Source of the DNA: Methylobacterium sp.
GTDB taxonomy: Bacteria; Pseudomonadota; Alphaproteobacteria; Rhizobiales; Beijerinckiaceae
Length of the DNA: 64,000 nucleotides
Assembly: GCA_002928875.1 (NCBI GenBank)
Contig: PERO01000020.1
Coordinates: 248,001-312,000 of the forward strand
Direction of reading: 5' to 3'
Below, in pieces: positions 1-64,000 of the stretch (its first letter is position 1; each line of letters opens with the position of its first letter). The notes under the pieces are model-generated. The model was not told where the DNA came from. It did no database searches and worked only from the letters and a program-made list of their open reading frames with translations. A program made the translations under genes and the position numbers.

Positions 1-417
1 CTTGTCGCGCGGCTCGGCCTCGATGGCGCGCATGCGCAGGTCTCCGACGATCTCGGCGCGCTGGTGGAAGCCTTGAAGCCGCAGCGCATCCTCGGGGTCG
101 GTGGCTTGCGCTCGCGTCACGAGGCGATGGAAGCGGGCGAGCGCGATATCGATTACGTCATGTTCGGCGAGCCGCGCCCGGATGGCTTCGTGCCGCCGCT
201 GGCACAGACCATCGAGCGGGCGGAATGGTGGGCGACGATCTTCAACGTGCCGTGCGTCGCCTATGCGCCGGATCTGGATGCGGTCGCGCCGCTCACCGCC
301 ACCGGCACGGAATTCATCGCCGTCGGCCCCTGGCTGTTCGAGGCGGATGACCCGGCCGCCCTGCTGGCCGAGGCGCGGCGGATCGCGAAATCGAACGTGC
401 TCGAACGCGCCGATTGA
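1..417 (+). CDS. Thiamine-phosphate-synthase-like protein, 3' part
   Basis: The reading frame is open from base 1 and ends in TGA, so the N-terminus lies outside the window. The visible 138 residues include GVGGLRSRHEAMEAG followed by DIDYVMFGEP, the phosphate-binding loop region typical of the ThiE/TenI TIM-barrel family, which joins the pyrimidine and thiazole halves of thiamine or acts as TenI. The final segment, IAVGPWLFE, fits the last barrel strand. Many alphaproteobacteria carry a divergent ThiE homologue next to an inositol monophosphatase family gene, as here. The substrate cannot be decided from this fragment. Confidence 0.6.
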   Translation, partial: LVARLGLDGAHAQVSDDLGALVEALKPQRILGVGGLRSRHEAMEAGERDIDYVMFGEPRPDGFVPPLAQTIERAEWWATIFNVPCVAYAPDLDAVAPLTATGTEFIAVGPWLFEADDPAALLAEARRIAKSNVLERAD

Positions 418-516
418 TCGCGCGGGGTTGAAAATCCACGCCATCCGGGGCATTGGCTGCGCCTCGCTTCCCTACCCTGCAGCGCGGCAACGCGCGCCCC
501 GATTGGACTCCTTTCC

Positions 517-1329
517 ATGATCCGCTCGCCGCTGATGAACGTGATGACTGCCGCCGCCATCAAGGCCGGCAAGGCCCTGAAGCGCGATTTCGCGGAGATC
601 CCGAGCCTGCAGGTCTCGCGGAAAGGCCCGGGTGATTTCGTTTCGGAAGCGGACAAGCGCGCGGAGAACATCCTGCATCAGGAACTCTCCCGCGCGCGGC
701 CCGGCTACGGCTTCCTGATGGAGGAACGCGGCGTGGTCGAGGGGCCGGATAAATCCCACCGCTTCATCATCGATCCGCTCGATGGCACGACGAATTTCCT
801 GCGCGGGCTGCCGCAATTCTCGATCTCCATCGGGCTTGAGCGCGACAACGAGATCGTCGCGGGCATCGTCTACAATCCGGTGACCGAAGAGATGTTCATC
901 GCCGAGAAGGGCGCCGGCGCCTTCGCGGTGGGCCCCACGAGCCGGGACAATTACCGTCTCCGCGTCTCGCAGACGCGCGAAATCTCCGAGAGCGTCGTGG
1001 GCTGCGGCATCCCGCATGCGATGCGCGGCGATCACGGCCTTTTCCTGCGCGAACTTGCCGGCATCATGCCGCGCGTCGCGGGCATCCGGCGCATGGGGTC
1101 GGCGGCGCTCGATCTCGCCTTCGTCGCCTGCGGGCGCTTCGACGCGTTCTGGGAGCACAACCTCTCGCCGTGGGACATGGCGGCCGGCATCCTGCTCGTG
1201 CGCGAGGCCGGCGGCTTCGTGAGCACGGTCGATGGTTCGCCGGATATCTTTGCGAAACGCTCGGTGCTGGCGGCGAATGCCAACCTGGCCGAACCGGTCC
1301 GCGAGCTTCTGGCTGTCGCCCGGGCTTGA
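517..1329 (+). CDS. Inositol monophosphatase family protein (SuhB-like)
   Basis: The 270-residue protein has the Mg-dependent phosphatase signatures of the IMPase/FBPase superfamily: the metal-binding EE at 69-70, DPLDGTTNF at 86-94 and WDMAAG at 219-224. Its length matches the family. Members hydrolyse inositol phosphates or related sugar phosphates, and SuhB also acts in rRNA antitermination in enterobacteria. It follows the ThiE-like gene after 99 bp and precedes an envelope gene pair. The family is clear; the substrate is not. Confidence 0.88.
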   Translation: MIRSPLMNVMTAAAIKAGKALKRDFAEIPSLQVSRKGPGDFVSEADKRAENILHQELSRARPGYGFLMEERGVVEGPDKSHRFIIDPLDGTTNFLRGLPQFSISIGLERDNEIVAGIVYNPVTEEMFIAEKGAGAFAVGPTSRDNYRLRVSQTREISESVVGCGIPHAMRGDHGLFLRELAGIMPRVAGIRRMGSAALDLAFVACGRFDAFWEHNLSPWDMAAGILLVREAGGFVSTVDGSPDIFAKRSVLAANANLAEPVRELLAVARA

Positions 1330-1396
1330 TCCACGGGTTGCCAATCCGCCTCGAACACGGTTGACTGCGCGCCATTGCGAGGCGACCGGAGGATTC

Positions 1397-2377
1397 ATGG
1401 CGAGCGTTCGCGAAAGCCAAGCCCTTTCGACACCAGGGCTCTATCTGTTCCGGATGGTGGTGTTTCTGGCCTTGGCAGGCGTGCTGGGCTTCGTGCTCCA
1501 ACGGCGCATCATCGAAGCCTTCTGGTTCAACCCGCTGCTGAACGGCCTGATCGGCCTCGTGCTGTTCCTGGGCGTCGTTTTTGCGTTCGCGCAGGTCTTC
1601 CGTCTCTACCGCGAGGTGCGCTGGGCGAATGCCCGCCGGGCGGGCGAGGATGCGAAACCGGTGGCGGAGCCCATCCTGCTTGCGCCCATGGCAGCCTTGC
1701 TGGGCGACAAGGCCGGCCGCGCCGGCATTTCCACGATGACCCTGCGTTCGGTGCTCGATTCCATCGGCGGCCGGCTCGATGAAAGCCGGGATATCGGCCG
1801 ATACCTCACCGGCCTGCTGATCTTCCTCGGCCTGCTCGGCACCTTCTGGGGCCTGATCGAGACCGTGTCCTCCATCGGTGGCGTCATCGAGAAACTGCCG
1901 AGCGGGGGCGAGAACAACGCGCTGTTCGACGAACTGAAGCGCAACCTCGCGGCACCGCTCGGGGGCATGGGCATCGCGTTCTCCTCCTCGCTGTTCGGGC
2001 TGGCGGGATCGCTGATCCTCGGCTTCCTCGATCTGCAGGCCGGGCAGGCGCAAAGCCGCTTCTTCTACGATCTCGAGGAATGGCTCTCCTCCTCCGTGCA
2101 TGACAGCGCCTTGCCTAGCGGGCCGCCCGGCGATATCCGCCAGGCACTCGACGGCATTTCGCGCGCGGTGAACGAGGCTGGTGCCGGCCGCAACGCCACG
2201 CAGGCGCTGGCGGCGCTCGCGGAGGGCGTGCAGGGCCTCGTGCAGCATATGCGCAACGAGCAGCAGATGATCCGCTCCTGGGTGGAGGCTCAGGCCGTCC
2301 AGCAGGCGGATGTGAAGAAGCTTCTCGAGAAGCTCTCGCGCGACCAGGATGCGCTGAACGACAAACGAGGCCCGTGA
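1397..2377 (+). CDS. MotA/TolQ/ExbB-type proton channel family protein
   Basis: The ATG at 1397 is chosen because GGAGG lies 5 bases upstream; the frame is open further upstream without a better start. The 326-residue product has two N-terminal hydrophobic helices (about 18-35 and 48-66) and a long conserved segment around 135-215 (GLLGTFWGLIETVSSIGGVI and GIAFSSSLFGLAGS), the pore helices shared by MotA, TolQ and ExbB. It overlaps the next gene, an OmpA-domain protein, at TGATG. This arrangement suggests a stator-like channel with a peptidoglycan-binding partner. It is distinct from the true tolQ at 20.5 kb, and no flagellar genes are nearby. Confidence 0.8.
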   Translation: MASVRESQALSTPGLYLFRMVVFLALAGVLGFVLQRRIIEAFWFNPLLNGLIGLVLFLGVVFAFAQVFRLYREVRWANARRAGEDAKPVAEPILLAPMAALLGDKAGRAGISTMTLRSVLDSIGGRLDESRDIGRYLTGLLIFLGLLGTFWGLIETVSSIGGVIEKLPSGGENNALFDELKRNLAAPLGGMGIAFSSSLFGLAGSLILGFLDLQAGQAQSRFFYDLEEWLSSSVHDSALPSGPPGDIRQALDGISRAVNEAGAGRNATQALAALAEGVQGLVQHMRNEQQMIRSWVEAQAVQQADVKKLLEKLSRDQDALNDKRGP

Positions 2378-3393
2378 TGGCCCTGTCCCGCCGCAGCCGC
2401 GACCGTCAGATCGATTACTGGCCCGGCTTTGTCGATGCGCTGTCGACGCTGCTGCTGGTCTTCACCTTTCTGGTCGTCGTCTTCATGCTGGGCCAGTTCT
2501 TCATCGGCCGCGAGATTGCCGGCAAGGAGGACGTGCTGCAGCGTCTGACGCGCCAGCTCTCCGAATTGTCCGATCTCCTGGCGCTGGAACGCTCCGCCAA
2601 GGCCGAGGGCGAACAGCGCATCCTCGGCCTCTCGGCCACGCTGCAGCGCGCCGAGGCGGAGCGCGACCGGCTCGCGGGCCTCGTCGCCGGCGCGGGCCAG
2701 AACGAGCAGCAACTCGGTGCGCTGACGCAGCAGCTTTCCGACGAGAAGACCGTGGCGCAGCGCGCGCTGGAACAGGTGAGCCTGCTCAACCAGCAGATCA
2801 GCGCGCTTCGCCAGCAATTGCAGGCGCTGGAGGGCGCCCTGGAACAGGCCGAGAGCCGGGAAAAGGATTCGCAGACGCGCATCGCGGAACTGGGCTCGCG
2901 CCTCAACGTGGCGCTGGCGCAGCGCGTGCAGGAACTGACGCGCTATCGCTCGGACTTCTTCGGCCGGCTGCGCAATGTGCTCGGCTCGCGGCCGGATATG
3001 CGCATCGTCGGCGATCGCTTCGTCTTCCAGTCCGAAATCTTCTTCGGTTCGGGCGAAGCCGTGCTGGCCGGGACCGGCCTCGGCGAACTCGACAAGCTGG
3101 CCGAGCTTCTGAAGAACCTCGAGCGGGAGATCCCGCCGGATCTCGCCTGGGTCGCTCGCATCGACGGCCATACCGACAAGCGCCCGCTCTCCGGCGCGGG
3201 CCAGTTCAAGGATAACTGGGAGCTTTCCGCCGCGCGCGCCGTGGCGGTGGTGCGCTATCTCGTCGGCAAGGGCGTCTCGCCGCATCGGGTCGTGGCCGCC
3301 GGCTTCGGCGAGTTCGCGCCGATCGATTTCGGCGATTCGCCGGAAGCGCTGGCCCGCAATCGTCGCCTCGAACTGAAGATCACCGAACGATGA
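2377..3393 (+). CDS. OmpA-domain, MotB-like envelope protein
   Basis: The ATG overlaps the upstream stop (TGATG); a GTG three bases earlier is an alternative. The 338-residue protein has an N-terminal transmembrane helix beginning YWPGFVDALSTLLLVFTFLV, a long Gln/Glu/Arg-rich coiled coil (about 50-190) and a C-terminal OmpA-like peptidoglycan-binding domain containing IDGHTDKRPL and NWELSAARA. This is the MotB architecture, so the product probably anchors the preceding ExbB/MotA-like channel to the cell wall. Similar pairs are common in Rhizobiales genomes as proteins of unknown role. A ribosome-sharing ATGA overlap joins it to the next gene. Confidence 0.8.
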   Translation: MALSRRSRDRQIDYWPGFVDALSTLLLVFTFLVVVFMLGQFFIGREIAGKEDVLQRLTRQLSELSDLLALERSAKAEGEQRILGLSATLQRAEAERDRLAGLVAGAGQNEQQLGALTQQLSDEKTVAQRALEQVSLLNQQISALRQQLQALEGALEQAESREKDSQTRIAELGSRLNVALAQRVQELTRYRSDFFGRLRNVLGSRPDMRIVGDRFVFQSEIFFGSGEAVLAGTGLGELDKLAELLKNLEREIPPDLAWVARIDGHTDKRPLSGAGQFKDNWELSAARAVAVVRYLVGKGVSPHRVVAAGFGEFAPIDFGDSPEALARNRRLELKITER

Positions 3394-3851
3394 CCGTCCA
3401 TATCCGCGCCGGCGCCCCCAGCGACCACGCCATACTTGTCGAAATCTGGGAGGCGGCGTGGTCGGAAACCTATCCGGGCGTGAATTTCTCCGGCCGGCGC
3501 GCGCTGGTCGAGGAGCAGTTGCGCGAGGCCGATACCGGCCGCTATCGCCTGCGCGTGGCCGAGATGTCGGGCGCGCGCACCGGTTTCACGCTCGTGGAGA
3601 AGCATAGCGGCCTGCTCGAGATCATCGCCGTGATTCCCGCGCGCTGGGGCGATGGCGTCTCCAAGATCCTCATCGAGGATGCGAAAACCCAATCGAAGGG
3701 CCATCTCACGCTTTTTGTCGGGCAGGGCAACCCGCGCGCGATCCGCTTCTACCAGAAGGAGGGATTCCGGATCGTCGGCGAAGGCACGAGCCCCCATTCC
3801 GGCTTGCCCACCTTCCGCATGGACTGGGACGGCTCGCCGCTGATGCGCTGA
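3390..3851 (+). CDS. GNAT family N-acetyltransferase
   Basis: The 153-residue product starts at an ATGA overlap with the OmpA-domain gene. It has the GNAT fold signatures: VIPARWGDGVSKILIEDA in the acetyl-CoA loop (motif A region) and NPRAIRFYQKEGFRIVGEG in the C-terminal motif B. The substrate is unknown. It converges with the ABC exporter gene, whose stop is only 4 bp away on the other strand. Confidence 0.8.
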   Translation: MTVHIRAGAPSDHAILVEIWEAAWSETYPGVNFSGRRALVEEQLREADTGRYRLRVAEMSGARTGFTLVEKHSGLLEIIAVIPARWGDGVSKILIEDAKTQSKGHLTLFVGQGNPRAIRFYQKEGFRIVGEGTSPHSGLPTFRMDWDGSPLMR

Positions 3852-3855
3852 CGCC

Positions 3856-5643
3856 TCAGGCCGTGAATTGCAGGCTCGCGAGCCGGGCATAGGCGCCGTT
3901 CCGCGCGAGCAGAGCCTCGTGGCTTCCCTCCTCGACGATCTGCCCGTTATCCAGCACCAGGATGCGGTCGGCATCGCGGATCGTGGCCAGCCGATGCGCG
4001 ATGACCAGCGCGGTGCGCCCCTGCATCGCGCGCGCCAGCGCCTCCTGCACCATCCGCTCGTTCTCGGCATCGAGCGCGGAGGTGGCCTCGTCGAGCAGCA
4101 GGATCGGCGCATCGCGCAGGATGGCGCGGGCGATGGCGATGCGCTGACGCTCGCCGCCCGAGAGCGTGATGCCGCGTTCGCCGATGCGCGTCTCGAGGCC
4201 CATATCGAGCCTTTCCGCGAAAGGCAGCACCGCGGCCTGCGCCGCCGCCTGCCGCACGGCCTCGTCCGTGGCGTCGGGGCGGGCGAGACGGATATTCTCG
4301 GCGATTGTGCCGGCGAAGATCACCGGGTCCTGCGGCACCACGGCGATCAGCGCCCGCAGATCGGCGAGGCGCATCGCATGGACGGGAACGCCATCGATGG
4401 CGATCGTGCCGCCCGTCACGTCGTAAAAGCGCATCAGGATCTGGAAGATCGAGGTCTTGCCGGCCCCCGAGGGCCCCACGATCGCAAGCCGTTCGCCGGC
4501 CCGGATCGCGACGGATAATGGCCCGAGCACGCGCCGGTCGGGTGCGGTGGGATAGGCGAAGGCGACCTTGTCGAACTGGATCGCCCCCTGCGGCGGGCGC
4601 GCGGGATCGACGGGTTGTTCCGGATCCTTCACGTCGGGAACGGTGGCGAGCAGGTTGCCGAGGCGTTCCGCCGCGCCCGCGGCCTGCGCGAGTTCGCCAT
4701 AGACCTCGGAAAGCTGGCTGAGGCCGCTCGCGGCAAACACCGCGTAGAGCACGAATTGCGAGAGCCGCCCCGCCGTCATCTCGTCGGCCATCACGGCTTT
4801 CGCGCCGGTCCAGAGCACGAAGGTGATGCTCGCGAAAACGAGGAAGATCACGATGGATGTGAGGATCGCGCGGCTCAGCGTTGCGGCACGCGCCGCCTCG
4901 TAGGCGCTGCTGACCGCCGCGCCGAAATGGCCCATGGCCGCGCGCTCGCCGCCGAAGCCCTGCACCACGCGCACCGCGCCGATGCGCTCGGTGGCGAAGG
5001 ATGCGGCTTCCGCCAGCGTATCCTGCGCCGCCTGCGAGCGCTTGCGCACGCCCCGCCCTGCCGCCACCAGCGGCAGCACGATCGCGGGGATGGCGAGCAA
5101 CACCATGGTCGCGAGCTTCGGCGAGGTCACGATCATCATCACGATCGCGCCGATGAGCAGGATCACGTTGCGCAACGCGATGGAGGCCGAAGCGCCGAAC
5201 GTCGCCTTGAGCTGCGTGGTATCGGCCGTGAGCCGCGAGACGATCTCGCCCGAGCGGGCGGTGTCGAAGAAGGCCCCGTCCAGCGTCATCACCCGGTCGA
5301 ACACGGCGCGCCGGATGCGCGCCACCACGCGCTCGCCGATGGTCATGACGAAATAGTAGCGCAGCGAGGAGGACACCGCGAGCAGGGCCGTGAGCGCCAC
5401 GATCATCCCGAAATAGGCATCGACCAGGCCGCGCGTTTCCGGCGCAAAGCCGAAATCGACGACGCGCCGCACGGCCTGCGGGATGGCGAGCGTCACGGCC
5501 GCCGCCACCACCAGAGAGACGAGACCCAGCGCGATGTAGAGCTTCTCCGCCACAAGGAAGGGCAGCATGCGCCGGAGCGCGGAGAAATCGGCGCGCGCGG
5601 GCTTCGGGCTCGCCGGAGCGGCGGAGTGGGCGATTTCGCTCAT
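3856..5643 (-). CDS. ABC exporter, fused permease/ATPase (MsbA-like half transporter)
   Basis: The 595-residue protein has six membrane helices in the first ~330 residues and one C-terminal nucleotide-binding domain with Walker A GPSGAGKTS (near 388), signature LSGGERQR, and Walker B ILLLDEATSALD followed by the switch histidine in IAHRLATI. It should act as a homodimer exporting lipid, peptide or drug across the inner membrane. The ATG is followed by a hydrophilic 25-residue tail. It stands alone, divergent from rpmE, so its substrate cannot be inferred. Confidence 0.88.
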   Translation of the reverse strand: MSEIAHSAAPASPKPARADFSALRRMLPFLVAEKLYIALGLVSLVVAAAVTLAIPQAVRRVVDFGFAPETRGLVDAYFGMIVALTALLAVSSSLRYYFVMTIGERVVARIRRAVFDRVMTLDGAFFDTARSGEIVSRLTADTTQLKATFGASASIALRNVILLIGAIVMMIVTSPKLATMVLLAIPAIVLPLVAAGRGVRKRSQAAQDTLAEAASFATERIGAVRVVQGFGGERAAMGHFGAAVSSAYEAARAATLSRAILTSIVIFLVFASITFVLWTGAKAVMADEMTAGRLSQFVLYAVFAASGLSQLSEVYGELAQAAGAAERLGNLLATVPDVKDPEQPVDPARPPQGAIQFDKVAFAYPTAPDRRVLGPLSVAIRAGERLAIVGPSGAGKTSIFQILMRFYDVTGGTIAIDGVPVHAMRLADLRALIAVVPQDPVIFAGTIAENIRLARPDATDEAVRQAAAQAAVLPFAERLDMGLETRIGERGITLSGGERQRIAIARAILRDAPILLLDEATSALDAENERMVQEALARAMQGRTALVIAHRLATIRDADRILVLDNGQIVEEGSHEALLARNGAYARLASLQFTA

Positions 5644-5822
5644 GGGAAGAATGCGGCCTCGGCAGCGGGCTGAAGGAATGCGACGGACATCGCGGCAGGA
5701 TGTCCCTCAACACGGCTTGTTCCGTCAAGCACTCTCATGTATAGGCTCGCCGCACTGAACTTCACGGGCGCGGGTCCGGGCGGGGAACGCCGGGCCGCGT
5801 CACTTTTTTTGAGGGGTCTCCC

Positions 5823-6053
5823 ATGAAGGCCGATATCCATCCGGACTACCATTTCATCAAGGTCGTGATGACCGATGGGACCGAGTTCCTGACGCGTTCG
5901 ACCTATGGCAAGGCCGGCGACACCATGAACCTCGACATCGACCCCAAGACCCATCCGGCCTGGACCGGCGGCACGCAGACCCTGCAGGATCGTGGCGGTC
6001 GTGTCTCCAAGTTCAACCAGAAATTCGCGGGCATCTCCTTCGGCAAGAAGTGA
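5823..6053 (+). CDS. rpmE: 50S ribosomal protein L31
   Basis: The 76-residue protein begins [19 protein letters not shown] and matches L31 along its length. It lacks the four zinc-binding cysteines of the C+ form, so it is the zinc-independent (C-) type. An AGGGG-containing ribosome binding site lies 7 bp before the ATG. It is a single-gene unit ended by a strong terminator. In Hyphomicrobiales it is typically next to rcdA and trcR, as here. Confidence 0.96.
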
Positions 6054-6090
6054 TCGCCCGGCGCGATCCGGCGCCATCCCGAGACAGAAA

Positions 6091-6116
6091 GGCCCGCGCA
6101 ACACGCGGGCCTTTTT
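6091..6116 (+). terminator. Rho-independent terminator after rpmE
   Basis: A GC-rich stem (GGCCCGCG paired with CGCGGGCC, loop of about 5 nt) is followed directly by five T. It lies 37 bp after the rpmE stop. Confidence 0.9.
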
Positions 6117-6172
6117 CATTTCGGCACAGGCGAAACCGGCAAGGGATTCCCACCCCGGCAAAAGAATCCGCC

Positions 6173-6712
6173 TCAGCGCGGCTGGAATGCTGCCGCGAGC
6201 AGGCCGAGCTGGCTCGCCACCGGGTTCTCGGCGGCCGCGGGTTCCGGCTCGGATTTCAGGTCCTGATCGAGCCGCTGGATGCGGGCATGCAGGCTGACGG
6301 AGCGCTCGATGAGGCTCTTCAGGGTCTCGGGCAGGCTCGCGAAGACGGCGCTGTCCGTGCGGGTCTCCGGCGGGGCGATCACCACGCGACGATGCTCGCG
6401 CTCGGCCTCCTCGCGTGACAATTCACCTTCGTTAACGGCACGCTGCAGCAGAAGCCAGGATGTGAGTTGCATCAGGCGCGTGGTCAGCCGCATGCTCTCG
6501 CTGGCATAGGCGAGCGCCACGGGACGCTCGAGGAAGCGGCTGTCGGCGCGCCCTTCGCCATCGAGGTAGGCCGCCGTCGCCTCGACCAGCGCCATGCCCT
6601 CGCGAAAGAGCAGCATGAAGCCTTCGCTGGCCAGAAGCCGGTGCGTGAACGAAACCGTATCCGTGCCGGCGGAAGGACGCCCGATCGTAGCCTGATCGCG
6701 TTCGTTGCCCAT
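6173..6712 (-). CDS. rcdA: DUF1465 family protein, RcdA-type regulator of CtrA degradation
   Basis: The 179-residue helical protein matches the DUF1465/RcdA family: SFTHRLLASEGFMLLFREGM near the N-terminus, then ALAYASESMRLTTRLMQ and WLLLQRAV. In Caulobacter RcdA is an adaptor that delivers CtrA to ClpXP. The ATG at 6712 has GGAG 9 bp upstream; the GTG three codons earlier has none. Neighbours rpmE, DUF1192 and trcR are the conserved alphaproteobacterial context. A candidate CtrA box lies about 320 bp upstream. The C-terminal tail is variable, as in the family. Confidence 0.85.
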   Translation of the reverse strand: MGNERDQATIGRPSAGTDTVSFTHRLLASEGFMLLFREGMALVEATAAYLDGEGRADSRFLERPVALAYASESMRLTTRLMQLTSWLLLQRAVNEGELSREEAEREHRRVVIAPPETRTDSAVFASLPETLKSLIERSVSLHARIQRLDQDLKSEPEPAAAENPVASQLGLLAAAFQPR

Positions 6713-7117
6713 CTGTCTCACTCCATCACATCATCTGCGCCGCTTTGGAACAGGGCGGCGGGGATGACGGAACGGCTGCAAATACAGCACCAAACCGCCG
6801 GGACTGGAATTTAACGATTCATTCATGGTTAACCGCCGGCATTTTCATCATTCGAAAATGCGGGCCGCGCGGGGCGAAATCATGGCCGCGCCTCGCGATG
6901 CCGGATGGACCAAAAAAAAGGACCGCGGCGTGGCGATCCTTGAGAAAGTCCAACAGGGAGGCGTCAAACAGAGCGGCGGGAGCCACTCGGGATCCGGCGA
7001 ACCGGAACATGCATCACATTAGAGCGAATGATTTAACGCTCCGTTAATTTGACGGGATTTTCATCAAATGCGCCGGGATTTTCGTAACCTAAACGGCGAT
7101 GAACGCTTGCATCGCGT
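6713..7117. other. Intergenic region upstream of rcdA
   Basis: These 405 bp hold no convincing gene. Two small ORFs overlap each other on opposite strands (6825-7022 and 6819-7010), neither with a good ribosome binding site or recognisable product. The region is richer in A/T than its flanks, contains TTAA motifs near 6812 and 6830, and carries a full TTAA-N7-TTAA site at 7033-7047. It is best read as the regulatory region of rcdA. Confidence 0.6.
7033..7047. promoter_or_regulatory. Candidate CtrA-binding site
   Basis: The sequence is TTAA, seven bases (CGCTCCG), TTAA, an exact match to the full CtrA box described for Caulobacter and other alphaproteobacteria. It lies between the cell-cycle genes rcdA and trcR. 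Binding is inferred, not shown. Confidence 0.5.
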
Positions 7118-7312
7118 TCATCCCGGCTTGCGGAAGAGCGCATCCGCCGCCGATTGCGACGCGGATTTCTGCTTCCGGATCTCGGCGAGGCGCGCGATCT
7201 CCGCTTCGAGTTGCCTCATCGTCTCGTCGAGATCGGCCAGCGAAAAGGCGCTCACATCCTGGCCAAGGCTGTAGGCGGTTTTCTTCCGGGTGGGTTCCAG
7301 ATCGTCGAACAT
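7118..7312 (-). CDS. DUF1192 family small protein
   Basis: The 64-residue protein MFDDLEPTRKK... has SLADLDETMRQLEAEIARL in the middle, the short coiled-coil signature of DUF1192, conserved beside trcR in Rhizobiales. The function is unknown. Much longer readings in the same frame start far upstream inside trcR; the ATG at 7312 gives the usual family length. It is divergent from trcR with 162 bp between them. Confidence 0.82.
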   Translation of the reverse strand: MFDDLEPTRKKTAYSLGQDVSAFSLADLDETMRQLEAEIARLAEIRKQKSASQSAADALFRKPG

Positions 7313-7474
7313 CGGCTGCCCTCGGGCGGTGAAACAAGGTTGCATGCGAATCTGCCCGGCATTATAAGGGCGCACTTCCCAAAATGGCATCGCGTATGGA
7401 ACGCGCTGCGCGCCTCCCCGGGAAGGGGGCGCGGGCGAGACCACGCGACCTTTTCGACCCGATGGAGGCCCGAG

Positions 7475-8152
7475 ATGGCGACCCTGCTGATGTCCAAAGC
7501 GACGGCCGTGTGGCTCGTGGAAAACACGACGCTGACCTTCGACCAGATCGCCGAATTCTGCGCGCTGCATCCGCTCGAGGTGCAGGGCATCGCCGATGGC
7601 GACGTGGCGGCCGGCATGCGCGGGCTCGACCCCGTGCAGGCGGGCCAGCTCTCGCGCGAGGAGCTCGAGAAGGCCGAGAAGGACCCGAACTACCGCATGC
7701 GCGTGCAGGAATCGAAAGTGCGCCTGCCCGATCTCAAGCGCGCCAAGGGGCCGCGCTACACGCCGGTTTCCAAGCGCCAGGACCGGCCGAACGCCATCCA
7801 GTGGCTGATCAAGAACCATCCCGAACTCAAGGATGCGCAGATCATCCGGCTCGTCGGCACCACGAAGTCCACCATCCAGTCCGTGCGCGAGCGCTCGCAC
7901 TGGAATTCGACCAACCTGCAGCCGCTCGATCCGGTGACGCTGGGCCTGTGCACGCAGATCGACCTCGATTTCGAGGTGAATCGCGCCTCCAAGGATCGCC
8001 CCGCGCCGTTGCCGGACCAGGGCGCGACGCTGCTTCCGGCCGAACTCACCACGGCGGCCGACGCGCCGGAGCGCAAGCCCAATCTCGATATCGAGACGGT
8101 GTTCGCCAAGCTGAAATCGACCCGCCGCGAGGACGACGAGGACCGTTTCTGA
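7475..8152 (+). CDS. trcR: DUF1013 family cell-cycle transcriptional regulator TrcR
   Basis: The 225-residue protein starts MATLLMSKATAVWLVENT after a GGAGG element 9 bp upstream. It matches the DUF1013/TrcR family: an N-terminal region resembling a helix-turn-helix (LTFDQIAEFCALHPLEVQGI) and a second DNA-binding-like segment (AIQWLIKNHPELKDAQIIRL then STIQSVRERSHWN). TrcR has been described as an RNA-polymerase-associated regulator under CtrA control in alphaproteobacteria. Its place next to DUF1192 and rcdA agrees. A terminator follows 40 bp after the stop. Confidence 0.85.
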   Translation: MATLLMSKATAVWLVENTTLTFDQIAEFCALHPLEVQGIADGDVAAGMRGLDPVQAGQLSREELEKAEKDPNYRMRVQESKVRLPDLKRAKGPRYTPVSKRQDRPNAIQWLIKNHPELKDAQIIRLVGTTKSTIQSVRERSHWNSTNLQPLDPVTLGLCTQIDLDFEVNRASKDRPAPLPDQGATLLPAELTTAADAPERKPNLDIETVFAKLKSTRREDDEDRF

Positions 8153-8192
8153 TCCTCATCGAAATACACGTTTAGGTAGAATTTATGGACTA

Positions 8193-8226
8193 AACTCCCG
8201 CTCAAGTTGTTTTGCGGGAGTTTTTT
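8193..8226 (+). terminator. Rho-independent terminator after trcR, overlapping the PIN gene leader
   Basis: A 9-bp stem (8193-8201 with 8214-8222, loop 12 nt) is followed by T6 at 8221-8226. The downstream stem arm contains GGGAG, which is also the only ribosome binding site for the gene starting at 8229. See the findings. Confidence 0.8.
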
Positions 8227-8228
8227 CC

Positions 8229-8792
8229 ATGGCGGGAACGCTGATCGATACCTGCGTGCTGCGGGAACTGCATCTGCCCCGCCCCTACTGGAAGGTGCGG
8301 CGCGCGGTGGATGACCTCTGGCTGGAGGATATACGCCTCTCCATGGTCACCTTCGCCATTCTCGAGGGCGGCGTGACGGAACTGCCGCAGGAATTCAAGC
8401 AGCGCCGCGTGCGCGGATGGATGCGCGAGGTTCGCCGCAAGCTGGGCGAGAACCTGCTCGGAATCGATTACGAGACCAGCGTGATCTGGGGCCAGATCCT
8501 CACCTCGGCGCGCCGGCGCCGCCTGAGGCTGCCCTATCACGACAGCCTGATCGCCGCGACCGCCAAGCGCCACGAACTCGTGGTGATGACGCGCAATATC
8601 GGGTTCTTCGCGCCCTTCAACATCGAGGTCTTCAACCCCTGGGCGGAGAAGCAGGATACGGCCTATGATTTCGGCGAGGAGCCGGCGGATGCCTTCTCGC
8701 AGCCCGGTTCGACCAGCGCGGAACTCAGCCTGCCGCGCGGCAATGCCGACAGCATCACCGAGACCTGGGGCGGCGAGAACGCCGCCGCCTGA
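8229..8792 (+). CDS. PIN-domain (VapC-like) putative ribonuclease
   Basis: The 187-residue protein has PIN landmarks: the first acidic residue in TLIDTCVLREL (near 7), a middle acidic/aliphatic region, and LPYHDSLIAATAKRHELVVMTRN with the next acidic residue, then FAPFNIEVFNPW. PIN proteins are Mg-dependent RNases, often toxins. No antitoxin gene is adjacent: the upstream neighbour is trcR. The C-terminal ~45 residues are a Ser/Glu-rich extension beyond the usual VapC length. The ATG directly follows the T-run of the trcR terminator. Confidence 0.65.
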   Translation: MAGTLIDTCVLRELHLPRPYWKVRRAVDDLWLEDIRLSMVTFAILEGGVTELPQEFKQRRVRGWMREVRRKLGENLLGIDYETSVIWGQILTSARRRRLRLPYHDSLIAATAKRHELVVMTRNIGFFAPFNIEVFNPWAEKQDTAYDFGEEPADAFSQPGSTSAELSLPRGNADSITETWGGENAAA

Positions 8793-8839
8793 CCGCCTTC
8801 GCCGGACCGTTCCTCGCCAGACCGTTCCCCGCCTCTGCT

Positions 8840-10756
8840 TCAGCCCGCCGGATGGCGCCCCTCCAGCGCGCGGGCGATCTCCTCGAGAATCGCGGGATCG
8901 TCGATCGTCGCGGGCATGGACCAGGGGTCGCCATCGGCGATCTTCTTCATCGTGCCGCGCAGAATCTTGCCGGAGCGCGTCTTCGGCAGGCGGTTGACCG
9001 TGATCGCGGTCTTAAAGGCCGCGACCGGCCCGATGCGATCCCGCACGAGGCCGACGCATTCGCGCTCGATGGTGCCGGGCAGCGCGTTCACGCCGGCTTT
9101 CAGCACCACGAAACCCAGCGGGACCTCGCCTTTCAGGCTATCCTTGGCGCCAATCACCGCGCATTCCGCCACGGCCGGATGCGAGGCCAGCACCTCCTCC
9201 ATGCCGCCGGTGGAGAGCCGGTGGCCCGCGACGTTGATGATGTCATCCGTGCGGCCCATGATGTAGAGATAGCCATCGGCATCGCGATAGCCCGCATCCG
9301 ACGTGTTGTAATAGCCGGGATATTCCGCGAGATAGCTCGACCGGAACCGGTCATCCACGTTCCACAGCGTCGGCAGGCAGCCCGGCGGCAAGGGCAGTTT
9401 CACCGCGATCGAACCCATGCGGCCGGCCTCCACGGGTTTTCCCGCCTCATCCAGCACCTGCACGTCATAGCCCGGCATGGGCACCGTGGGCGAACCATGC
9501 TTCACCGGCAGCATCCCGAGGCCGAGGGGGTTGCCGCAAATCGGCCAGCCCGTTTCGGTTTGCCACCAATGGTCGATGACCGGAACCTTGAGAATATCCT
9601 CGGCCCATTTCACCGTATCCGGGTCCGCGCGCTCCCCCGCGAGGAACAGCGCGCGGAAGCCGCCGAGATCGTATTTCGCGAGATGTTCCGCCTTCGGGTC
9701 TTCCTTGCGGATCGCGCGGAAGGCGGTGGGGGCGGTGAAGAGCACCTTCACCTTGTGCTCGGAGATCACCCGCCAGAACGCGCCGGGATCGGGCGTGCCG
9801 ACCGGCTTGCCCTCGTAGAGAAGCGTCGTGCAGCCCTTCAGAAAAGGCGCATAGACGATGTAGCTGTGGCCCACGACCCAGCCGACATCAGAGGCCGCCC
9901 AGAACACTTCGCCCGGTTGCATGCCGTAGATCGCGCCCATGGACCAGTGCAGAGACACCATGTGCCCGCCATGGTCTCTCACCACGCCCTTGGGCTTGCC
10001 CGTGGTGCCGGAGGTGTAGAGCACATAGAGAGGATCGGTCGCCTGCATGGCCACCGGCTCCACCGGCCCCGCACCGGCTGCGATCAGGCGATCGCGCGCT
10101 TCGGCCCAATCATGGTCGCGGCCGGCGATCATCTCGGCCTGCGCTTGCGAGCGCTGATGGAGCAGCACGGTCTCGACCTTGTGCGTCGCCTCGTCGATCG
10201 CGCGATCGAGCAGCGGCTTGTAGGCGACGACACGGCCCGGCTCGATGCCGCAGGACGCCGTGAGGATGAGCCGGGGTTTCGCGTCATCGATGCGCGTTGC
10301 GAGTTCATGCGCGGCAAAGCCGCCGAACACCACGGAATGGACGACGCCAAGCCGCGCGCAGGCGAGCATCGCCACCACCGCCTCGGGGATCATCGGCATG
10401 TAGATGATGGCGCGATCGCCTTTCCCCACGCCAAAGCCGCGGATCATGTGCGCGACGAGATCGACCTCGCGCTTCAGTTCCCGATAGGTGAGCGCGGATG
10501 CGCTGCCGGTGATCGGGCTGTCATAGATCAGCGCGAACTGGTCGCCCCGCCCCGCATCGATATGCCGGTCGAGGCAATTCGCGGCAGTATTGCAGCGGGC
10601 ATCCGGAAACCAGCGGCCATAGGCGCCCGATCCGGGTTCGAAGATCGCCTGCGGCGGCTCGATCCAGTCCAGCGCGCCGGCGGCCTCCCGCCAGAAGCCC
10701 TCCGGATCGTTGCGCCAGCCCTCATAGACCGCGTGATAGCGCGAAGCCTGAGCCAT
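8840..10756 (-). CDS. prpE: Propionyl-CoA synthetase
   Basis: The 638-residue protein is an AMP-forming acyl-CoA synthetase of the Acs/PrpE branch. It has the ANL core YTSGTTGKPKGVVRDHGG, the substrate-pocket motif DHWWQTETGWP, the hinge segment YIMGRTDDIINVAGHRLSTG and the C-terminal catalytic lysine in PKTRSGKILRG. The sequence after the P-loop (VVRDHGGHMV) and the length are typical of PrpE rather than acetyl-CoA synthetase. It makes propionyl-CoA from propionate. It is transcribed alone; no methylcitrate genes are near. Confidence 0.88.
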   Translation of the reverse strand: MAQASRYHAVYEGWRNDPEGFWREAAGALDWIEPPQAIFEPGSGAYGRWFPDARCNTAANCLDRHIDAGRGDQFALIYDSPITGSASALTYRELKREVDLVAHMIRGFGVGKGDRAIIYMPMIPEAVVAMLACARLGVVHSVVFGGFAAHELATRIDDAKPRLILTASCGIEPGRVVAYKPLLDRAIDEATHKVETVLLHQRSQAQAEMIAGRDHDWAEARDRLIAAGAGPVEPVAMQATDPLYVLYTSGTTGKPKGVVRDHGGHMVSLHWSMGAIYGMQPGEVFWAASDVGWVVGHSYIVYAPFLKGCTTLLYEGKPVGTPDPGAFWRVISEHKVKVLFTAPTAFRAIRKEDPKAEHLAKYDLGGFRALFLAGERADPDTVKWAEDILKVPVIDHWWQTETGWPICGNPLGLGMLPVKHGSPTVPMPGYDVQVLDEAGKPVEAGRMGSIAVKLPLPPGCLPTLWNVDDRFRSSYLAEYPGYYNTSDAGYRDADGYLYIMGRTDDIINVAGHRLSTGGMEEVLASHPAVAECAVIGAKDSLKGEVPLGFVVLKAGVNALPGTIERECVGLVRDRIGPVAAFKTAITVNRLPKTRSGKILRGTMKKIADGDPWSMPATIDDPAILEEIARALEGRHPAG

Positions 10757-11016
10757 CCTCTCGTCCTCCCCTTTTTATCCCCGGATCCGCGACGCGGCGG
10801 GCATTGTTACGCCCGACGGCTGGTCCTTCTTGTTCTGGAAGCGGATTGTCACCGCCACCCCTTGTTGCGCAAGAGCCTCCAACTCATCATTTCGAGGGGG
10901 AGGACCCGGCAAAACCGTTGCCCTGCCCCGCTTCCATGCCTAGTTTTGCACGAATTCAGACGAAACGATGCAGGGCGCCCGCGATTCGCGCGAGCACCTG
11001 AGATGGAGACCCAAGC

Positions 11017-11286
11017 ATGCCGGACCCCGTCGCCGAAGCGCTGAGCCGGCTCAGTGCGGCGCTCGACCGGCTCGACGCGGCGGCAATCCGCCATGTCGAG
11101 GCCGACCGTGTGCGCGCCACGCTCGAGACCGAGCTGGCCGTGATGCGGGAAGACCGTCATCGTCTGGCCGAGATGCTGGACGTGGAAACCGGCGCGCGCC
11201 TTGAGGCGGATCAAGCGCTGCGCGATTGTCTGCCCCGCCTCGACCGCGCCATCGCGCAGGTCAAGGCCGGGCTGGCGGGGGGCTGA
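11017..11286 (+). CDS. DUF4164-type coiled-coil small protein
   Basis: The 89-residue, strongly alpha-helical and charged protein (MPDPVAEALSRLSAALDRLD...) ends 3 bp before zapA. A short coiled-coil protein of this kind (DUF4164) precedes zapA in many Rhizobiales. It could associate with the division apparatus, but that is inference from position only. Confidence 0.7.
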   Translation: MPDPVAEALSRLSAALDRLDAAAIRHVEADRVRATLETELAVMREDRHRLAEMLDVETGARLEADQALRDCLPRLDRAIAQVKAGLAGG

Positions 11287-11289
11287 GGC

Positions 11290-11661
11290 GTGGCGCAGAT
11301 CAGCGTGACGATCGATGGCAAGCAGTTCCGCATGGCCTGCGAGGACGGGCAGGAGGCGCATCTCTTGTCCCTCGCGGCCGATGTCGATGGCCGCATCAAG
11401 TCCATGCGCCAGAGCTTCGGCGATATCGGCGATCTGCGCCTCGCCGTCATGGCGGGGCTGATGCTGGCCGACGAGGTGAGCGAGGAGCGCCGCAAGGCGG
11501 AGGCCGCAGCGGAGGCGGTGGCCGCCAGCCGGGAGGCTGTGCGCAATGCCAGCCAGCTCGGCAACGAGCGCGAGGCGGATATCGCCGAGGCGATCGTGAG
11601 CCTCAGCGAGCGGGTGGAGCGCATCGCTCGCGCGCTCTCAGGCGAAGATCGGGACGCTTGA
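11290..11661 (+). CDS. zapA: Cell division protein ZapA
   Basis: The 123-residue protein has the ZapA head domain: MAQISVTIDGKQFRMACEDG, then LAADVDGRIKSMRQSFGDI and LRLAVMAGLMLADEV, followed by a long coiled coil. ZapA tetramers bundle FtsZ filaments at the Z ring. The start is GTG, three bases after the stop of the upstream coiled-coil gene, implying coupling. A 6S RNA gene usually follows zapA; here it is displaced 1 kb downstream by a transporter gene. Confidence 0.9.
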   Translation: MAQISVTIDGKQFRMACEDGQEAHLLSLAADVDGRIKSMRQSFGDIGDLRLAVMAGLMLADEVSEERRKAEAAAEAVAASREAVRNASQLGNEREADIAEAIVSLSERVERIARALSGEDRDA

Positions 11662-11772
11662 GACGCTGCCTGAGGTGCATGATACAATAAATTTGAACCA
11701 ACCCCGCGGAACGATTGAGGGCAGCGCCAGCTAATCGCTATGCGTCACCAGAGGCCAGAAAAGGGTGAGATT

Positions 11773-12423
11773 TTAGGTGGCGGGGCGCTTCGCCAGAGCA
11801 AGACCGAGGCCGAGTGCAATCATGGCGGCGCCAGATGCCTCGCGAAGGCGGCGAACCAGGCGAGGCCGAGAGGCCGCCCCTTCGCGGATGCCACTCGCCG
11901 CATAAGCAACGACCACATCGGCAAGGGTGTTCAGCACTATGGAAATGAAGCCCAGTACGATGAACTGCAAGGCAACATCCCCCTTTGTTGGATCAACGAA
12001 CTGGGGCACGAAGGCCAGGAAAAAAGCCGCTGTTTTCGGGTTGAGCGCCTCAACCAAGACCCCTTCGCGGAAGGCGCGGCCCGCGCCTATCGGAGGCGCC
12101 GCCTGGCCACCCTCAAAGATATCCCGGGCATCTCGGCGGGCAGCCTGAATCGTTCGAAACCCGATCCACACGAGATAGGCAGCGCCGACCAGCTTCAAGG
12201 CGGTGAAGAGTTCAGCGCTCGCCAACACGATCGCGGAAACGCCCAAGCTCCCAGCAACGACATGGACCATACCGCCGAGCCCAGTACCAAAACTCGACGC
12301 TATGCCTTCCGCGCGGCCTCCAGCCAGAGTGCGGGCAGCAACATAGAAGATGCCGGGGCCAGGCGTAATCGCGAGCAGGAAAGCCGCAGCGACGTAAAGA
12401 GCAAGTTGGGTCAGGTCAGGCAT
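11773..12423 (-). CDS. LysE/RhtB family exporter
   Basis: The 216-residue membrane protein has six predicted helices and the family signature AITPGPGIFYVAARTLAGG near its N-terminus, then GASSFGTGLG-like spacing and ALNPKTAAFFLAFVPQFVD. The family exports amino acids such as lysine, threonine or homoserine lactones. The ATG at 12423 gives the usual start MPDLTQLAL; a GTG five codons earlier is possible. It is inserted, in opposite orientation, between zapA and the 6S RNA gene. The substrate is unknown. Confidence 0.85.
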   Translation of the reverse strand: MPDLTQLALYVAAAFLLAITPGPGIFYVAARTLAGGRAEGIASSFGTGLGGMVHVVAGSLGVSAIVLASAELFTALKLVGAAYLVWIGFRTIQAARRDARDIFEGGQAAPPIGAGRAFREGVLVEALNPKTAAFFLAFVPQFVDPTKGDVALQFIVLGFISIVLNTLADVVVAYAASGIREGAASRPRLVRRLREASGAAMIALGLGLALAKRPAT

Positions 12424-12663
12424 GACCTCTCTTAGCACACCTCAGGCTTTAATCCAGTCGGGCAACGCCTCGCCAAAGCTGGCCTCCTTCATCTGTGCAA
12501 AAATCGGGAATTTTGCACCAGCCCCGCAAGCCAATCGCTTCATTTGCCTCCGTGTTGCAAAAATCCGGTGCGCGATGCTCGCCGTGGGCGGGCGCCAAAA
12601 ATCGACCCATGACCGCCCCGCAATCCCCACTGGCCTTTCTCCCCCCGAGCACTTACATTGATC

Positions 12664-12825
12664 GGGCGGGGCTGCGGGATGCGGCAGGTTATACGTATTC
12701 CCCGGGGCCTTATCGATCCTTAGGGAGCTGTCCCTGGGGAGGTCCGTGGACTTCCTCATAACGGCGCCCACCTACTCTTGTAGGTTCCCGGGATCGACAA
12801 ACCACCGATCGCTGCGGCTCCGCAT
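12664..12825 (+). ncRNA. ssrS: 6S RNA
   Basis: The ends form a 12-bp closing stem including G-U pairs (12666-12677 with 12812-12823), enclosing about 158 nt, the usual 6S length. Inside are an inner stem (TCGATCC near 12712 with GGATCGA near 12790), a GC-rich region around GGTCCGTGGACTTCC, and a small hairpin CCTAC-TCTT-GTAGG, as I recall from alphaproteobacterial 6S RNAs. A -10-like TACATT is at 12654-12659 and a T-run follows at 12832. The position downstream of zapA is the conserved context. 6S RNA binds RNA polymerase sigma-70 holoenzyme. Confidence 0.8.
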
Positions 12826-12842
12826 TCGGCATTTTTCTCGAA

Positions 12843-13673
12843 CTAAAGGTTTTCGTCAGGCGCATCGCACAAGTAAATTTCGAATGGCCTCGAACCACAC
12901 TGCGCGAACAAATGAACTACAATTGAAATATATGGCCTCTTTTGCCTCACATAAATTCGGTGAAATCTACTTCTATTGATGTATTCAAATTGAGACGCGC
13001 TACCAACATAATTGTATGCATCATGTCTTCTTCCGAAGATCAAATTTAATATCTGCGTTCGATCAAAGCCGTCGATTCCCAACTCGGCAACCGCGAAGCA
13101 GTATGCAATCTTCGCAAGCATCAAAGAAAATTCTGTGTGAGCCATAGGTTTCTGAGTAGATATTGGCACATCTCCAAGTAGAAAATTAAGGCTAGGCCCG
13201 CCCAAATTGAAAGTTGTGAATGATGGATTCACACAGTCTCCGCCTCGATCGCATCCAACTATATTGCCCGCAGGAAGAAAAACAGGCATAATCAACAACC
13301 TTGGATAAAAAAAATCGTCGAGATCAAAAATTTTACTTTCATGTTGCAGATTTCTGAAATCGCCAATAACCGCCCTGGGCAATTTTATTTCTTTAGAATT
13401 TTTACCTCTTTTTCTGCGTTTTAATTCAATAAATTTGCGATATGATACAAAATTTGTGTTTATACATTTGTTTTCAAAGCTCTGATTGCAATACGCATTA
13501 CATTCTGAACATGAGCCATTCCTGATCAAAATTTCATTTTTTAGACTTAATGCTCGCGGTATTATATGCTCATCTGTTAATGAAACGGACTTGGCGTCTT
13601 TATCACAGAATATACAGCGACCGAATCCGGGATAAGCTTTAGCTTGTATATCGTGAAAACGAATTTTGCTCAT
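12843..13673 (-). CDS. HNH-type endonuclease-like protein, AT-rich
   Basis: The 276-residue protein begins MSKIRFHDIQAKAYPGFG and contains CIFCDKDAKSVSLTDEHIIPRAL then CSECNAYCNQSFENKC, a treble-clef HNH layout: two CxxC knuckles around a DEHIIP core. The C-terminal half is unfamiliar. The DNA is visibly AT-rich against a GC-rich chromosome, so recent transfer is likely. It fills the gap between the 6S RNA and the phosphoesterase, where many relatives carry a 5-formyltetrahydrofolate cyclo-ligase gene; none is seen. The ATG at 13673 is chosen because the longer frame runs into the ymdB leader. A defence role is possible but not shown. Confidence 0.65.
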   Translation of the reverse strand: MSKIRFHDIQAKAYPGFGRCIFCDKDAKSVSLTDEHIIPRALSLKNEILIRNGSCSECNAYCNQSFENKCINTNFVSYRKFIELKRRKRGKNSKEIKLPRAVIGDFRNLQHESKIFDLDDFFYPRLLIMPVFLPAGNIVGCDRGGDCVNPSFTTFNLGGPSLNFLLGDVPISTQKPMAHTEFSLMLAKIAYCFAVAELGIDGFDRTQILNLIFGRRHDAYNYVGSASQFEYINRSRFHRIYVRQKRPYISIVVHLFAQCGSRPFEIYLCDAPDENL

Positions 13674-13774
13674 AAGACGCTTTCTTGGTAGCTGGCTCGA
13701 ATCTACAGATTTAGCTACAATTTTGCGGGGCAAGCGCCTAGAGCCGAGCATCCTTAACTTCCGAAGTCCACACC

Positions 13775-14596
13775 ATGCGCATTCTCTTCCTCGGCGATGT
13801 GGTCGCCAAACCCGGCCGCGAGGCGGTGCAGCGTCATCTCCCCTCGCTCCGAGAGCGCTGGAAGCTCGATTGCGTGGTGATCAACGGCGAGAATTCCGCC
13901 GGCACCATCGGCATCACCGAAGCGATCTGCAATGAATTGCTCGATGCCGGCGCGGATTGCGTCACCCTTGGCAATCATGCCTGGGACCAGCGCGAGGCGC
14001 TCGTTTTCATCGAGCGCGAACACCGGCTGATCCGCCCCGCGAATTTCATGCGCGGCACGCCGGGGCGCGGCGCGGCTCTCATCGAAGCAAAGAACGGCGC
14101 GCGCGTGCTGGTGGTGAACCTCATCGGCCGCGTCTTCATGCAGGTTTCCGACGATCCCTTCGCCGAGATCGACCGGCAGATGGATGCCTGCCCGCTTGGC
14201 CAGGGCTGCGATGCCATGCTGATCGACATGCATGCCGAAGCCACGAGCGAAAAGCAGGCTATGGCGCATTATGTCGATGGCCGCTGCTCCATCGTGGTCG
14301 GCACGCATACCCATGTGCCGACGGCGGATCATCACATCTTGCCCGGCGGCACGGCCTATATGTCCGATGCCGGGATGTGCGGCGATTACGATTCCATTCT
14401 GGGCGTCGACAAGGCCGCACCGATGCACCGGCTGATGTTCTCGACCCCCTCCGGCCGCTTCGAGGCCACCGATGGCCCGGCGACCCTTTGCGGTTTCGCG
14501 GTCGAGACGGATGATCGCACCGGTCTCGCGACCGCCTGCTGGGCCGTGCGCCTCGGGCCGATCCTCGAGGAAAGCCGCCCCAAGGGATGGGAATAG
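13775..14596 (+). CDS. YmdB-type metallophosphoesterase (TIGR00282 family)
   Basis: The 273-residue protein has the dimetal phosphoesterase motifs in order: [15 protein letters not shown] (D8), [17 protein letters not shown], and [18 protein letters not shown]. This family hydrolyses 2',3'-cyclic nucleotides in Bacillus; the role in alphaproteobacteria is not settled. It ends 82 bp before yebC and is likely cotranscribed with it. Confidence 0.88.
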
Positions 14597-14678
14597 GCAC
14601 GAGGCAACCGCTTTTCTTTTGCCGCGCGCTTTTCTAAAAGCCGGGCCAATCTCGCATCCACGAAGACGGGGCTCCGCC

Positions 14679-15425
14679 ATGGCCGGCCATTCGCAATTCA
14701 AGAACATCATGCATCGCAAGGGCAAGCAGGATGCCGTGCGATCGAAACTGTTCGGCAAGCTCGCGAAGGAAATCACGGTCGCGGCCAAGATGGGCCTGCC
14801 CGATCCGAACATGAACCCGCGCCTGCGCATGGCCGTGCTGGCGGCGCGCGCCGAGAACATGCCGAAGGACAATATCGAGCGCGCGATCAAGAAGGCGACC
14901 GGCGGCGAGGCCGACAATTTCGAGGAAATCCGCTACGAGGGTCGCGGTCCCGGCGGCGTGATGCTCATCGTGGAAGCGCTGACCGACAACCGCAACCGCA
15001 CCAGCGCGGCGGTGCGCTCGTATTTCACCAAGGCCGGCGGCGAACTGGGCGCCACGGGCTCCGCGACCTTCCTGTTCGACCGCATCGGCGAGATCACCTA
15101 CCCCGCCACCGCCGGCGATGGGGATGCGGTGATGGAAGCCGCGATCGAGGCGGGCGCCGAGGATGTCGCCTCCGACGAGAACGGCCACACCATCACCTGC
15201 GGCTTCGCGGATCTCTCGGAGGTCTCCAAGGGGCTTGAAGCGAAGCTTGGCGCGCCGGCTTCGGCGAAAATCGTCTGGAAGCCGCAGAACACCGTGCTCG
15301 TGGACGAGGAGAAGGCGCAGAGCGTGCTGAAACTGCTCGACAACCTCGACAACGATGACGACGTGCAGAACGTCTTCTCGAATTTCGAGGTCTCGGACGA
15401 AGTGATGGCGAAACTCACGGCTTGA
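14679..15425 (+). CDS. yebC: YebC/PmpR family protein
   Basis: The 248-residue protein starts [19 protein letters not shown], the hallmark YebC N-terminus, and continues with [20 protein letters not shown] and [20 protein letters not shown]. Length and three-domain layout match. YebC proteins act as transcription regulators or ribosome-associated translation factors depending on lineage. It sits next to ruvC as in many proteobacteria. Confidence 0.95.
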
Positions 15426-15482
15426 GTGCCTCTTGCCCGATCTTCACCTTTCGTTCCCGGCTTGCCCGGCATAAAAACGCTT

Positions 15483-15968
15483 ATGGCAAGCGCGACGCGA
15501 ATCATCGGCATCGATCCCGGCCTCCGGCATACCGGCTGGGGGATTGTCGCCATCGAGGGGTCGCGGCTCTCCTACATCGCCTGCGGGGCGGTGGAGCCCT
15601 CCCCCAAGGCCGAACTCGCGGATCGGCTCGCGGCCATCCACGAGGGTCTGCGCCAAGTGATCCACGACCATCAGCCGCATGAGGCGGCGGTGGAAGAGAC
15701 CTTCCTCAACAAGGATCCCCGCTCCACCTTGAAGCTGGGCGCGGCGCGCGGTGTCGCGATGCTGGTGCCGGCGCAGGCGGGCTTGCGCGTGGCGGAATAT
15801 GCGCCGAACCAGGTGAAGAAGAGCGTGGTCGGCGCCGGCCATGCCGAGAAGGAGCAGATTCGCATGATGGTGAAGGTGCTGCTGCCCAAGGCCGAGTTCC
15901 GCACCGATGACATGGCCGATGCGCTGGCCATCGCCATCTGCCACGCGCATCACCGGGGGACGCGATGA
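15483..15968 (+). CDS. ruvC: Holliday junction resolvase RuvC
   Basis: The 161-residue product starts [20 protein letters not shown]; this ATG places the first catalytic aspartate at residue 10. Other catalytic positions are in [18 protein letters not shown] and [18 protein letters not shown]. RuvC cleaves Holliday junctions with RuvAB. The frame is open further upstream to 15426, but that start would add an unrelated 19-residue tail. No clear ribosome binding site precedes the ATG. Its stop overlaps the next ORF by ATGA. Confidence 0.93.
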
Positions 15969-16330
15969 GAGCCCTTCCGAGCCTGTGCATCCTGCTGGCA
16001 GCGACGATTCCATCGATAGCCGCGCCGCAGAAGCCCGTACCGGGGCGCTATGCGGTCGATCTCGCGAGTTGCGTCTCGAAGGATTACTTCCTCACCCTGC
16101 GGCCGACCGGGTTCGAATCCAGCGTGCTCTCCTGCGAGGGGCTGTCGCTCTTCCTGCGCGGCGAAGCGGGAGACCGCACGCTCTGGCAGGTGGATGGCAA
16201 GCAGTGCCGCGGGCTGCATGCCGGTTTCGGCGGGCCGAAGCGCTTCCAGATGGACGTGATGCCCAATCGGCTGCGCATCGCCTGGCCGGACGGCACGCCG
16301 GCCTCCACCTTCCTGCGCTGCGCGCCCTGA
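15965..16330 (+). CDS. Small exported protein between ruvC and ruvA
   Basis: The 121-residue product has a signal peptide ([20 protein letters not shown]), four cysteines in the mature part and no recognised domain. It starts within an ATGA overlap with ruvC and ends 25 bp before ruvA, so it is translated as part of the ruv operon. The role is unknown; a link to DNA repair is unlikely for a periplasmic protein. I do not recognise the family. Confidence 0.65.
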
Positions 16331-16355
16331 GATTTCCGGTGACGACGAGGTTCCC

Positions 16356-16973
16356 ATGATCGGCAAGCTCCGGGGCGTGATCGACAGCTATGGCGACGAG
16401 CATGTGATTCTCGACGTGCAGGGCGTCGGCTATCTCGTGCATTGTTCGTCGCGCACCCTGCAGGCGCTGCCGCAGGCGGGGGAAGCGGCGACGCTCTTCA
16501 TCGAAACCATCGTGCGCGAGGACATGATCCGCCTGTTCGGTTTTGCCTCCGCGCTGGAGAAGGACTGGTTCAACATCCTGCTCGGCGTGCAGGGCGTGGG
16601 GCAGAAGGTGGCGCTGGCGATCCTCTCGACGCTGAAGCCGGGCGAACTCGCCAATGCCATCGCCATGAAGGACAAGGCGGCGATCGCCCGCACCTCCGGC
16701 GTGGGCCCGAAACTCGCCGAGCGCATCTGCGTGGAGCTGAAGGACAAGGCACCCGCCTTCGGCTCCATCGATCCGGCGGTGGCGAAGCTCGCGGGCGAGG
16801 CCTACGAGGGCCGCGTGAAGGGCCCGCTGAAGGATGCGATTTCCGCGCTGGTCAATCTCGGATATGGCCAGCCGCAGGCGGCCGCGGCCGTGGCCGCCGC
16901 GTCGAAGGCACTCGGCGAGGAGGCCGCCGTCAGCGCGCTGATCCGCCAGGGATTGAAGGAACTCGCGAAGTGA
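16356..16973 (+). CDS. ruvA: Holliday junction branch migration protein RuvA
   Basis: The 205-residue protein starts [20 protein letters not shown] and carries the RuvA OB domain, two helix-hairpin-helix segments ([16 protein letters not shown] and [19 protein letters not shown]) and the C-terminal RuvB-binding domain ([16 protein letters not shown]). It binds Holliday junctions as a tetramer and loads RuvB. Confidence 0.95.
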
Positions 16974-17449
16974 TTGGCACCAGCGTCCTTCCGGTGGCCG
17001 ATCGCCAGACGATCGTCGACATGATGGTCGACCTCTGGGGCACCTCGCAGATGATGGTCGGCTCGCATCTCTACGAGATTTCGACGCTCGACATGCACGG
17101 GCTCTACACGGCGGACAAGCAATTGCTGGCCTTCGCGAACTGGACGCAGCGCGGGCAGGCCGTGGTGCTCTGCGCGATGCATGCGCTGGTGCCGGGGCAA
17201 TCCCATGCGCGCCATTTGCTGGAGGGCCTGCTGCCGATTTTCCGCCAGACCGGTGCCGGCAAGGTGCGCGCCATCACCACGAACGACAACATGTCGGCGC
17301 TGATCTTCTATCAGCGGTTCGGTTTCCGCCTGTCCACGCTTTATGTCGGCGCGATCGACGCCTACCGTCCCTGGGTGCCACTGGCCCGGGAGGTGGGCGA
17401 ATATGGCATCCCCATTCACGACGTGATCGAACTGGAAATGCCGCTGTGA
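16970..17449 (+). CDS. GNAT family N-acetyltransferase in the ruv cluster
   Basis: The 159-residue frame starts at a GTG overlapping the ruvA stop (GTGA). It shows a weak GNAT pattern: [20 protein letters not shown] in the CoA-binding region and [20 protein letters not shown] in motif B. The substrate is unknown. It overlaps the next gene by 4 bp, so the run from ruvC to ruvB is a continuous translationally coupled string. Confidence 0.72.
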
Positions 17450-17988
17450 GCGAAGCCCTGTCCTCCACCCTCGCGACAAGCCAGCCCGTGCCGCAACCGC
17501 GCTTGCCGGATTATCGCCTGCCGGCGATCCTCGCCTTCGCCGTGGTGCATCCGCTGGTGCATGGCGGGCTCTATGCCTTTGGCGGGCTGGTGGCCTATCT
17601 CGCGGCGCAGCTCTTCGGAACCGGCTTCGAGGCCGTGCCGCTCGCAGGGCTGGGGCTGGCGGGGAGCATGATCCTGCTCGGCTTCTTCATGGCCTCCGGC
17701 CCGCCGGTGCTGCTGGCCGCGGCCATCGGCTTCTATGTCTTGCGAAACGCGCCCGCCGTGACGCTGAAACACGCGATGATTGGCACGCTTGTGCTCGCCG
17801 TGCCCTGCTGCGCCCTCTACCTGCTGCTGCTCGCGAGCCTGCGCCCCGAACTGGATCCCACCCGTCTCGCGGGGCTTGCGGGGAACGTCATCGGCGGCGC
17901 ATTCGTGGCTCTGCCGGGCGCGCTGATCGCCACCTACGTGACCTGGCACTTCACGCGCCGCTGGCACGCGGCGGAGGCCGTGGCATGA
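17446..17988 (+). CDS. Four-helix inner-membrane protein of unknown function
   Basis: The 180-residue product has about four transmembrane segments (roughly 28-50, 62-85, 105-128, 140-162) and short charged ends. Start is GTG inside the upstream stop; its end overlaps ruvB by ATGA. I recognise no family. Its place in the ruv operon probably reflects cotranscription rather than a shared function. Confidence 0.7.
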
Positions 17989-19022
17989 CCCGGCCCGGCC
18001 TCCTCAACCCCGAGAAGCGTGGCGATGACGTGGATCAATCGATCCGCCCGCTTCAGCTCGGCGAATTCATCGGCCAGCAGCAGGCGCAGGAGAACCTGAA
18101 GGTCTTCATCGCGGCCGCGAAGGCGCGCGGCGAGGCGCTCGACCATGTGCTGTTCGTGGGCCCGCCCGGCCTCGGCAAGACCACGCTCGCGCAGATCGTC
18201 GCGCGCGAACTCGGCGTGAATTTCCGCTCGACCTCCGGCCCGGTGATCGCGAAGGCGGGCGATCTCGCCGCACAGCTGACGAATCTCGAGGAGCGCGACG
18301 TGCTCTTCATCGACGAGATCCACCGCCTGAACCCGGCCGTGGAGGAAATCCTCTACCCCGCGATGGAGGATTACCAGCTCGATCTCATCATCGGCGAGGG
18401 ACCAGCCGCGCGGAGCGTGAAGATCGACCTGCCGAAATTCACGCTCGTCGGCGCCACCACCCGCGCCGGCCTGCTGACGACACCGTTGCGCGACCGCTTC
18501 GGCATCCCCATCCGCCTGAATTTCTACACGGTGGAGGAACTGGAACTGATCGTGACGCGCGGCGCCCGCGTGCTCGGCATCGGCATGAGCCCCGATGGCG
18601 CGAACGAGATCGCCCGGCGCGCCCGCGGCACCCCGCGCATCGCCGGTCGCCTGCTCAGGCGCGTGCGCGATGTCGCCATCGTCGATGGCGCGGAAAAGGT
18701 GAACCGCGCCGTCGCCGACAAGGCGCTGACCATGCTCGATGTCGATAGCATCGGGCTCGACCTGATGGACCGACGCTATCTCACCACGATTGCCGAGAAA
18801 TTCTCCGGCGGCCCGGTAGGCATCGAGACCATGGCGGCAGCGCTCTCCGAGCCGCGCGACGCCATCGAGGACATCATCGAGCCCTATCTGCTCCAGCAGG
18901 GCTTCCTGCAGCGCACGCCGCGCGGCCGGCTTCTCACGGATGCCGCCTTCCGGCATCTCGGCATGGCGGCCCCCGCGCGCCAGCCCGCGCAGTTCGGCCT
19001 CTTCGAGGGAGAGGAGGAGTGA
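17985..19022 (+). CDS. ruvB: Holliday junction branch migration ATPase RuvB
   Basis: The 345-residue AAA+ protein has Walker A GPPGLGKT (59-66), Walker [10 protein letters not shown], sensor 1 [10 protein letters not shown] and the C-terminal winged helix ([20 protein letters not shown]). RuvB hexamers drive branch migration with RuvA. It overlaps the membrane-protein gene at ATGA. In related genomes ybgC or tolQ follows directly; here an AT-rich gene intervenes. Confidence 0.96.
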
Positions 19023-19042
19023 ATGGAAAAGGGGATTTGCCA

Positions 19043-19912
19043 ATGAATTACAAGAAACCTGAATTCTTGAATCTAAAACAAGATCCCATTTTGACAGAAA
19101 AATGGGTTCAAGATCTTATTGCAGGCGACCCCTCGATACTTGGTCTCGGTGACTTAGTGCTTCGCGACAAAGAACGGACTCAACCTAGAGCGGGCAGACT
19201 CGATCTACTACTTCAATATATTGACAGTAAAAGACGCTATGAAGTTGAAATTCAGCTTGGTGCGACGGACGAGGCTCACATAATTAGAACAATTGAATAC
19301 TGGGATATTGAAAGAAAAAGATATCCTCAATACGAACATTGCGCAGTTCTTATCGCAGAAGACATTACATCGAGATTCTTAAATGTGATAGCATTGTTTA
19401 ATGGAACGATACTATTTGTAGCCATTCAAATGCGCGCCTTGCGTGTTGGAGAGCATTTGACCCTCATTTTTACAAAAGTTATGGACGAATTCTCTCGTGG
19501 CTTCATTGATGAAGATGAGGATGCAGAGGCCGCGCCATCCGATAGAAACTATTGGGAAAAGAAAGTATCAAAGTATTCTTTGCAATTTGCTGACGAAATA
19601 TTTCCAATAGTAAAGGAAATCGACAACAGCCTTGAAATGAAATACAATAAATTTTATATTGGAACCGCAAAAAACGGTGCCGCAAATAATTTTTTTATTA
19701 TGAGGCCCCGGCGGCAAAATGTAAAAATTGAAATAAAACTTCCAAAACAAAATGAATACGACGAAAAAATTGAGTCGCCTGGGATAGAAATCCTTGAATA
19801 CGACAACAGGTATGGTCAATATCGACTGTCTGTTGATCGAAAGGATTTAAATAAGTCACGAGATGTTTTGAAGAAGCTGATATCAAAAGCCTATATCGAG
19901 AGAATTTTTTAG
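19043..19912 (+). CDS. PD-(D/E)XK nuclease-like protein, AT-rich insertion
   Basis: The 289-residue protein has a PD-(D/E)XK-like core: RAGRLDLLLQYID followed by RRYEVEIQLGATDEAH, i.e. a D then an E-x-E strand, and a helical segment ending in HCAVLIAEDITSRFLNVI. The C-terminal ~110 residues are unrelated to anything I recognise. The ATG at 19043 has GGGG 9 bp upstream; a GTG overlapping the ruvB stop is the alternative. The gene is strikingly AT-rich, and its TAG overlaps the GTG of ybgC by one base, so it lies seamlessly inside the ruv-tol cluster. Transfer and a possible defence role are inferred. Confidence 0.65.
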   Translation: MNYKKPEFLNLKQDPILTEKWVQDLIAGDPSILGLGDLVLRDKERTQPRAGRLDLLLQYIDSKRRYEVEIQLGATDEAHIIRTIEYWDIERKRYPQYEHCAVLIAEDITSRFLNVIALFNGTILFVAIQMRALRVGEHLTLIFTKVMDEFSRGFIDEDEDAEAAPSDRNYWEKKVSKYSLQFADEIFPIVKEIDNSLEMKYNKFYIGTAKNGAANNFFIMRPRRQNVKIEIKLPKQNEYDEKIESPGIEILEYDNRYGQYRLSVDRKDLNKSRDVLKKLISKAYIERIF

Positions 19913-20316
19913 TGAAAACCCTCACCCTGCGCATCTATTACGAGGACACGGATTTCTCCGGCTTCGTCTATCACGCCCGCTACCTGCATTTCTTCGAGCG
20001 GGCCCGCACGGAGGCGCTGCGCGATCTCGGCGTCGATCACCGCGCGATGTTCGAGGCCGAGGGCGGGCCGTTCTTCTTCGTGGTGCGGCGGATGGAGATC
20101 GACTTCCGTTCGCCGGCACGCATGGACGATATCGTCACCGTGGAAACCCGCGTGGCGGAACGGGGTGCCGCAAGCCTCGTGATGACGCAGAATCTGCTGC
20201 GCGCCGAGACGCTTCTCTGTTCGGCACGGGTGGAAATCGCGCATCTCGCCAACGGCAAACCCCGGAGATTCGGGCCGGATCTCCGGTCGAGACTTGATTT
20301 GCTAGCCAATCCTTAA
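19912..20316 (+). CDS. ybgC: Acyl-CoA thioesterase YbgC, tol-pal associated
   Basis: The 134-residue hot-dog-fold protein starts (GTG) at MKTLTLRIYYEDTDFSGFVYHARYL; the YEDTD segment includes the catalytic aspartate typical of the 4HBT/YbgC family. YbgC acts on acyl-CoA thioesters and is found at the head of tol-pal clusters. Here the start codon overlaps the stop of the AT-rich nuclease-like gene. Confidence 0.9.
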   Translation: MKTLTLRIYYEDTDFSGFVYHARYLHFFERARTEALRDLGVDHRAMFEAEGGPFFFVVRRMEIDFRSPARMDDIVTVETRVAERGAASLVMTQNLLRAETLLCSARVEIAHLANGKPRRFGPDLRSRLDLLANP

Positions 20317-20473
20317 CCATAAGCGGGGATGGATGAATGGAGCCGCGCGGGAAGACCTTCCGCGCGGGGTCTGTCGCGTGCTTGCCCCAGTTTGGTCCCA
20401 AACCGCGCGCATGGACCCTGTTCACGAACCACGCGGGGCCGCGATCGTCGGCGCCCCAGGGAAGGATATCGGA

Positions 20474-21190
20474 ATGCCAGGCGCAGAAGCCCAGGTGGAT
20501 CTCTCGCTCGTCACGCTGTTCCTGCACGCCCACTTCATCGTGAAGCTGGTGATGATCGGGCTCGCCGTGGCCTCGGTGTGGTCCTGGGCCATCATCATCA
20601 ACAAGTCGATCGCCCTGCGCGGCATCGCCAAGAGCATGGATGAATTCGAGGATCGCTTCTGGTCCGGCCAGAGCCTCGACGAACTCTATCGCGGCCTCGT
20701 GAACAAGACGAATGACGGTTTCGCGGCCCTCTTCATCGCGGCGATGACCGAGTGGCGGCGTGCCTTCGAAGGCTCGGGCCGTGGCTTCGCGAGCCTCCAG
20801 ACCCGCATCGACAAGGTGCTCGACGTCTCGATCTCCCGCGAGGTGGAACGGCTCGAATCGAAGCTGCTGGTGCTGGCGACCATCGCGTCCGTCGGCCCCT
20901 ATATCGGCCTCTTCGGCACGGTGTTCGGCATCATGACGACCTTCCGCTCGATCGCGGCTTCCAAGAACACCTCGCTCGCCGTCGTGGCCCCGGGCATCGC
21001 GGAAGCGTTGTTCGCAACCGCCATCGCCTTGGCTGCAGCCATTCCGGCGAATATCTTCTACAACAAGTTCGTGCGCGATGCCGGCAAGATCCAGGGCCGG
21101 CTCGAGAGCTTCGCGGATGAGTTCTCCGCCATTCTCTCGCGCCAGATCGACGAGCGCGCCGGCGCGGTGCAGAACCGCGGCGCGGCCTGA
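20474..21190 (+). CDS. tolQ: Tol-Pal system proton channel TolQ
   Basis: The 238-residue protein has three membrane helices (about 20-42, 134-158, 170-195), the second and third in VGPYIGLFGTVFGIMTTF and LFATAIALAAAIPANIFYNK, as in TolQ. The ATG at 20474 has AAGGA 8 bp upstream; in-frame starts at 20411 and 20333 have none and would add a non-conserved tail. With TolR it uses the proton gradient to energise TolA during envelope constriction. Confidence 0.93.
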   Translation: MPGAEAQVDLSLVTLFLHAHFIVKLVMIGLAVASVWSWAIIINKSIALRGIAKSMDEFEDRFWSGQSLDELYRGLVNKTNDGFAALFIAAMTEWRRAFEGSGRGFASLQTRIDKVLDVSISREVERLESKLLVLATIASVGPYIGLFGTVFGIMTTFRSIAASKNTSLAVVAPGIAEALFATAIALAAAIPANIFYNKFVRDAGKIQGRLESFADEFSAILSRQIDERAGAVQNRGAA

Positions 21191-21202
21191 GGAGGAACGG
21201 CG

Positions 21203-21640
21203 ATGGCATCCGTTTCCATGCCGGGAGGCAAGAGGCGCAAGGGGCGCAAATCCGCCCCCATGGCCGAACTCAACATGATCCCCTTCATCGACGTGATGCT
21301 GGTGCTGCTGGTGATCTTCATGGTCGCCGCGCCGCTGCTCACGGTCGGCGTTCCGGTGGACCTGCCGAAGACGGGCGCCGCCCAGCTCAACATCGAGCAG
21401 AAGCCGATATCCGTGACGATCGACGAGCGCGGCAAGCTCTTCCTGCAGGAGAAGGAAGTGGCCATGGAGCGGCTCATTCCGGAAATCCAGGCGATCGCCA
21501 AGGAGGGTTTCGACGAGCGCATCTATATCCGCGGCGCGGCGCAGGTGAATTACGGCCGCGTGGCCGAGGTGCTCGCCACGCTGAAGGCCGGCGGCTACGC
21601 CAAGACGGCGCTCATCAACCAGCCGCAGGAACGCAGGTAG
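21203..21640 (+). CDS. tolR: Tol-Pal system protein TolR
   Basis: The 145-residue ExbD/TolR protein has one N-terminal helix preceded by AELNMIPFIDVMLVLLVIFM, with the channel-lining aspartate in FIDVML, and a small periplasmic domain. It starts 12 bp after tolQ and ends 10 bp before tolA. Confidence 0.95.
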   Translation: MASVSMPGGKRRKGRKSAPMAELNMIPFIDVMLVLLVIFMVAAPLLTVGVPVDLPKTGAAQLNIEQKPISVTIDERGKLFLQEKEVAMERLIPEIQAIAKEGFDERIYIRGAAQVNYGRVAEVLATLKAGGYAKTALINQPQERR

Positions 21641-21650
21641 GGTTTCGCGG

Positions 21651-22868
21651 ATGGCGCGGACGCTGATCACCCTCAAGAGCCTTCTCGACTGGCGTCAGCC
21701 GGGCGGCCTTGTCTCGGCCGGCGGGCATGCCGCCGTGCTGATCGTGGGATTGGCCGCCTTCTCCACCGCCCAGCCCTTCACGCCGGCACAGGAGAGTGCC
21801 GCCGTCGACGTGATCTCGGAGCGCGAGTTCAACGAACTCGTCAAGGGCGACAAGAAGGGCGAGAAGAAGCCCGAGCCGGCCTTGCGCGTCGATCGCGTCG
21901 CCGAGATCCGCAAGGAGAACGATCCGGGCGAAGCGAAGAAGGATGTCGCGGCCGAGCCTGCGAGGGCCGAGCCGCCCAAGGCCGAGGTGAAGCCCGAGCC
22001 GAAGCCCCTGCCCGAGTCGAAGCCCCTGCCCGAACCGCCGCGTCAGGTCGCGGCTTTGCCACCACCGCCGGTTCGCCCGCCCGAACTGAAGCCGGTGGTG
22101 CGCCCGCCGGAGCCGAAGCCGCAGCCGGAGGAACCGCCGGACGAGAAGGCGGAAATCCCGACCCCGCCCAAGCGCCCGGACCCCAAGCCCGAGCCCAGGC
22201 CGGAGCCGAAAAAGGAAGATCTCGCGAAGCTGCTCGAGCAGAAACAGCTCGAGGAGAAGCGTCGCGAGGACGAAAAGCGCCGCGAGGAGGCGAAGGCCGC
22301 CGAGGAACAGCGCAAGGCCGAGGAAAAAAGGAAGGCCGACGAGAAGAAGCGCGCCGAGGAGAAGGCCCTGGCCGACAGGAAGGCGCGCGAGGAACGCGAG
22401 AAGCGCGAGAAGGATGCTGCCGAGGCGAAGAGGCTCGAGGATTCGATCCGCCAGCGCCTGCTCACCTCGCGCGAGGCGCCATCGTCCACCGGTGCCACGG
22501 GCGCTCAAGTGAGCCGACAGGCGAGCCTTGGCGCGGAAAACGCGACGGGCCGCCGGCTCTCGCCCTCCGAGCGCTCGCAGCTGATCGGCCTTCTCACCGA
22601 ACAGATGAACCGCTGCCTCTCCATTCCGCCGGGTGCTATTCCGCGTTCGAAGCCGATCGTGGCGCTGACATTGGCCCGCGACGGCTCGATCACCACCGGG
22701 CCAACGCTGATGAACCCCAGGAACGAGCCGGGCTACATGCCTTACGCGGAGGCCAACATGCGCGCGTTGCGCAATTGCGCGCCGTTCCGCATCCCCGAGC
22801 GTTTCCTGGCGATGTACGACGATTGGAAAACGCTCAATATCGGGTTTGACCCGAGCGAGATGCAATAA
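21651..22868 (+). CDS. tolA: Tol-Pal system protein TolA
   Basis: The 405-residue product has one N-terminal membrane helix (about 22-42), a long Pro/Glu/Lys-rich stretch (about 90-185), a charged coiled coil rich in Lys/Glu/Ala (190-265) and a C-terminal TonB-like domain (about 300-405; SQLIGLLTEQMNRCLSIP...). This is the TolA layout: it spans the periplasm to reach Pal/TolB. The middle region is low complexity, which is normal for TolA. Confidence 0.9.
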   Translation: MARTLITLKSLLDWRQPGGLVSAGGHAAVLIVGLAAFSTAQPFTPAQESAAVDVISEREFNELVKGDKKGEKKPEPALRVDRVAEIRKENDPGEAKKDVAAEPARAEPPKAEVKPEPKPLPESKPLPEPPRQVAALPPPPVRPPELKPVVRPPEPKPQPEEPPDEKAEIPTPPKRPDPKPEPRPEPKKEDLAKLLEQKQLEEKRREDEKRREEAKAAEEQRKAEEKRKADEKKRAEEKALADRKAREEREKREKDAAEAKRLEDSIRQRLLTSREAPSSTGATGAQVSRQASLGAENATGRRLSPSERSQLIGLLTEQMNRCLSIPPGAIPRSKPIVALTLARDGSITTGPTLMNPRNEPGYMPYAEANMRALRNCAPFRIPERFLAMYDDWKTLNIGFDPSEMQ

Positions 22869-22880
22869 ACGAGCTTTGCC

Positions 22881-24227
22881 ATGCTGAACCCGTTCCGTCT
22901 CTTCCGCCCGCTGGGCTTCCTCGCGGGTCTCGCTGCCTGTTTCGCCCTGCCCGTCTCGGGCGGCGTGGCGCTGGCGCAGGGCGCGGGCTGCAATGCCGGC
23001 ACGCTCTGCATCGATCTCAACCCGCGCAACTTCAAGCCGCTGCCGATCGCCATCGTGGATTTCACGGGCGAGGCAGGCCAGGGCGCGCAGGTGGCCGGCG
23101 TCATCACCAACAACCTGAAGCGCTCCGGCGTGTTCGAGCCGATCGACCGCACGCGCTTTCCCGAGCAGAACATCGCGTTCGATGCGACGCCCAACTTCGC
23201 CGCCTGGCAGAGCGCCGGCGCGCAGGCCGTGCTGAACGGGCGCGTGGTGCGGGATGGCGCGCGGCTCGCGGTGGAATACCGCCTGTGGGAAGTCTCCACC
23301 GGCAAGGCGCTGCTGGGCCAGCGCCACGGCGTCGATGCCGCGGCATGGCGGCGGCTCGCGCATCTTGCTTCCGATGCCGTGTTCGAGCGGCTGACGGGCG
23401 AGACCGGCTTCTTCGATACCCGCATCGTCTTCGTCGACGAGACCGGCCCGAAGGACAAGCGCCGCAAGCGGCTCGCCATCATGGATCAGGACGGCGCGAA
23501 TTTCCTGGCGCTCTCCTCGGGCGATGAATTGCTGGTGACGCCGCGCTATTCGCCGCGCGGCGATCGCGTGGCCTTCATGGCGTTCGGCAATGGCCGGCCG
23601 CGCGTGCAGGTGCTCGATCTCGGCTCCGGCCAGCGCAACGTTATCGGTCAGGACGGCGTGATGAGCTTCGCGCCGCGTTTCGCGCCCAATGGCGGCACGC
23701 TCGCGATGTCCATCGAGAACAATGGCCAGGCCAACATCGTCGCGGTGGATCTCGGCTCGCGCGCGCTGCGGCCGCTGACCGGTGGCGGCGCGATCGACAC
23801 CTCGCCCTCCTATTCACCCGATGGCACCCAGATCGTCTTCGAAAGCGATCGCGGCGGCGGCCAGCAGATCTACGTGATGAGCGCGGAAGGCGGCGGCGCG
23901 CGGCGCATCTCGTTCGGCGAGGGCCGCTATTCCACGCCGGTCTGGTCTCCGAAGGGCGATTTCATCGCCTTCACCAAGCAAAGGGGCGGCACCTTCGCCA
24001 TCGGCATCATGAAGCCGGATGGCTCGGGCGAGCGCATCCTCACGGAAGGCTTCCACAACGAGGGGCCGAGCTGGGCGCCCAATGGCCGCTATATCGTGTT
24101 CTTCCGCGAGAGCGGCGCCGGCGCGAAACTGCATATGGTCGACATCACGGGCCGCGTGGATGTGCCGATCCCCACGCCGAATTTCGCGTCGGACCCGGCC
24201 TGGTCGCCGCTGCGCTCGGCGCGCTGA
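22881..24227 (+). CDS. tolB: Tol-Pal system beta-propeller protein TolB
   Basis: The 448-residue protein has a signal peptide ending near ALAQG, an N-terminal domain (IAIVDFTGEAGQGAQVAGVI) and a six-bladed propeller with repeats such as YSPRGDRVAFMAFG, YSPDGTQIVFESDRGG and WSPKGDFIAFTKQ. It binds Pal in the periplasm. It follows tolA by 12 bp. Confidence 0.95.
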   Translation: MLNPFRLFRPLGFLAGLAACFALPVSGGVALAQGAGCNAGTLCIDLNPRNFKPLPIAIVDFTGEAGQGAQVAGVITNNLKRSGVFEPIDRTRFPEQNIAFDATPNFAAWQSAGAQAVLNGRVVRDGARLAVEYRLWEVSTGKALLGQRHGVDAAAWRRLAHLASDAVFERLTGETGFFDTRIVFVDETGPKDKRRKRLAIMDQDGANFLALSSGDELLVTPRYSPRGDRVAFMAFGNGRPRVQVLDLGSGQRNVIGQDGVMSFAPRFAPNGGTLAMSIENNGQANIVAVDLGSRALRPLTGGGAIDTSPSYSPDGTQIVFESDRGGGQQIYVMSAEGGGARRISFGEGRYSTPVWSPKGDFIAFTKQRGGTFAIGIMKPDGSGERILTEGFHNEGPSWAPNGRYIVFFRESGAGAKLHMVDITGRVDVPIPTPNFASDPAWSPLRSAR

Positions 24228-24460
24228 ACGGGCGGCGACGCGCGCGACCCCGGAGGGTGAGCCCTGCGGGACACAGTGTGGCCGCGTCAACACTTCGTTC
24301 ACCTTCCGCCGCAAAGTCGCCGGCTTCACCCCCTCTGGAAGCACCTCGTTAGCCTAAACAGAAGCTTTCGTTAATCCGCTCGCCTTTTAGGTAATCGGCG
24401 AGAACAGAAGGGTTCGGGCGGGCCAATCGCGCGGCGATGCCGCTCAATGGAGTGACACAG

Positions 24461-24952
24461 ATGAACATGGGTCTTTCGCGCCTCGCGCGTGTTTCCGTGG
24501 TGGTGGCGTTGACGGCCTTCGTGGCGGCCTGCGCCTCGAACTCGACGACCGATCCGAACGCAGCCGGCCTCGGCGGCGCGACCACGCCGGGCTCGGTGGC
24601 GGAATTCCAGTCGGCCGCCGTGGGCGACCGGGTCTATTTCGATACCGATTCCTCCGAGATCAACGGCCAGGGCCAAGCGATCCTCGAGCGGCAGGCGCAG
24701 TGGCTGAACCGCTACCCGCGCTATTCCTTCACGCTCGAAGGCCATGCCGACGAGCGCGGCACCCGCGAATACAACTTCGCGCTGGGCGCCCGCCGCGCCG
24801 AGGCCGTGAAGAACTATCTCGTCGCGCGCGGCATTGCCGCCGGCCGCATCCGCACGATCTCCTACGGCAAGGAGCGCCCGGTCGCGACCTGCGACGATAT
24901 TTCCTGCTGGTCGCAGAATCGCCGCGTTCAAACCGTTCTGTCCGGTGGCTGA
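24461..24952 (+). CDS. pal: Peptidoglycan-associated lipoprotein Pal
   Basis: The 163-residue lipoprotein starts at the ATG at 24461 (GGAG 9 bp upstream) and has a lipobox FVAAC with Cys24. The OmpA-like domain contains VYFDTDSSEI and LEGHADERGTREYNFALGAR, the peptidoglycan-binding residues. It anchors the outer membrane to the wall. The 233-bp gap after tolB suggests its own promoter; no clear one can be assigned. Confidence 0.95.
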   Translation: MNMGLSRLARVSVVVALTAFVAACASNSTTDPNAAGLGGATTPGSVAEFQSAAVGDRVYFDTDSSEINGQGQAILERQAQWLNRYPRYSFTLEGHADERGTREYNFALGARRAEAVKNYLVARGIAAGRIRTISYGKERPVATCDDISCWSQNRRVQTVLSGG

Positions 24953-25016
24953 TCACGCCCGGCACTCCTCAAGCCGGCGTGAAAACCGGACGGGAATCGG
25001 ATAGGATCGAGCAGAC

Positions 25017-25871
25017 ATGACGCGTTGGCTGCAAAACATCGCCATGAGCCTGGGCCTCCTTCTGGGGGCCCTTGGCGTTTCGGCTTCGGCGCAGGACGCC
25101 GCCGAGATGCTGTTGCGCCTCGACCGGCTGGAGAGCGAGAATCGCCGCCTCACCGGCCAGGTCGAGGAGATGAGCTTCCAGATCCGCCGGCTGGACGAGC
25201 AGCTCAAGCGCCAGCAGGCCGATAACGACCTGCGCTTCCGCGATCTCGAACAGGGGCGCGGCGCGGCCCCGCGCGCCAATGCGCCCGCATCGCCTGGGCC
25301 GAACGTCGCCCAGCCTCCGGGCGGCCGGCGGCAGGATGCCTTCGACCCCGTGACGAGCCCGGCCGCTCCGGGTGGTCCGCGTCCCCTCACGCCCGGCCTC
25401 CCCGGTTCAGGCGATATCAGCGCGCCGCTCGATGTGACGCGCAACCCGCGCGCCGCCGTCGCTCCGCTGCCGCAGACCGGGCCCTCCGGCGATCCGCGTG
25501 TCGATTACGAGGCGGCCCGCACCCTGCTGGAACAGGGCAGCCATGCCGAGGCGGAAGGCGCCTTCCGCGAGTTCCTGCGCGCCCATCCGCGCGACCGGCG
25601 CGTCGCGGACGCGACGTTCTTTCTCGGCGAAAGCTTTCTGATGCGCACGCGCTACCGGGAGGCGGCCGAGCAATATCTCACCGTCACGACGAATCATTCC
25701 AAGACCGGCCGCGCGCCCGAGGCGATGCTGAAGCTGGGCATTGCCCTGCGTGGCCTCGGGGCCAAATCCGAGGCTTGCGGAACCTTTAACCAGTTGCCGG
25801 TGAAATACCCCAACGCCTCCGCCGCCATTCGCGCGGCCGTCGAGCGGGAAAAGGTACGCGCCCAATGCTGA
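25017..25871 (+). CDS. cpoB: Tol-Pal associated TPR protein CpoB (YbgF)
   Basis: The 284-residue exported protein has a signal peptide (MTRWLQNIAMSLGLLLGALG), a coiled coil (about 30-75), a Pro/Gly-rich linker and C-terminal TPRs (YEAARTLLEQGSHAEAEGAF, FLGESFLMRTRYREAAEQYL). CpoB coordinates peptidoglycan synthesis with Tol activity. The end overlaps tilS by 7 bp. Confidence 0.92.
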   Translation: MTRWLQNIAMSLGLLLGALGVSASAQDAAEMLLRLDRLESENRRLTGQVEEMSFQIRRLDEQLKRQQADNDLRFRDLEQGRGAAPRANAPASPGPNVAQPPGGRRQDAFDPVTSPAAPGGPRPLTPGLPGSGDISAPLDVTRNPRAAVAPLPQTGPSGDPRVDYEAARTLLEQGSHAEAEGAFREFLRAHPRDRRVADATFFLGESFLMRTRYREAAEQYLTVTTNHSKTGRAPEAMLKLGIALRGLGAKSEACGTFNQLPVKYPNASAAIRAAVEREKVRAQC

Positions 25872-26986
25872 GAACGCCGCTGGACGAGGATGAGGACCGC
25901 CCTTCCGACAGCCTGCCGCTGACGCCGGAAGAAGCCCTCGCCCTGTTCCGCGGCGCTCTCGGCAACGATCCCGCGACGGGCCTGCTGCTCGCCGTGTCGG
26001 GCGGCCCCGATTCGATCGCGATGCTGGGTCTCGCGGCCGCCGTGCGCGCCTATCTTCCCCCGCTCGCCGTTGCGACGGTCGATCACGGGCTCCGGCCGGA
26101 AGCGGCGGAGGAAGCGAAAATGGTCGCGGGCCTCTGCAAGGTGCTCGAATTGCCGCATTGCACCCTGGTCTGGCAGGATCGCCCCGCCGCGCCCGTCAGC
26201 CAGGAAGCGGCGCGCAAGGGTCGCTACGCGCTGCTGTCCGGCCATGCCCGGTCCATCGAGGCGAGCCATCTCGTCACCGCCCACACGCTCGACGATCAGG
26301 CCGAGACGGTTCTGATGCGCATGGCGAGCGGCACCGGCCTCGGCGGGCTCGGTGCGATGCGCCCGAACGTGAAGCGCGGGCATCTCGGCCATCTGCGCCC
26401 CTTCCTCGAAGTGCCGAAATCGCGCGTGCTCGCGACCTGCGACGCGCATGACTGGCATTTCGCCCGCGACCCCTCGAACGGCAACGATCGCTACAAGCGC
26501 GTGCGTCTCAGGGCGCTGATGCCGATCCTCGCGCAGGAAGGCCTGACGCCGGAGCGGCTCGGCACGCTGGCCGCGCGCGCGCGCCGCACCGAGGATGCGA
26601 TCGAGCATGTCGTGAAGCGCACGCTGGATGAATGCCTCATCCGCCATGCGCCGGACGGCGGGGCGGTGCGCCTGCGCGCCGAGCCGTTCTACACCGAACC
26701 CTTCGAGATCGCGATGCGCATGGTGCGCCGCGCCATGTTCGCGATTGCCGAGGATGATCAGGTGGAAGCGCAGATCCCCCTGGGGAAGCTCGAAATCCTG
26801 ATCCGCAACCTGCGCATGGCGATCCGCGACCAGCGGCCGTTCCGCGCCACATTGGCCTGGGCGGTGGTGGCCCATGCCAACAACCTGATCGAGGTTCGCA
26901 CGGCGCCCCAACGCCGCGCTCCGCGACAGTTGAATGCGCCGCAAGCGCGCGGTGCCTTGGCAAGTGGGCCTTCCGTTTCTAAATAG
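25865..26986 (+). CDS. tilS: tRNA(Ile)-lysidine synthase
   Basis: The 373-residue protein has the PP-loop [16 protein letters not shown] (SGGPDS at 45-50), [13 protein letters not shown] and [20 protein letters not shown]. It converts the CAU anticodon wobble C of tRNA-Ile to lysidine using ATP and lysine. It overlaps cpoB and precedes ftsH, the usual tilS-ftsH order. The last 25 residues are low complexity. Confidence 0.93.
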
Positions 26987-27065
26987 AGAAGACCGAAGGC
27001 CGTTCTTTCGCCGCAAGGCGGGAGCAAATTCCTTCCCGAACGGATTGAGCGAAAGCCAGAGCCCG

Positions 27066-28988
<1,923 letters not shown>

Positions 28989-29130
28989 AATCCCCGGCAA
29001 GGGCTTTAAGATTGCCTTTGGCAAGCAGGCGCGACGGACTTGAAACTCCGCCGCGCTTGAGGCACGCCTGATTGTGACACTGGGTGACAGAACAGGCGCG
29101 ACCGGACTTCCGGTCGGCAGAAGGCGCGAG

Positions 29131-30471
29131 ATGGCACGCAAATATTTCGGGACCGACGGCATTCGCGGGCGCGCGAATGGCAAGATCACGCCGGAACTCG
29201 CGCTGAAGGTCGGGCAGGCGGCGGGGCTGGTCTTCAAGCGGGGCGAGCATCGGCATCGCGTGCTGATCGGCAAGGATACACGCCTCTCCGGGTACATGAT
29301 CGAGACGGCGCTCGTCGCGGGTTTCACCTCCATCGGCATGGATGTGATGCTCACCGGCCCGATCCCCACGCCGGGCATGGCAATGCTGACGCGCTCCATG
29401 CGCTGCGATATCGGCGTGATGATCTCGGCCTCGCACAATGCCTATGAGGATAACGGCATCAAGCTGTTCGGGCCGGATGGCTACAAGCTCTCGGATGTCG
29501 TGGAACTCGCGATCGAAGACCTGCTCGAGACCGATCTCGCGAGCCGGCTCGCGGGCTCGGGGCAGATCGGTCGGGCCCGCCGCATCGACGACGCGCAGGC
29601 GCGCTACATCGAATTTGCCAAGCGCACCCTGCCGCGCAACCTCGAACTCGACGGCCTGCGCGTGGTGATCGACTGCGCGAATGGCGCCGGCTACAAGGTG
29701 GCGCCGCAGGCGCTCTGGGAACTCGGCGCGGAAGTCATCCCCATGGGGGTGGAGCCCGACGGCTTCAACATCAATCGCGATCTCGGTTCCACCGCGCCGC
29801 ACGCGCTGCAGCAGAAGGTGCGGGAGATGCGCGCCGATATCGGCATCGCGCTCGACGGCGACGCGGATCGGGTGATCCTCGTCGACGAAAAGGGCCAGGT
29901 GGTGGATGGCGACCAGCTGATGGCGGTCATCACCGAGAGCTGGCATCAGGATGGCCGGCTCACGAAGCCTGGGCTTGTCGCCACGATCATGTCCAATCTC
30001 GGGCTCGAGCGGCATCTCGAAGGCCTGGGCCTCAGCCTCGCGCGCACAGCGGTGGGGGATCGCTACGTTCTCGAACACATGCGCGAGCACGGCTTCAACG
30101 TGGGCGGCGAGCAATCCGGCCACATCATCCTCTCCGATTACTCGACGACCGGCGACGGGCTCATCGCGGCCCTGCAGGTTCTGGCCGTCGTGCAGAAGGA
30201 AGGCCGGCCGGTGAGCGAGATCTGCCGGCGCTTCGAGCCGCTGCCGCAGATCCTGAAGAACGTGAAGACCGCCGGCGGCCAGCCCCTGAAGGATGAAGGC
30301 GTCTCTGCCGCGATCGAGAAGATCCGCGCGAGCCTCGGCAAGGGCGGACGCCTCGTCATCCGGCCCTCCGGCACAGAGCCGGTGATCCGCGTGATGGCCG
30401 AGGGCGACGACCGCGACCTCGTGGCGCGGGTCGTGGACGATGTCTGCGCGGTGATCGCCAAGGCCGCGTAA
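29131..30471 (+). CDS. glmM: Phosphoglucosamine mutase
   Basis: The 446-residue protein starts [17 protein letters not shown]; the catalytic serine is Ser101 in [16 protein letters not shown]; the metal loop DGDADRVI and the sugar-binding [11 protein letters not shown] follow. It converts glucosamine-6-P to glucosamine-1-P for UDP-GlcNAc synthesis. The ATG at 29131 is preferred over a 19-codon longer start. The ftsH-glmM order is common. Confidence 0.95.
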
Positions 30472-30581
30472 GGCCGCGTTTTTCCCCGTTTTTCGGCAGG
30501 GATGGACAGTCCGGGCCCCGGGGCCTCGCCCCGCTTCCGGCCCTGCGCGCGTTTCATCGGCGTTAGCGTTAATTCTTAGGC

Positions 30582-30596
30582 TTAATCGCCCCTTAA
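30582..30596. promoter_or_regulatory. Candidate CtrA-binding site upstream of the outer-membrane protein gene
   Basis: TTAA, seven bases (TCGCCCC), TTAACC: an exact full CtrA box, about 90 bp before the start codon. Another TTAA lies 9 bp upstream (30569-30572). Control of the downstream gene by CtrA is inferred. Confidence 0.5.
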
Positions 30597-30682
30597 CCAG
30601 TGTCCGGCACTCTTTCCTCGTCTGATTCCCGTGGCCACGCCTGTGCGCGTTGCGTGGCGGATCGAAAACGAAGGAAAAACCC

Positions 30683-31492
30683 ATGCTGCGCCTCATGAAG
30701 ACGCTTCGCCTGGCAGGGCTCGCCGCCGCGCTTTGCGGTGGTTCGGCTTTCGCGGCCGACATCATCCACGCGCCGCCGCCTCCGCTCGTGGCCGCGCCGG
30801 CCCCGCTGGAAGTCGGCAGCGGATTCTATCTGCGTGGGGATGTCGGCATCGGCATCCACGATTATGCGACCCTCGACACGGTGCCGCCGCTTGCGGGCCT
30901 GCGCACCTTGAACAGCAGCGTCGACAGCGCCGTCTTCGTCGGCGGCGGCGTCGGCTACCAGTTCAACAGCTTCCTGCGCGCAGATCTCACGGGCGAATAC
31001 CGCTTCGATGCAAGCCATCGCCATGTCGATGTGTTTCCCGGCGGTTCGAACCTGATCACCGGCAAGGTCGGTGGCTTCGTCGGCCTCGCCAACGTCTATG
31101 TCGATCTCGGCACCTGGCACCGCATCACGCCGTTCATCGGCGGCGGTGTCGGCTTTTCGGCGCTGAGCATGGGCCGGACTGCGGATTATCAGCTGGGCGC
31201 CGGCGGTGCGCTGGGCGGCACGGGGCCGTCGCGCTCCCAGACCAATTTCGCCTGGGCGATCCATGCCGGCCTTGGCTATGACCTGACGAGCAACCTCAAG
31301 GCCGAAGTCGCCTATCGCTACCTCAACCTCGGCACGGTCGAAGGCGGCACCGTCACCTGCTTCGTCGCCTGTACGCCCTTCCGCGTCCGGCTGAAGGATC
31401 TCCAGAGCCACGACATCAAGGTGGGCCTGCGCTACGTGTTCGCGGATTCGCCTGCGGCCTATGTGCCGGGCCCGCTGATCCGCAAATACTGA
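30683..31492 (+). CDS. Outer-membrane beta-barrel protein (Omp25/31-like)
   Basis: The 269-residue protein has a signal peptide ending at GGSAFAAD and an eight-stranded barrel pattern (GFYLRGDVGIGIHDY, VFVGGGVGYQFNSFLRADLT, GFVGLANVYVDLGTW, ITPFIGGGVGFSALS, AWAIHAGLGYDLTSNLKAEV), as in Rhizobiales Omp25/31-type surface antigens. The last part (VRLKDLQSHDIKVGLRYVF) is the final strand, although the terminal residue is Tyr after a 17-residue tail. The ATG has AAGGA 8 bp upstream. A terminator follows. Confidence 0.82.
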   Translation: MLRLMKTLRLAGLAAALCGGSAFAADIIHAPPPPLVAAPAPLEVGSGFYLRGDVGIGIHDYATLDTVPPLAGLRTLNSSVDSAVFVGGGVGYQFNSFLRADLTGEYRFDASHRHVDVFPGGSNLITGKVGGFVGLANVYVDLGTWHRITPFIGGGVGFSALSMGRTADYQLGAGGALGGTGPSRSQTNFAWAIHAGLGYDLTSNLKAEVAYRYLNLGTVEGGTVTCFVACTPFRVRLKDLQSHDIKVGLRYVFADSPAAYVPGPLIRKY

Positions 31493-31520
31493 GCCAAGGC
31501 CAACGCACGTTAACACCCTG

Positions 31521-31547
31521 AAGGCGCGGCGAAATCCGCGCCTTTTT
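31521..31547 (+). terminator. Rho-independent terminator after the outer-membrane protein gene
   Basis: A 9-bp stem (AAGGCGCGG with CCGCGCCTT, loop of 6 nt) is followed by T5. Confidence 0.88.
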
Positions 31548-31690
31548 GCTTGAGACGAACCCGGCCTGCGCGGAAGATTTTCCTCTTTTTGCACCGGGCC
31601 GTTGCATTTCCCCCTCAACAGGCGTACCGACGACCCGGGTCATCTTCCCCCAACGGAAGACACCCATCTGCAAGGATGGAGACATTGCTG

Positions 31691-32869
31691 ATGACGAAGA
31701 CTGCGCCCGCCGCAACGGTGCCCGCAAATCTGCCCCGCGTTGCGAATTTTTCTTCCGGTCCCTGCGCCAAGCGCCCCGGTTGGTCCCTCAAAGCCCTCAC
31801 CGACGCCCCGCTTGGCCGCTCGCACCGCGCGAAGATCGGCAAGGACAAGCTGAAGCTCGCGATCGAACTCACCCGCGAGGTGCTGAAGGTTCCGGCCGAT
31901 TACAAGATCGGCATCGTGCCGGCTTCCGATACCGGCGCAGTCGAAATGGCGATGTGGTCGATGCTGGGCGCCCGCCCCGTGACCCTGCTCGCCTGGGAAT
32001 CCTTCGGCGAAGGCTGGGTGACCGATGCGGTGAAGCAGCTGAAGCTTGCCGATGCCGAGGTCGTCACCGCCGGCTATGGCGAGATTCCGAACCTCAAGAA
32101 GATTGACACCAAGACGCGCGACATCGTCTTCACCTGGAACGGCACGACCTCGGGCGTGCGCGTCCCGGATGCCGAGTGGATCGCGGCGGACCGCGAGGGC
32201 ATCACGATCTGCGATGCCACCTCCGCCGCCTTCGCGCAGGATCTCGACTGGCCGAAGCTCGATGTCACCACCTTCTCCTGGCAGAAGGTGCTGGGCGGCG
32301 AGGCCGCGCATGGCATGCTGATCCTCTCGCCGCGCGCGGTCCAGCGCCTCGAGAGCTACAAGCCGGCCTGGCCGCTGCCGAAAATCTTCCGCCTCACCTC
32401 GAACGGCAAGCTGATCGCCGGCATCTTCGAGGGCGAGACTATCAACACCCCCTCCATGCTCTGCGTCGAGGATTACATCGACGCCCTCCACTGGGCGAAG
32501 AAGGTGGGCGGCCTCGACGGCCTGATGAAGCGCGCAAACGCCAATGCCCGCGTGATCGCGAATTTCGTGAAGGCCAATGACTGGATCGATTTCCTCGCGA
32601 CCAAGCCCAAGACCCGTTCGAACACCTCCGTCTGCCTGAAGTTCACGCATCCGAAGGTGACGGCGCTCTCGGCCGACCAGCAGGCGGCCTTCGCCAAGAA
32701 TGTCGTCGGCATCATCGAGAAGGCCGGCGCCGGCCTCGATCTCGGGGCGTATCGCGATGCGCCTCCGGGCCTGCGGATCTGGTGCGGCGCGACCGTGCAG
32801 GCGCGCGACGTGAAGGCGCTGATGCCCTGGATCGAATACGCCTTCGCAACCGAACTCGCGAAGCTCTGA
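31691..32869 (+). CDS. serC: Phosphoserine transaminase
   Basis: The 392-residue protein has [13 protein letters not shown] near the N-terminus and the PLP lysine in [14 protein letters not shown] (K199), in the alphaproteobacterial SerC form. It converts 3-phosphohydroxypyruvate to phosphoserine. The ATG at 31691 has GGAG 9 bp upstream; an in-frame ATG at 31676 is possible. serA follows, giving two consecutive serine-synthesis steps. Confidence 0.94.
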
Positions 32870-32877
32870 GGCACCAT

Positions 32878-32986
32878 TGTCATTCCCGGCGCGCCGAAAA
32901 GGCGCGGACGGGAATCCATTCCTGCCCGAACCCACCCATTTTTCATTTGGATTCCCGCTCGCGGCTGTGCCGCGTCGGGAATGACA
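32878..32986. repeat. Palindromic repeat unit of two hairpins between serC and serA
   Basis: The 109-bp element is bounded by inverted ends (TGTCATTCCCG at 32878-32888, CGGGAATGACA at 32976-32986) with a second inverted pair inside (GGGAATCCA at 32910-32918, TGGATTCCC at 32948-32956). Each half folds into its own ~37-nt hairpin. This is the form of a dispersed intergenic palindromic element. It lies 16 bp before the serA start. Confidence 0.75.
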
Positions 32987-33001
32987 CCTCGAGGTGATCC
33001 C

Positions 33002-34591
33002 ATGACCAAACCCCGCGTTCTGATTTCCGACGCCCTCTCCCCCGCTGCCGTGCAGATCTTCAAGGATCGCGGCATCGACGTGACCTTCGATGCCAATCTC
33101 GGCAAGGATAAGGACAAGCTCGCCGCCGTGATCGGCGATTACGACGGCCTCGCCATCCGCTCTGCCTCGAAGGCCACGGCGAAGCTGCTCGAAAGCGCGA
33201 CGAACCTGAAGGTGATCGGCCGCGCCGGCATCGGCGTCGACAATGTCGACATCCCCGCCGCCACCGCGCGCGGCATCATCGTGATGAACACGCCCTTCGG
33301 CAATTCCATCACCACCGCCGAGCACGCCATCGCGCTGATGTTCGCGCTCGCCCGCCAGATCCCCTCGGCCGATGTCTCGACGCAAGCCGGCAAGTGGGAA
33401 AAGAACCGCTTCATGGGCGTGGAGCTGGAAGCCAAGACCCTCGGCCTCATCGGCGCGGGCAATATCGGCTCCATCGTCGCCCGCAAGGCGGTGGGCATCG
33501 GCATGAAGGTTATCGCCTATGATCCCTACCTCACGCCCGAGCGCGCGGTCGCCATGGGCGTGGAGAAGGTGGAACTCGACGCGCTGCTCGGCCGCGCGGA
33601 TTTCATCACGCTGCACGTGCCGATGACCGAGCAGACGAAGAACATCCTCTCGCGCGAAGCGCTGGCGAAGACGAAGAAGGGCGTGCGCATCATCAACTGC
33701 GCGCGCGGCGGGCTTGTCGACGAGGAAGCGCTCGCCGAGGCGATCAAGTCCGGCCATGTCGCGGGCGCGGCCTTCGACGTGTTCTCGGTCGAGCCGGCGG
33801 AAGCGAACCCGCTTTTCGGCCTCGAGAACGTGATCTGCACGCCGCATCTCGGCGCCTCGACCTCCGAGGCGCAGGAGAACGTGGCCCTGCAGGTGGCCGA
33901 GCAGATGTCGGATTACCTGCTGACCGGCGCCATCACCAACGCGGTGAACTTCCCCTCGATCACGGCGGAAGACGCGCCGAAGCTGAAGCCGCTGGTGGCG
34001 CTCGGCGAGAAGCTCGGCTCCTTCATCGGGCAACTCACGGAAGCGCATATCAAGGGCATCCGCATCGCCTACGAGGGCAAGGTGGGCGAACTCAACACCC
34101 GGCCCATCACGGCCGCGGCCGTGGCGGGCGTGCTGCGTCCCTTCATGCCGGGCATCAACATGGTCAACGCGCAGGCGATCGCGAAGGACAAGGGCATCGC
34201 GGTGGAAGCCATCACCCGCGACGCGCCGGAGAACCTCGAAAGCCGCGTGAAGATCTATGTCGAGGCGGAGGACACCACCCGCCATGCCGCCGGCACCGTG
34301 CTCTCGGACGGCCTGCCGCGTATCGTCGAGATCCGCGACATCAAGATGGATGCGGAATTCGCCCCCCACATGCTCTACGTGCGCAACGACGACAAGCCGG
34401 GCTTCATCGGCCGTTTCGGCTCGCTGCTCGGCGAGAAGGGCATCAACATCGCGACCTTCAATCTCGGACGCGACAAGCCGGGCGGTGACGCGATCTGCTT
34501 CGTCGCGGTGGACGATGCCATCTCGGATGATGTGCTCGCGGCGATCAAGGCCATCCCGCATGTGAAGCGGGCGAACCGGCTGAAGTTCTGA
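33002..34591 (+). CDS. serA: D-3-phosphoglycerate dehydrogenase
   Basis: The 529-residue protein has the D-hydroxyacid dehydrogenase NAD fold (LGLIGAGNIGSIVARKA), catalytic Arg in INCARGGLVDEEAL, catalytic His in TPHLGASTSEAQENVA, an intervening domain and a C-terminal ACT domain (LYVRNDDKPGFIGRFGSLLG). It catalyses the first step of serine synthesis. GAGGTG lies 5 bp before the ATG, right after the palindromic repeat. Confidence 0.96.
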   Translation: MTKPRVLISDALSPAAVQIFKDRGIDVTFDANLGKDKDKLAAVIGDYDGLAIRSASKATAKLLESATNLKVIGRAGIGVDNVDIPAATARGIIVMNTPFGNSITTAEHAIALMFALARQIPSADVSTQAGKWEKNRFMGVELEAKTLGLIGAGNIGSIVARKAVGIGMKVIAYDPYLTPERAVAMGVEKVELDALLGRADFITLHVPMTEQTKNILSREALAKTKKGVRIINCARGGLVDEEALAEAIKSGHVAGAAFDVFSVEPAEANPLFGLENVICTPHLGASTSEAQENVALQVAEQMSDYLLTGAITNAVNFPSITAEDAPKLKPLVALGEKLGSFIGQLTEAHIKGIRIAYEGKVGELNTRPITAAAVAGVLRPFMPGINMVNAQAIAKDKGIAVEAITRDAPENLESRVKIYVEAEDTTRHAAGTVLSDGLPRIVEIRDIKMDAEFAPHMLYVRNDDKPGFIGRFGSLLGEKGINIATFNLGRDKPGGDAICFVAVDDAISDDVLAAIKAIPHVKRANRLKF

Positions 34592-34614
34592 TCCGGCTCG
34601 ACCATCCCGCAGCG

Positions 34615-34640
34615 AAGGCGGCCCGCAAGGCCGCCTTTTT
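34615..34640. terminator. Bidirectional terminator between serA and the EamA gene
   Basis: A 7-bp GC stem (GGCGGCC with GGCCGCC, loop CGCAA) is flanked by AA and T5. It ends serA; the convergent EamA stop codon starts in its T-run, so on the minus strand it would act after that gene. Confidence 0.85.
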
Positions 34641-35542
34641 CATGCCCGCTTCGCCCGTTCGGCGATGGCGATGCCGCCCAGCACCAGCACGAGCGCCATG
34701 GCATGGTGCCAGCCGAAGGGCTCGCCAAGAAAGAGCACCGCGAGACCGGCCCCGATCACCGGCACGAGATTGGCGAAAATGCCGGCCCGGCCGGGACCGA
34801 TCAGTTCAACGCCGCGCATGAAGAAGATCTGCGAGAGGAAACTCGGGAAAATCGCGACGAAACCGAGCACCAGCCAGCCCTGGAAGGTCGGCAATTGCGC
34901 CCGGCCCAGCGCGATCTCGGCCAGCAGGAAGGGAATCGAGGCGATGCCGGCGACGATCGCCAGCGCGGCAAAGAACACCGGCCCGCTCATCGCCGGGCGA
35001 TCCTTCAGCTTCACGGTGTAGCCCGCATAGAAGGCGCAGGCGACAATCATCAGGATGTCACCGATGTTGAACTGCAATTCGCGCAGGCGCTCGGGATGCC
35101 CGTTGGTGGCAACCAGCACGACGCCGAGCACGGTGATCGCCACGCCGACGATCTGCACTCCGCGCACGGGGGTGCGATAGAGCAGGAAGGCGCCGAGCAG
35201 CACGCAGATCGGGATCGCACCCTGCAGCAGCGACATGTTCACGGCCGTGGTGAATTGCGCGGCCTGATACATGATGACGTTGAAGACCGTGTAGCCCAGC
35301 GTGCCCATCAGGATCATGAAGCGCGGATGGCGCTTCAGCGCGCCAAGGCCCTCCTTCACATCCGCCCGGTAGAAGGTGACGAGCAGGATCGCGACCCCGA
35401 GCCAGCGCCCGGCCGTCAGCACCATGGGCGAGATCTGGCCGACCGAGAAACGCGCGACCACCGCATGCGCGCCCCAGAAGAACATGGTCAGGCCAAGCAT
35501 CACATAGGCATTGGCATAGAGCGCGCGGAAAGCGTTGGGCAT
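34640..35542 (-). CDS. EamA/DMT family transporter
   Basis: The 300-residue protein has ten predicted helices in two EamA repeats (ANAYVMLGLTMFFWGAHAVV and LVLGFVAIFPSFLSQIFFMRG), ending in a basic tail. The family exports metabolites such as amino acids. The ATG at 35542 gives the usual N-terminus MPNAFRALYANAYVM; a start at 35629 would overlap the divergent gene. The substrate is unknown. Confidence 0.85.
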   Translation of the reverse strand: MPNAFRALYANAYVMLGLTMFFWGAHAVVARFSVGQISPMVLTAGRWLGVAILLVTFYRADVKEGLGALKRHPRFMILMGTLGYTVFNVIMYQAAQFTTAVNMSLLQGAIPICVLLGAFLLYRTPVRGVQIVGVAITVLGVVLVATNGHPERLRELQFNIGDILMIVACAFYAGYTVKLKDRPAMSGPVFFAALAIVAGIASIPFLLAEIALGRAQLPTFQGWLVLGFVAIFPSFLSQIFFMRGVELIGPGRAGIFANLVPVIGAGLAVLFLGEPFGWHHAMALVLVLGGIAIAERAKRA

Positions 35543-35627
35543 TGTGTCGATCGGGGATTGCAGAGCGGGGCCAAAGCGGGAAAAGTGGATACGTATCGGC
35601 TTATCGCTTCTTTCGAAAGGCACATTC

Positions 35628-36485
35628 ATGTCGCTCCGCTTCCTTGTGATGGAGGGCAGCCCCGCACCGGCCCGTGAACGCTATCTCGAAGCGATGGGCC
35701 GCACGCCCGCGCAGCATTATGGCGACGTGCTGGTGCAGGCCGCGGGCGGCGGCAGTTTCGACATCGTCTGCGCCGCGGATGCCGGCGCGTCCCTGCCGGA
35801 TGGTGCCGTGCTAGGGGATTACAACGGCGTCGTGATCACCGGTTCGCCCCTGCATCTCTGGAAGCGCGAACCGGAATCGCTGCGGCAGGTGGAACTCGCG
35901 CGCGAGGTGTTTCGCAGCGGCGTGCCGTTCTTCGGTTCCTGCTGGGGGTTGCAGGTGGCGGCTGTCGCGGCCGGCGGGGACGTGCAGAAGAACCCGCGCG
36001 GCCGCGAATTCGGCTTCGCCCGGCGCATCGCGCCCACGGTGGACGGCGCGCGCCACGCGCTGCTCGCCGGGCGCCCGGCTCTGTTCGATGCGCCTTGCTC
36101 GCATCTGGATGAAGTGGCCGCGCTGCCGACCGATTCGACCCTCCTCGCCTCGAACGCCGTGAGCCGCGTGCAGGCGGCGGAAATCCGCTATCAGGGCGGC
36201 ACGTTCTGGGGGGTGCAATACCACCCGGAATTCGTGCATGGCGTGCTGGCCTATATTCTCGATCAACGGTCCGGTGACCTCGTGGCGGAGGGATTTTTCG
36301 CCGATGCCGCACAAAGCGCGGCGTATTCCGCCGATCTGCGGGCGCTCGACCGCGAACCGCGCCGGGATATCTGCTGGCGGCTCGGCCTCAGTGCCGATGT
36401 GGTGGACCCCATCCAGCGCCGGACGGAGATCGGCAATTTCGTCGCCTGGTGCAAGGCCGAGGCGTCGCAGGGCCAGGCGGCCTGA
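35628..36485 (+). CDS. Class I glutamine amidotransferase-like protein
   Basis: The 285-residue protein has the GATase1 triad: nucleophile Cys105 in FFGSCWGLQVA and His199/Glu201 in VQYHPEFVHG. It resembles the stand-alone GMP-synthase-type glutaminase family. The acceptor enzyme is unknown; the C-terminal ~70 residues are extra. It is divergent from the EamA gene with 85 bp between them. Confidence 0.85.
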   Translation: MSLRFLVMEGSPAPARERYLEAMGRTPAQHYGDVLVQAAGGGSFDIVCAADAGASLPDGAVLGDYNGVVITGSPLHLWKREPESLRQVELAREVFRSGVPFFGSCWGLQVAAVAAGGDVQKNPRGREFGFARRIAPTVDGARHALLAGRPALFDAPCSHLDEVAALPTDSTLLASNAVSRVQAAEIRYQGGTFWGVQYHPEFVHGVLAYILDQRSGDLVAEGFFADAAQSAAYSADLRALDREPRRDICWRLGLSADVVDPIQRRTEIGNFVAWCKAEASQGQAA

Positions 36486-36608
36486 AAATTGGCTGCCTGA
36501 CGAATCGCCGCCTGAAAGCGCCCGCATGGCGCCACAGCTTTGCCGGGATTGGCCATTCGAGAATGCACTGCCGCAACCGGCGGTTTCCACTCTCGGGGGT
36601 TTCGTTCC

Positions 36609-38309
36609 ATGCCCAAGCTCCACCGGGCTTCGCCCTTTCCCGCCATCTTTACGCTGGGTCTTGCCGCTCCGCTGGGCATGATGGTCCCGTTCGGGTTCGT
36701 GCCGATGCCCGCCAATGCCGCGAGTTTTCCAGCGCAGTCGCGTATCGCGCAGGTCACCCTCTACCCCGATGCAGCGGTGATCACGCGCCAGGTCGCGATC
36801 GAGATCCCCGCCGGGGCGCATGAAATCCTGCTGTCCGATCTCCCGACCACGGCCGATCCCGCTTCCTTGCGCGTCGAGGGGAGCGGCAATGGCCGCCTGC
36901 TGCTGGGTGGCATCGATCTGCGAACGGGCGTCGCCCATCCGAAGGCCGATGCAGAACTCGAAGCCCGGCTCAAGGCGCGCCGCGCGGCACGCGACCGTCT
37001 CGCGGACCGCATCGAGACGTTCGAAACCCGCAAGGCGATGGTTCAGCGCCTCGCGCAGGGCGACCCGGTGCCGAAGGATGGCAAGCCGCTCGATCTCGAA
37101 AGCTGGCTCAACGCGGTGGACGCGGTCGGCAAGACCCTGCAGGGCCTGAATGACGAATTGCGCGGTTTCCGGATCGAGGAGACGGCGCTTCTCGAAGAAA
37201 TCGCGGCGCTCGAGGCAGCCATCGGCAGGCCGGACCGGCAGAACACGCGCCGCATCGCCGCCATCGCCGTGGAAGCGCCGGAAGCGTTGAAGGCGACCCT
37301 GACCATCTCCTATCGCGTCAGCGGCGCGGCCTGGCGGCCGGTCTATGATGCGCGGCTCGAGACGCGCGGCGCGAAGCCCTCGCTCGAACTCACCCGTCGC
37401 GCGCTGATCCGCCAGCAGACGGGCGAGGATTGGTCGGACGCGAAGGTGGTTCTGTCCACCCTGCGCGTGCAGCGCGGCACGGCGGTCCCGGTGCTCGGCA
37501 GCGAAAAGCTCGGCTTCCACGAACCCGCCCTGCCGCGCCCCGTGCCCATGGCTGCGGCTCCTGCGGCGGATGCCCTGGCGCATACCAATCTCGAGAAAGC
37601 GCGCCGTGCCGAACCCGGCGCGCCGGGCGAGCGCGAGGCAGCCCAGGAGCAGCAGGCCCAGCTTGCCGCGAGCCCCTTCCATGCGGAATTCAGCGTTCCG
37701 GGCACGGTGACCCTCCCCTCCGGCAACGAGGAACGCAGCCTCCGGCTCGCGGGCGACACGTTCGAGCCGAAACTTCAGCACAAGGCAGCCCCCCTGCTCG
37801 ATCCGACGGCCTTTCTCGAGGCGAGTTTCGACCTGAAGGGCGACGCACCCCTGCTGCCGGGCGAGGTGCTTCTCACGCGCGACGGCGCCTTCACCGGTCG
37901 CGCGCGGCTGGGCGCGATTGCCGGCGGCGACAAGGTCGAACTCGGGTTCGGCGCCGACGAGCGCGTGAAGATCACCCGCGTGCCGCTGCAGAAGGAAGCG
38001 CGCGATGCCGGCTTCTTCGGCTCCAGCCGCAGCGAGGAAAACCGCTTCCGCACGGACATCCGCAATCTGCACGCCTTCCCCGTCAGCCTGCAGGTACTCG
38101 ATCGCCTGCCGATCAGCGAGGACCAGGCCATCGTGATCGAACGCCTGCCGGACATGACCAGGCCGGATATCGAGAATGTCGAGGATCGGCGCGGCGTCCT
38201 CGCCTGGAACCTCACGCTCCAGCCGCAGGAAGCGAAGGCGATCGTCACGGCCTGGCGGGTGCGCTGGCCGCAGGGCAAGGTGCTCAGGCCGCAACCCCTT
38301 CCCCGCTGA
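36609..38309 (+). CDS. MuiA-family exported protein (DUF4140/DUF4139)
   Basis: The 566-residue protein has a signal peptide ending near PANAASF, a DUF4140-like N-terminal domain (IAQVTLYPDAAVITRQVAIE), a coiled coil (about 115-215) and a DUF4139 domain (LTISYRVSGAAWRPVYDARL, GEDWSDAKVVLSTLR, RNLHAFPVSLQVLDRLPISE). The family is called mucoidy inhibitor A; its activity is not known. The ATG is preceded by little ribosome-binding sequence. Confidence 0.82.
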   Translation: MPKLHRASPFPAIFTLGLAAPLGMMVPFGFVPMPANAASFPAQSRIAQVTLYPDAAVITRQVAIEIPAGAHEILLSDLPTTADPASLRVEGSGNGRLLLGGIDLRTGVAHPKADAELEARLKARRAARDRLADRIETFETRKAMVQRLAQGDPVPKDGKPLDLESWLNAVDAVGKTLQGLNDELRGFRIEETALLEEIAALEAAIGRPDRQNTRRIAAIAVEAPEALKATLTISYRVSGAAWRPVYDARLETRGAKPSLELTRRALIRQQTGEDWSDAKVVLSTLRVQRGTAVPVLGSEKLGFHEPALPRPVPMAAAPAADALAHTNLEKARRAEPGAPGEREAAQEQQAQLAASPFHAEFSVPGTVTLPSGNEERSLRLAGDTFEPKLQHKAAPLLDPTAFLEASFDLKGDAPLLPGEVLLTRDGAFTGRARLGAIAGGDKVELGFGADERVKITRVPLQKEARDAGFFGSSRSEENRFRTDIRNLHAFPVSLQVLDRLPISEDQAIVIERLPDMTRPDIENVEDRRGVLAWNLTLQPQEAKAIVTAWRVRWPQGKVLRPQPLPR

Positions 38310-38333
38310 GCGACGGCCCCTCATCCCTGTGAC

Positions 38334-38366
38334 GGAAGCCGGGGCTTTCGCCTTTACCCCGGCTTC
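38334..38366 (+). terminator. Hairpin between the MuiA-like gene and purA, possible terminator
   Basis: A 10-bp stem (GAAGCCGGGG with CCCCGGCTTC, loop about 12 nt) lies 25 bp after the MuiA-like stop. The T-tract after it is poor (TCCTTCC), so termination is uncertain. Confidence 0.4.
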
Positions 38367-38390
38367 TCCTTCCGTTATCGCCACATCTGA

Positions 38391-39731
<1,341 letters not shown>

Positions 39732-39744
39732 TTCGCAGGCGCTC

Positions 39745-40956
39745 ATGGCCGATTACTATCCCCTTCTCTCGCGTGCCATCGCCGCCTTGCCGGATCGCGA
39801 CCCGGCGAAGCGCCAGGCGATCTATCGGCGCGCGCGCGAAGCGCTGGAGCGGCAGTTGCACAGCCTCGACCCGCCCGTGGGCGAGGAGGAGATCCTGCGG
39901 GAATCGCTGGCACTCGATGACGTGATCCTGCGCATCGAGGCGGATTTCGCCGAATTGCCGCCGGAGGAGCCGCAACCGGCCGAGGCGAGCCTTGCCTCAA
40001 GCGGGCCGGACGACGAAGCCGCACCCATGATGCCCGCCCCGGCGGAGCATGCCGAAACCGGCCAGACCGGCATGGCCCTGCAGCCGCCGCGATCGCGTGG
40101 GCCCGAGCGCCCGCGGATCCAGAGCCGGGAGGAAACGGAAAAGGGTCGCCGGAAGCTTGGCCTCTGGGCCGTGGCGGGCCTCGCATCCATCGCCGTGATG
40201 GGCACCTTCGCCTATCTGAAAAAGGAAGATCAGGCCCGCTACCGGCAGAACGGCGTGCCCGTGGTGGAAGCGCCGGCGAGCCCGGAAGCCGATGCCATGA
40301 AGCGCGAGGGACGGCTCTCTTCCGCACCGGTCGAGACGCCGCCGGCGAGACCGCCGGAAGCGCCTGCCTCAACACCCCAGGGGCCGGCCGGAACAGGGTC
40401 CGTGACGCCGGCGGAACCGCGCCCCGCGCAGCCGACCATCAGCCGGGCCTTCATGGTGCTGGAGACGCAGGGCGCGGCGCCAAGCCAGTACGAGGGCATC
40501 GCGAACTGGAGCTTCGCGCCGGATCCCGCCTTGCCGAACGGCGAGAAGGCCTTGCGTATGCAGGTGGAATATCCCGGTTCCGGCCTGTCCATCGACATGG
40601 TGCTGGCCCGGAACACCGATCAGACGCTGCCAGCCTCGCACACCTTCTTCGTCACCTTCAACACCCGCAACGCCTTGCCGGCCGTGCGGGAAATGAGCCC
40701 GATCGAATGGCGTGAGCGGGAAAGCCAGACCGGGCCTGCCCTCGCGGGGCCGCTCGTGCCCATTCAGGACAACGTGTTCCTGATGGGTCTCGACCGCAGC
40801 GAAGCCGCGATCCGGCGCAACATGGACCTCCTGCGCTTCCAGCGCTGGATAGTGTTCGATGTCCGCCTCGCCAATGGCCGGCGCGCCGCCTTCCTGATCG
40901 AGAAGGGCGTGATTGGCGAGCGTGCCGTGAGCGAGGCGCTCGCCGCCTGGAATTGA
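39745..40956 (+). CDS. Membrane-anchored protein of unknown function downstream of purA
   Basis: The 403-residue product has a cytoplasmic-looking N-terminus with an Arg-rich helical segment (YYPLLSRAIAALPDRDPAKR), one transmembrane helix at about 145-160 (WAVAGLASIAVMGTFAY), a Pro-rich linker (165-230) and a C-terminal ~170-residue domain (SQYEGIANWSFAPDPALPNG, SLPASHTFFVTFNT-like). I recognise a pattern seen in Rhizobiales proteins next to purA but no named domain. It is likely a single-pass protein with its C-terminal domain in the periplasm. Confidence 0.7.
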   Translation: MADYYPLLSRAIAALPDRDPAKRQAIYRRAREALERQLHSLDPPVGEEEILRESLALDDVILRIEADFAELPPEEPQPAEASLASSGPDDEAAPMMPAPAEHAETGQTGMALQPPRSRGPERPRIQSREETEKGRRKLGLWAVAGLASIAVMGTFAYLKKEDQARYRQNGVPVVEAPASPEADAMKREGRLSSAPVETPPARPPEAPASTPQGPAGTGSVTPAEPRPAQPTISRAFMVLETQGAAPSQYEGIANWSFAPDPALPNGEKALRMQVEYPGSGLSIDMVLARNTDQTLPASHTFFVTFNTRNALPAVREMSPIEWRERESQTGPALAGPLVPIQDNVFLMGLDRSEAAIRRNMDLLRFQRWIVFDVRLANGRRAAFLIEKGVIGERAVSEALAAWN

Positions 40957-40966
40957 TCGCGCCCGA

Positions 40967-41536
40967 TCAACCCGCCTGCGGTGGCTTTTCCCGCAGACCC
41001 GTCGGCAACCCATCGATGCTGACGCGGTTTTTCTGGCGCCGGTAGGCAACGAGTTCGTCGTCTGTCTTCGCCTCGGCCCATTGGCCAAGCACCGGGCGAT
41101 GGCCGGCGAAATCCATGAAAGGCACGGCGAAACCGCAGGAGGTCTGCACGAGATCGATCTCCTGCATCACGCACTGGCGTGCGCCGCGCGGCTCGTGCCC
41201 GCCGTAATGCGCCGCAAGCAGCGCGGCGTATTCCGGATCATCGCGGAAGATCGAACGACCGCGCCCATAGAGCCGCAGGATCATCGGCGCACCCGCGAAA
41301 GCGCAGAACATCAACGTCAACCGGCCATCCGCGGCGAGATGCGCGGCGGTTTCGCTGCCTGATCCCGTCAGATCGAGGTAGATCACCCGGTTGGGCCCCA
41401 GAACGCGCAGGCAATCGAGGCCCTTCTGCGAGACATTCACCCGGCTGCCGGCGGTGGCGGAGGCCACGAAGAAGATCGGCTGCGCCTCGATGAAGCGCTT
41501 GAGGCGATCATCGACCTGGTCGAACTGCTTGGCCAT
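40967..41536 (-). CDS. Pyridoxamine-5'-phosphate-oxidase-like FMN-binding protein
   Basis: The 189-residue product has the split-barrel pattern of PNPOx-like proteins: FIEAQPIFFVASATAGSRVN, VIYLDLTGSGSETAAHLAAD, and SIFRDDPEYAALLAAHYGG. Similar proteins bind FMN, F420 or heme. The ATG at 41536 gives the standard length; the frame is open 39 codons upstream into the rpoH terminator. The function is unknown. Confidence 0.78.
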   Translation of the reverse strand: MAKQFDQVDDRLKRFIEAQPIFFVASATAGSRVNVSQKGLDCLRVLGPNRVIYLDLTGSGSETAAHLAADGRLTLMFCAFAGAPMILRLYGRGRSIFRDDPEYAALLAAHYGGHEPRGARQCVMQEIDLVQTSCGFAVPFMDFAGHRPVLGQWAEAKTDDELVAYRRQKNRVSIDGLPTGLREKPPQAG

Positions 41537-41560
41537 GCGAGCCTCCGGAAAAGAGCATGG

Positions 41561-41588
41561 AAACGAAAAGAGCGCCTCGCGGCGCTCT
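41561..41588 (-). terminator. Rho-independent terminator after rpoH
   Basis: Read on the minus strand, an 8-bp stem (AGAGCGCC with GGCGCTCT, loop of 4 nt) is followed by TTTTCGTTTC. It lies 62 bp after the rpoH stop. Confidence 0.78.
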
Positions 41589-41649
41589 CTGGATTGCTCG
41601 AAGGTGGAGCGCCTCGGCGCCCCTCTCATGGCGAATTCCGCCAAACCGT

Positions 41650-42528
41650 TCAATGCACGGTTTCGATCTCGCGGACGTTCTTCACCACCGCCTGCTGCAC
41701 CTTCTCGAAGGCGCGGGCCTCGATCTGGCGGACGCGCTCGCGGGAGATGCCGAATTCCTCCGACAGCGTCTCGAGCGTCAGCGGGTCATCCTGCAGGCGA
41801 CGCGCCTCGAAGATGCGGCGTTCGCGTGCGTTCAGCGTGGAAAGCGCCTGGCCGAGCGCGTTGTGGCGGTTCGCCTGCTCTTCCGAGCGCGCCACGATCG
41901 TCTCCTGGTTGTCGCTTTCATCGACCAGCATGTCCTGCCATTCGGAGGTGGAATCCTCCTTCATGGAGACGTTGAGCGAGGAATCGCCGCCGAGACGGCG
42001 GTTCATCTCGACCACCTCGTGCTCTTCCACGCCCAGGCGGGTCGCGATGAGCTTCACCTGATCGGGGCGCAGATCGCCCTCGCCCAAAGCCGAGAGCTTG
42101 CTCTTGGCCTTGCGCAGGTTGAAGAACAGCTTCTTCTGGTTCGCGGTGGTGCCCATCTTCACGAGCGACCACGAACGCAGGATGTATTCCTGGATCGACG
42201 CCTTGATCCACCAGATCGCGTAGGTCGCGAGACGGAAGCCCTTGTCAGGGTCGAAGCGCTTCACGGCCTGCATCAGGCCGATATTGCCTTCGGAAACGAC
42301 ATCGCCCATCGGCAGGCCATAGCCGCGATAGCTCATCGCGACCTTGACCACGAGACGAAGATGCGAGGTGACGAGGCGGTGCGCGGCGCGGGGGTCTTCA
42401 TGCTCCTGATACCGCTTGGCGAGCATGAATTCCTCATCCGGCTTGAGAACCGGAAAGCGGCGCACTTCGGTGATGTATCGGGAAAGACCACCCTCACCCG
42501 ACAGCACGGGCAAAGCGACGTTGGACAT
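41650..42528 (-). CDS. rpoH: RNA polymerase heat-shock sigma factor RpoH (sigma-32)
   Basis: The 292-residue protein starts MSNVALPVLSGEGGLSRYI after a strong GGAGG site 5-9 bp upstream. It has region 2 (DVVSEGNIGLMQAVKRFDPD, FRLATYAIWWIKASIQEYIL), the RpoH box (TTANQKKLFFNLRKAKSKL) and region 4 (TLSEEFGISRERVRQIEARA). It directs transcription of heat-shock genes. The divergent upstream region (42529-42767) has no other gene. Confidence 0.95.
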   Translation of the reverse strand: MSNVALPVLSGEGGLSRYITEVRRFPVLKPDEEFMLAKRYQEHEDPRAAHRLVTSHLRLVVKVAMSYRGYGLPMGDVVSEGNIGLMQAVKRFDPDKGFRLATYAIWWIKASIQEYILRSWSLVKMGTTANQKKLFFNLRKAKSKLSALGEGDLRPDQVKLIATRLGVEEHEVVEMNRRLGGDSSLNVSMKEDSTSEWQDMLVDESDNQETIVARSEEQANRHNALGQALSTLNARERRIFEARRLQDDPLTLETLSEEFGISRERVRQIEARAFEKVQQAVVKNVREIETVH

Positions 42529-42767
42529 TTTTCCTCCTTCGGGCCCCGAACTGGCGACCCAGATCATCGCGGTGCTACACCCACGATGGCACAGTGGTTA
42601 TAGCACATCGCAGTGATGGCGAAAGCAAGGCAAGGATCACGCCTGCGCGATTGCCGGCTTCTCCGGCTGCTGAAGGCATGAACGCAGCGGGACGTTCCCG
42701 CGAAAGCGGATCAGGCAACCGTTCTGCTTGCCGAAATCGTCCGGGGAAGTTCTTCAAGAGCCCTGAT

Positions 42768-43772
42768 TCAAGACCGAACGAACGAGGGGTTGAAAAGTTC
42801 CCGCTCGAGCGCGGCAAAATCATCCGGTGGTTGCGTCTCGAAGCGCATCTCCTGCCCCGAGACGGGATGCTCGAAGGCCAGCAATTGAGCATGCAGCGCC
42901 TGCCGGTTCAGGGCCGAAAGCGCCGCCCGGGCGCCGGCCGGGAGATGCGGCTCGCGGGTGCGGAAACCCGAGCCATAGAGCGCATCCCCGAGCAGCGGAT
43001 GGCCGATATGGGCGAGATGCACGCGGATCTGGTGCGTGCGGCCCGTCTCGAGACGGCAGGAGACGAGGCTGGCAATCGCCTTCGGCTCACCCGCGCTTTC
43101 CGCAAGCACCTGATAATGCGTGATGGCGAAGCGCGCCTCCTCGGCCCGGCTCACCACCATCTTCTCGCGGTTCTGGCGCGAACGGGCGATGGCCGCATCG
43201 ATCGTGCCGGATTTTCGCTCGAACGCGCCCCAGCCGATCGCGCGATAGGCCCGGTCCAGCGGGCCCGTGCGGCCGTGATCGGCGAATTGCTCGGCGAGGC
43301 CTCGGTGCGCACGATCGGACTTCGCGACGACCATCACGCCCGAGGTATCCTTGTCGAGCCGGTGCACAATCCCCGGCCGCAGCACGCCGTTGATGCCCGA
43401 GAGGCTCTCGCCACAATGCGCAAGCAGGGCATTGACCAGCGTGCCCGTCTCGTGCCCGGCGGAGGGGTGCACGACGAGACCCGCCGGCTTGTCGATGACG
43501 ATGAGATGCGCGTCCTCATGCAGGATCGTCAGCGGAACGGCCTGGGGAACCGGCGTCGCGGCGACCGGCGGCGGCTCGTCGAGGATCACGCTCTCGTGGC
43601 CCGCGAGCTTCTTCGCCGCGTTGATCTCGATCGCGCCATTCAGTTGCACGCGGGCTTCCGCGATCATCTGCTGGATGCGCCCGCGCGAAAAACCGTCGAG
43701 CCTTTCGGTGAGCGCCTTGTCGAGGCGCTTGCCGGCATCCTGCGGCTCGAAACGGAATTCCAGACGGCCCAT
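42768..43772 (-). CDS. 23S rRNA pseudouridine synthase, RluD family
   Basis: The 334-residue protein has an N-terminal S4 domain (about 15-62, RLDKALTERLDGFSRGRIQQ) and the RluA-type catalytic motif HRLDKDTSG with Asp140. In most Rhizobiales the RluD homologue lies next to rpoH, as here. It should modify U residues in 23S rRNA helix 69, though other RluA-type targets are possible. It is 239 bp upstream of the rpoH start and on the same strand. Confidence 0.9.
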   Translation of the reverse strand: MGRLEFRFEPQDAGKRLDKALTERLDGFSRGRIQQMIAEARVQLNGAIEINAAKKLAGHESVILDEPPPVAATPVPQAVPLTILHEDAHLIVIDKPAGLVVHPSAGHETGTLVNALLAHCGESLSGINGVLRPGIVHRLDKDTSGVMVVAKSDRAHRGLAEQFADHGRTGPLDRAYRAIGWGAFERKSGTIDAAIARSRQNREKMVVSRAEEARFAITHYQVLAESAGEPKAIASLVSCRLETGRTHQIRVHLAHIGHPLLGDALYGSGFRTREPHLPAGARAALSALNRQALHAQLLAFEHPVSGQEMRFETQPPDDFAALERELFNPSFVRS

Positions 43773-43856
43773 GCCTCACCTCTGGGCGGGCATCGCAAGC
43801 CTCGCGCCGAAGGCCTTGCGATATCCGGACGAAGCCCCTATAGCAACGCCTCTCGC

Positions 43857-43932
43857 GCTCCCATCGTCTAGAGGCCCAGGACACCCGCCTCTCACGTGGG
43901 TAACAGGGGTTCGAATCCCCTTGGGAGCGCCA
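43857..43932 (+). tRNA. tRNA-Glu (anticodon CTC)
   Basis: The cloverleaf is complete: 7-bp acceptor (GCTCCCA with TGGGAGC), anticodon stem CCCGC/GTGGG, loop CTCTCAC with anticodon CTC at 43891-43893, T-arm GGGGTTCGAATCCCC, and an encoded CCA at 43930-43932. The element's integrase gene follows 168 bp downstream, so the 3' end is the probable attachment site. Confidence 0.95.
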
Positions 43933-44007
43933 CTCTTTTCCCCCGATTTGACTTAAGCCAGCGAAATCAGCAACATCGCTGCGTATTCCGGGCTTTTCCG
44001 ACCTACA

Positions 44008-44067
44008 GTCGGGAAAAATGTCGGGAATGACGTTGGGAATTCCGTTGGGAATCCTTTGGGAGCGGCA
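44008..44067 (+). repeat. 12-bp direct repeats upstream of the integrase
   Basis: Four tandem 12-mers of form GTYGGGAAnnnn start at 44008, 44020, 44032 and 44044, with a fifth partial copy (TTGGGAGCGGCA) at 44056. The first is also half of an imperfect dyad with CTTTTCCGAC at 43994-44003. Short direct repeats beside an attachment site are typical arm-type integrase-binding sites. Confidence 0.65.
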
Positions 44068-44100
44068 GTGCGGGAAACACCCGGGCGCCAGGGGGCAGAT

Positions 44101-45918
44101 GTGGGGCGAAAGTCGTCATCCGGCACGCGATATCTCGTGCGGCGCGCAGATTCTGACACATGGATGTATTATCGCGACCTGCCCGCCGATCTGGCTCGTC
44201 CGGTCGTTGGGGAGTTCAGGCTTCCATGGTCTGGCCGGGTTGCCGAGCTGAAAGGCCGGAAAGTCGTCGCGGTCAGTCTGGGCACGACGGACAAGCGCGA
44301 AGCGGAACGGCGTCGCGATCAGGTTCATGTCGAGGTCGAAATTCTGGTCGACAAGGCGATCCGCGAAGTCCGGATGTTCGGGCAGACGACCTCCCGAATG
44401 CGCCTGGTCTCGCGTTTGACGGCGGATCAGCATCGCCGGATTGCCGACTGGGTCTATGCAATGACCTTGCGCGCTCAGGATCTCGAGATGGTCGAGGACC
44501 CGGCCGAATTTTATGACGATACGCGCGTGATCGCCTGGTTGGGGCGGGTGCAGGCCGAGGAGGCGTCGAAGGGCACGGAAGCCGATGCCCTGGCGCGTCT
44601 CATGGAACGCAGGGGGTGGGACGATGACGATCCGACCGATCGGTCGCGGCCTTCCGCCCTTGAGGAGGTTCTGGAGGATGTCGGCGTCCGTATCGTCGAT
44701 CCCGAACAGCTCCGCTTGGCCGGACTGACGGTCCTTCGCGCACGTCGCCGGGCATGGGCGGCTCTCAGGAAAAGGGAAGAAGGTGAGCCGGTCGAGACCC
44801 CGCCATCCGATATCCAGCCCGTCCTTTTCGACGAAGAAGAGAAGAGCGACCAATCACCGGCTTCGGATGTCGACGGGCCGCGTCTTCGCGAGACGTTCAC
44901 GGAATTTCTGGTCGCGCGAGGAATGAAAAAGAACACGGCCGACGATTACCGAAATCAGATGGAGCGGTTTGTCGATCTCTTCGGCAACCTTCCTTTGCAA
45001 GCGGTCAGTCGCCGGATGGTGCTGGATTTCGCGCTCGCCCTTCAGAAATTTCCGTCGCGGTTTCCGGACGCCTGGCGTGGAAAACGGGTTCACGAAATCA
45101 TCGATCTTGCCGAAAAAAGGCCCGATCTGCCGCGGCTCGCGCCCCAGACGATTAATGATCGCAGTGTCGGGGCGCTCCGGTCGTTCTTTTCGTGGTGCAT
45201 CAAGCGGCAGATTCTCGAACAAAATCCCGCCGCGAATGTCGTTCTGGATGTGCCGAAATCGTCGGAAAAGCCGCGCCGCCCCTATCGGCTCGAGCACTTG
45301 CGGCTGATTTTTCAGCAAGGGGTTTTCACCAAAGGAGAACGCCCGAAGCGTGGTGCGGGAGAGGCCATGTATTGGCTTCCGCTGATCGCACTTTACACCG
45401 GCGCGCGTCTTGAGGAGATCGGGCAGCTGCACGTCTCTGACATACGGCACGAGGAGGGCGTCTGGGTTTTTGATATCAATGACGACGACGGAAAGACCCT
45501 GAAAACACGATCGTCGCGCCGGATGATCCCGATCCATTCCGATCTGATCGCCCGAGGAATTGTTAACGAGCGCGATCGCCTCGTCGCCAAAGGCGAGACG
45601 AGGATGTTTCCCCTTCTTCGTCGATCCCGGCGGCTTCAGAAATACACCGCGATGTTTTCGAAATGGTGGGGTCTCTGGCTGCGAGAAATCGGAATCGACG
45701 ACGAGCACCTTGTCTTTCATTCGTTCAGGCACACCGCCAAAGACAAATTTCGCGCGACAAAAATTCCGGTCGACATTCAGGATGCCTTGCTCGGACATGC
45801 CGGCAAAACCGTGGGGTCCGACTATGGCGACGGATTTGACGTGTACACGCTGGCGGACTACATGGCCCGGATCGACTGGTCAGCGGTTTTCAGGCCGGAC
45901 TCAACCCCTGCGACCTGA
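44101..45918 (+). CDS. Tyrosine-type site-specific integrase
   Basis: The proposed GTG start at 44101 has AGGGGG 5 bp upstream and gives 605 residues beginning with GRKSSSGTRYLVRR; the frame also opens from TTG 44056. The N-terminal half (DTWMYYRDLPADL) resembles the DUF6538 arm-binding domain. The catalytic domain has ALYTGARLEEIGQLHVSDI (Arg near 434), HSFRHTAKDKF (His and Arg near 540-543), LLGHAGKTVGSDYG (His near 566, Tyr near 574). It should integrate and excise the element at tRNA-Glu. It is long for the family because of an insert of about 200 residues. Confidence 0.9.
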   Translation: MGRKSSSGTRYLVRRADSDTWMYYRDLPADLARPVVGEFRLPWSGRVAELKGRKVVAVSLGTTDKREAERRRDQVHVEVEILVDKAIREVRMFGQTTSRMRLVSRLTADQHRRIADWVYAMTLRAQDLEMVEDPAEFYDDTRVIAWLGRVQAEEASKGTEADALARLMERRGWDDDDPTDRSRPSALEEVLEDVGVRIVDPEQLRLAGLTVLRARRRAWAALRKREEGEPVETPPSDIQPVLFDEEEKSDQSPASDVDGPRLRETFTEFLVARGMKKNTADDYRNQMERFVDLFGNLPLQAVSRRMVLDFALALQKFPSRFPDAWRGKRVHEIIDLAEKRPDLPRLAPQTINDRSVGALRSFFSWCIKRQILEQNPAANVVLDVPKSSEKPRRPYRLEHLRLIFQQGVFTKGERPKRGAGEAMYWLPLIALYTGARLEEIGQLHVSDIRHEEGVWVFDINDDDGKTLKTRSSRRMIPIHSDLIARGIVNERDRLVAKGETRMFPLLRRSRRLQKYTAMFSKWWGLWLREIGIDDEHLVFHSFRHTAKDKFRATKIPVDIQDALLGHAGKTVGSDYGDGFDVYTLADYMARIDWSAVFRPDSTPAT

Positions 45919-46105
45919 TCCGCCGACAGAGCGTGTCGATTTCGGCGGGCGAAAGTGGCGCGGCGCGATGGGTGGCGATTTCGAATTCGGGATTTCGATG
46001 GCGCTGCTCGATCCCTGTCCGCTGCCAGTACCGCAAGGCCGCGACGATCGTGTCGCGTTCGGTCGGGCTGACCTCGATGATCTCTGGATAGTGCACGGTC
46101 CTCAT
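45890..46105 (-). CDS. Small hypothetical protein
   Basis: The 71-residue product (MRTVHYPEIIEVSPTERDTI...) starts after GAGGAG 8 bp upstream and overlaps the integrase end tail to tail by 29 bp. It has AALRYWQRTGIEQR and SPAEIDTLCRRI, helical and basic. No family is recognised. It is downstream of the AAA+ ATPase gene on the same strand, 10 bp apart, and is probably cotranscribed with it. Confidence 0.6.
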   Translation of the reverse strand: MRTVHYPEIIEVSPTERDTIVAALRYWQRTGIEQRHRNPEFEIATHRAAPLSPAEIDTLCRRIRSQGLSPA

Positions 46106-46114
46106 GCGAACTCC

Positions 46115-47299
46115 TCAGCGAATGAAACCCATTGCCTGACGCTCGGTGGTCGTGGCCATCGCTCCGGCGGCGTCGATGTCTGCTCTCGTGACCTCGCGAC
46201 GACCCTCGGAAATCGCGACAGCCATCGCTAGACGAAGTATTTTCGCTGCGCTGCGGGGCGTTCCGCTCGCGGTCATCATCTCGACGACGGCATCGTCGAG
46301 CGGCGGCGATGGGAACCATGCTCCGTGCTCGCTGGCCATTGTCTCGGCGATCGACCGGATGACGCTGCGCAGCTGCGCGCGATCGGGCTTGCCGATGCGA
46401 AAAACGAGAAAACGATCAAGAAGAGACGGCGCAATACCCTCGACCGAATTACAGGTCGCGATGATCGTCAGATGGCTGGCATCCATTTCGGCTGCGAAAT
46501 ACTCGTCTCTCCACCGCCGCGCGGACGAGCGCTCAAGCAAGGAATGAAGAGGGTCGAGCGTGTCGGTTTCGCCGGGATGCTGATAGACCTTGTCGATTTC
46601 GTCGATCATCACGAGGCTGTTCGCCGTCTCATGGCGCATAAGGACTTCTGAGATTTTGCCGCCACGTGGACGCTTCCACGTGGTGTCCGTCCCGGAAAAA
46701 ACGCTGCCGCCGCTCATGGCTGGCCCATCACAAATCGTGACCGGCAGCGCGAGGGCCTGGCCGATGGCGCGCACCAAGTGGGACTTCCCGATGCCGGGCG
46801 GGCCCACAAGAAGCATGTGCGGGATCGCGATCGGACGCTGGGCGCGGATCGAGGCCGTGACATGCACGCGCACCAGGTCGACCACCTGCCGAAAATGCGG
46901 GTTGGTGGCCGCGAGACCGTCCAGGTGAACAAGCGCGGAAGGCGATGGCACGCGGAGCTCGCCCACCCCATCGCGCCGGCGGAAATCCTCGAGACAGGTC
47001 GGCGCGGATTTCCCGTCGCGCTCGCTCAACTCGAAAGCGGTGGGCAACTCGGCCAGGTTCGCCAGTTGCACATTCCACTTCTGGGTCTGGGACTCGTACC
47101 AGATTTCCCCGACTGCGCGGCTTGCATGCTTGGCCTTCTGCGCCGCGATCATCCGGTCGATGATCTCGACCGGGTCCGCTGCGGGGTCCAGGTCCTCGCG
47201 GTATTCCTCGGTCTCGCCCGCCTGCTGCTCGATCGCCTTCTTGCCGCCCATGTCGTCCCCGGGATTTGCCGATGCCGATGCATCGTCGTCTCTACCCAT
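46115..47299 (-). CDS. AAA+ ATPase of unknown role
   Basis: The 394-residue product has an acidic, disordered N-terminus, a middle region (VVDLVRVHVTASIRAQRPIA), Walker A GPPGIGKS (166-173), Walker B SLVMIDEIDKV, sensor 1 TIIATCNSVEGIAPSLLDRF and a C-terminal lid (GTPRSAAKILRLAMAVAISE). It resembles Lon/ClpX-like AAA+ proteins without a protease domain. The ATG at 47299 is chosen for its GGGGAAG 8 bp upstream; a GTG at 47383 directly follows another open frame. It may remodel a protein or nucleoprotein complex of the element. Confidence 0.75.
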   Translation of the reverse strand: MGRDDDASASANPGDDMGGKKAIEQQAGETEEYREDLDPAADPVEIIDRMIAAQKAKHASRAVGEIWYESQTQKWNVQLANLAELPTAFELSERDGKSAPTCLEDFRRRDGVGELRVPSPSALVHLDGLAATNPHFRQVVDLVRVHVTASIRAQRPIAIPHMLLVGPPGIGKSHLVRAIGQALALPVTICDGPAMSGGSVFSGTDTTWKRPRGGKISEVLMRHETANSLVMIDEIDKVYQHPGETDTLDPLHSLLERSSARRWRDEYFAAEMDASHLTIIATCNSVEGIAPSLLDRFLVFRIGKPDRAQLRSVIRSIAETMASEHGAWFPSPPLDDAVVEMMTASGTPRSAAKILRLAMAVAISEGRREVTRADIDAAGAMATTTERQAMGFIR

Positions 47300-47788
47300 G
47301 GGCTCGTCTTCCCCCCCTCTTTCTGTTCGTCGCCGGAATGTGCGGCCTGCGCATTCGATCGACGAAAAAAGGGAGGTCATCACGAAGGGGTCAATCGTCT
47401 ATCGGCTCACCGTCGTCGTCTTCGTCTGCACCGCGATAGGGGTCCTCAACGTTATCGAAAAACTGCGGCGAAGCTGGTCGCGGATCGAAACTGTTACGTG
47501 ATCCGATGATTCGAGTTTCGGTTATCCGGCGTTCTTTTTTTCTGCACCGAGTGGAGCCAGGAGCGGTGCAACGGCCCGAAGAGCCCAGACCAAAATGTTA
47601 CGGGCAACCATCAGGTACGGCACAACCATTCCCTCGGCTCGATCATTGCGGAACATTGAACAGGAAAGCGCTCTGCGGCCATCCATCTTTTGGTCTGATC
47701 CTCCGCCGGGAGTGCGATCGACGAAAAAGGAAATCGGAGGCGTGACGGTTCCGGGCGATCCGCTACGCTCTCAAGGGTGTCGAGGAAT
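47300..47788. other. Gene-poor stretch with an acidic open frame on the minus strand
   Basis: No complete gene is seen. On the minus strand, a frame from about 47590 to a TGA at 47391-47393 is open and its last codons read NSFDPRPASPQFFDNVEDP then an Asp/Glu-rich end, which looks coding. It has no ATG, GTG or TTG, so it may be a remnant or use an unusual start. The promoter of the ATPase gene should also be here. Confidence 0.4.
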
Positions 47789-48310
47789 TCAGCCTCGGAT
47801 CGCTTCAGACATCGATCGACCATGGGGTTTGGTCGCGCGCATCTGACCGTTCGGGAGAACCTCGACTGCAAAACGCTGTGATCCGGTCGGGTTGGCGCGA
47901 TTGTCACGCCGTCCAACGACAGTGCCGACGTATTCGATGCGGACCTTTTCGCCATCGCGGAAGAATTTCAGGTCGCGCGGATTTGAGCCGTACGTCCGGT
48001 CCAGGCGACCGGTGGGTTTCCAGTCGCCGTTCTGCCGCTGATCGAAAACGACAAGCATCTGATCCATGGCGTTGCCGGTCAGGTCCCATTGCCATGGCAC
48101 AAAGGCCAGCGCGATCTTCATCGCTCCGTCTCCGGCATAATGGATCGTCGGCCGAGCGGCGGTCTCAGCCAGCTTGCAGCGGCCTTCTCCCTCGAGCTTG
48201 TAACAGGGAACGACCGTGTTCCGGATAAAGGCCTCGACGGCTTTTTCCGCTTCGGCGAATGCAATCGTCGGAAACAGGACGAGAGCAAATGAAACCGGAA
48301 TTCGACGCAT
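47789..48310 (-). CDS. Exported protein of unknown function
   Basis: The ATG at 48310 with GGAGA 8 bp upstream gives a 173-residue protein with signal peptide MRRIPVSFALVLFPTIAFAE. The mature part has two cysteines (CYKLEGEGRC) and WQWDLTGNAMDQMLVVFDQR. No family is recognised. The ORF is open 22 codons upstream, but that would bury the signal peptide. Confidence 0.65.
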   Translation of the reverse strand: MRRIPVSFALVLFPTIAFAEAEKAVEAFIRNTVVPCYKLEGEGRCKLAETAARPTIHYAGDGAMKIALAFVPWQWDLTGNAMDQMLVVFDQRQNGDWKPTGRLDRTYGSNPRDLKFFRDGEKVRIEYVGTVVGRRDNRANPTGSQRFAVEVLPNGQMRATKPHGRSMSEAIRG

Positions 48311-48464
48311 GGAAAACTCTCCGCAAAAAACTAATGCGCGGAGATCGTCGAATCGAACCCGTAAAACCTGCGCCAAGAAAGACGGAGTCCGAACGGAGTC
48401 GGAAATCGATCAAATCGGAAGCGTTAGGATTGATGATCCCTTGCCAGGCCTTGTCGCAGATTTT

Positions 48465-49361
48465 CTATCGGCGCCGCAGCTCATCAACGACCATTCGGTC
48501 GAGCCGGTTGCGCCCTGGTTCGGCAAAATCGTTGAAGCGGGTACCGGCAACGGCGGCGTTATCGAGTTGGAACGGTGAGAAGAACAGAGCCTGAATGATG
48601 ATGAGCTCGATGAGCCTTCGCTCGACCTCCGCGCGTTTGATGAAACCGGATCGGTGGCTTTCCAAGGTCGGCTGGATATCGGCAACCCGGGATAGCCAAT
48701 TCGAGGCTTGCGCATCGGTGCGCAAGGCACGGGCGTTCTCTACGCTTGCTTCCTTCACGCTGCGGATGAGCATATCCCGGTCGGCAGGAGCCAATTCTTC
48801 CACCGTTTTCAGGACCAAGCCTGTAATGGTAGCCTGGTCGAGCTCTTGGATGAATCGTCGGATGGCCTCCAACCGTCCGTAGATCGTGAACAGCTGGTCG
48901 TGTGACCATCGGGAGGGGATGCGCCTGGAATCTTCATCACTCCCGATGGCCGTGAAGCGATCCCGGATCTGTTCTCCGTAGCGGCTTTTTAGGCGGTCCA
49001 GGAAATCCTTGTCCTGGGCGCTGAGATACGCGCCTTCAGGGCTATCGATAAACTCTTGTAACATCTTTGGCGTCGGATGATTTTGCTCAAGATCCATGAC
49101 CGCGTTGGCCCAAACGAGTTCGCTTTCGACGAGAGCCTTCTTCCGGTCAATCACGGCCTCCCGGTAGCGCACAAAGCCATCCAGGGTCTCGTTGAGGGCC
49201 TTATGGCGCTGCTCAAGGAATTCGCGGGCACTGTCGACCGGTTTACGGCCCTGGCTATGCGATACAGTGCGGGGCAGCGGCGTTGGCGAGTTGCAGCCCA
49301 TCAGCGGCAAAGACAGTGCTGCAAGGCCAGCGATAGTAAAAGTCCGTCGGCTCGAAGTCAC
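48465..49361 (-). CDS. Putative lipoprotein with twin-arginine-like signal
   Basis: The GTG at 49361 gives 298 residues starting TSSRRTFTIAGLAALSLPLM then GC: an SRRTF twin-arginine motif and a lipobox LMGC. The rest is helical and charged (REFLEQRHKALNETLDGFVR, SEGAYLSAQDKDFLDRLKSR-like) with a final EPGRNRLDRMVVDELRRR. Longer starts at 49403 and 49493 lack ribosome binding sites. I recognise no family. It is 154 bp upstream of the next exported-protein gene on the same strand. Confidence 0.6.
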   Translation of the reverse strand: MTSSRRTFTIAGLAALSLPLMGCNSPTPLPRTVSHSQGRKPVDSAREFLEQRHKALNETLDGFVRYREAVIDRKKALVESELVWANAVMDLEQNHPTPKMLQEFIDSPEGAYLSAQDKDFLDRLKSRYGEQIRDRFTAIGSDEDSRRIPSRWSHDQLFTIYGRLEAIRRFIQELDQATITGLVLKTVEELAPADRDMLIRSVKEASVENARALRTDAQASNWLSRVADIQPTLESHRSGFIKRAEVERRLIELIIIQALFFSPFQLDNAAVAGTRFNDFAEPGRNRLDRMVVDELRRR

Positions 49362-49510
49362 GATTGTTTTCTCAGTCGGAGGAAACGGAAGGTACACGAA
49401 CATTGCCAGCAGGATTGACCACCTGCAAGAGCACCCTTTGCCCGAAGAGGGTGGGCACGAACCTTCCAGAAGTCGCGGCTCTACGAAGACCAAGAGAGGG
49501 CAGTTTTCCC

Positions 49511-49645
49511 TGTCCCGAAAACGGGTGGTTCCGTGACACTGGAAAACGTCTGTCCCGGAATCCGCTGAACGACTTCAATCTGTCTTGAAACCCGACTCTT
49601 TTCATGGTGTCTCAAAACCGGATGAGATATCCGGGTTTTGGGACG
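49511..49645. repeat. Six-copy repeat array upstream of the serine recombinase
   Basis: Related 14-16-bp units of form TGTCYCGAAAACCGG lie at 49511, 49534, 49551, 49581 and 49608, and one inverted copy at 49630-49645. The last two face each other around ATGAGATAT. Six half-sites fit three dimer-binding subsites of a resolvase res region; the array sits directly before the recombinase start at 49655. Confidence 0.65.
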
Positions 49646-49654
49646 GAGGATCGG

Positions 49655-50200
49655 ATGAAAGTCGGTTATGCGCGGGTCTCGACGCTCGACCAGTCGACGG
49701 CGATGCAGGAGGAGGCCTTGAAGGCGGCAGGTTGTGATCGCGTGATCACGGAAACGGCTTCGGGCGCGAAGAAGGATCGCCCGGAACTTCGCCGCGTTCT
49801 CGATGACATTCTTCGACCGGGCGATACGCTGGTCGTCTGGCGGCTCGATCGCCTGGCGCGATCGGTCGGCCAGCTGATCGAAACGATCGAGGATCTGAAG
49901 AAAAGAGAAATCCAGTTCTCGAGCCTGACCGAGGCGATCGACACAACGACGCCGGCCGGCATGCTGGTTTTCCATATCATGGGGAGCATCGCCGAATTCG
50001 AGCGCAACCTGATCCGGGAACGATCGATGGAAGGCCTGAAAGCGGCAAGAGCGAAAGGCCGCGTTGGGGGAAGGCCGAAAAAGATGACGGAGAAGGACAT
50101 CGTGGCCGCGAAGGCGATGATGACGAGCTTTCCGGCGCAGGAAGTCGCGAAGCGGTTCGGGGTGTCGAGAGGAACGCTCTATCGGCTGATTGCCGAATGA
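49655..50200 (+). CDS. Serine recombinase (resolvase/invertase family)
   Basis: The 181-residue protein starts MKVGYARVSTLDQSTAMQEE with the nucleophile Ser9; RLDRLARSVGQLIETI and EFERNLIRERSMEGLKAARA follow, and a C-terminal helix-turn-helix (SFPAQEVAKRFGVSRGTLYR). The ATG has GGAGGA 5 bp upstream. It may resolve dimers or invert DNA within the element. Its stop lies exactly next to the stop of the convergent gene. Confidence 0.92.
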   Translation: MKVGYARVSTLDQSTAMQEEALKAAGCDRVITETASGAKKDRPELRRVLDDILRPGDTLVVWRLDRLARSVGQLIETIEDLKKREIQFSSLTEAIDTTTPAGMLVFHIMGSIAEFERNLIRERSMEGLKAARAKGRVGGRPKKMTEKDIVAAKAMMTSFPAQEVAKRFGVSRGTLYRLIAE

Positions 50201-50635
50201 TTACGCCAGGACGCGCTCGAAGGTTAGAACACTGAATCGATCGATGGAAACTCGCCAACGACGCCCAAGAGGATCCTTGAGTTCGTTGCCTTCAATCTCC
50301 CAGCGGTTGCCACGGTTATCGATGATCTGTCCTCGATTTTTGACGTTTGGGTCCCACTCGAAATAGAAGGCGAACCCGCGTTCATTGAAGGGGCGGACTT
50401 CGTTGCCAAGTCGAGCCCAATGCAGGGAGTATCTTGTGACACCTGTGTTGTCGGTTTCCCACGAATTGCCCCGATTGTCGAAGTAGTAGTTGATGGTTCG
50501 CTCTTTCCGAAAGACGGATCCGTCTTCACAAGAGATAACGTGATCAAGCGCTTGACAGGTCATCTTGCCCCGTCGATCGATGTCACCGCCGGCAACAAAG
50601 GTGAAAAGGATAATGACGGGCCAGACGACACTCAT
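50201..50635 (-). CDS. Small exported protein of unknown function
   Basis: The 144-residue protein starts with a hydrophobic signal (MSVVWPVIILFTFVAGGDID); the mature part has a repeated pattern of the type NRGNxWExxxxx (DNRGNSWETDNTGVTRYSLH, DNRGNRWEIEGNELKDP), which is striking but unassigned. Its ATG lies 6 bp after the TGA of a 44-codon membrane protein gene, so the two are translated together. Confidence 0.6.
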   Translation of the reverse strand: MSVVWPVIILFTFVAGGDIDRRGKMTCQALDHVISCEDGSVFRKERTINYYFDNRGNSWETDNTGVTRYSLHWARLGNEVRPFNERGFAFYFEWDPNVKNRGQIIDNRGNRWEIEGNELKDPLGRRWRVSIDRFSVLTFERVLA

Positions 50636-50641
50636 CTGGCG

Positions 50642-50776
50642 TCATTGCCTGGATATTTTGCTGATCAGATTGCGAACGAGATTTGCCGCAAGGATGGCGA
50701 GGAAGACGGAAACGAAAATGATCCATCCGAGTTCGAATGCGATCATGTTCAAGATGAACTGGATGTCTTTCTGCAT
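50642..50776 (-). CDS. 44-residue membrane protein
   Basis: A short reading frame, MQKDIQFILNMIAFELGWII then FVSVFLAILAANLVRNLI, encodes one transmembrane helix with a basic end. GAGG lies 9 bp before the ATG, and the stop is 6 bp before the exported-protein gene. No family can be named. The position, ribosome binding site and coding character make it a likely real small gene. Confidence 0.6.
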   Translation of the reverse strand: MQKDIQFILNMIAFELGWIIFVSVFLAILAANLVRNLISKISRQ

Positions 50777-50873
50777 TTTTCGAATCCTCAACTCAGATGC
50801 AGGTCTCTGAATCGAGCGCTATCGGAAAAAGCGCAAAGGCAGAATGGGAAAAACCGAATCGTTGCGAGCAAGG

Positions 50874-50899
50874 AAAAAGGCCCCGGATCGGGGCCTTTT
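50874..50899 (-). terminator. Rho-independent terminator after the methyltransferase gene
   Basis: A 10-bp stem (50875-50884 with 50890-50899, loop GGATC on the plus strand) is flanked by a T-run on the minus strand. It ends the restriction-modification operon two bases after the methyltransferase stop. Confidence 0.85.
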
Positions 50900-50901
50900 C
50901 T

Positions 50902-51591
50902 TCAGATGGTGGCGGTCTTTTCGGAGGCGTCGATCGCTTCGAGATCGCGAAGTCGTTCCCGTTCTGCCTGCGAATGGTGCGCGTAGGTATCCCAGGTGAT
51001 GTCGTATTCCTCGGCCTGATTGCCCCAGCCGGTCCAATTCGGACGGGTGCCGCGGGCGAAGAGCTCGAGATAGGGACCTGGGCTGCACGACTCGACGATA
51101 TCGTAGAACTCGTCCGGCTTTCTCGAGTGTTCGCGCTTCTGTGTGGCCAGAAGATTGACCTGGCGGCGGCCGGGCGCAAGCGTGCGGGCATCTTTCCCGC
51201 GAACGCCGAAAAGGACGAGCTCGGTGACGTTCCGGAAATAGAAGCCGACGCCACGGCCGTCGGATCCGCCATCCTTCCGGATCTTGTGCCAGACGATGTT
51301 CGATTTGTAATGGAAGCCCCAGGCCTTCATCACGGCGAGTCCTTCGGGAAGAAGGGCATTCGGGACCCAGAGATAGAGATGGGCCGTCTGTGCTGCGACT
51401 TCACTCACCGGAAGAGCCATGATCTCGGGCAGTTCCATCGTGCCGTATCGATTGAGGCGACGATGTTCCGGGGCCATTTTTCCGGTCCGGTTCGTAAAGC
51501 GCCACGGCGGATCGGCGAGGATCGTCTTGAATTTTGATCCTCCGAGATCGTTCCGGAATTCCTGAACGGGATCGACGGGGTCGTTACGCAT
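50902..51591 (-). CDS. MT-A70 family DNA adenine methyltransferase
   Basis: The 229-residue protein has FKTILADPPWRF (DPPW 27-30), the catalytic motif of MT-A70 N6-adenine methyltransferases, followed by YGTMELPEIMALPVSEVAAQ and the SAM-binding YLWVPNALLPEGLAVMKAWG. It overlaps the upstream endonuclease gene by 8 bp, so it is its probable cognate modification enzyme. Homologues in phages and mobile elements are common; the target sequence cannot be read from the protein. Confidence 0.88.
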   Translation of the reverse strand: MRNDPVDPVQEFRNDLGGSKFKTILADPPWRFTNRTGKMAPEHRRLNRYGTMELPEIMALPVSEVAAQTAHLYLWVPNALLPEGLAVMKAWGFHYKSNIVWHKIRKDGGSDGRGVGFYFRNVTELVLFGVRGKDARTLAPGRRQVNLLATQKREHSRKPDEFYDIVESCSPGPYLELFARGTRPNWTGWGNQAEEYDITWDTYAHHSQAERERLRDLEAIDASEKTATI

Positions 51592-52417
51592 CGGGGTTCC
51601 AATCAGAAATGCATTTCGGGGTTATGCCGACAACGAGGACCGGACATCCCCCGTTCCGCCCGGCGTTCAGTCGGTAGGTCAGCTTACGCATCCACGTGGT
51701 GCTGGCACCATACTTTTCCATCGTGAGCCGTTCTTTCCCGTTCTTTTTCAACTCGACGGTTCCATCTTTTTTCAAGGATGGACCCAGAGCGCGGAAGACA
51801 TCGTTAAGGCTCTCCGATCGGGTGACGAGAATGGCAACGTCGACAACGCCACACTGGGCGAAGGCCGCGAATGCGTAGAGGTCCCGATCGAAGGTCTGGT
51901 CCTTGGAGTTCCATTCGAGATCAAAGGCAACCCGGCCTTTCACATAGTCGATCTTGTGACCGTCGAGATACTTCGATCGGGTGAGTGTCTCGGTCTTTCC
52001 CTGAATGACCGGCTTCCCGGTTTTGGTCACGCGAACCTGTTCACGCCACGCCTTGGTGATCACAAGGTCGCCCTGGATCATGGTCTCGTGCCAGCCTTTC
52101 GGCCGGAGATGAGCGGAAATGACTTTCGGTATCTCCGACTCGTTGCCGCCGGCCGTCCGGATCATCTTTGTCGTGATGGCGAAATTCCGGAGGCATTCGA
52201 TGACCTCGTCGAACAGCGGGCGGTGCACCTGGTTCAGGATTGCTGCGGCGCCCTTGTAGCTGTGGATCTCGTATCGATCGATGAGATCGGCGGGGACGTT
52301 TGCGGCGACAACGGCCTGGGGGTCGGCAACGTCGGGACCGGCCTCGGCTTCCCTGCTTTCGAGAAGGGCCTCGAGTTCGTCCTTTTCGTCTTCATCGTCG
52401 GTCACGGCGAACTCCAT
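51584..52417 (-). CDS. BglII/BstYI-family type II restriction endonuclease
   Basis: The 277-residue protein matches the BglII/BstYI fold in order: YEIHSYKGAAAILNQVHRPL, IDYVKGRVAFDLEW, FDRDLYAFAAFAQCGVVDVA and CPVLVVGITP. In BglII and BstYI the active site is D, E nine residues on, Q eleven on; here the aligned residues are D157, D166 and E168. The family cuts AGATCT or RGATCY, so a GATC-centred target is likely. The ATG at 52417 lacks a ribosome binding site; a GTG four codons in (52405) has GGAG 8 bp upstream and may be the true start. Confidence 0.82.
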   Translation of the reverse strand: MEFAVTDDEDEKDELEALLESREAEAGPDVADPQAVVAANVPADLIDRYEIHSYKGAAAILNQVHRPLFDEVIECLRNFAITTKMIRTAGGNESEIPKVISAHLRPKGWHETMIQGDLVITKAWREQVRVTKTGKPVIQGKTETLTRSKYLDGHKIDYVKGRVAFDLEWNSKDQTFDRDLYAFAAFAQCGVVDVAILVTRSESLNDVFRALGPSLKKDGTVELKKNGKERLTMEKYGASTTWMRKLTYRLNAGRNGGCPVLVVGITPKCISDWNPDA

Positions 52418-52551
52418 CGAACAACGGCACGAATCGAACCTCGGTGCCTGTTGAAATCGTGGATCTCATGCCCCCCGATATCCGTCAAATGGCTGGACGG
52501 CGTTCGGGCGAATGAGCAAAATGACATGGGATATCAATCGGGAGATTGCAG

Positions 52552-53043
52552 ATGCCTGCAATGGTCGACCCCATGGCAGCCCTCGTGAGTTTCCAGCAGG
52601 CTTACAAACGTGGCGCTGTTCGGACGGAGCGCGGTCGCGTTCATCCGAAGATCCTCTGTCATATGGATGAACCGGCTCCCGGTGTCATCCGGCTGACCTA
52701 CGTGCGGACGCAAGGGATGACTGTGACAGCCCTGTGTTCTTTTTCGCAGGCGGGAGTCCACGAGGGATTTCCGGTCTTCCAGGCCGGCGTCGCTGTGGCG
52801 GAAGGCCATAGGGGGAAAGGCTTGGCAAAGCACATCACGGGCTGTGCGATCGATGAGATCAGAAACGGTTTTGCCTCAACGCCTATGGAGCAGTTCTGGA
52901 TCGAGGCGATTGTGTCGAGAGACAATCACGCCTCGAACGCCGTTGCGACTTCCGTGATTTCGGAACAGCGCATGGAAATGATCGACGAAGCGTCCGGACA
53001 GCCGGCCTATCAGTACATGGTTTTGGTGAAGTCTGGTCGCTGA
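52552..53043 (+). CDS. GNAT family acetyltransferase
   Basis: The 163-residue product has GNAT motif A (FQAGVAVAEGHRGKGLAKHI) and motif B (IVSRDNHASNAVATSVISEQ). The ATG at 52552 has GGGAG 8 bp upstream. It is divergent from the restriction endonuclease gene and is the only plus-strand gene between 50.2 and 57.3 kb. The substrate is unknown. Confidence 0.75.
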   Translation: MPAMVDPMAALVSFQQAYKRGAVRTERGRVHPKILCHMDEPAPGVIRLTYVRTQGMTVTALCSFSQAGVHEGFPVFQAGVAVAEGHRGKGLAKHITGCAIDEIRNGFASTPMEQFWIEAIVSRDNHASNAVATSVISEQRMEMIDEASGQPAYQYMVLVKSGR

Positions 53044-53255
53044 GAGGCGCAATTCGCCATTGGCGCGATGGCAGCAGAAAAGACGGGATCGGTCGATCCT
53101 GTCACCGGAGGCAGGAACGTGAGTGTAGGAGCCCGCGAGATGCGGGCTTGATCGGGATCGACCGATCCGGCTCAAAAGAACCAGGCAGAAAGGCCTTCGA
53201 CGAAAGCAAAAGGGGTGCAAGCCCTTCTTTCTTCGTCGTCTTCAGGGTCGTGAAA

Positions 53256-53555
53256 TCACCGCGTCGCGTCTCGTCGCTCCTGCCGCTCGCGGCTCACGCG
53301 GTAGTATTCCGCGATGTCGGGCCGGCTCGTGCAGTCGCGCGAGCCGCATGAGGTGCAGCGGGCGCGTAGTGCGATATCCGGGATCGCGAGATCGGCCGGC
53401 AACGCCGACACATCGATCGATCCCGAGTGGTGACACGATGAGCAATGGATCTCGACTAGCCGAAAGCCTCCTGCGAGGTGCTGTCCGACGGTTAGGGGCT
53501 CGATCATCGAGCCATCGGCGCGATAGGCGCGCCGTGGATTACCTCGACCGCTCAT
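53256..53555 (-). CDS. Cys-rich small protein
   Basis: The 99-residue product contains CSSCHHSG, then CTSCGSRDC, a possible four-Cys zinc ribbon (about residues 38-75), followed by a basic tail. It overlaps the upstream ORF by 17 bp, as in an operon. I recognise no family; similar Cys-rich proteins occur on mobile elements. Confidence 0.55.
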   Translation of the reverse strand: MSGRGNPRRAYRADGSMIEPLTVGQHLAGGFRLVEIHCSSCHHSGSIDVSALPADLAIPDIALRARCTSCGSRDCTSRPDIAEYYRVSRERQERRDATR

Positions 53556-53787
53556 CGTTGTCGTTCACGGCTTCCCGCATGAGCGTTGTGAAGCCTTGGC
53601 GAAGCACGACGGAAAGTCCCGGCGTTAACCGAAGACGGCAGGCGGCATGATAGGCCGCCATGGCGATGGGACGGCGATAGCTGACGGCGACGACCTCGAC
53701 GAGCTCAAACCCTCGCCAGATTTCGATCCGAAAATACTGCTTGTCTCGCCGGTCGGCGGTGGGCGCAGTCGCAGCAGTCGCGGCCAT
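53539..53787 (-). CDS. Small hypothetical protein
   Basis: The ATG at 53787 with GGAGG 7 bp upstream gives 82 residues: MAATAATAPTADRRDKQYFR, IWRGFELVEVVAVSYRRPIA, then LSVVLRQGFTTLMREAVNDN. No domain is recognised. It overlaps the start of the Cys-rich gene. Confidence 0.55.
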   Translation of the reverse strand: MAATAATAPTADRRDKQYFRIEIWRGFELVEVVAVSYRRPIAMAAYHAACRLRLTPGLSVVLRQGFTTLMREAVNDNDERSR

Positions 53788-53868
53788 GGCATGCCTCCGT
53801 GTCCTGTTCATGAGGCGGGGCACGGAACAAAAACCGAACGACGAACCTGAGTCAACCGAATCGAGCCG

Positions 53869-53902
53869 CGCAAAAGAAAACGGGCCGGTTTCCCGGCCCG
53901 TT
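53869..53902 (-). terminator. Rho-independent terminator after the mobilization operon
   Basis: On the minus strand a 9-10-bp stem (CGGGCCGG with CCGGCCCG, loop about 4 nt) is followed by TTTTCTTTTG. It lies just after the last small ORF downstream of the relaxase gene. Confidence 0.8.
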
Positions 53903-53907
53903 GAACA

Positions 53908-54111
53908 TCAGCGCCCGCGATCCTGATCGCCGCGATCCCATGACTGCCACGGCGATCGTCGCGTGGCATGGTCGGACGTTTCCGGGACCGGCGGCGAGGG
54001 CGGCGCGATCTTGTCGAGGCGGCGCGTATTGCCGAGCGCGGCCTCGATGCCTGCGGCCAGTGGCGTTGATGAAAGGTCGAAAACGGGTTCTTCTTCGCGG
54101 TCGATGTCCAT
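53908..54111 (-). CDS. Small acidic protein following the relaxase
   Basis: The 67-residue product (MDIDREEEPVFDLSSTPLAA...) has an acidic N-terminus and a basic C-terminal tail. Its ATG is 1 bp after the relaxase stop and the terminator follows, so it is the last gene of the mobilization operon. No family is recognised. Confidence 0.55.
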   Translation of the reverse strand: MDIDREEEPVFDLSSTPLAAGIEAALGNTRRLDKIAPPSPPVPETSDHATRRSPWQSWDRGDQDRGR

Positions 54112-54112
54112 A

Positions 54113-56269
54113 TTAGTCTCCTATGCCGCCTTTTCCATCATCGCGGCCTTTCTTGCCCCACGATTTATCGCGCGCCGGTTTCTGCCGACTCTTTCGAGAC
54201 CGATCAATTTGATCGATTTCGTCGAGTGCGGCTGCCTCTGTCCAGCCGCGCTCGACGATGATGGCAGCAGCCCGTTTGCGCTTGTCTCGCTCGACGGCCT
54301 GTTTTGCCTCGGACCCGGCACCCAAGGGCCGGGCGAAGAGATTGCGGACGGCGATGATCTTGTCGCGATCGGCTGGGGTGCGCCGCATGGCGGCTTCCAT
54401 AGCAGCATCGAGTTGACCGTCCCGCCATGCGTCGAACAACTGTTCGACAACATTCTTCGCAGCGGCAGCGTGCTCGGGGGTCGGCGCTGGCTTCTGCTTC
54501 TTTTCGTCGATCTTCGGCTCCGGCTTTGGCTCCGGCGGCGATATCGGCACTGGAGGAATAGCGTCCCGCTGGGGCTGGGTCTCGACAGCAACGATGACGA
54601 CGTCCGGGGCCTTGTAGGCCTTGCGTGTGATCGCCGCGATCTCGGCATCGCGCTGTGCGCTGCGCGGCTGATCCAACAGCCAGTCGAGGTAGTCCTTGGG
54701 CTTCTCGATCGGCAGGCCGTCAAAGAGACGAGCTTTCGTCTCTTTCCAGCGGGCCGCATTTTTGGCGAATGCTTTCGTCCGTCCATACTCGGCCCATTTC
54801 GCACTCGCCTTCAGCAGGAGATTTTTTGCAAACCTGTTGCGCTTCTTCCGCCCGTAGAATGAGCGGATGAATGCATCGCGAAACTCGCGATAGCGCCGGA
54901 TGCGTGCAAAGAGACGGGATCGCCGGATTTGCTCCTGTGTCCAGGCATGGGCCTTGGCAGTCTCGCGCAGTGCCGCATTCTGTGCGGCGATAACTTTGCG
55001 ATACTGATCATAGTCGGCACGGAAATCCCGATTGCGCGTGATCGTCTCGGCGACTTCCGGTGGAGCGCGGTCCCGGATGTCGACGTCTTGAATCCGCACG
55101 TCGACGTGAACGACATCGGAAAACTTTTCCGCCAGGGCTTTTCGCGGAACACCGGCTTTCGTGCCGCTGCATCCCTCGTTCGTGAGCGGAGAACGGAATG
55201 CAACGCCAGGAACCTTTCCCGGAATGTCGGTCAGCGCGACCTCGATGCCCTTTTCCGCGAGCTCTTCCGCGAAAGCCGCGTATGTCTCATGTCGCGCAAA
55301 AGCAGCCTGGATGATCGGACCGGCAATGTCCTGCCAGGGTATGACACCACGGGTCTCGGCAGCCTGTTTGGCCGTCGAGCTTATCCGGGTGTTTCGCTCG
55401 AGCTCTCGCTCAACTCGGCGAGCGTCTGCATCAAGAGTTCGCACGCGACGATCTTCTCGTCCACGAGCGCTGACATCGATCTGCAAAACAGTCGCAGCGT
55501 CCCTTCCCCCGTCACGTGCCATCCGGCATTCGGACAGTGATCGCAGGCGGCTCCGGTCGAGAGATTGAGGCTTGCGAGGACCTCGCTCGCGTATTCTTTT
55601 GGCCCGTCGTACTGCATCCCTGTTGAGACTTTTTCCCCGAGCTTGATCGCCTTTGTCATGGCCGTTCTCCTTCGCCTTTTCGGCGTCGATATCGGCACGC
55701 GTCATCGCGGCCAATTCCTTGATCAGTTTGCCGTTGTGGTTGCCCGCAATCAGGTCCCAGCCGCGTTCCCAGTTGATCCGGGTCGCGAGGTTCTCCATCC
55801 GTGCATAGTCATGGCTGAGGGTTGCCGCGATGCCATCCGGACCGACGCGATTTGCAATCACGTGAAGGTGCCAGTTGTGCGCCTTGTCACTGTGCAGGAT
55901 CGCGATGTGCTGGTGCCCCGCCATATCGATGGCATCTTTCACACGGCGAATATCATCGCGGATCTGGCCAGCCGTTGGCCTTCCGTTGCCATACAGAAAG
56001 TTGAGATGGACAACCGGATCCTCGACCTTGGAGAGGCTCGCCTGAGCGTCCATTTCGCGCGCGGCTGTACGGAGATCCGCAATCCCATGCGAGTCGACGA
56101 CCTTGGCTTCCTGGCCAACGATATCCGGAATGATATCCGGCATCATTTCGACGGACACATCATGAATGCCGCGCATGGCGTATTCGATTGAATCTTCAAA
56201 GCTGCCAACCCGCCGGGATTTCGGGGGCGGCAGTTTCTTGATCATCAAGCCATTGCCCGCGGCAGACAT
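54113..56269 (-). CDS. MOBP-like relaxase/mobilization protein
   Basis: The 718-residue protein has N-terminal SFEDSIEYAMRG with the candidate catalytic Tyr30, then HLNFLYGNGRPTA and ILHSDKAHNWHLHVIANRV with the metal-binding His131, His134, His136. The C-terminal half has Lys/Arg-rich coils and a Pro-rich stretch. It nicks oriT and pilots the strand in conjugation. The ATG at 56269 lies 2 bp after the mobC stop (TGATCATG), so it is coupled; a longer start would overlap mobC by about 100 bp. Residues 204-296 share DNA with another ORF in a different frame. Confidence 0.85.
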   Translation of the reverse strand: MSAAGNGLMIKKLPPPKSRRVGSFEDSIEYAMRGIHDVSVEMMPDIIPDIVGQEAKVVDSHGIADLRTAAREMDAQASLSKVEDPVVHLNFLYGNGRPTAGQIRDDIRRVKDAIDMAGHQHIAILHSDKAHNWHLHVIANRVGPDGIAATLSHDYARMENLATRINWERGWDLIAGNHNGKLIKELAAMTRADIDAEKAKENGHDKGDQARGKSLNRDAVRRAKRIRERGPRKPQSLDRSRLRSLSECRMARDGGRDAATVLQIDVSARGREDRRVRTLDADARRVERELERNTRISSTAKQAAETRGVIPWQDIAGPIIQAAFARHETYAAFAEELAEKGIEVALTDIPGKVPGVAFRSPLTNEGCSGTKAGVPRKALAEKFSDVVHVDVRIQDVDIRDRAPPEVAETITRNRDFRADYDQYRKVIAAQNAALRETAKAHAWTQEQIRRSRLFARIRRYREFRDAFIRSFYGRKKRNRFAKNLLLKASAKWAEYGRTKAFAKNAARWKETKARLFDGLPIEKPKDYLDWLLDQPRSAQRDAEIAAITRKAYKAPDVVIVAVETQPQRDAIPPVPISPPEPKPEPKIDEKKQKPAPTPEHAAAAKNVVEQLFDAWRDGQLDAAMEAAMRRTPADRDKIIAVRNLFARPLGAGSEAKQAVERDKRKRAAAIIVERGWTEAAALDEIDQIDRSRKSRQKPARDKSWGKKGRDDGKGGIGD
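55381..55659 (-). CDS. Embedded ORF inside the relaxase gene, Cys-rich product
   Basis: Same strand as the relaxase but another frame: 92 codons, MTKAIKLGEKVSTGMQYDGP..., then CDHCPNAGWHVTGEGTLRLF and FCRSMSALVDEKIVACELLM. Cysteines 39, 42, 59 and 73 suggest a zinc-binding fold. AGGAG lies 8 bp before its ATG. The relaxase frame over the same DNA is low-complexity Arg-rich, while this frame looks like a folded protein. mobB within mobA of RSF1010 is a known precedent for overlap, not a homologue. Function unknown. Confidence 0.6.
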   Translation of the reverse strand: MTKAIKLGEKVSTGMQYDGPKEYASEVLASLNLSTGAACDHCPNAGWHVTGEGTLRLFCRSMSALVDEKIVACELLMQTLAELSESSSETPG

Positions 56270-56271
56270 GA

Positions 56272-56775
56272 TCACGCACCCCTCGCGATGCGGTCGATCG
56301 CGCTGGTCAGATTGTCGAGAAGCGTCTCCACCCTGGTGGCTTCGGGCAGCCTTCCGCCCGTGTTCAACCAGCGGCAAAGCTGGTTGAGATTTCCGCCCAC
56401 AACAGACAACTGCCGGATGGCCGCCAGCCGGTCGGGCGTCAAATGATCGGTCGACCGGGTCGAGCGCACGGGCGATGGCATGGAGATGCCGGTCGCCATG
56501 TTCAGGATCTCCTGAGCTTCTTGAGCGGCCTTCCGCTCGCCGCGCTTGGCCGCCTCCTGGACAAGCCGGTCGAGGTGACTGGCGATGGCAGCGAGGCGCT
56601 CCTCATGTGCACTGGAGGGCGGCGCGGGAAGGGTCAGGCCCATGGTTCGGGTCACGAGATCGCGCGCATAGGTCGCCGCCGACTTGTGGCCGGCCTTTGT
56701 GGCCAGCCGCTCGAGCTCGTCGCGCATCTGCGGCGTGACGCGGAAGGTAATCGGGATGTCGGCGCTGACAGCCAT
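56272..56775 (-). CDS. mobC: MobC-family relaxosome accessory protein
   Basis: The 167-residue product has an N-terminal ribbon-helix-helix-like region (ITFRVTPQMRDELERLATKA, SAATYARDLVTRTM) and the MobC signature RQLSVVGGNLNQLCRWLNTG. It should bind oriT next to the relaxase. The start codon faces the hairpin array; the stop is 2 bp before the relaxase ATG. Confidence 0.85.
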   Translation of the reverse strand: MAVSADIPITFRVTPQMRDELERLATKAGHKSAATYARDLVTRTMGLTLPAPPSSAHEERLAAIASHLDRLVQEAAKRGERKAAQEAQEILNMATGISMPSPVRSTRSTDHLTPDRLAAIRQLSVVGGNLNQLCRWLNTGGRLPEATRVETLLDNLTSAIDRIARGA

Positions 56776-56794
56776 GGTGCGTGCTCCTTGCGGA

Positions 56795-57124
56795 TGCCTC
56801 CGCGTGAGGAGGCAGACGGCGGGACCGGATGGTCCTGCCGGGATCGGATCGGCCCGGATGGGTCGATCGTGACGCCCCGGATCAGGGGCGGCAGCAGGCC
56901 GGATGGCCTGCCTTTCCCGAGCCCGGATAAGGGCTCGGGAAACGGGTCGGGACCGGCAGGATTGTCGGTCCCCGTCGAGGCGCGCCGGATGGTGCGCCAG
57001 CCTTCTCCGCCCCGAGTGAGGGGCGGAGGCAGGCCGGATGGCCTGCCCATGGAGCCCCGGTCAGGGGCGACGGCATCGAGGGCCAGGACCGGGCTGAGCG
57101 CAGCGACCCCGGTCCGCCTCGATG
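56795..57124. repeat. Array of about twelve adjacent hairpins with GGAT loops
   Basis: Hairpins at 56795-56814, 56822-56835, 56847-56868, 56873-56890, 56894-56911, 56913-56942, 56949-56972, 56979-56998, 57005-57028, 57028-57047, 57054-57068 and 57074-57124 run with almost no spacing. Read on the plus strand, seven have loops that begin GGAT (plain GGAT in five, GGATCA and GGATAA in two). Stem sequences differ while the loop is kept. It lies between mobC and the plus-strand operon, where oriT is expected. It could be DNA structure for the relaxosome or a plus-strand RNA. Confidence 0.85.
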
Positions 57125-57140
57125 TGCCCCTCCGGCAGGA

Positions 57141-57202
57141 GCACGCGAGCCATAAACGAGACCCCCATTTTGGGGGTCGATGTTTACTGGCTCATTGCGT
57201 GC
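57141..57202. promoter_or_regulatory. 62-nt interrupted dyad, oriT or operator candidate
   Basis: Nested inverted pairs: GCACGC/GCGTGC (57141-57146, 57197-57202), GAGCCATAAAC/GTTTACTGGCTC (57147-57157, 57182-57193) and GACCCCC/GGGGGTC inside with loop ATTTT. No T-run follows, so a terminator is less likely. Position next to the MobC-side hairpins favours oriT or a repressor site. Confidence 0.6.
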
Positions 57203-57216
57203 CCCCTACCCATATC

Positions 57217-57244
57217 AGCGAATATAATCCGGATCAATATCGCT
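57217..57244. promoter_or_regulatory. Imperfect 28-bp dyad upstream of the plus-strand operon
   Basis: AGCGAATATAATCC faces GGATCAATATCGCT, 11 of 14 positions matching, centred on CCGG. It lies 77 bp before the start codon at 57321 and includes a -10-like TATAAT at 57223-57228. It may be an operator over a promoter. Confidence 0.45.
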
Positions 57245-57320
57245 TATACAACGGGTCTCGTGCGCTATTGCTCGGAGAGCTTTTGTAGCGCATAATTCGG
57301 CCTGCGGGAAAGGATTTGTG

Positions 57321-58223
57321 ATGGGCAAGGTCGTGCGAATCGTCAGGACAGAAAGGTCTCGCGCCGAGAAGGCGAAGGTCGAGATCGCGGGCGATCCGGA
57401 GAAGCTCGAACAGCTTGCCGTGCTCGAGGACCTGATCAAGCGGAACAAGCAGGTCGGCTATAAGGAAGTGACGAGGCATGCGTTGTGGCCGCTCCGCGAA
57501 TACCTGGTCGACGCCTGGCGGCACTACCCGGCGCGCGACGGCGCGCTCAACCAGACAGGTCAGCTTTTGCGCGATCTGAAGGCGAGCGGGAAGTACCCCC
57601 AGCTGGCGCATGTCGATGCCACGACCTTTGGCCGATGGCTTGTCGTGGTCCGCCAACTAGTCGACCAGGAGTTGCATCACGAGCTGGAACGCTACATCCG
57701 GGTCAAGGAAGAGGAGATCAGGGCGGCGCGGCGCGAGGCGCGGCGGAAGGGCGAGAAGTACACGTACAAGCCCTATGCCGTGGGACCGATCAACCGGACG
57801 CCGCCCCTGCATCACGCACCGCAGTCGCAGCACGACATTGCACCACCCCCCGCGCCCGCACGGGCGGTTGGTGGTGCCGGCGAGGTCGTGGCTTTTCATC
57901 CTGCCGCGCAGCCGGCTGCGCGGGTCATGCCCAAGCCGACGACGAAAGAAGAAAGCTCACGCGCCCGAACAAGAGATGAAATCGCAGACTACTACTATCG
58001 CGAGAAGCTGTCCGCCGCCGAGCGCGCAACGCTCGATGCGATGCCAGACGGCCAGGAAAAGGACCAGGTCCTCTGGACGCTCATCGGCGGCATCAAGGCC
58101 AAGGAGAGCCAAGATCAGCGGCAGAGGGATCACGAACAGAAGCTGGCCGAGACGGAGCGCCAGAACCGCGAGCGCGCCGAACGCCGCAGACGTCGAGAGG
58201 CAGGGCTTCCAGAGGAGTCGTAA
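57321..58223 (+). CDS. Element-encoded protein of unknown function, coiled coil at C-terminus
   Basis: The 300-residue product starts MGKVVRIVRTERSRAEKAKV (ATG with AAGGA 8 bp upstream). It is basic and helical: YKEVTRHALWPLREYLVDAW, HELERYIRVKEEEIRAARRE, a Pro-rich linker (160-200), DEIADYYYREKLSAAERATL and a charged coiled coil to the end. No domain is recognised. It is the first gene of the plus-strand block and ends at a strong terminator. Confidence 0.7.
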   Translation: MGKVVRIVRTERSRAEKAKVEIAGDPEKLEQLAVLEDLIKRNKQVGYKEVTRHALWPLREYLVDAWRHYPARDGALNQTGQLLRDLKASGKYPQLAHVDATTFGRWLVVVRQLVDQELHHELERYIRVKEEEIRAARREARRKGEKYTYKPYAVGPINRTPPLHHAPQSQHDIAPPPAPARAVGGAGEVVAFHPAAQPAARVMPKPTTKEESSRARTRDEIADYYYREKLSAAERATLDAMPDGQEKDQVLWTLIGGIKAKESQDQRQRDHEQKLAETERQNRERAERRRRREAGLPEES

Positions 58224-58248
58224 CGCAAAGTCGTCCGGGAATTCGAAA

Positions 58249-58279
58249 AGAAGCCGCCAGATTGGCGGCTTCTTTTTTT
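58249..58279 (+). terminator. Rho-independent terminator
   Basis: A 10-bp stem (AGAAGCCGCC with GGCGGCTTCT, loop AGATT) followed by T7-8, 26 bp after the upstream stop. Confidence 0.92.
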
Positions 58280-58446
58280 CATGCCTTCTTTTTTCGAGCA
58301 ATAATCACAAAGAGATAGCTTTACGAATCGATAACCATGCACGAACGAATCGATAAGAACGAAAAAAAGACTTTGCAGAAAACGGCTCGGTTCGGCATCA
58401 TTCTTATGTCGAGAAGACACACGATCCAGAAGAAAGGGAGACAAGG

Positions 58447-58824
58447 ATGGAGAGTGATGGCGATGACGTGGTCCGCAAGCTCGTCGAAAAGGGCGCGGAT
58501 GTCGTCAAGCGTGAGGGGGGGTCGGTCAAGGCAAGGGCAAAGCTTGTCGAGGCTATATCTGTAGCGAAAAAGAAGGGCTCTGATATCACCGATCACCCTC
58601 TCTGGACCTACAGGTACGAGCTGGTGGCGCTGGCATTAACTCTGCCATCCCTGCGGCGACAGAGTGTGCTCATCGAGCACATTAAGGCCATGGGGATCGA
58701 GATCGATGACAAGCTATTAGGGCGCAAGGTCTTCGGCGGCTGGCTGAAAAAAGTCAGCGAGATAGTGCTCGCTGACATAGACATCACTCAGGAGAAAACC
58801 AATGACGAACGTGCTGAAAAATAA
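58447..58824 (+). CDS. Small hypothetical protein preceding the ParA-like gene
   Basis: The 125-residue product (MESDGDDVVRKLVEKGADVV...) is helical: VKARAKLVEAISVAKKKGSD, TYRYELVALALTLPSLRRQS, LLGRKVFGGWLKKVSEIVLA. GGGAG lies 10 bp before the ATG. Its end overlaps the ParA-like gene by 23 bp. A partner of the ATPase is plausible, but no sequence motif proves it. Confidence 0.65.
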   Translation: MESDGDDVVRKLVEKGADVVKREGGSVKARAKLVEAISVAKKKGSDITDHPLWTYRYELVALALTLPSLRRQSVLIEHIKAMGIEIDDKLLGRKVFGGWLKKVSEIVLADIDITQEKTNDERAEK

Positions 58825-59770
58825 AGAGACGAAGACCGAGCCGAAGTCGGCGGCCTATATCGCCCGTCGGTACCGCAAGATCATCGCTCACCTCATCGCG
58901 ACCTGGAAGGGCGGGTCGGGAAAGACCAAGACTGCTCAGCTGATGTCGGAAACCGCGCTGGCGGCTGGGTGGAGCTTGCGGGTCATCGACACCGACACGT
59001 CGAACAAGGTCGGGCACGGGATTGCGGATTGCTATGACGGCTCCGAGATCCATGTTCTCGATCCGAACGACAACGTGAGCGATGAGGGACGCACGCTGCT
59101 CGTCGAAGAGTTCGGGCGCATTTTCGATGAGGCGGCGAATGTCACGCCTGAGAACGTCGAAAAGCCGATCCATGTGATCATCGATGTCGCGGCTGAAGCT
59201 GCCTTCAAGATCATCGGCATTTTGACGATTGATGGCATCCTCGATCGCCTGACCGCTGAAGGGCACGAAGTCAACTGGATCGTCCCGATCACTGGGGCCA
59301 CCAGCTCTCATGCGCGCATCACGGATTACGTTGCGGAATTGAGCGAGGGTGGTCCGTGCGAGCACTACAACATGCGCGGATACATCGTGCTCGACCCGTC
59401 CAACGGGGCGAACCTCTCCGCCGCCGCCGCCGATCGTTCGATGGCGTTCAACATGTCGCGAGATTTTCCGATGTGGAAAGGCTCGGCGGAAGAGCGGGCG
59501 GTTTCGGCATCGCCGCGGTGGGAGGTCGTTGAGTTGCCGCCGCTCACGTCGGCGCGTGCGTATCTCCTTTATCTGGCCGCCACCGGGAAGTCGCCGATGA
59601 CGCTCGGTGAGTTTCGGACGGCGACGGGCGAGGACATGATCCCGCGCGAGCAGGGTGCGATCCAGCGCTGGCTGGCCCGCACTGGCCCCGTCCTGCGCGC
59701 GATGATGGAGCGGCAGACCCCGAAGTTCCTCCGTCAGCAGCAGCAGCCTGCTCCCGCCGACGTGGCGTAA
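58802..59770 (+). CDS. ParA/MinD-type P-loop ATPase
   Basis: The 322-residue protein has a deviant Walker A WKGGSGKTKTAQL (about 35-47) and the switch-like RVIDTDTSNKVG (near 59-70), where ParA usually has D-x-D-P-Q. HVIIDVAAEAAFKIIGIL gives the Walker B region. It probably partitions or stabilises the element or positions the transfer complex, as VirC1/ParA homologues do in conjugation. The start overlaps the upstream gene. The departure from DPQ makes the exact branch uncertain. Confidence 0.78.
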   Translation: MTNVLKNKETKTEPKSAAYIARRYRKIIAHLIATWKGGSGKTKTAQLMSETALAAGWSLRVIDTDTSNKVGHGIADCYDGSEIHVLDPNDNVSDEGRTLLVEEFGRIFDEAANVTPENVEKPIHVIIDVAAEAAFKIIGILTIDGILDRLTAEGHEVNWIVPITGATSSHARITDYVAELSEGGPCEHYNMRGYIVLDPSNGANLSAAAADRSMAFNMSRDFPMWKGSAEERAVSASPRWEVVELPPLTSARAYLLYLAATGKSPMTLGEFRTATGEDMIPREQGAIQRWLARTGPVLRAMMERQTPKFLRQQQQPAPADVA

Positions 59771-59851
59771 GCGCCCCGCTTCTCCATGCCCCGGCTTGGC
59801 TTGATGCCGGGGCATCCGGAAGTGAACCGCTCGTGAACTAGAGGACGCACC

Positions 59852-60100
59852 ATGAAGGACGAAAAGGACGCAATCACGGAAATCGCGGAAGGCTTCGGGC
59901 TAGCCAGCCACGAAGTCGCGGAACTGCGCAAGCTGATGATGATGGGTCGATTCAACGAGAGCGACCCCGCCATCATCACCGCGATCATGATGGCACGCAC
60001 GCACGCGGTGTTCGCGCATGGACTAAGCGCCGTTGATCGGCGCATTAAGGCGCTCGATGAACGGCTTTCCTCTATCGAGTCCGAAATAAAAAACGCATAA
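59852..60100 (+). CDS. Small hypothetical protein
   Basis: The 82-residue product (MKDEKDAITEIAEGFGLASH...) is helical and ends in a coiled coil (RIKALDERLSSIESEI). GGACG lies 8 bp before the ATG. No family is recognised. It is likely in one operon with the ParA-like gene. Confidence 0.62.
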   Translation: MKDEKDAITEIAEGFGLASHEVAELRKLMMMGRFNESDPAIITAIMMARTHAVFAHGLSAVDRRIKALDERLSSIESEIKNA

Positions 60101-60195
60101 GGGGTGGCCGCGCTCCAAGCGCCGCCACCCTTGCCGAAATCGCCGCGACCCGCCGTGCTTATGACGATGCGATCGTCGCCCGGCACAATGCGCGC

Positions 60196-61095
60196 ATGCA
60201 GCCTCCCCCGCCTGCGCGTCCCGCGCCTCCTCCAGCGCCTCCTGCTCCAGCCGAGCCGATGATCGATATCATCGCTACGCACATCGCTACGCATGGCCCG
60301 AAGGTCATTCTCGCCGGATTCGCAGCCGCAGGGCTCTACTGGCTGTGTCACTGGCCCGGCCTGCGCACGGCCTTGGGCGGCTTCGGCCTGGCGGCACTCG
60401 TTGCAATCGCCTGGGCCTACAAGGCTTGGACATCTCGCTGGTCGGACACGGCTCGGGCAACGAGTGCGCTATTCGCGGCAAGCATGGTTCTTGCGGCGTT
60501 CTTCTCTGGCTACATGCGCTTCGGCCCCGCTCCTGCTCCTGCCCCCGCTGCTGCTCCTGCGAATGCTCCTGCTCCTGCGAAGCTGAGCTTGGCCGAAGCG
60601 TGTCTCGATGGGACCATCCGCCGAGATTTCGATGACAAGGATGGCGACAAGGATGGCGACAAGGATGGCGATATCATCTTTTGCGCATTGCGGCCCGGGG
60701 TGACGATCGATCGCGTCGCTCCGATCAAGGATTGCGGTCCGGCCCGACCTTTGTCGGTCCGTATGGAGGACAGGCAGATAGTGCCCGGGATGAAGTGTTC
60801 CGTGATCCACCCTCCCCTGCCCGAGGGCGCGCCGGGCAGCAGGCTGACCGCGATCTGCGCCCGCATCGTCGAGACGTCACAGCTTCGTCCCGGTCCTGGT
60901 CCCTTGCACACCACAATCGATTGTGTGGTTGCCATGGCCTCGACCACAGAGATGGACAAGCCTCATCTGCGCGTCAGGGCCACCTACCCGATCGGATCTG
61001 TATACACGCATCCGTCATGCACGAGCCCGGCGACATACACCGCAATCTCCTATGCAGACGGGTTCGTAATCCGGTGTGAGCGCGTCATTCCATAA
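60196..61095 (+). CDS. Pro-rich membrane protein with Cys-containing C-terminal domain
   Basis: The 299 residues have a Pro/Ala-rich N-terminus, three hydrophobic helices (about 38-55, 60-76, 87-105), a second Pro/Ala stretch, a DKDG repeat (about 147-158) and a periplasmic-looking domain with six or more cysteines. It has no ribosome binding site at 60196. The frame stays open upstream to 60061 and reads like coding sequence (ATLAEIAATRRAYDDAIVAR), but there is no usual start codon there; a frameshift or an unusual start is possible. No family recognised. Confidence 0.55.
   Translation: MQPPPPARPAPPPAPPAPAEPMIDIIATHIATHGPKVILAGFAAAGLYWLCHWPGLRTALGGFGLAALVAIAWAYKAWTSRWSDTARATSALFAASMVLAAFFSGYMRFGPAPAPAPAAAPANAPAPAKLSLAEACLDGTIRRDFDDKDGDKDGDKDGDIIFCALRPGVTIDRVAPIKDCGPARPLSVRMEDRQIVPGMKCSVIHPPLPEGAPGSRLTAICARIVETSQLRPGPGPLHTTIDCVVAMASTTEMDKPHLRVRATYPIGSVYTHPSCTSPATYTAISYADGFVIRCERVIP
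60634..60669 (+). repeat. Three tandem 12-bp repeats (GACAAGGATGGC)
   Basis: Three exact 12-bp copies encode DKDG three times, so the protein reads DDKDGDKDGDKDGD. This is like a calcium-binding D-x-D-G loop and also a slippage-prone tract. Confidence 0.85.
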
Positions 61096-61163
61096 GTAAT
61101 TTCAAGTCAAATTTTATCGATACACTTTCCATCGTCTGAATCATAACCTCATCAATGCTTTGT

Positions 61164-61194
61164 GCCCGCACATTTAAAATTGTAATGTGCGGGC
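61164..61194 (+). promoter_or_regulatory. Hairpin directly upstream of a start codon
   Basis: An 11-bp perfect stem (GCCCGCACATT at 61164-61174 with AATGTGCGGGC at 61184-61194, loop 9 nt) ends one base before the ATG at 61195. It is in an AT-rich region. It could hide the start region in the RNA or be a protein-binding dyad. Confidence 0.7.
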
Positions 61195-61776
61195 ATGATA
61201 ACAGACCGTAAATCCACCTATACATGCCACACGGCTGAGCTTGTCTCGGCCATGCCTCCGCCGATCGCTCTCTCGGGGCGCCTCTGCCCTGCGGCGCAGT
61301 CACTGTTCCTGCGCCTCGCCGATGGCGAGGCGACTGGTCCCGCCGATGCCGGTTATGCCGCTCAGGACCTGGTCCGGTGCATCCTGAGCTATGACGGGCG
61401 GCAAGCGCCCCTCGCCTGCGAGATCAGCGATGATGGCGTCACGCTGTCGCTCTTGGCGCTCGAGGCTCTGAGCCGTCATCGCGACGAGCTGATCACGGTC
61501 GTGACGCGGCGGCTGCGCTCGAAATACGCGCGCGCACTGATGATGTCGCTTTCCGCGATCGGCCGGACCGGCATGATCGAGCCATCGCTTGCGGAGATGC
61601 GCCGCCTGATCGGCGCGGACGAGGGCTTGCGCACGTCATCGCACTTGTGGACGCGGGCGATCATTCCCGCCGTCGTCGAGCTCGGCGCGGCGGGGATCGT
61701 GATCCACGTCACGGACATCCGCGACCGGCGGGCGCGCGGGGGTGTGAGCGCTTACCGCATCATCTGGAGCTCGTGA
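61195..61776 (+). CDS. Possible Rep-type winged-helix protein
   Basis: The 193-residue product has LRSKYARALMMSLSAIGRTG, SLAEMRRLIGADEGLRTSSH, LWTRAIIPAVVELGAAGIVI and SAYRIIWSS, a pattern like the second winged helix of Rep_3-type initiators. Only one such domain is seen, so the call is tentative. No ribosome binding site precedes the ATG; the hairpin stands there instead. The stop overlaps the coupling-protein ATG (TGATG), linking the two genes. Confidence 0.4.
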   Translation: MITDRKSTYTCHTAELVSAMPPPIALSGRLCPAAQSLFLRLADGEATGPADAGYAAQDLVRCILSYDGRQAPLACEISDDGVTLSLLALEALSRHRDELITVVTRRLRSKYARALMMSLSAIGRTGMIEPSLAEMRRLIGADEGLRTSSHLWTRAIIPAVVELGAAGIVIHVTDIRDRRARGGVSAYRIIWSS

Positions 61777-63632
61777 TGGGACGCGCAATCGGGTGGACTT
61801 TCAAGACGAGCTGGTATGTCGCAAAGGCGGGCTGGCCTTTGATCGCGGTCTATCTCCTGATCGTTCCGACGCTGGTCGAGAGCGTTCCCGCTGCAATGTC
61901 GCAGGCGGTCGGAATTGCCGGGCCGGGCCTCGGCGTCGCGATGATCGCGGCTTGGTCGCTGATGCAGCCGGGCGCGCGTCCGCTCGTGCTTCTGGCGTCA
62001 CTCTATAGTGTGCTCGACGGCGCGGATGTGGTCTGGTCCATGTCGACATGGTCGGGCTCGATCCCGCTTTCGGCAATCGCGGCGGTGATCGGGTCCGTGC
62101 TCCTGACGGCCGCAAGCGTGGCCTTCGCCTTCCCGGGCATCAGAAAAGCGATCGACGAAAAGAAAGGGGTCTCAAGTCGCCGTTCTTCCTCCGATCTGCA
62201 CGGGGCGGCGAACTGGGTGTCTCGCGCCGACGTGCGGCGGATTTCCGAACAGGGAAATCTGATCCTCGGGCAGGAGGGGCCGGAGCCGAATTCGCGCCTC
62301 GTCCGCTACCCGATCGAAGGCCACGGGCTCACGATCGCGCCCACGCGTTCGGGCAAAGGCGTGGGCTTCATTTTGCCAAATATATTAAAGGGTTGGACCG
62401 GCCCGATGGTCGTCATCGATCCTAAGGCGGAATCGGTTTTCGTCGGCGGTGCTGCTCGTGAAGCGATGGGCCATAAGGTCCATGTCCTCGATCCGTTCGG
62501 GATCATTGCCGAGCGTTCGGCCGGGCGTCCGGAGATCTGGCAGCCGCGCGCCTTGGCCCGCTACAATCCCCTCGATGCCATTGATCGCGGCGATGATATG
62601 CCGGCGGACATTTCGACTCTCTGCGAAGCCTTGCTGCCTCCAGCCAAGGCGTCGTCGGGTAGCGGCGGCAATGGTGATCATTTTCGCGTCGGCGCATCGC
62701 GTATGATCATGGGTGCGATCGCGTGGGTGATCCGCACGATGCCGCGCCATGCGCAGCATCTCGGGTCGGTATATGACTTGATCAGCGGCCCTGATCTGCA
62801 AGCGACCGTCGAGGCCTGGTCGAGGTCCGATGTCGGCCTGTGCCTGTCGGCCGCTGGTCTGCTCTTGGGTGTCAGCGATAAAGAGCGCGGGAGCTTTATC
62901 AGCACCGCGACTAACTCATTGGCGTGGCTCGAGATTCCGCAGCTGCGCCGTCAGGTCGAAACCAGCACGTGCAGCCTGGACGAAATGATCGACGGAACGG
63001 CGGATTACTTCGTCTGCGTGCCGCCCCACCGACTCGAACAGTCGCGCATATGGATGCGCATCTGGTCGACGCTTCCCCTCGCCGCTGCGCTCAGGAAAAA
63101 GCCGAAAGAACGCGTCTTACTCCTGATCGACGAGGCCCCTTTGATCGGCCGTCTTGACCCGATCCTTCAGGCTTACCGGGTGGCTGCCGGGATGGGCGTG
63201 AGCTGCTGGCTGATCAGCCAGAGCATGCCAGACCTTGAGTCGGAATACGGAAAAGAAGCGTTCGCCTCGCTGATCGCGAATGCGGAAGTCTTGAGCTTTT
63301 TCGAGATTTCGCACGCGAACCACGAGTCGGCGCAAAAGATCAGCGCCATGATCGGAGACGCCACGTATCTCGAAGAATCCGCGAGCGACAACAGCGGCTC
63401 AAGCGCAAAGCTGACGGATGTCTTTTCGTCCCATTCTTCGGGGTCTTCGTCGTCGCGGAAAGAAATCAAGCGCCCGCTGATTTTACCCAGCGAGATCAAG
63501 GCGATGAAGCCGAACGAAATCCTCGTGCTTCAGCGGAGCAAAATCTGCAAGGGGCCGATCCGGCTCTACCAGTCGAAGTATTTCGAGCGCCCCGACATGC
63601 GCGGCCTCGCGAAGCCCAATCCCTACCGTTGA
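61776..63632 (+). CDS. VirD4/TraG-family type IV coupling protein
   Basis: The 618-residue ATPase has three or four N-terminal membrane helices (about 20-40, 50-80, 98-120), Walker A APTRSGKG (188-195) and Walker B VLLLIDEAPLIG (about 445-456), with SYGKE-like C-terminal VFEISHANHESAQKISAMIG and LPSEIKAMKPNEILVL. It couples the relaxosome to the mating pore. The ATG overlaps the upstream stop at TGATG. A long open frame upstream is not used. It indicates a conjugative system whose pore genes would lie to the right. Confidence 0.92.
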   Translation: MGRAIGWTFKTSWYVAKAGWPLIAVYLLIVPTLVESVPAAMSQAVGIAGPGLGVAMIAAWSLMQPGARPLVLLASLYSVLDGADVVWSMSTWSGSIPLSAIAAVIGSVLLTAASVAFAFPGIRKAIDEKKGVSSRRSSSDLHGAANWVSRADVRRISEQGNLILGQEGPEPNSRLVRYPIEGHGLTIAPTRSGKGVGFILPNILKGWTGPMVVIDPKAESVFVGGAAREAMGHKVHVLDPFGIIAERSAGRPEIWQPRALARYNPLDAIDRGDDMPADISTLCEALLPPAKASSGSGGNGDHFRVGASRMIMGAIAWVIRTMPRHAQHLGSVYDLISGPDLQATVEAWSRSDVGLCLSAAGLLLGVSDKERGSFISTATNSLAWLEIPQLRRQVETSTCSLDEMIDGTADYFVCVPPHRLEQSRIWMRIWSTLPLAAALRKKPKERVLLLIDEAPLIGRLDPILQAYRVAAGMGVSCWLISQSMPDLESEYGKEAFASLIANAEVLSFFEISHANHESAQKISAMIGDATYLEESASDNSGSSAKLTDVFSSHSSGSSSSRKEIKRPLILPSEIKAMKPNEILVLQRSKICKGPIRLYQSKYFERPDMRGLAKPNPYR

Positions 63633-63643
63633 GGAGTCACGAC

Positions 63644-64000
63644 ATGCAGATGATGCGCATTCCGGGGGTCGGCTATCTCGTGGTGCTTCTCGCGGCGACA
63701 TGGCTGATCCAGCAGGTCGTCACGGCATTCGCCGGTGTTCTCACCCTCGTGTGGATCGTGGCGACGGCCGGCGTCGTGATCGGCCTCCTGCATTCATTCG
63801 GCCTGACGTCCGTCATCCGAAAAATTCCCAAAGGAGATAAAATCATGGATCTTCTCGACAAATTCACGATGAAATCGGAGCTGATCGCTCAGCTCGGCGG
63901 GGAAAGCCGGGTCAACCATGATCCGCTGGTCCCGATCCGGATGAGCCTCGAGGATGTCGAGGCGATGCGAAAGTATCTCAAGCGCAAGGTCGTCGGCCAG
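63644..64000 (+). CDS. Membrane-anchored protein, truncated by the window end
   Basis: The ATG at 63644 has GAGGAG 7 bp upstream; 119 codons are open to base 64000. Two hydrophobic helices (about 6-30 and 34-52) are followed by a cytoplasmic segment that ends MRKYLKRKVVGQ, a phrase like the start of an AAA+ domain, which is a guess. A second in-frame ATG at 63845 has its own AAAGGAG 9 bp upstream, so two products are possible. Confidence 0.6.
   Translation, partial: MQMMRIPGVGYLVVLLAATWLIQQVVTAFAGVLTLVWIVATAGVVIGLLHSFGLTSVIRKIPKGDKIMDLLDKFTMKSELIAQLGGESRVNHDPLVPIRMSLEDVEAMRKYLKRKVVGQ

Follow-up and report, generated by a model that had tools for sequence, protein, structure and literature searches.

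Between mobC and a divergent operon in a Methylobacterium sp. genome, about twelve hairpins are packed nearly end to end in 56795-57124, and most of them present almost the same loop. The question raised by this locus is which strand folds in this way and what reads the folded loops. With a single loop recurring eight to ten times, the read-out is narrowed to that loop, which makes the question testable. The array looks built for reading as a single strand, though not by CsrA. The analysis was carried out on a window of 64,000 nucleotides, to which the positions refer, and the array is composed as follows.

56795-57124, plus strand: hairpin array of ten tight G-N-R-T hairpins, one GGTCA hairpin and one longer compound stem
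56795-56814, plus strand: hairpin h1, loop GCGTGA
56817-56840, plus strand: h2, 10 pairs, one of them G-T on plus, loop GGAT
56847-56868 (56846-56867 in another fold), plus strand: h3, 9 pairs, one G-T on plus, loop GGAT
56873-56890, plus strand: h4, loop GGATCA
56894-56911, plus strand: h5, loop GGAT
56913-56942, plus strand: h6, 12 pairs, loop GGATAA
56949-56972, plus strand: h7, 10 pairs, one G-T on plus, loop GGAT
56979-56998, plus strand: h8, 8 pairs, one G-T on plus, loop GGAT
57005-57028, plus strand: h9, loop GAGTGA
57028-57047, plus strand: h10, loop GGAT
57054-57068, plus strand: h11, loop GGTCA
57074-57124, plus strand: compound stem, longer than h1-h11, last member of the array

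The G-N-R-T loop is shared by 10 of the roughly 12 hairpins, as six GGAT tetraloops and the hexaloops GGATCA, GGATAA, GCGTGA and GAGTGA. In the alignment of the ten hairpins (h11 and the compound stem left out), the C before the loop, the first loop G and the loop T are invariant in 10/10. About twelve stem-loops in some 330 bp had been claimed in an earlier note on this DNA, and they were found at this place; the loop type that it gave (GGAT, GGATCA or GGATAA) also held, with eight hairpins beginning GGAT instead of the seven it had counted, so that GGA is present in 8/10 tight hairpins and absent from two. The copies are not all independent, because the pair h4 and h5 (56873-56912) is duplicated 135 bp on at 57008-57047 (88% over 40 nt); the first loop of the duplicate is GAGTGA, against GGATCA in h4. 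Two open reading frames overlap the array, a 281-aa frame on the plus strand (56443-57288) and a 132-aa frame on the minus strand, and protein coding was set aside on the hairpin structure. Elsewhere on the same island, the terminator with loop GGATC that had been reported at 50885 is present as a bidirectional terminator-like hairpin (50875-50899, AAAAGGCCCC-GGATC-GGGGCCTTTT), whose loop starts as in the array.

Folding of both strands against shuffled sequence, which the earlier note had proposed, was carried out on a 385-nt region. None of 100 dinucleotide shuffles was as good on either strand with either parameter set, and the z values were -9.55 (RNA, plus), -8.47 (RNA, minus), -8.08 (DNA, plus) and -7.21 (DNA, minus), so the array beats its shuffles on both strands. 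GGAT-loop stems of 6 or more pairs, with G-U allowed, numbered 8 in 328 bp, against a mean of 0.04 and a maximum of 2 in 2000 shuffles, and at most 1 in each of 1533 other 328-nt segments sampled within the 64 kb. The margin was smaller for plain hairpins, with 9 on the plus strand (5 on the minus) against at most 8 in the sampled segments and at most 7 in shuffles. Among strict Watson-Crick hairpins, the plus-strand loop started with GGAT in 4/6 within the array, in 3/203 in the rest of the 64-kb window and in 5/743 in twelve 20-kb samples of this genome, 6 more of these 743 showing the mirror form that ends in ATCC.

Treated as paralogues, the tetraloop set (six hairpins, five distinct rows) had 35/35 cells paired and 6/7 pairs changed on both sides, a result that 0/500 shuffles reached. 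The four hexaloop hairpins had 24/24 cells paired (2/500 shuffles as high) and 4/6 pairs changed on both sides (16/500). Full pairing arises partly by construction, because the hairpins were chosen for pairing; the informative part is that the loop and the closing bases are constant while the stems differ. A hairpin array with a near-constant loop is thereby confirmed as real. Selection on the loop in a folded strand, as the earlier note had argued, fits the near-constant loop on differing stems and the shuffle counts, and that interpretation as a whole is partly supported.

The genes around the array belong to an element with the following parts.

43913-43934: attL, 22 bp over the 3' end of tRNA-Glu, with an exact repeat at 66008-66029
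44056: tyrosine recombinase, just inside the island end, matches below cut-offs
54113-56269, minus strand: relaxase, open frame of 718 aa, MobA/VirD2-like nuclease domain (PF03432)
56272-56775, minus strand: mobC, NikA-like and MobC Pfam domains
57321-59770, plus strand: divergent operon for proteins of 300 aa, 125 aa and 322 aa
61773-63632, plus strand: type IV coupling protein (T4SS-DNA_transf)

The second att repeat (66008-66029, locus L009) lies 2.0 kb to the right of the window. Because of the two 22-bp repeats, the element is taken as a tRNA-Glu island of about 22 kb; its left boundary was noted as 43857-43934 and its right as 66008-66029. A tyrosine recombinase (below cut-offs), flanking att repeats and a relaxase, as expected of an integrative mobilisable element, are present, and the array adjoins a relaxase operon with a MobC/NikA-like protein, as expected of a MOBP oriT. 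Against the NCBIfam model TraI/MobA(P), the relaxase scored 50.9 bits, below the cut-off of 250. The coupling protein was the only secretion gene among the island ORFs searched, which were part of the total. The array had been placed in a mobC/ParA-operon intergenic region, of which the mobC side stands; the 322-aa protein has a GGSGKTK P-loop and is ParA-like by this motif only, with no Pfam match at 0.001. Neither the 300-aa nor the 125-aa protein was assigned to a family by Pfam, NCBIfam or PADLOC with the limits applied, and both are possible partners of the array. By eye these two proteins (57321-58223 and 58447-58824) are alike, with HALWPLREYL in one and HPLWTYRYEL in the other. Structure databases searched by sequence gave no useful match for the relaxase, MobC or the ParA-like protein. 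As for cargo, a BglII-type endonuclease (PF09195) stands beside a type II methyltransferase (PADLOC MTase_II) at 50902-52417, a restriction-modification pair, and an AAA ATPase at 46115-47383 on the minus strand weakly matches Lon/RuvB as well as IetA defence ATPases. The left flank (1-25000) has DNA matches to plasmid records of Paracoccus, Sinorhizobium, Shinella, Methylobacterium and others, Actinomycetes included, a spread that suggests an alphaproteobacterial host.

The strand that folds is indicated by the wobble pairs. In h2, h3, h7 and h8 the single G-T pair of the plus strand is an A-C mismatch on the minus strand, and the opposite orientation, A-C on plus, occurred in 0 of the eleven hairpins folded. 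Because of these four G-T against zero A-C pairs, the plus strand, antisense to mobC, is the better candidate; with four sites only, a one-sided sign test gives 1 in 16. Fold energies were -139.4 for plus and -127.6 for minus with DNA parameters, and -266.3 and -237.3 with RNA parameters, purine loops accounting for part of the latter difference. It therefore looks as if the plus strand is the folded one, as RNA or as DNA, and the wobble sites, though four only, point against selection on a minus-strand RNA.

On both sides, the array is framed by further inverted repeats and promoter candidates.

56779-56794, plus strand: left arm of an outer inverted repeat, 14/16 complementary to 57131-57146
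57131-57146, plus strand: right arm of the outer inverted repeat
57138-57205: 68-nt near-continuous palindrome, terminator-like core at 57160-57178
57199 onwards, plus strand: promoter candidate for the rightward operon, GTGCCC-18-TATAAT, 9 of 12, poor -35
57200 onwards, plus strand: promoter candidate for the rightward operon, TGCCCC-17-TATAAT, 8
57213-57248: AT-rich imperfect palindrome with a ATCCGGAT core, overlapping the weak minus promoter candidate
57250-57221, minus strand: weak promoter candidate, TGTATA (57250-57245), 18 nt, TATATT (57226-57221), 8 of 12
57268-57296, plus strand: promoter candidate for the rightward operon, TTGCTC-17-CATAAT, 8

On the minus strand, the left arm carries the mobC Shine-Dalgarno sequence AAGGAG, and the part of the right arm at 57138-57146 pairs with either 56779-56787 or 57197-57205. 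The minus strand of the 68-nt palindrome, with 8 nt of 5' flank, folds at -44.5 kcal/mol, and the terminator-like hairpin at 57160-57178, which is without a clear T run, was called on both strands. The plus promoter candidates, all to the right of the array (57199 to 57296), came from a looser scan, a stricter one finding none; upstream of the array, no plus promoter of the forms scanned was found from 56700 or from 56500. Among the many inverted repeats of the region, ATCCGG occurs in the palindrome core (read by eye). The minus strand of h7 reads ATCCTG, which no other GGAT hairpin does, the rest reading ATCCGG; we take ATCCTG there to resemble MOBP nic sites and the MOBP core. By analogy with plasmid RA3 (PMC4175270), the palindrome at 57213-57248 is a candidate MobC operator or oriT core.

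Relatives of the array itself were not found in the collections searched. By DNA, it had no homologue in plasmids (one 38-nt match, taken as chance) or phages, and elsewhere in its own genome only a self-complementary 30-nt piece was matched. Of 150 near genomes, 33 matched at E 0.01 (32 not its own), each by short pieces, and the GGAT array was absent at the five places inspected among these matches. A pattern of three CCGGAT words was unspecific, matching 140/397 genomes, though the reversed control was mostly zero; the viral scan with these words gave at least 120 stretches, and hairpins were tested only where matches became loci. Other GGAT-loop clusters in the loci examined consisted either of tandem copies that were nearly identical or of a few weak, scattered stems.

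For five element proteins, the collections searched in each case, whose genome samples overlap, yielded no close homologue. For the relaxase, there was none in genome contigs or viral contigs and only distant matches in 385 and 397 genomes, and the 142 plasmid records matched included none above 60% identity or above 80% coverage. MobC had no close homologue in 150 genomes, viral contigs or genome contigs (one locus, a 20-residue match), and the coupling protein none in viral contigs, in plasmids (distant members) or in 297 genomes at E 1e-60. The same was found for the 300-aa protein in plasmids and viral contigs, and for the ParA-like protein in plasmids.

At a greater distance, 20 relaxase loci were taken, and 219 segments upstream of 21 operons, the own one included, were folded with 12 shuffles each. 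The distant relaxases have 19-25% overall identity to that of the window (seven aligned). Just upstream of mobC, a folded block was present in 3/20 of these loci (L054, z -7.2; L044, -6.4; L049, -6.2), and in all three the gene behind it has the same NikA-like and MobC domains. The array is not alone at the top of these folds, as a segment of L049 reached z -8.9 against -8.3 for the array. This best-folding segment (L049, 9991-10320) is a separate long inverted repeat that lies farther upstream than the block. One segment of L046 (z -5.2) looks coding by eye. The block has the following build.

Upstream of mobC in L044, L049, L054 and L214-L230: relatives' block, with a TTTGATATCGATAT palindrome, GGACCCCTCCGGTCA, a variable stem and CGAACCC

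The block occurs in 16/103 genomes of one family of the order, query genome included, and its variable stem is followed by the conserved CGAACCC flank. Across 17 loci the loops vary (TATCCC, CTCC, AGCC, TGCC, TGAC and others), and the wobble pairs favour neither strand (4 G-U against 3 A-C); the automatic stem count was made without some rows (L220, L225). In the alignment fold, the mobC-sense strand has a slight advantage (-35.0 against -31.0), while three single block sequences fold slightly better on the antisense strand. A distant blastn search of plasmid records gave no match to the block, which is probably oriT-like. Hairpins upstream of mobC thus occur in other elements too, and the one-loop array so far only here. 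In literature titles and abstracts, a constant-loop hairpin array at an oriT or in a mobC leader was not found; subscription literature was thinly covered, so this is weak evidence of novelty.

The explanation preferred here, tentatively, is a multivalent single-strand scaffold, which the array would form on the transferred strand at the oriT of an integrative element of the mobilisable type. In RK2-type transfer, the last part to enter is the relaxase operon, to which the T-strand is antisense; by this polarity, the plus strand would be the transferred one. The hairpins would fold once the plus strand is displaced at oriT, the repeated loops may be bound by an element protein (MobC, the relaxase or an operon protein), and this binding could start, steer or end transfer. 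In a broader form, held with less than even confidence, the scaffold would be a plus-strand RNA or else the transferred strand itself, as DNA, in which some ten hairpins show G-N-R-T to a protein other than CsrA and so control the mobilisation of their own element. Many equal loops on one scaffold suggest multivalent binding, and what favours the transferred strand is the array's position, the better preservation of the plus strand and the RK2-type polarity.

The evidence on this scaffold is divided. oriT regions also fold, and a single-stranded DNA structure read by MobC or the relaxase was one of two options in the earlier note; the gene order fits it, whereas no nic site was identified. Against a scaffold it also counts that one hairpin is normally enough at an oriT, that relaxases read the sequence beside a hairpin and not its loop, and that ATCCTG in h7 is on the minus strand, opposite to the presumed T-strand. 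The relatives' block, with its varying loops, no wobble preference and an alignment favouring the mobC-sense strand, argues in the same direction, and four wobble sites are few. In favour of the scaffold are the near-constant loops on differing stems, the four G-T and no A-C pairs on the plus strand, the DNA folding energy, the folded block upstream of mobC in three of the 20 distant relaxase loci, the presence of relaxase, MobC and coupling protein in the element, and a gene order that matches RA3 (PMC4175270).

A close rival, possible and nearly as likely as the transferred-strand scaffold, is an RNA from the plus strand that acts in mobilisation and is antisense to the start of mobC and its leader. 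Its GNRU loops would bind a protein, or it would pair with the mobC leader in the manner of FinP/traJ; it would be CsrB-like in valency, without CsrA. G-U pairs on the plus strand only and the stronger plus-strand RNA fold, which comes partly from purine loops, are consistent with such an RNA, as are constant loops on varying stems, typical of protein-binding RNA. The terminator-like hairpin after the array (57160-57178) also counts for it, but is called on both strands and has no clear T run; nor was an upstream plus promoter candidate found in the two scans, and the RNA has neither an Rfam match nor a known RNA-binding partner. We know of no island other than SGI1 whose transfer depends on an RNA of its own. 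Mobilisation of SGI1 requires a small RNA encoded between mpsA and oriT, which is the same relative position as that of the array (PMC9299015).

That the array is the 5' leader of the minus-strand mobC-relaxase mRNA, controlling translation through two exclusive helices, is unlikely. Since the only minus promoter candidate found in 56500-57340 is that at 57250-57221, a mobC transcript would cross the array, although the candidate is weak (8 of 12). The minus-strand 9-nt words GGGGCACGC, GCGUGCUCC and GGAGCACGC allow two mutually exclusive helices, in which GGGGCACGC and GCGUGCUCC form the 68-nt hairpin, or GCGUGCUCC and GGAGCACGC span the whole array and cover the mobC Shine-Dalgarno sequence. 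In model folds the choice flips with the transcript start: the Shine-Dalgarno helix has a mean pair probability of 0.999 with start 57200, where the first word is cut, and of 0.007 and 0.018 with starts 57206 and 57213, for which the upstream hairpin prevails (0.99 and 0.77). In the same folds, however, the GGAG is mostly paired in both states (in the second, 0.02-0.30 unpaired), and access to it may therefore stay the same whichever helix forms. The four stems with an A-C mismatch on the minus strand also speak against a leader, and the wobble sites leave the switch disfavoured.

Still less probable is that the array is a by-product, with little function, of fold-back template switching around a recurring CCGGAT core, its stems being kept perfect by mutation and not by selection. 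Quasi-palindrome correction can perfect stems, one hairpin pair is indeed duplicated (88% over 40 nt), and there is no known homologue that shows conservation; yet the G-N-R-T constancy on differing stems and the same wobble orientation in four stems are left unexplained.

A plus-strand RNA of the CsrB/RsmZ kind, with GGA loops that titrate CsrA/RsmA, the other option of the earlier note, is very improbable and is rejected for this lineage: GGA in hairpin loops is the hallmark of RNAs that titrate CsrA/RsmA, and eight loops begin GGAU as in CsrB-type RNAs, but GGA is absent from two of ten loops, no Rfam family reaches threshold in the array, no Csr family is among the matches, and the CsrA partner was not found. 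CsrA (PF02599) was found in 0/17 genomes of the genus, 15/17 of which are at least 90% complete and one of which is the own genome (83.9% complete), whereas the same search matched 3/14 control genomes.

Returning to the scaffold at oriT, its relevance lies in the several inverted repeats of the RA3 oriT-mobC region, the role of which is stated to be unknown (PMC4175270). The nearest known systems share some features with the array and differ in others. CsrB/RsmZ sponge RNAs have many hairpins, GGA-containing loops and variable stems, as here; unlike them, the array has G-N-R-T and not GGA loops, lies at a mobilisation-module site, has no Rfam match and is found in a genus in which no CsrA was found. 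FinP of F-like plasmids is antisense to the transfer gene traJ at its leader and start, and has complementary loops; the array is alike in position, and its putative plus-strand RNA would have about twelve hairpins against the two of FinP. The sgm-sRNA of SGI1, which transfer requires, is encoded between the mobilisation gene mpsA and the oriT of a mobilisable island (PMC9299015), a setting like that proposed for the array; but MpsA is tyrosine-recombinase-like, the text consulted describes no constant-loop array, and the RNA at the array is putative. In RA3 (IncU), oriT is placed in the promoter region of mobC-nic, bordering the partition operon (PMC4175270), and for RA3 and the PromA plasmids the text consulted gives, unlike the array, a few differing inverted repeats and no dozen one-loop hairpins. 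In these plasmids (PMC4175270) the MobC operator palindrome is between -35 and -10, and the palindrome at 57213-57248 likewise overlaps a promoter candidate, this palindrome, the promoter and the ParA-like gene being predictions here. Their layout, with the mobC-relaxase operon beside oriT and the partition operon opposite (PMC4175270), is like that of the array.
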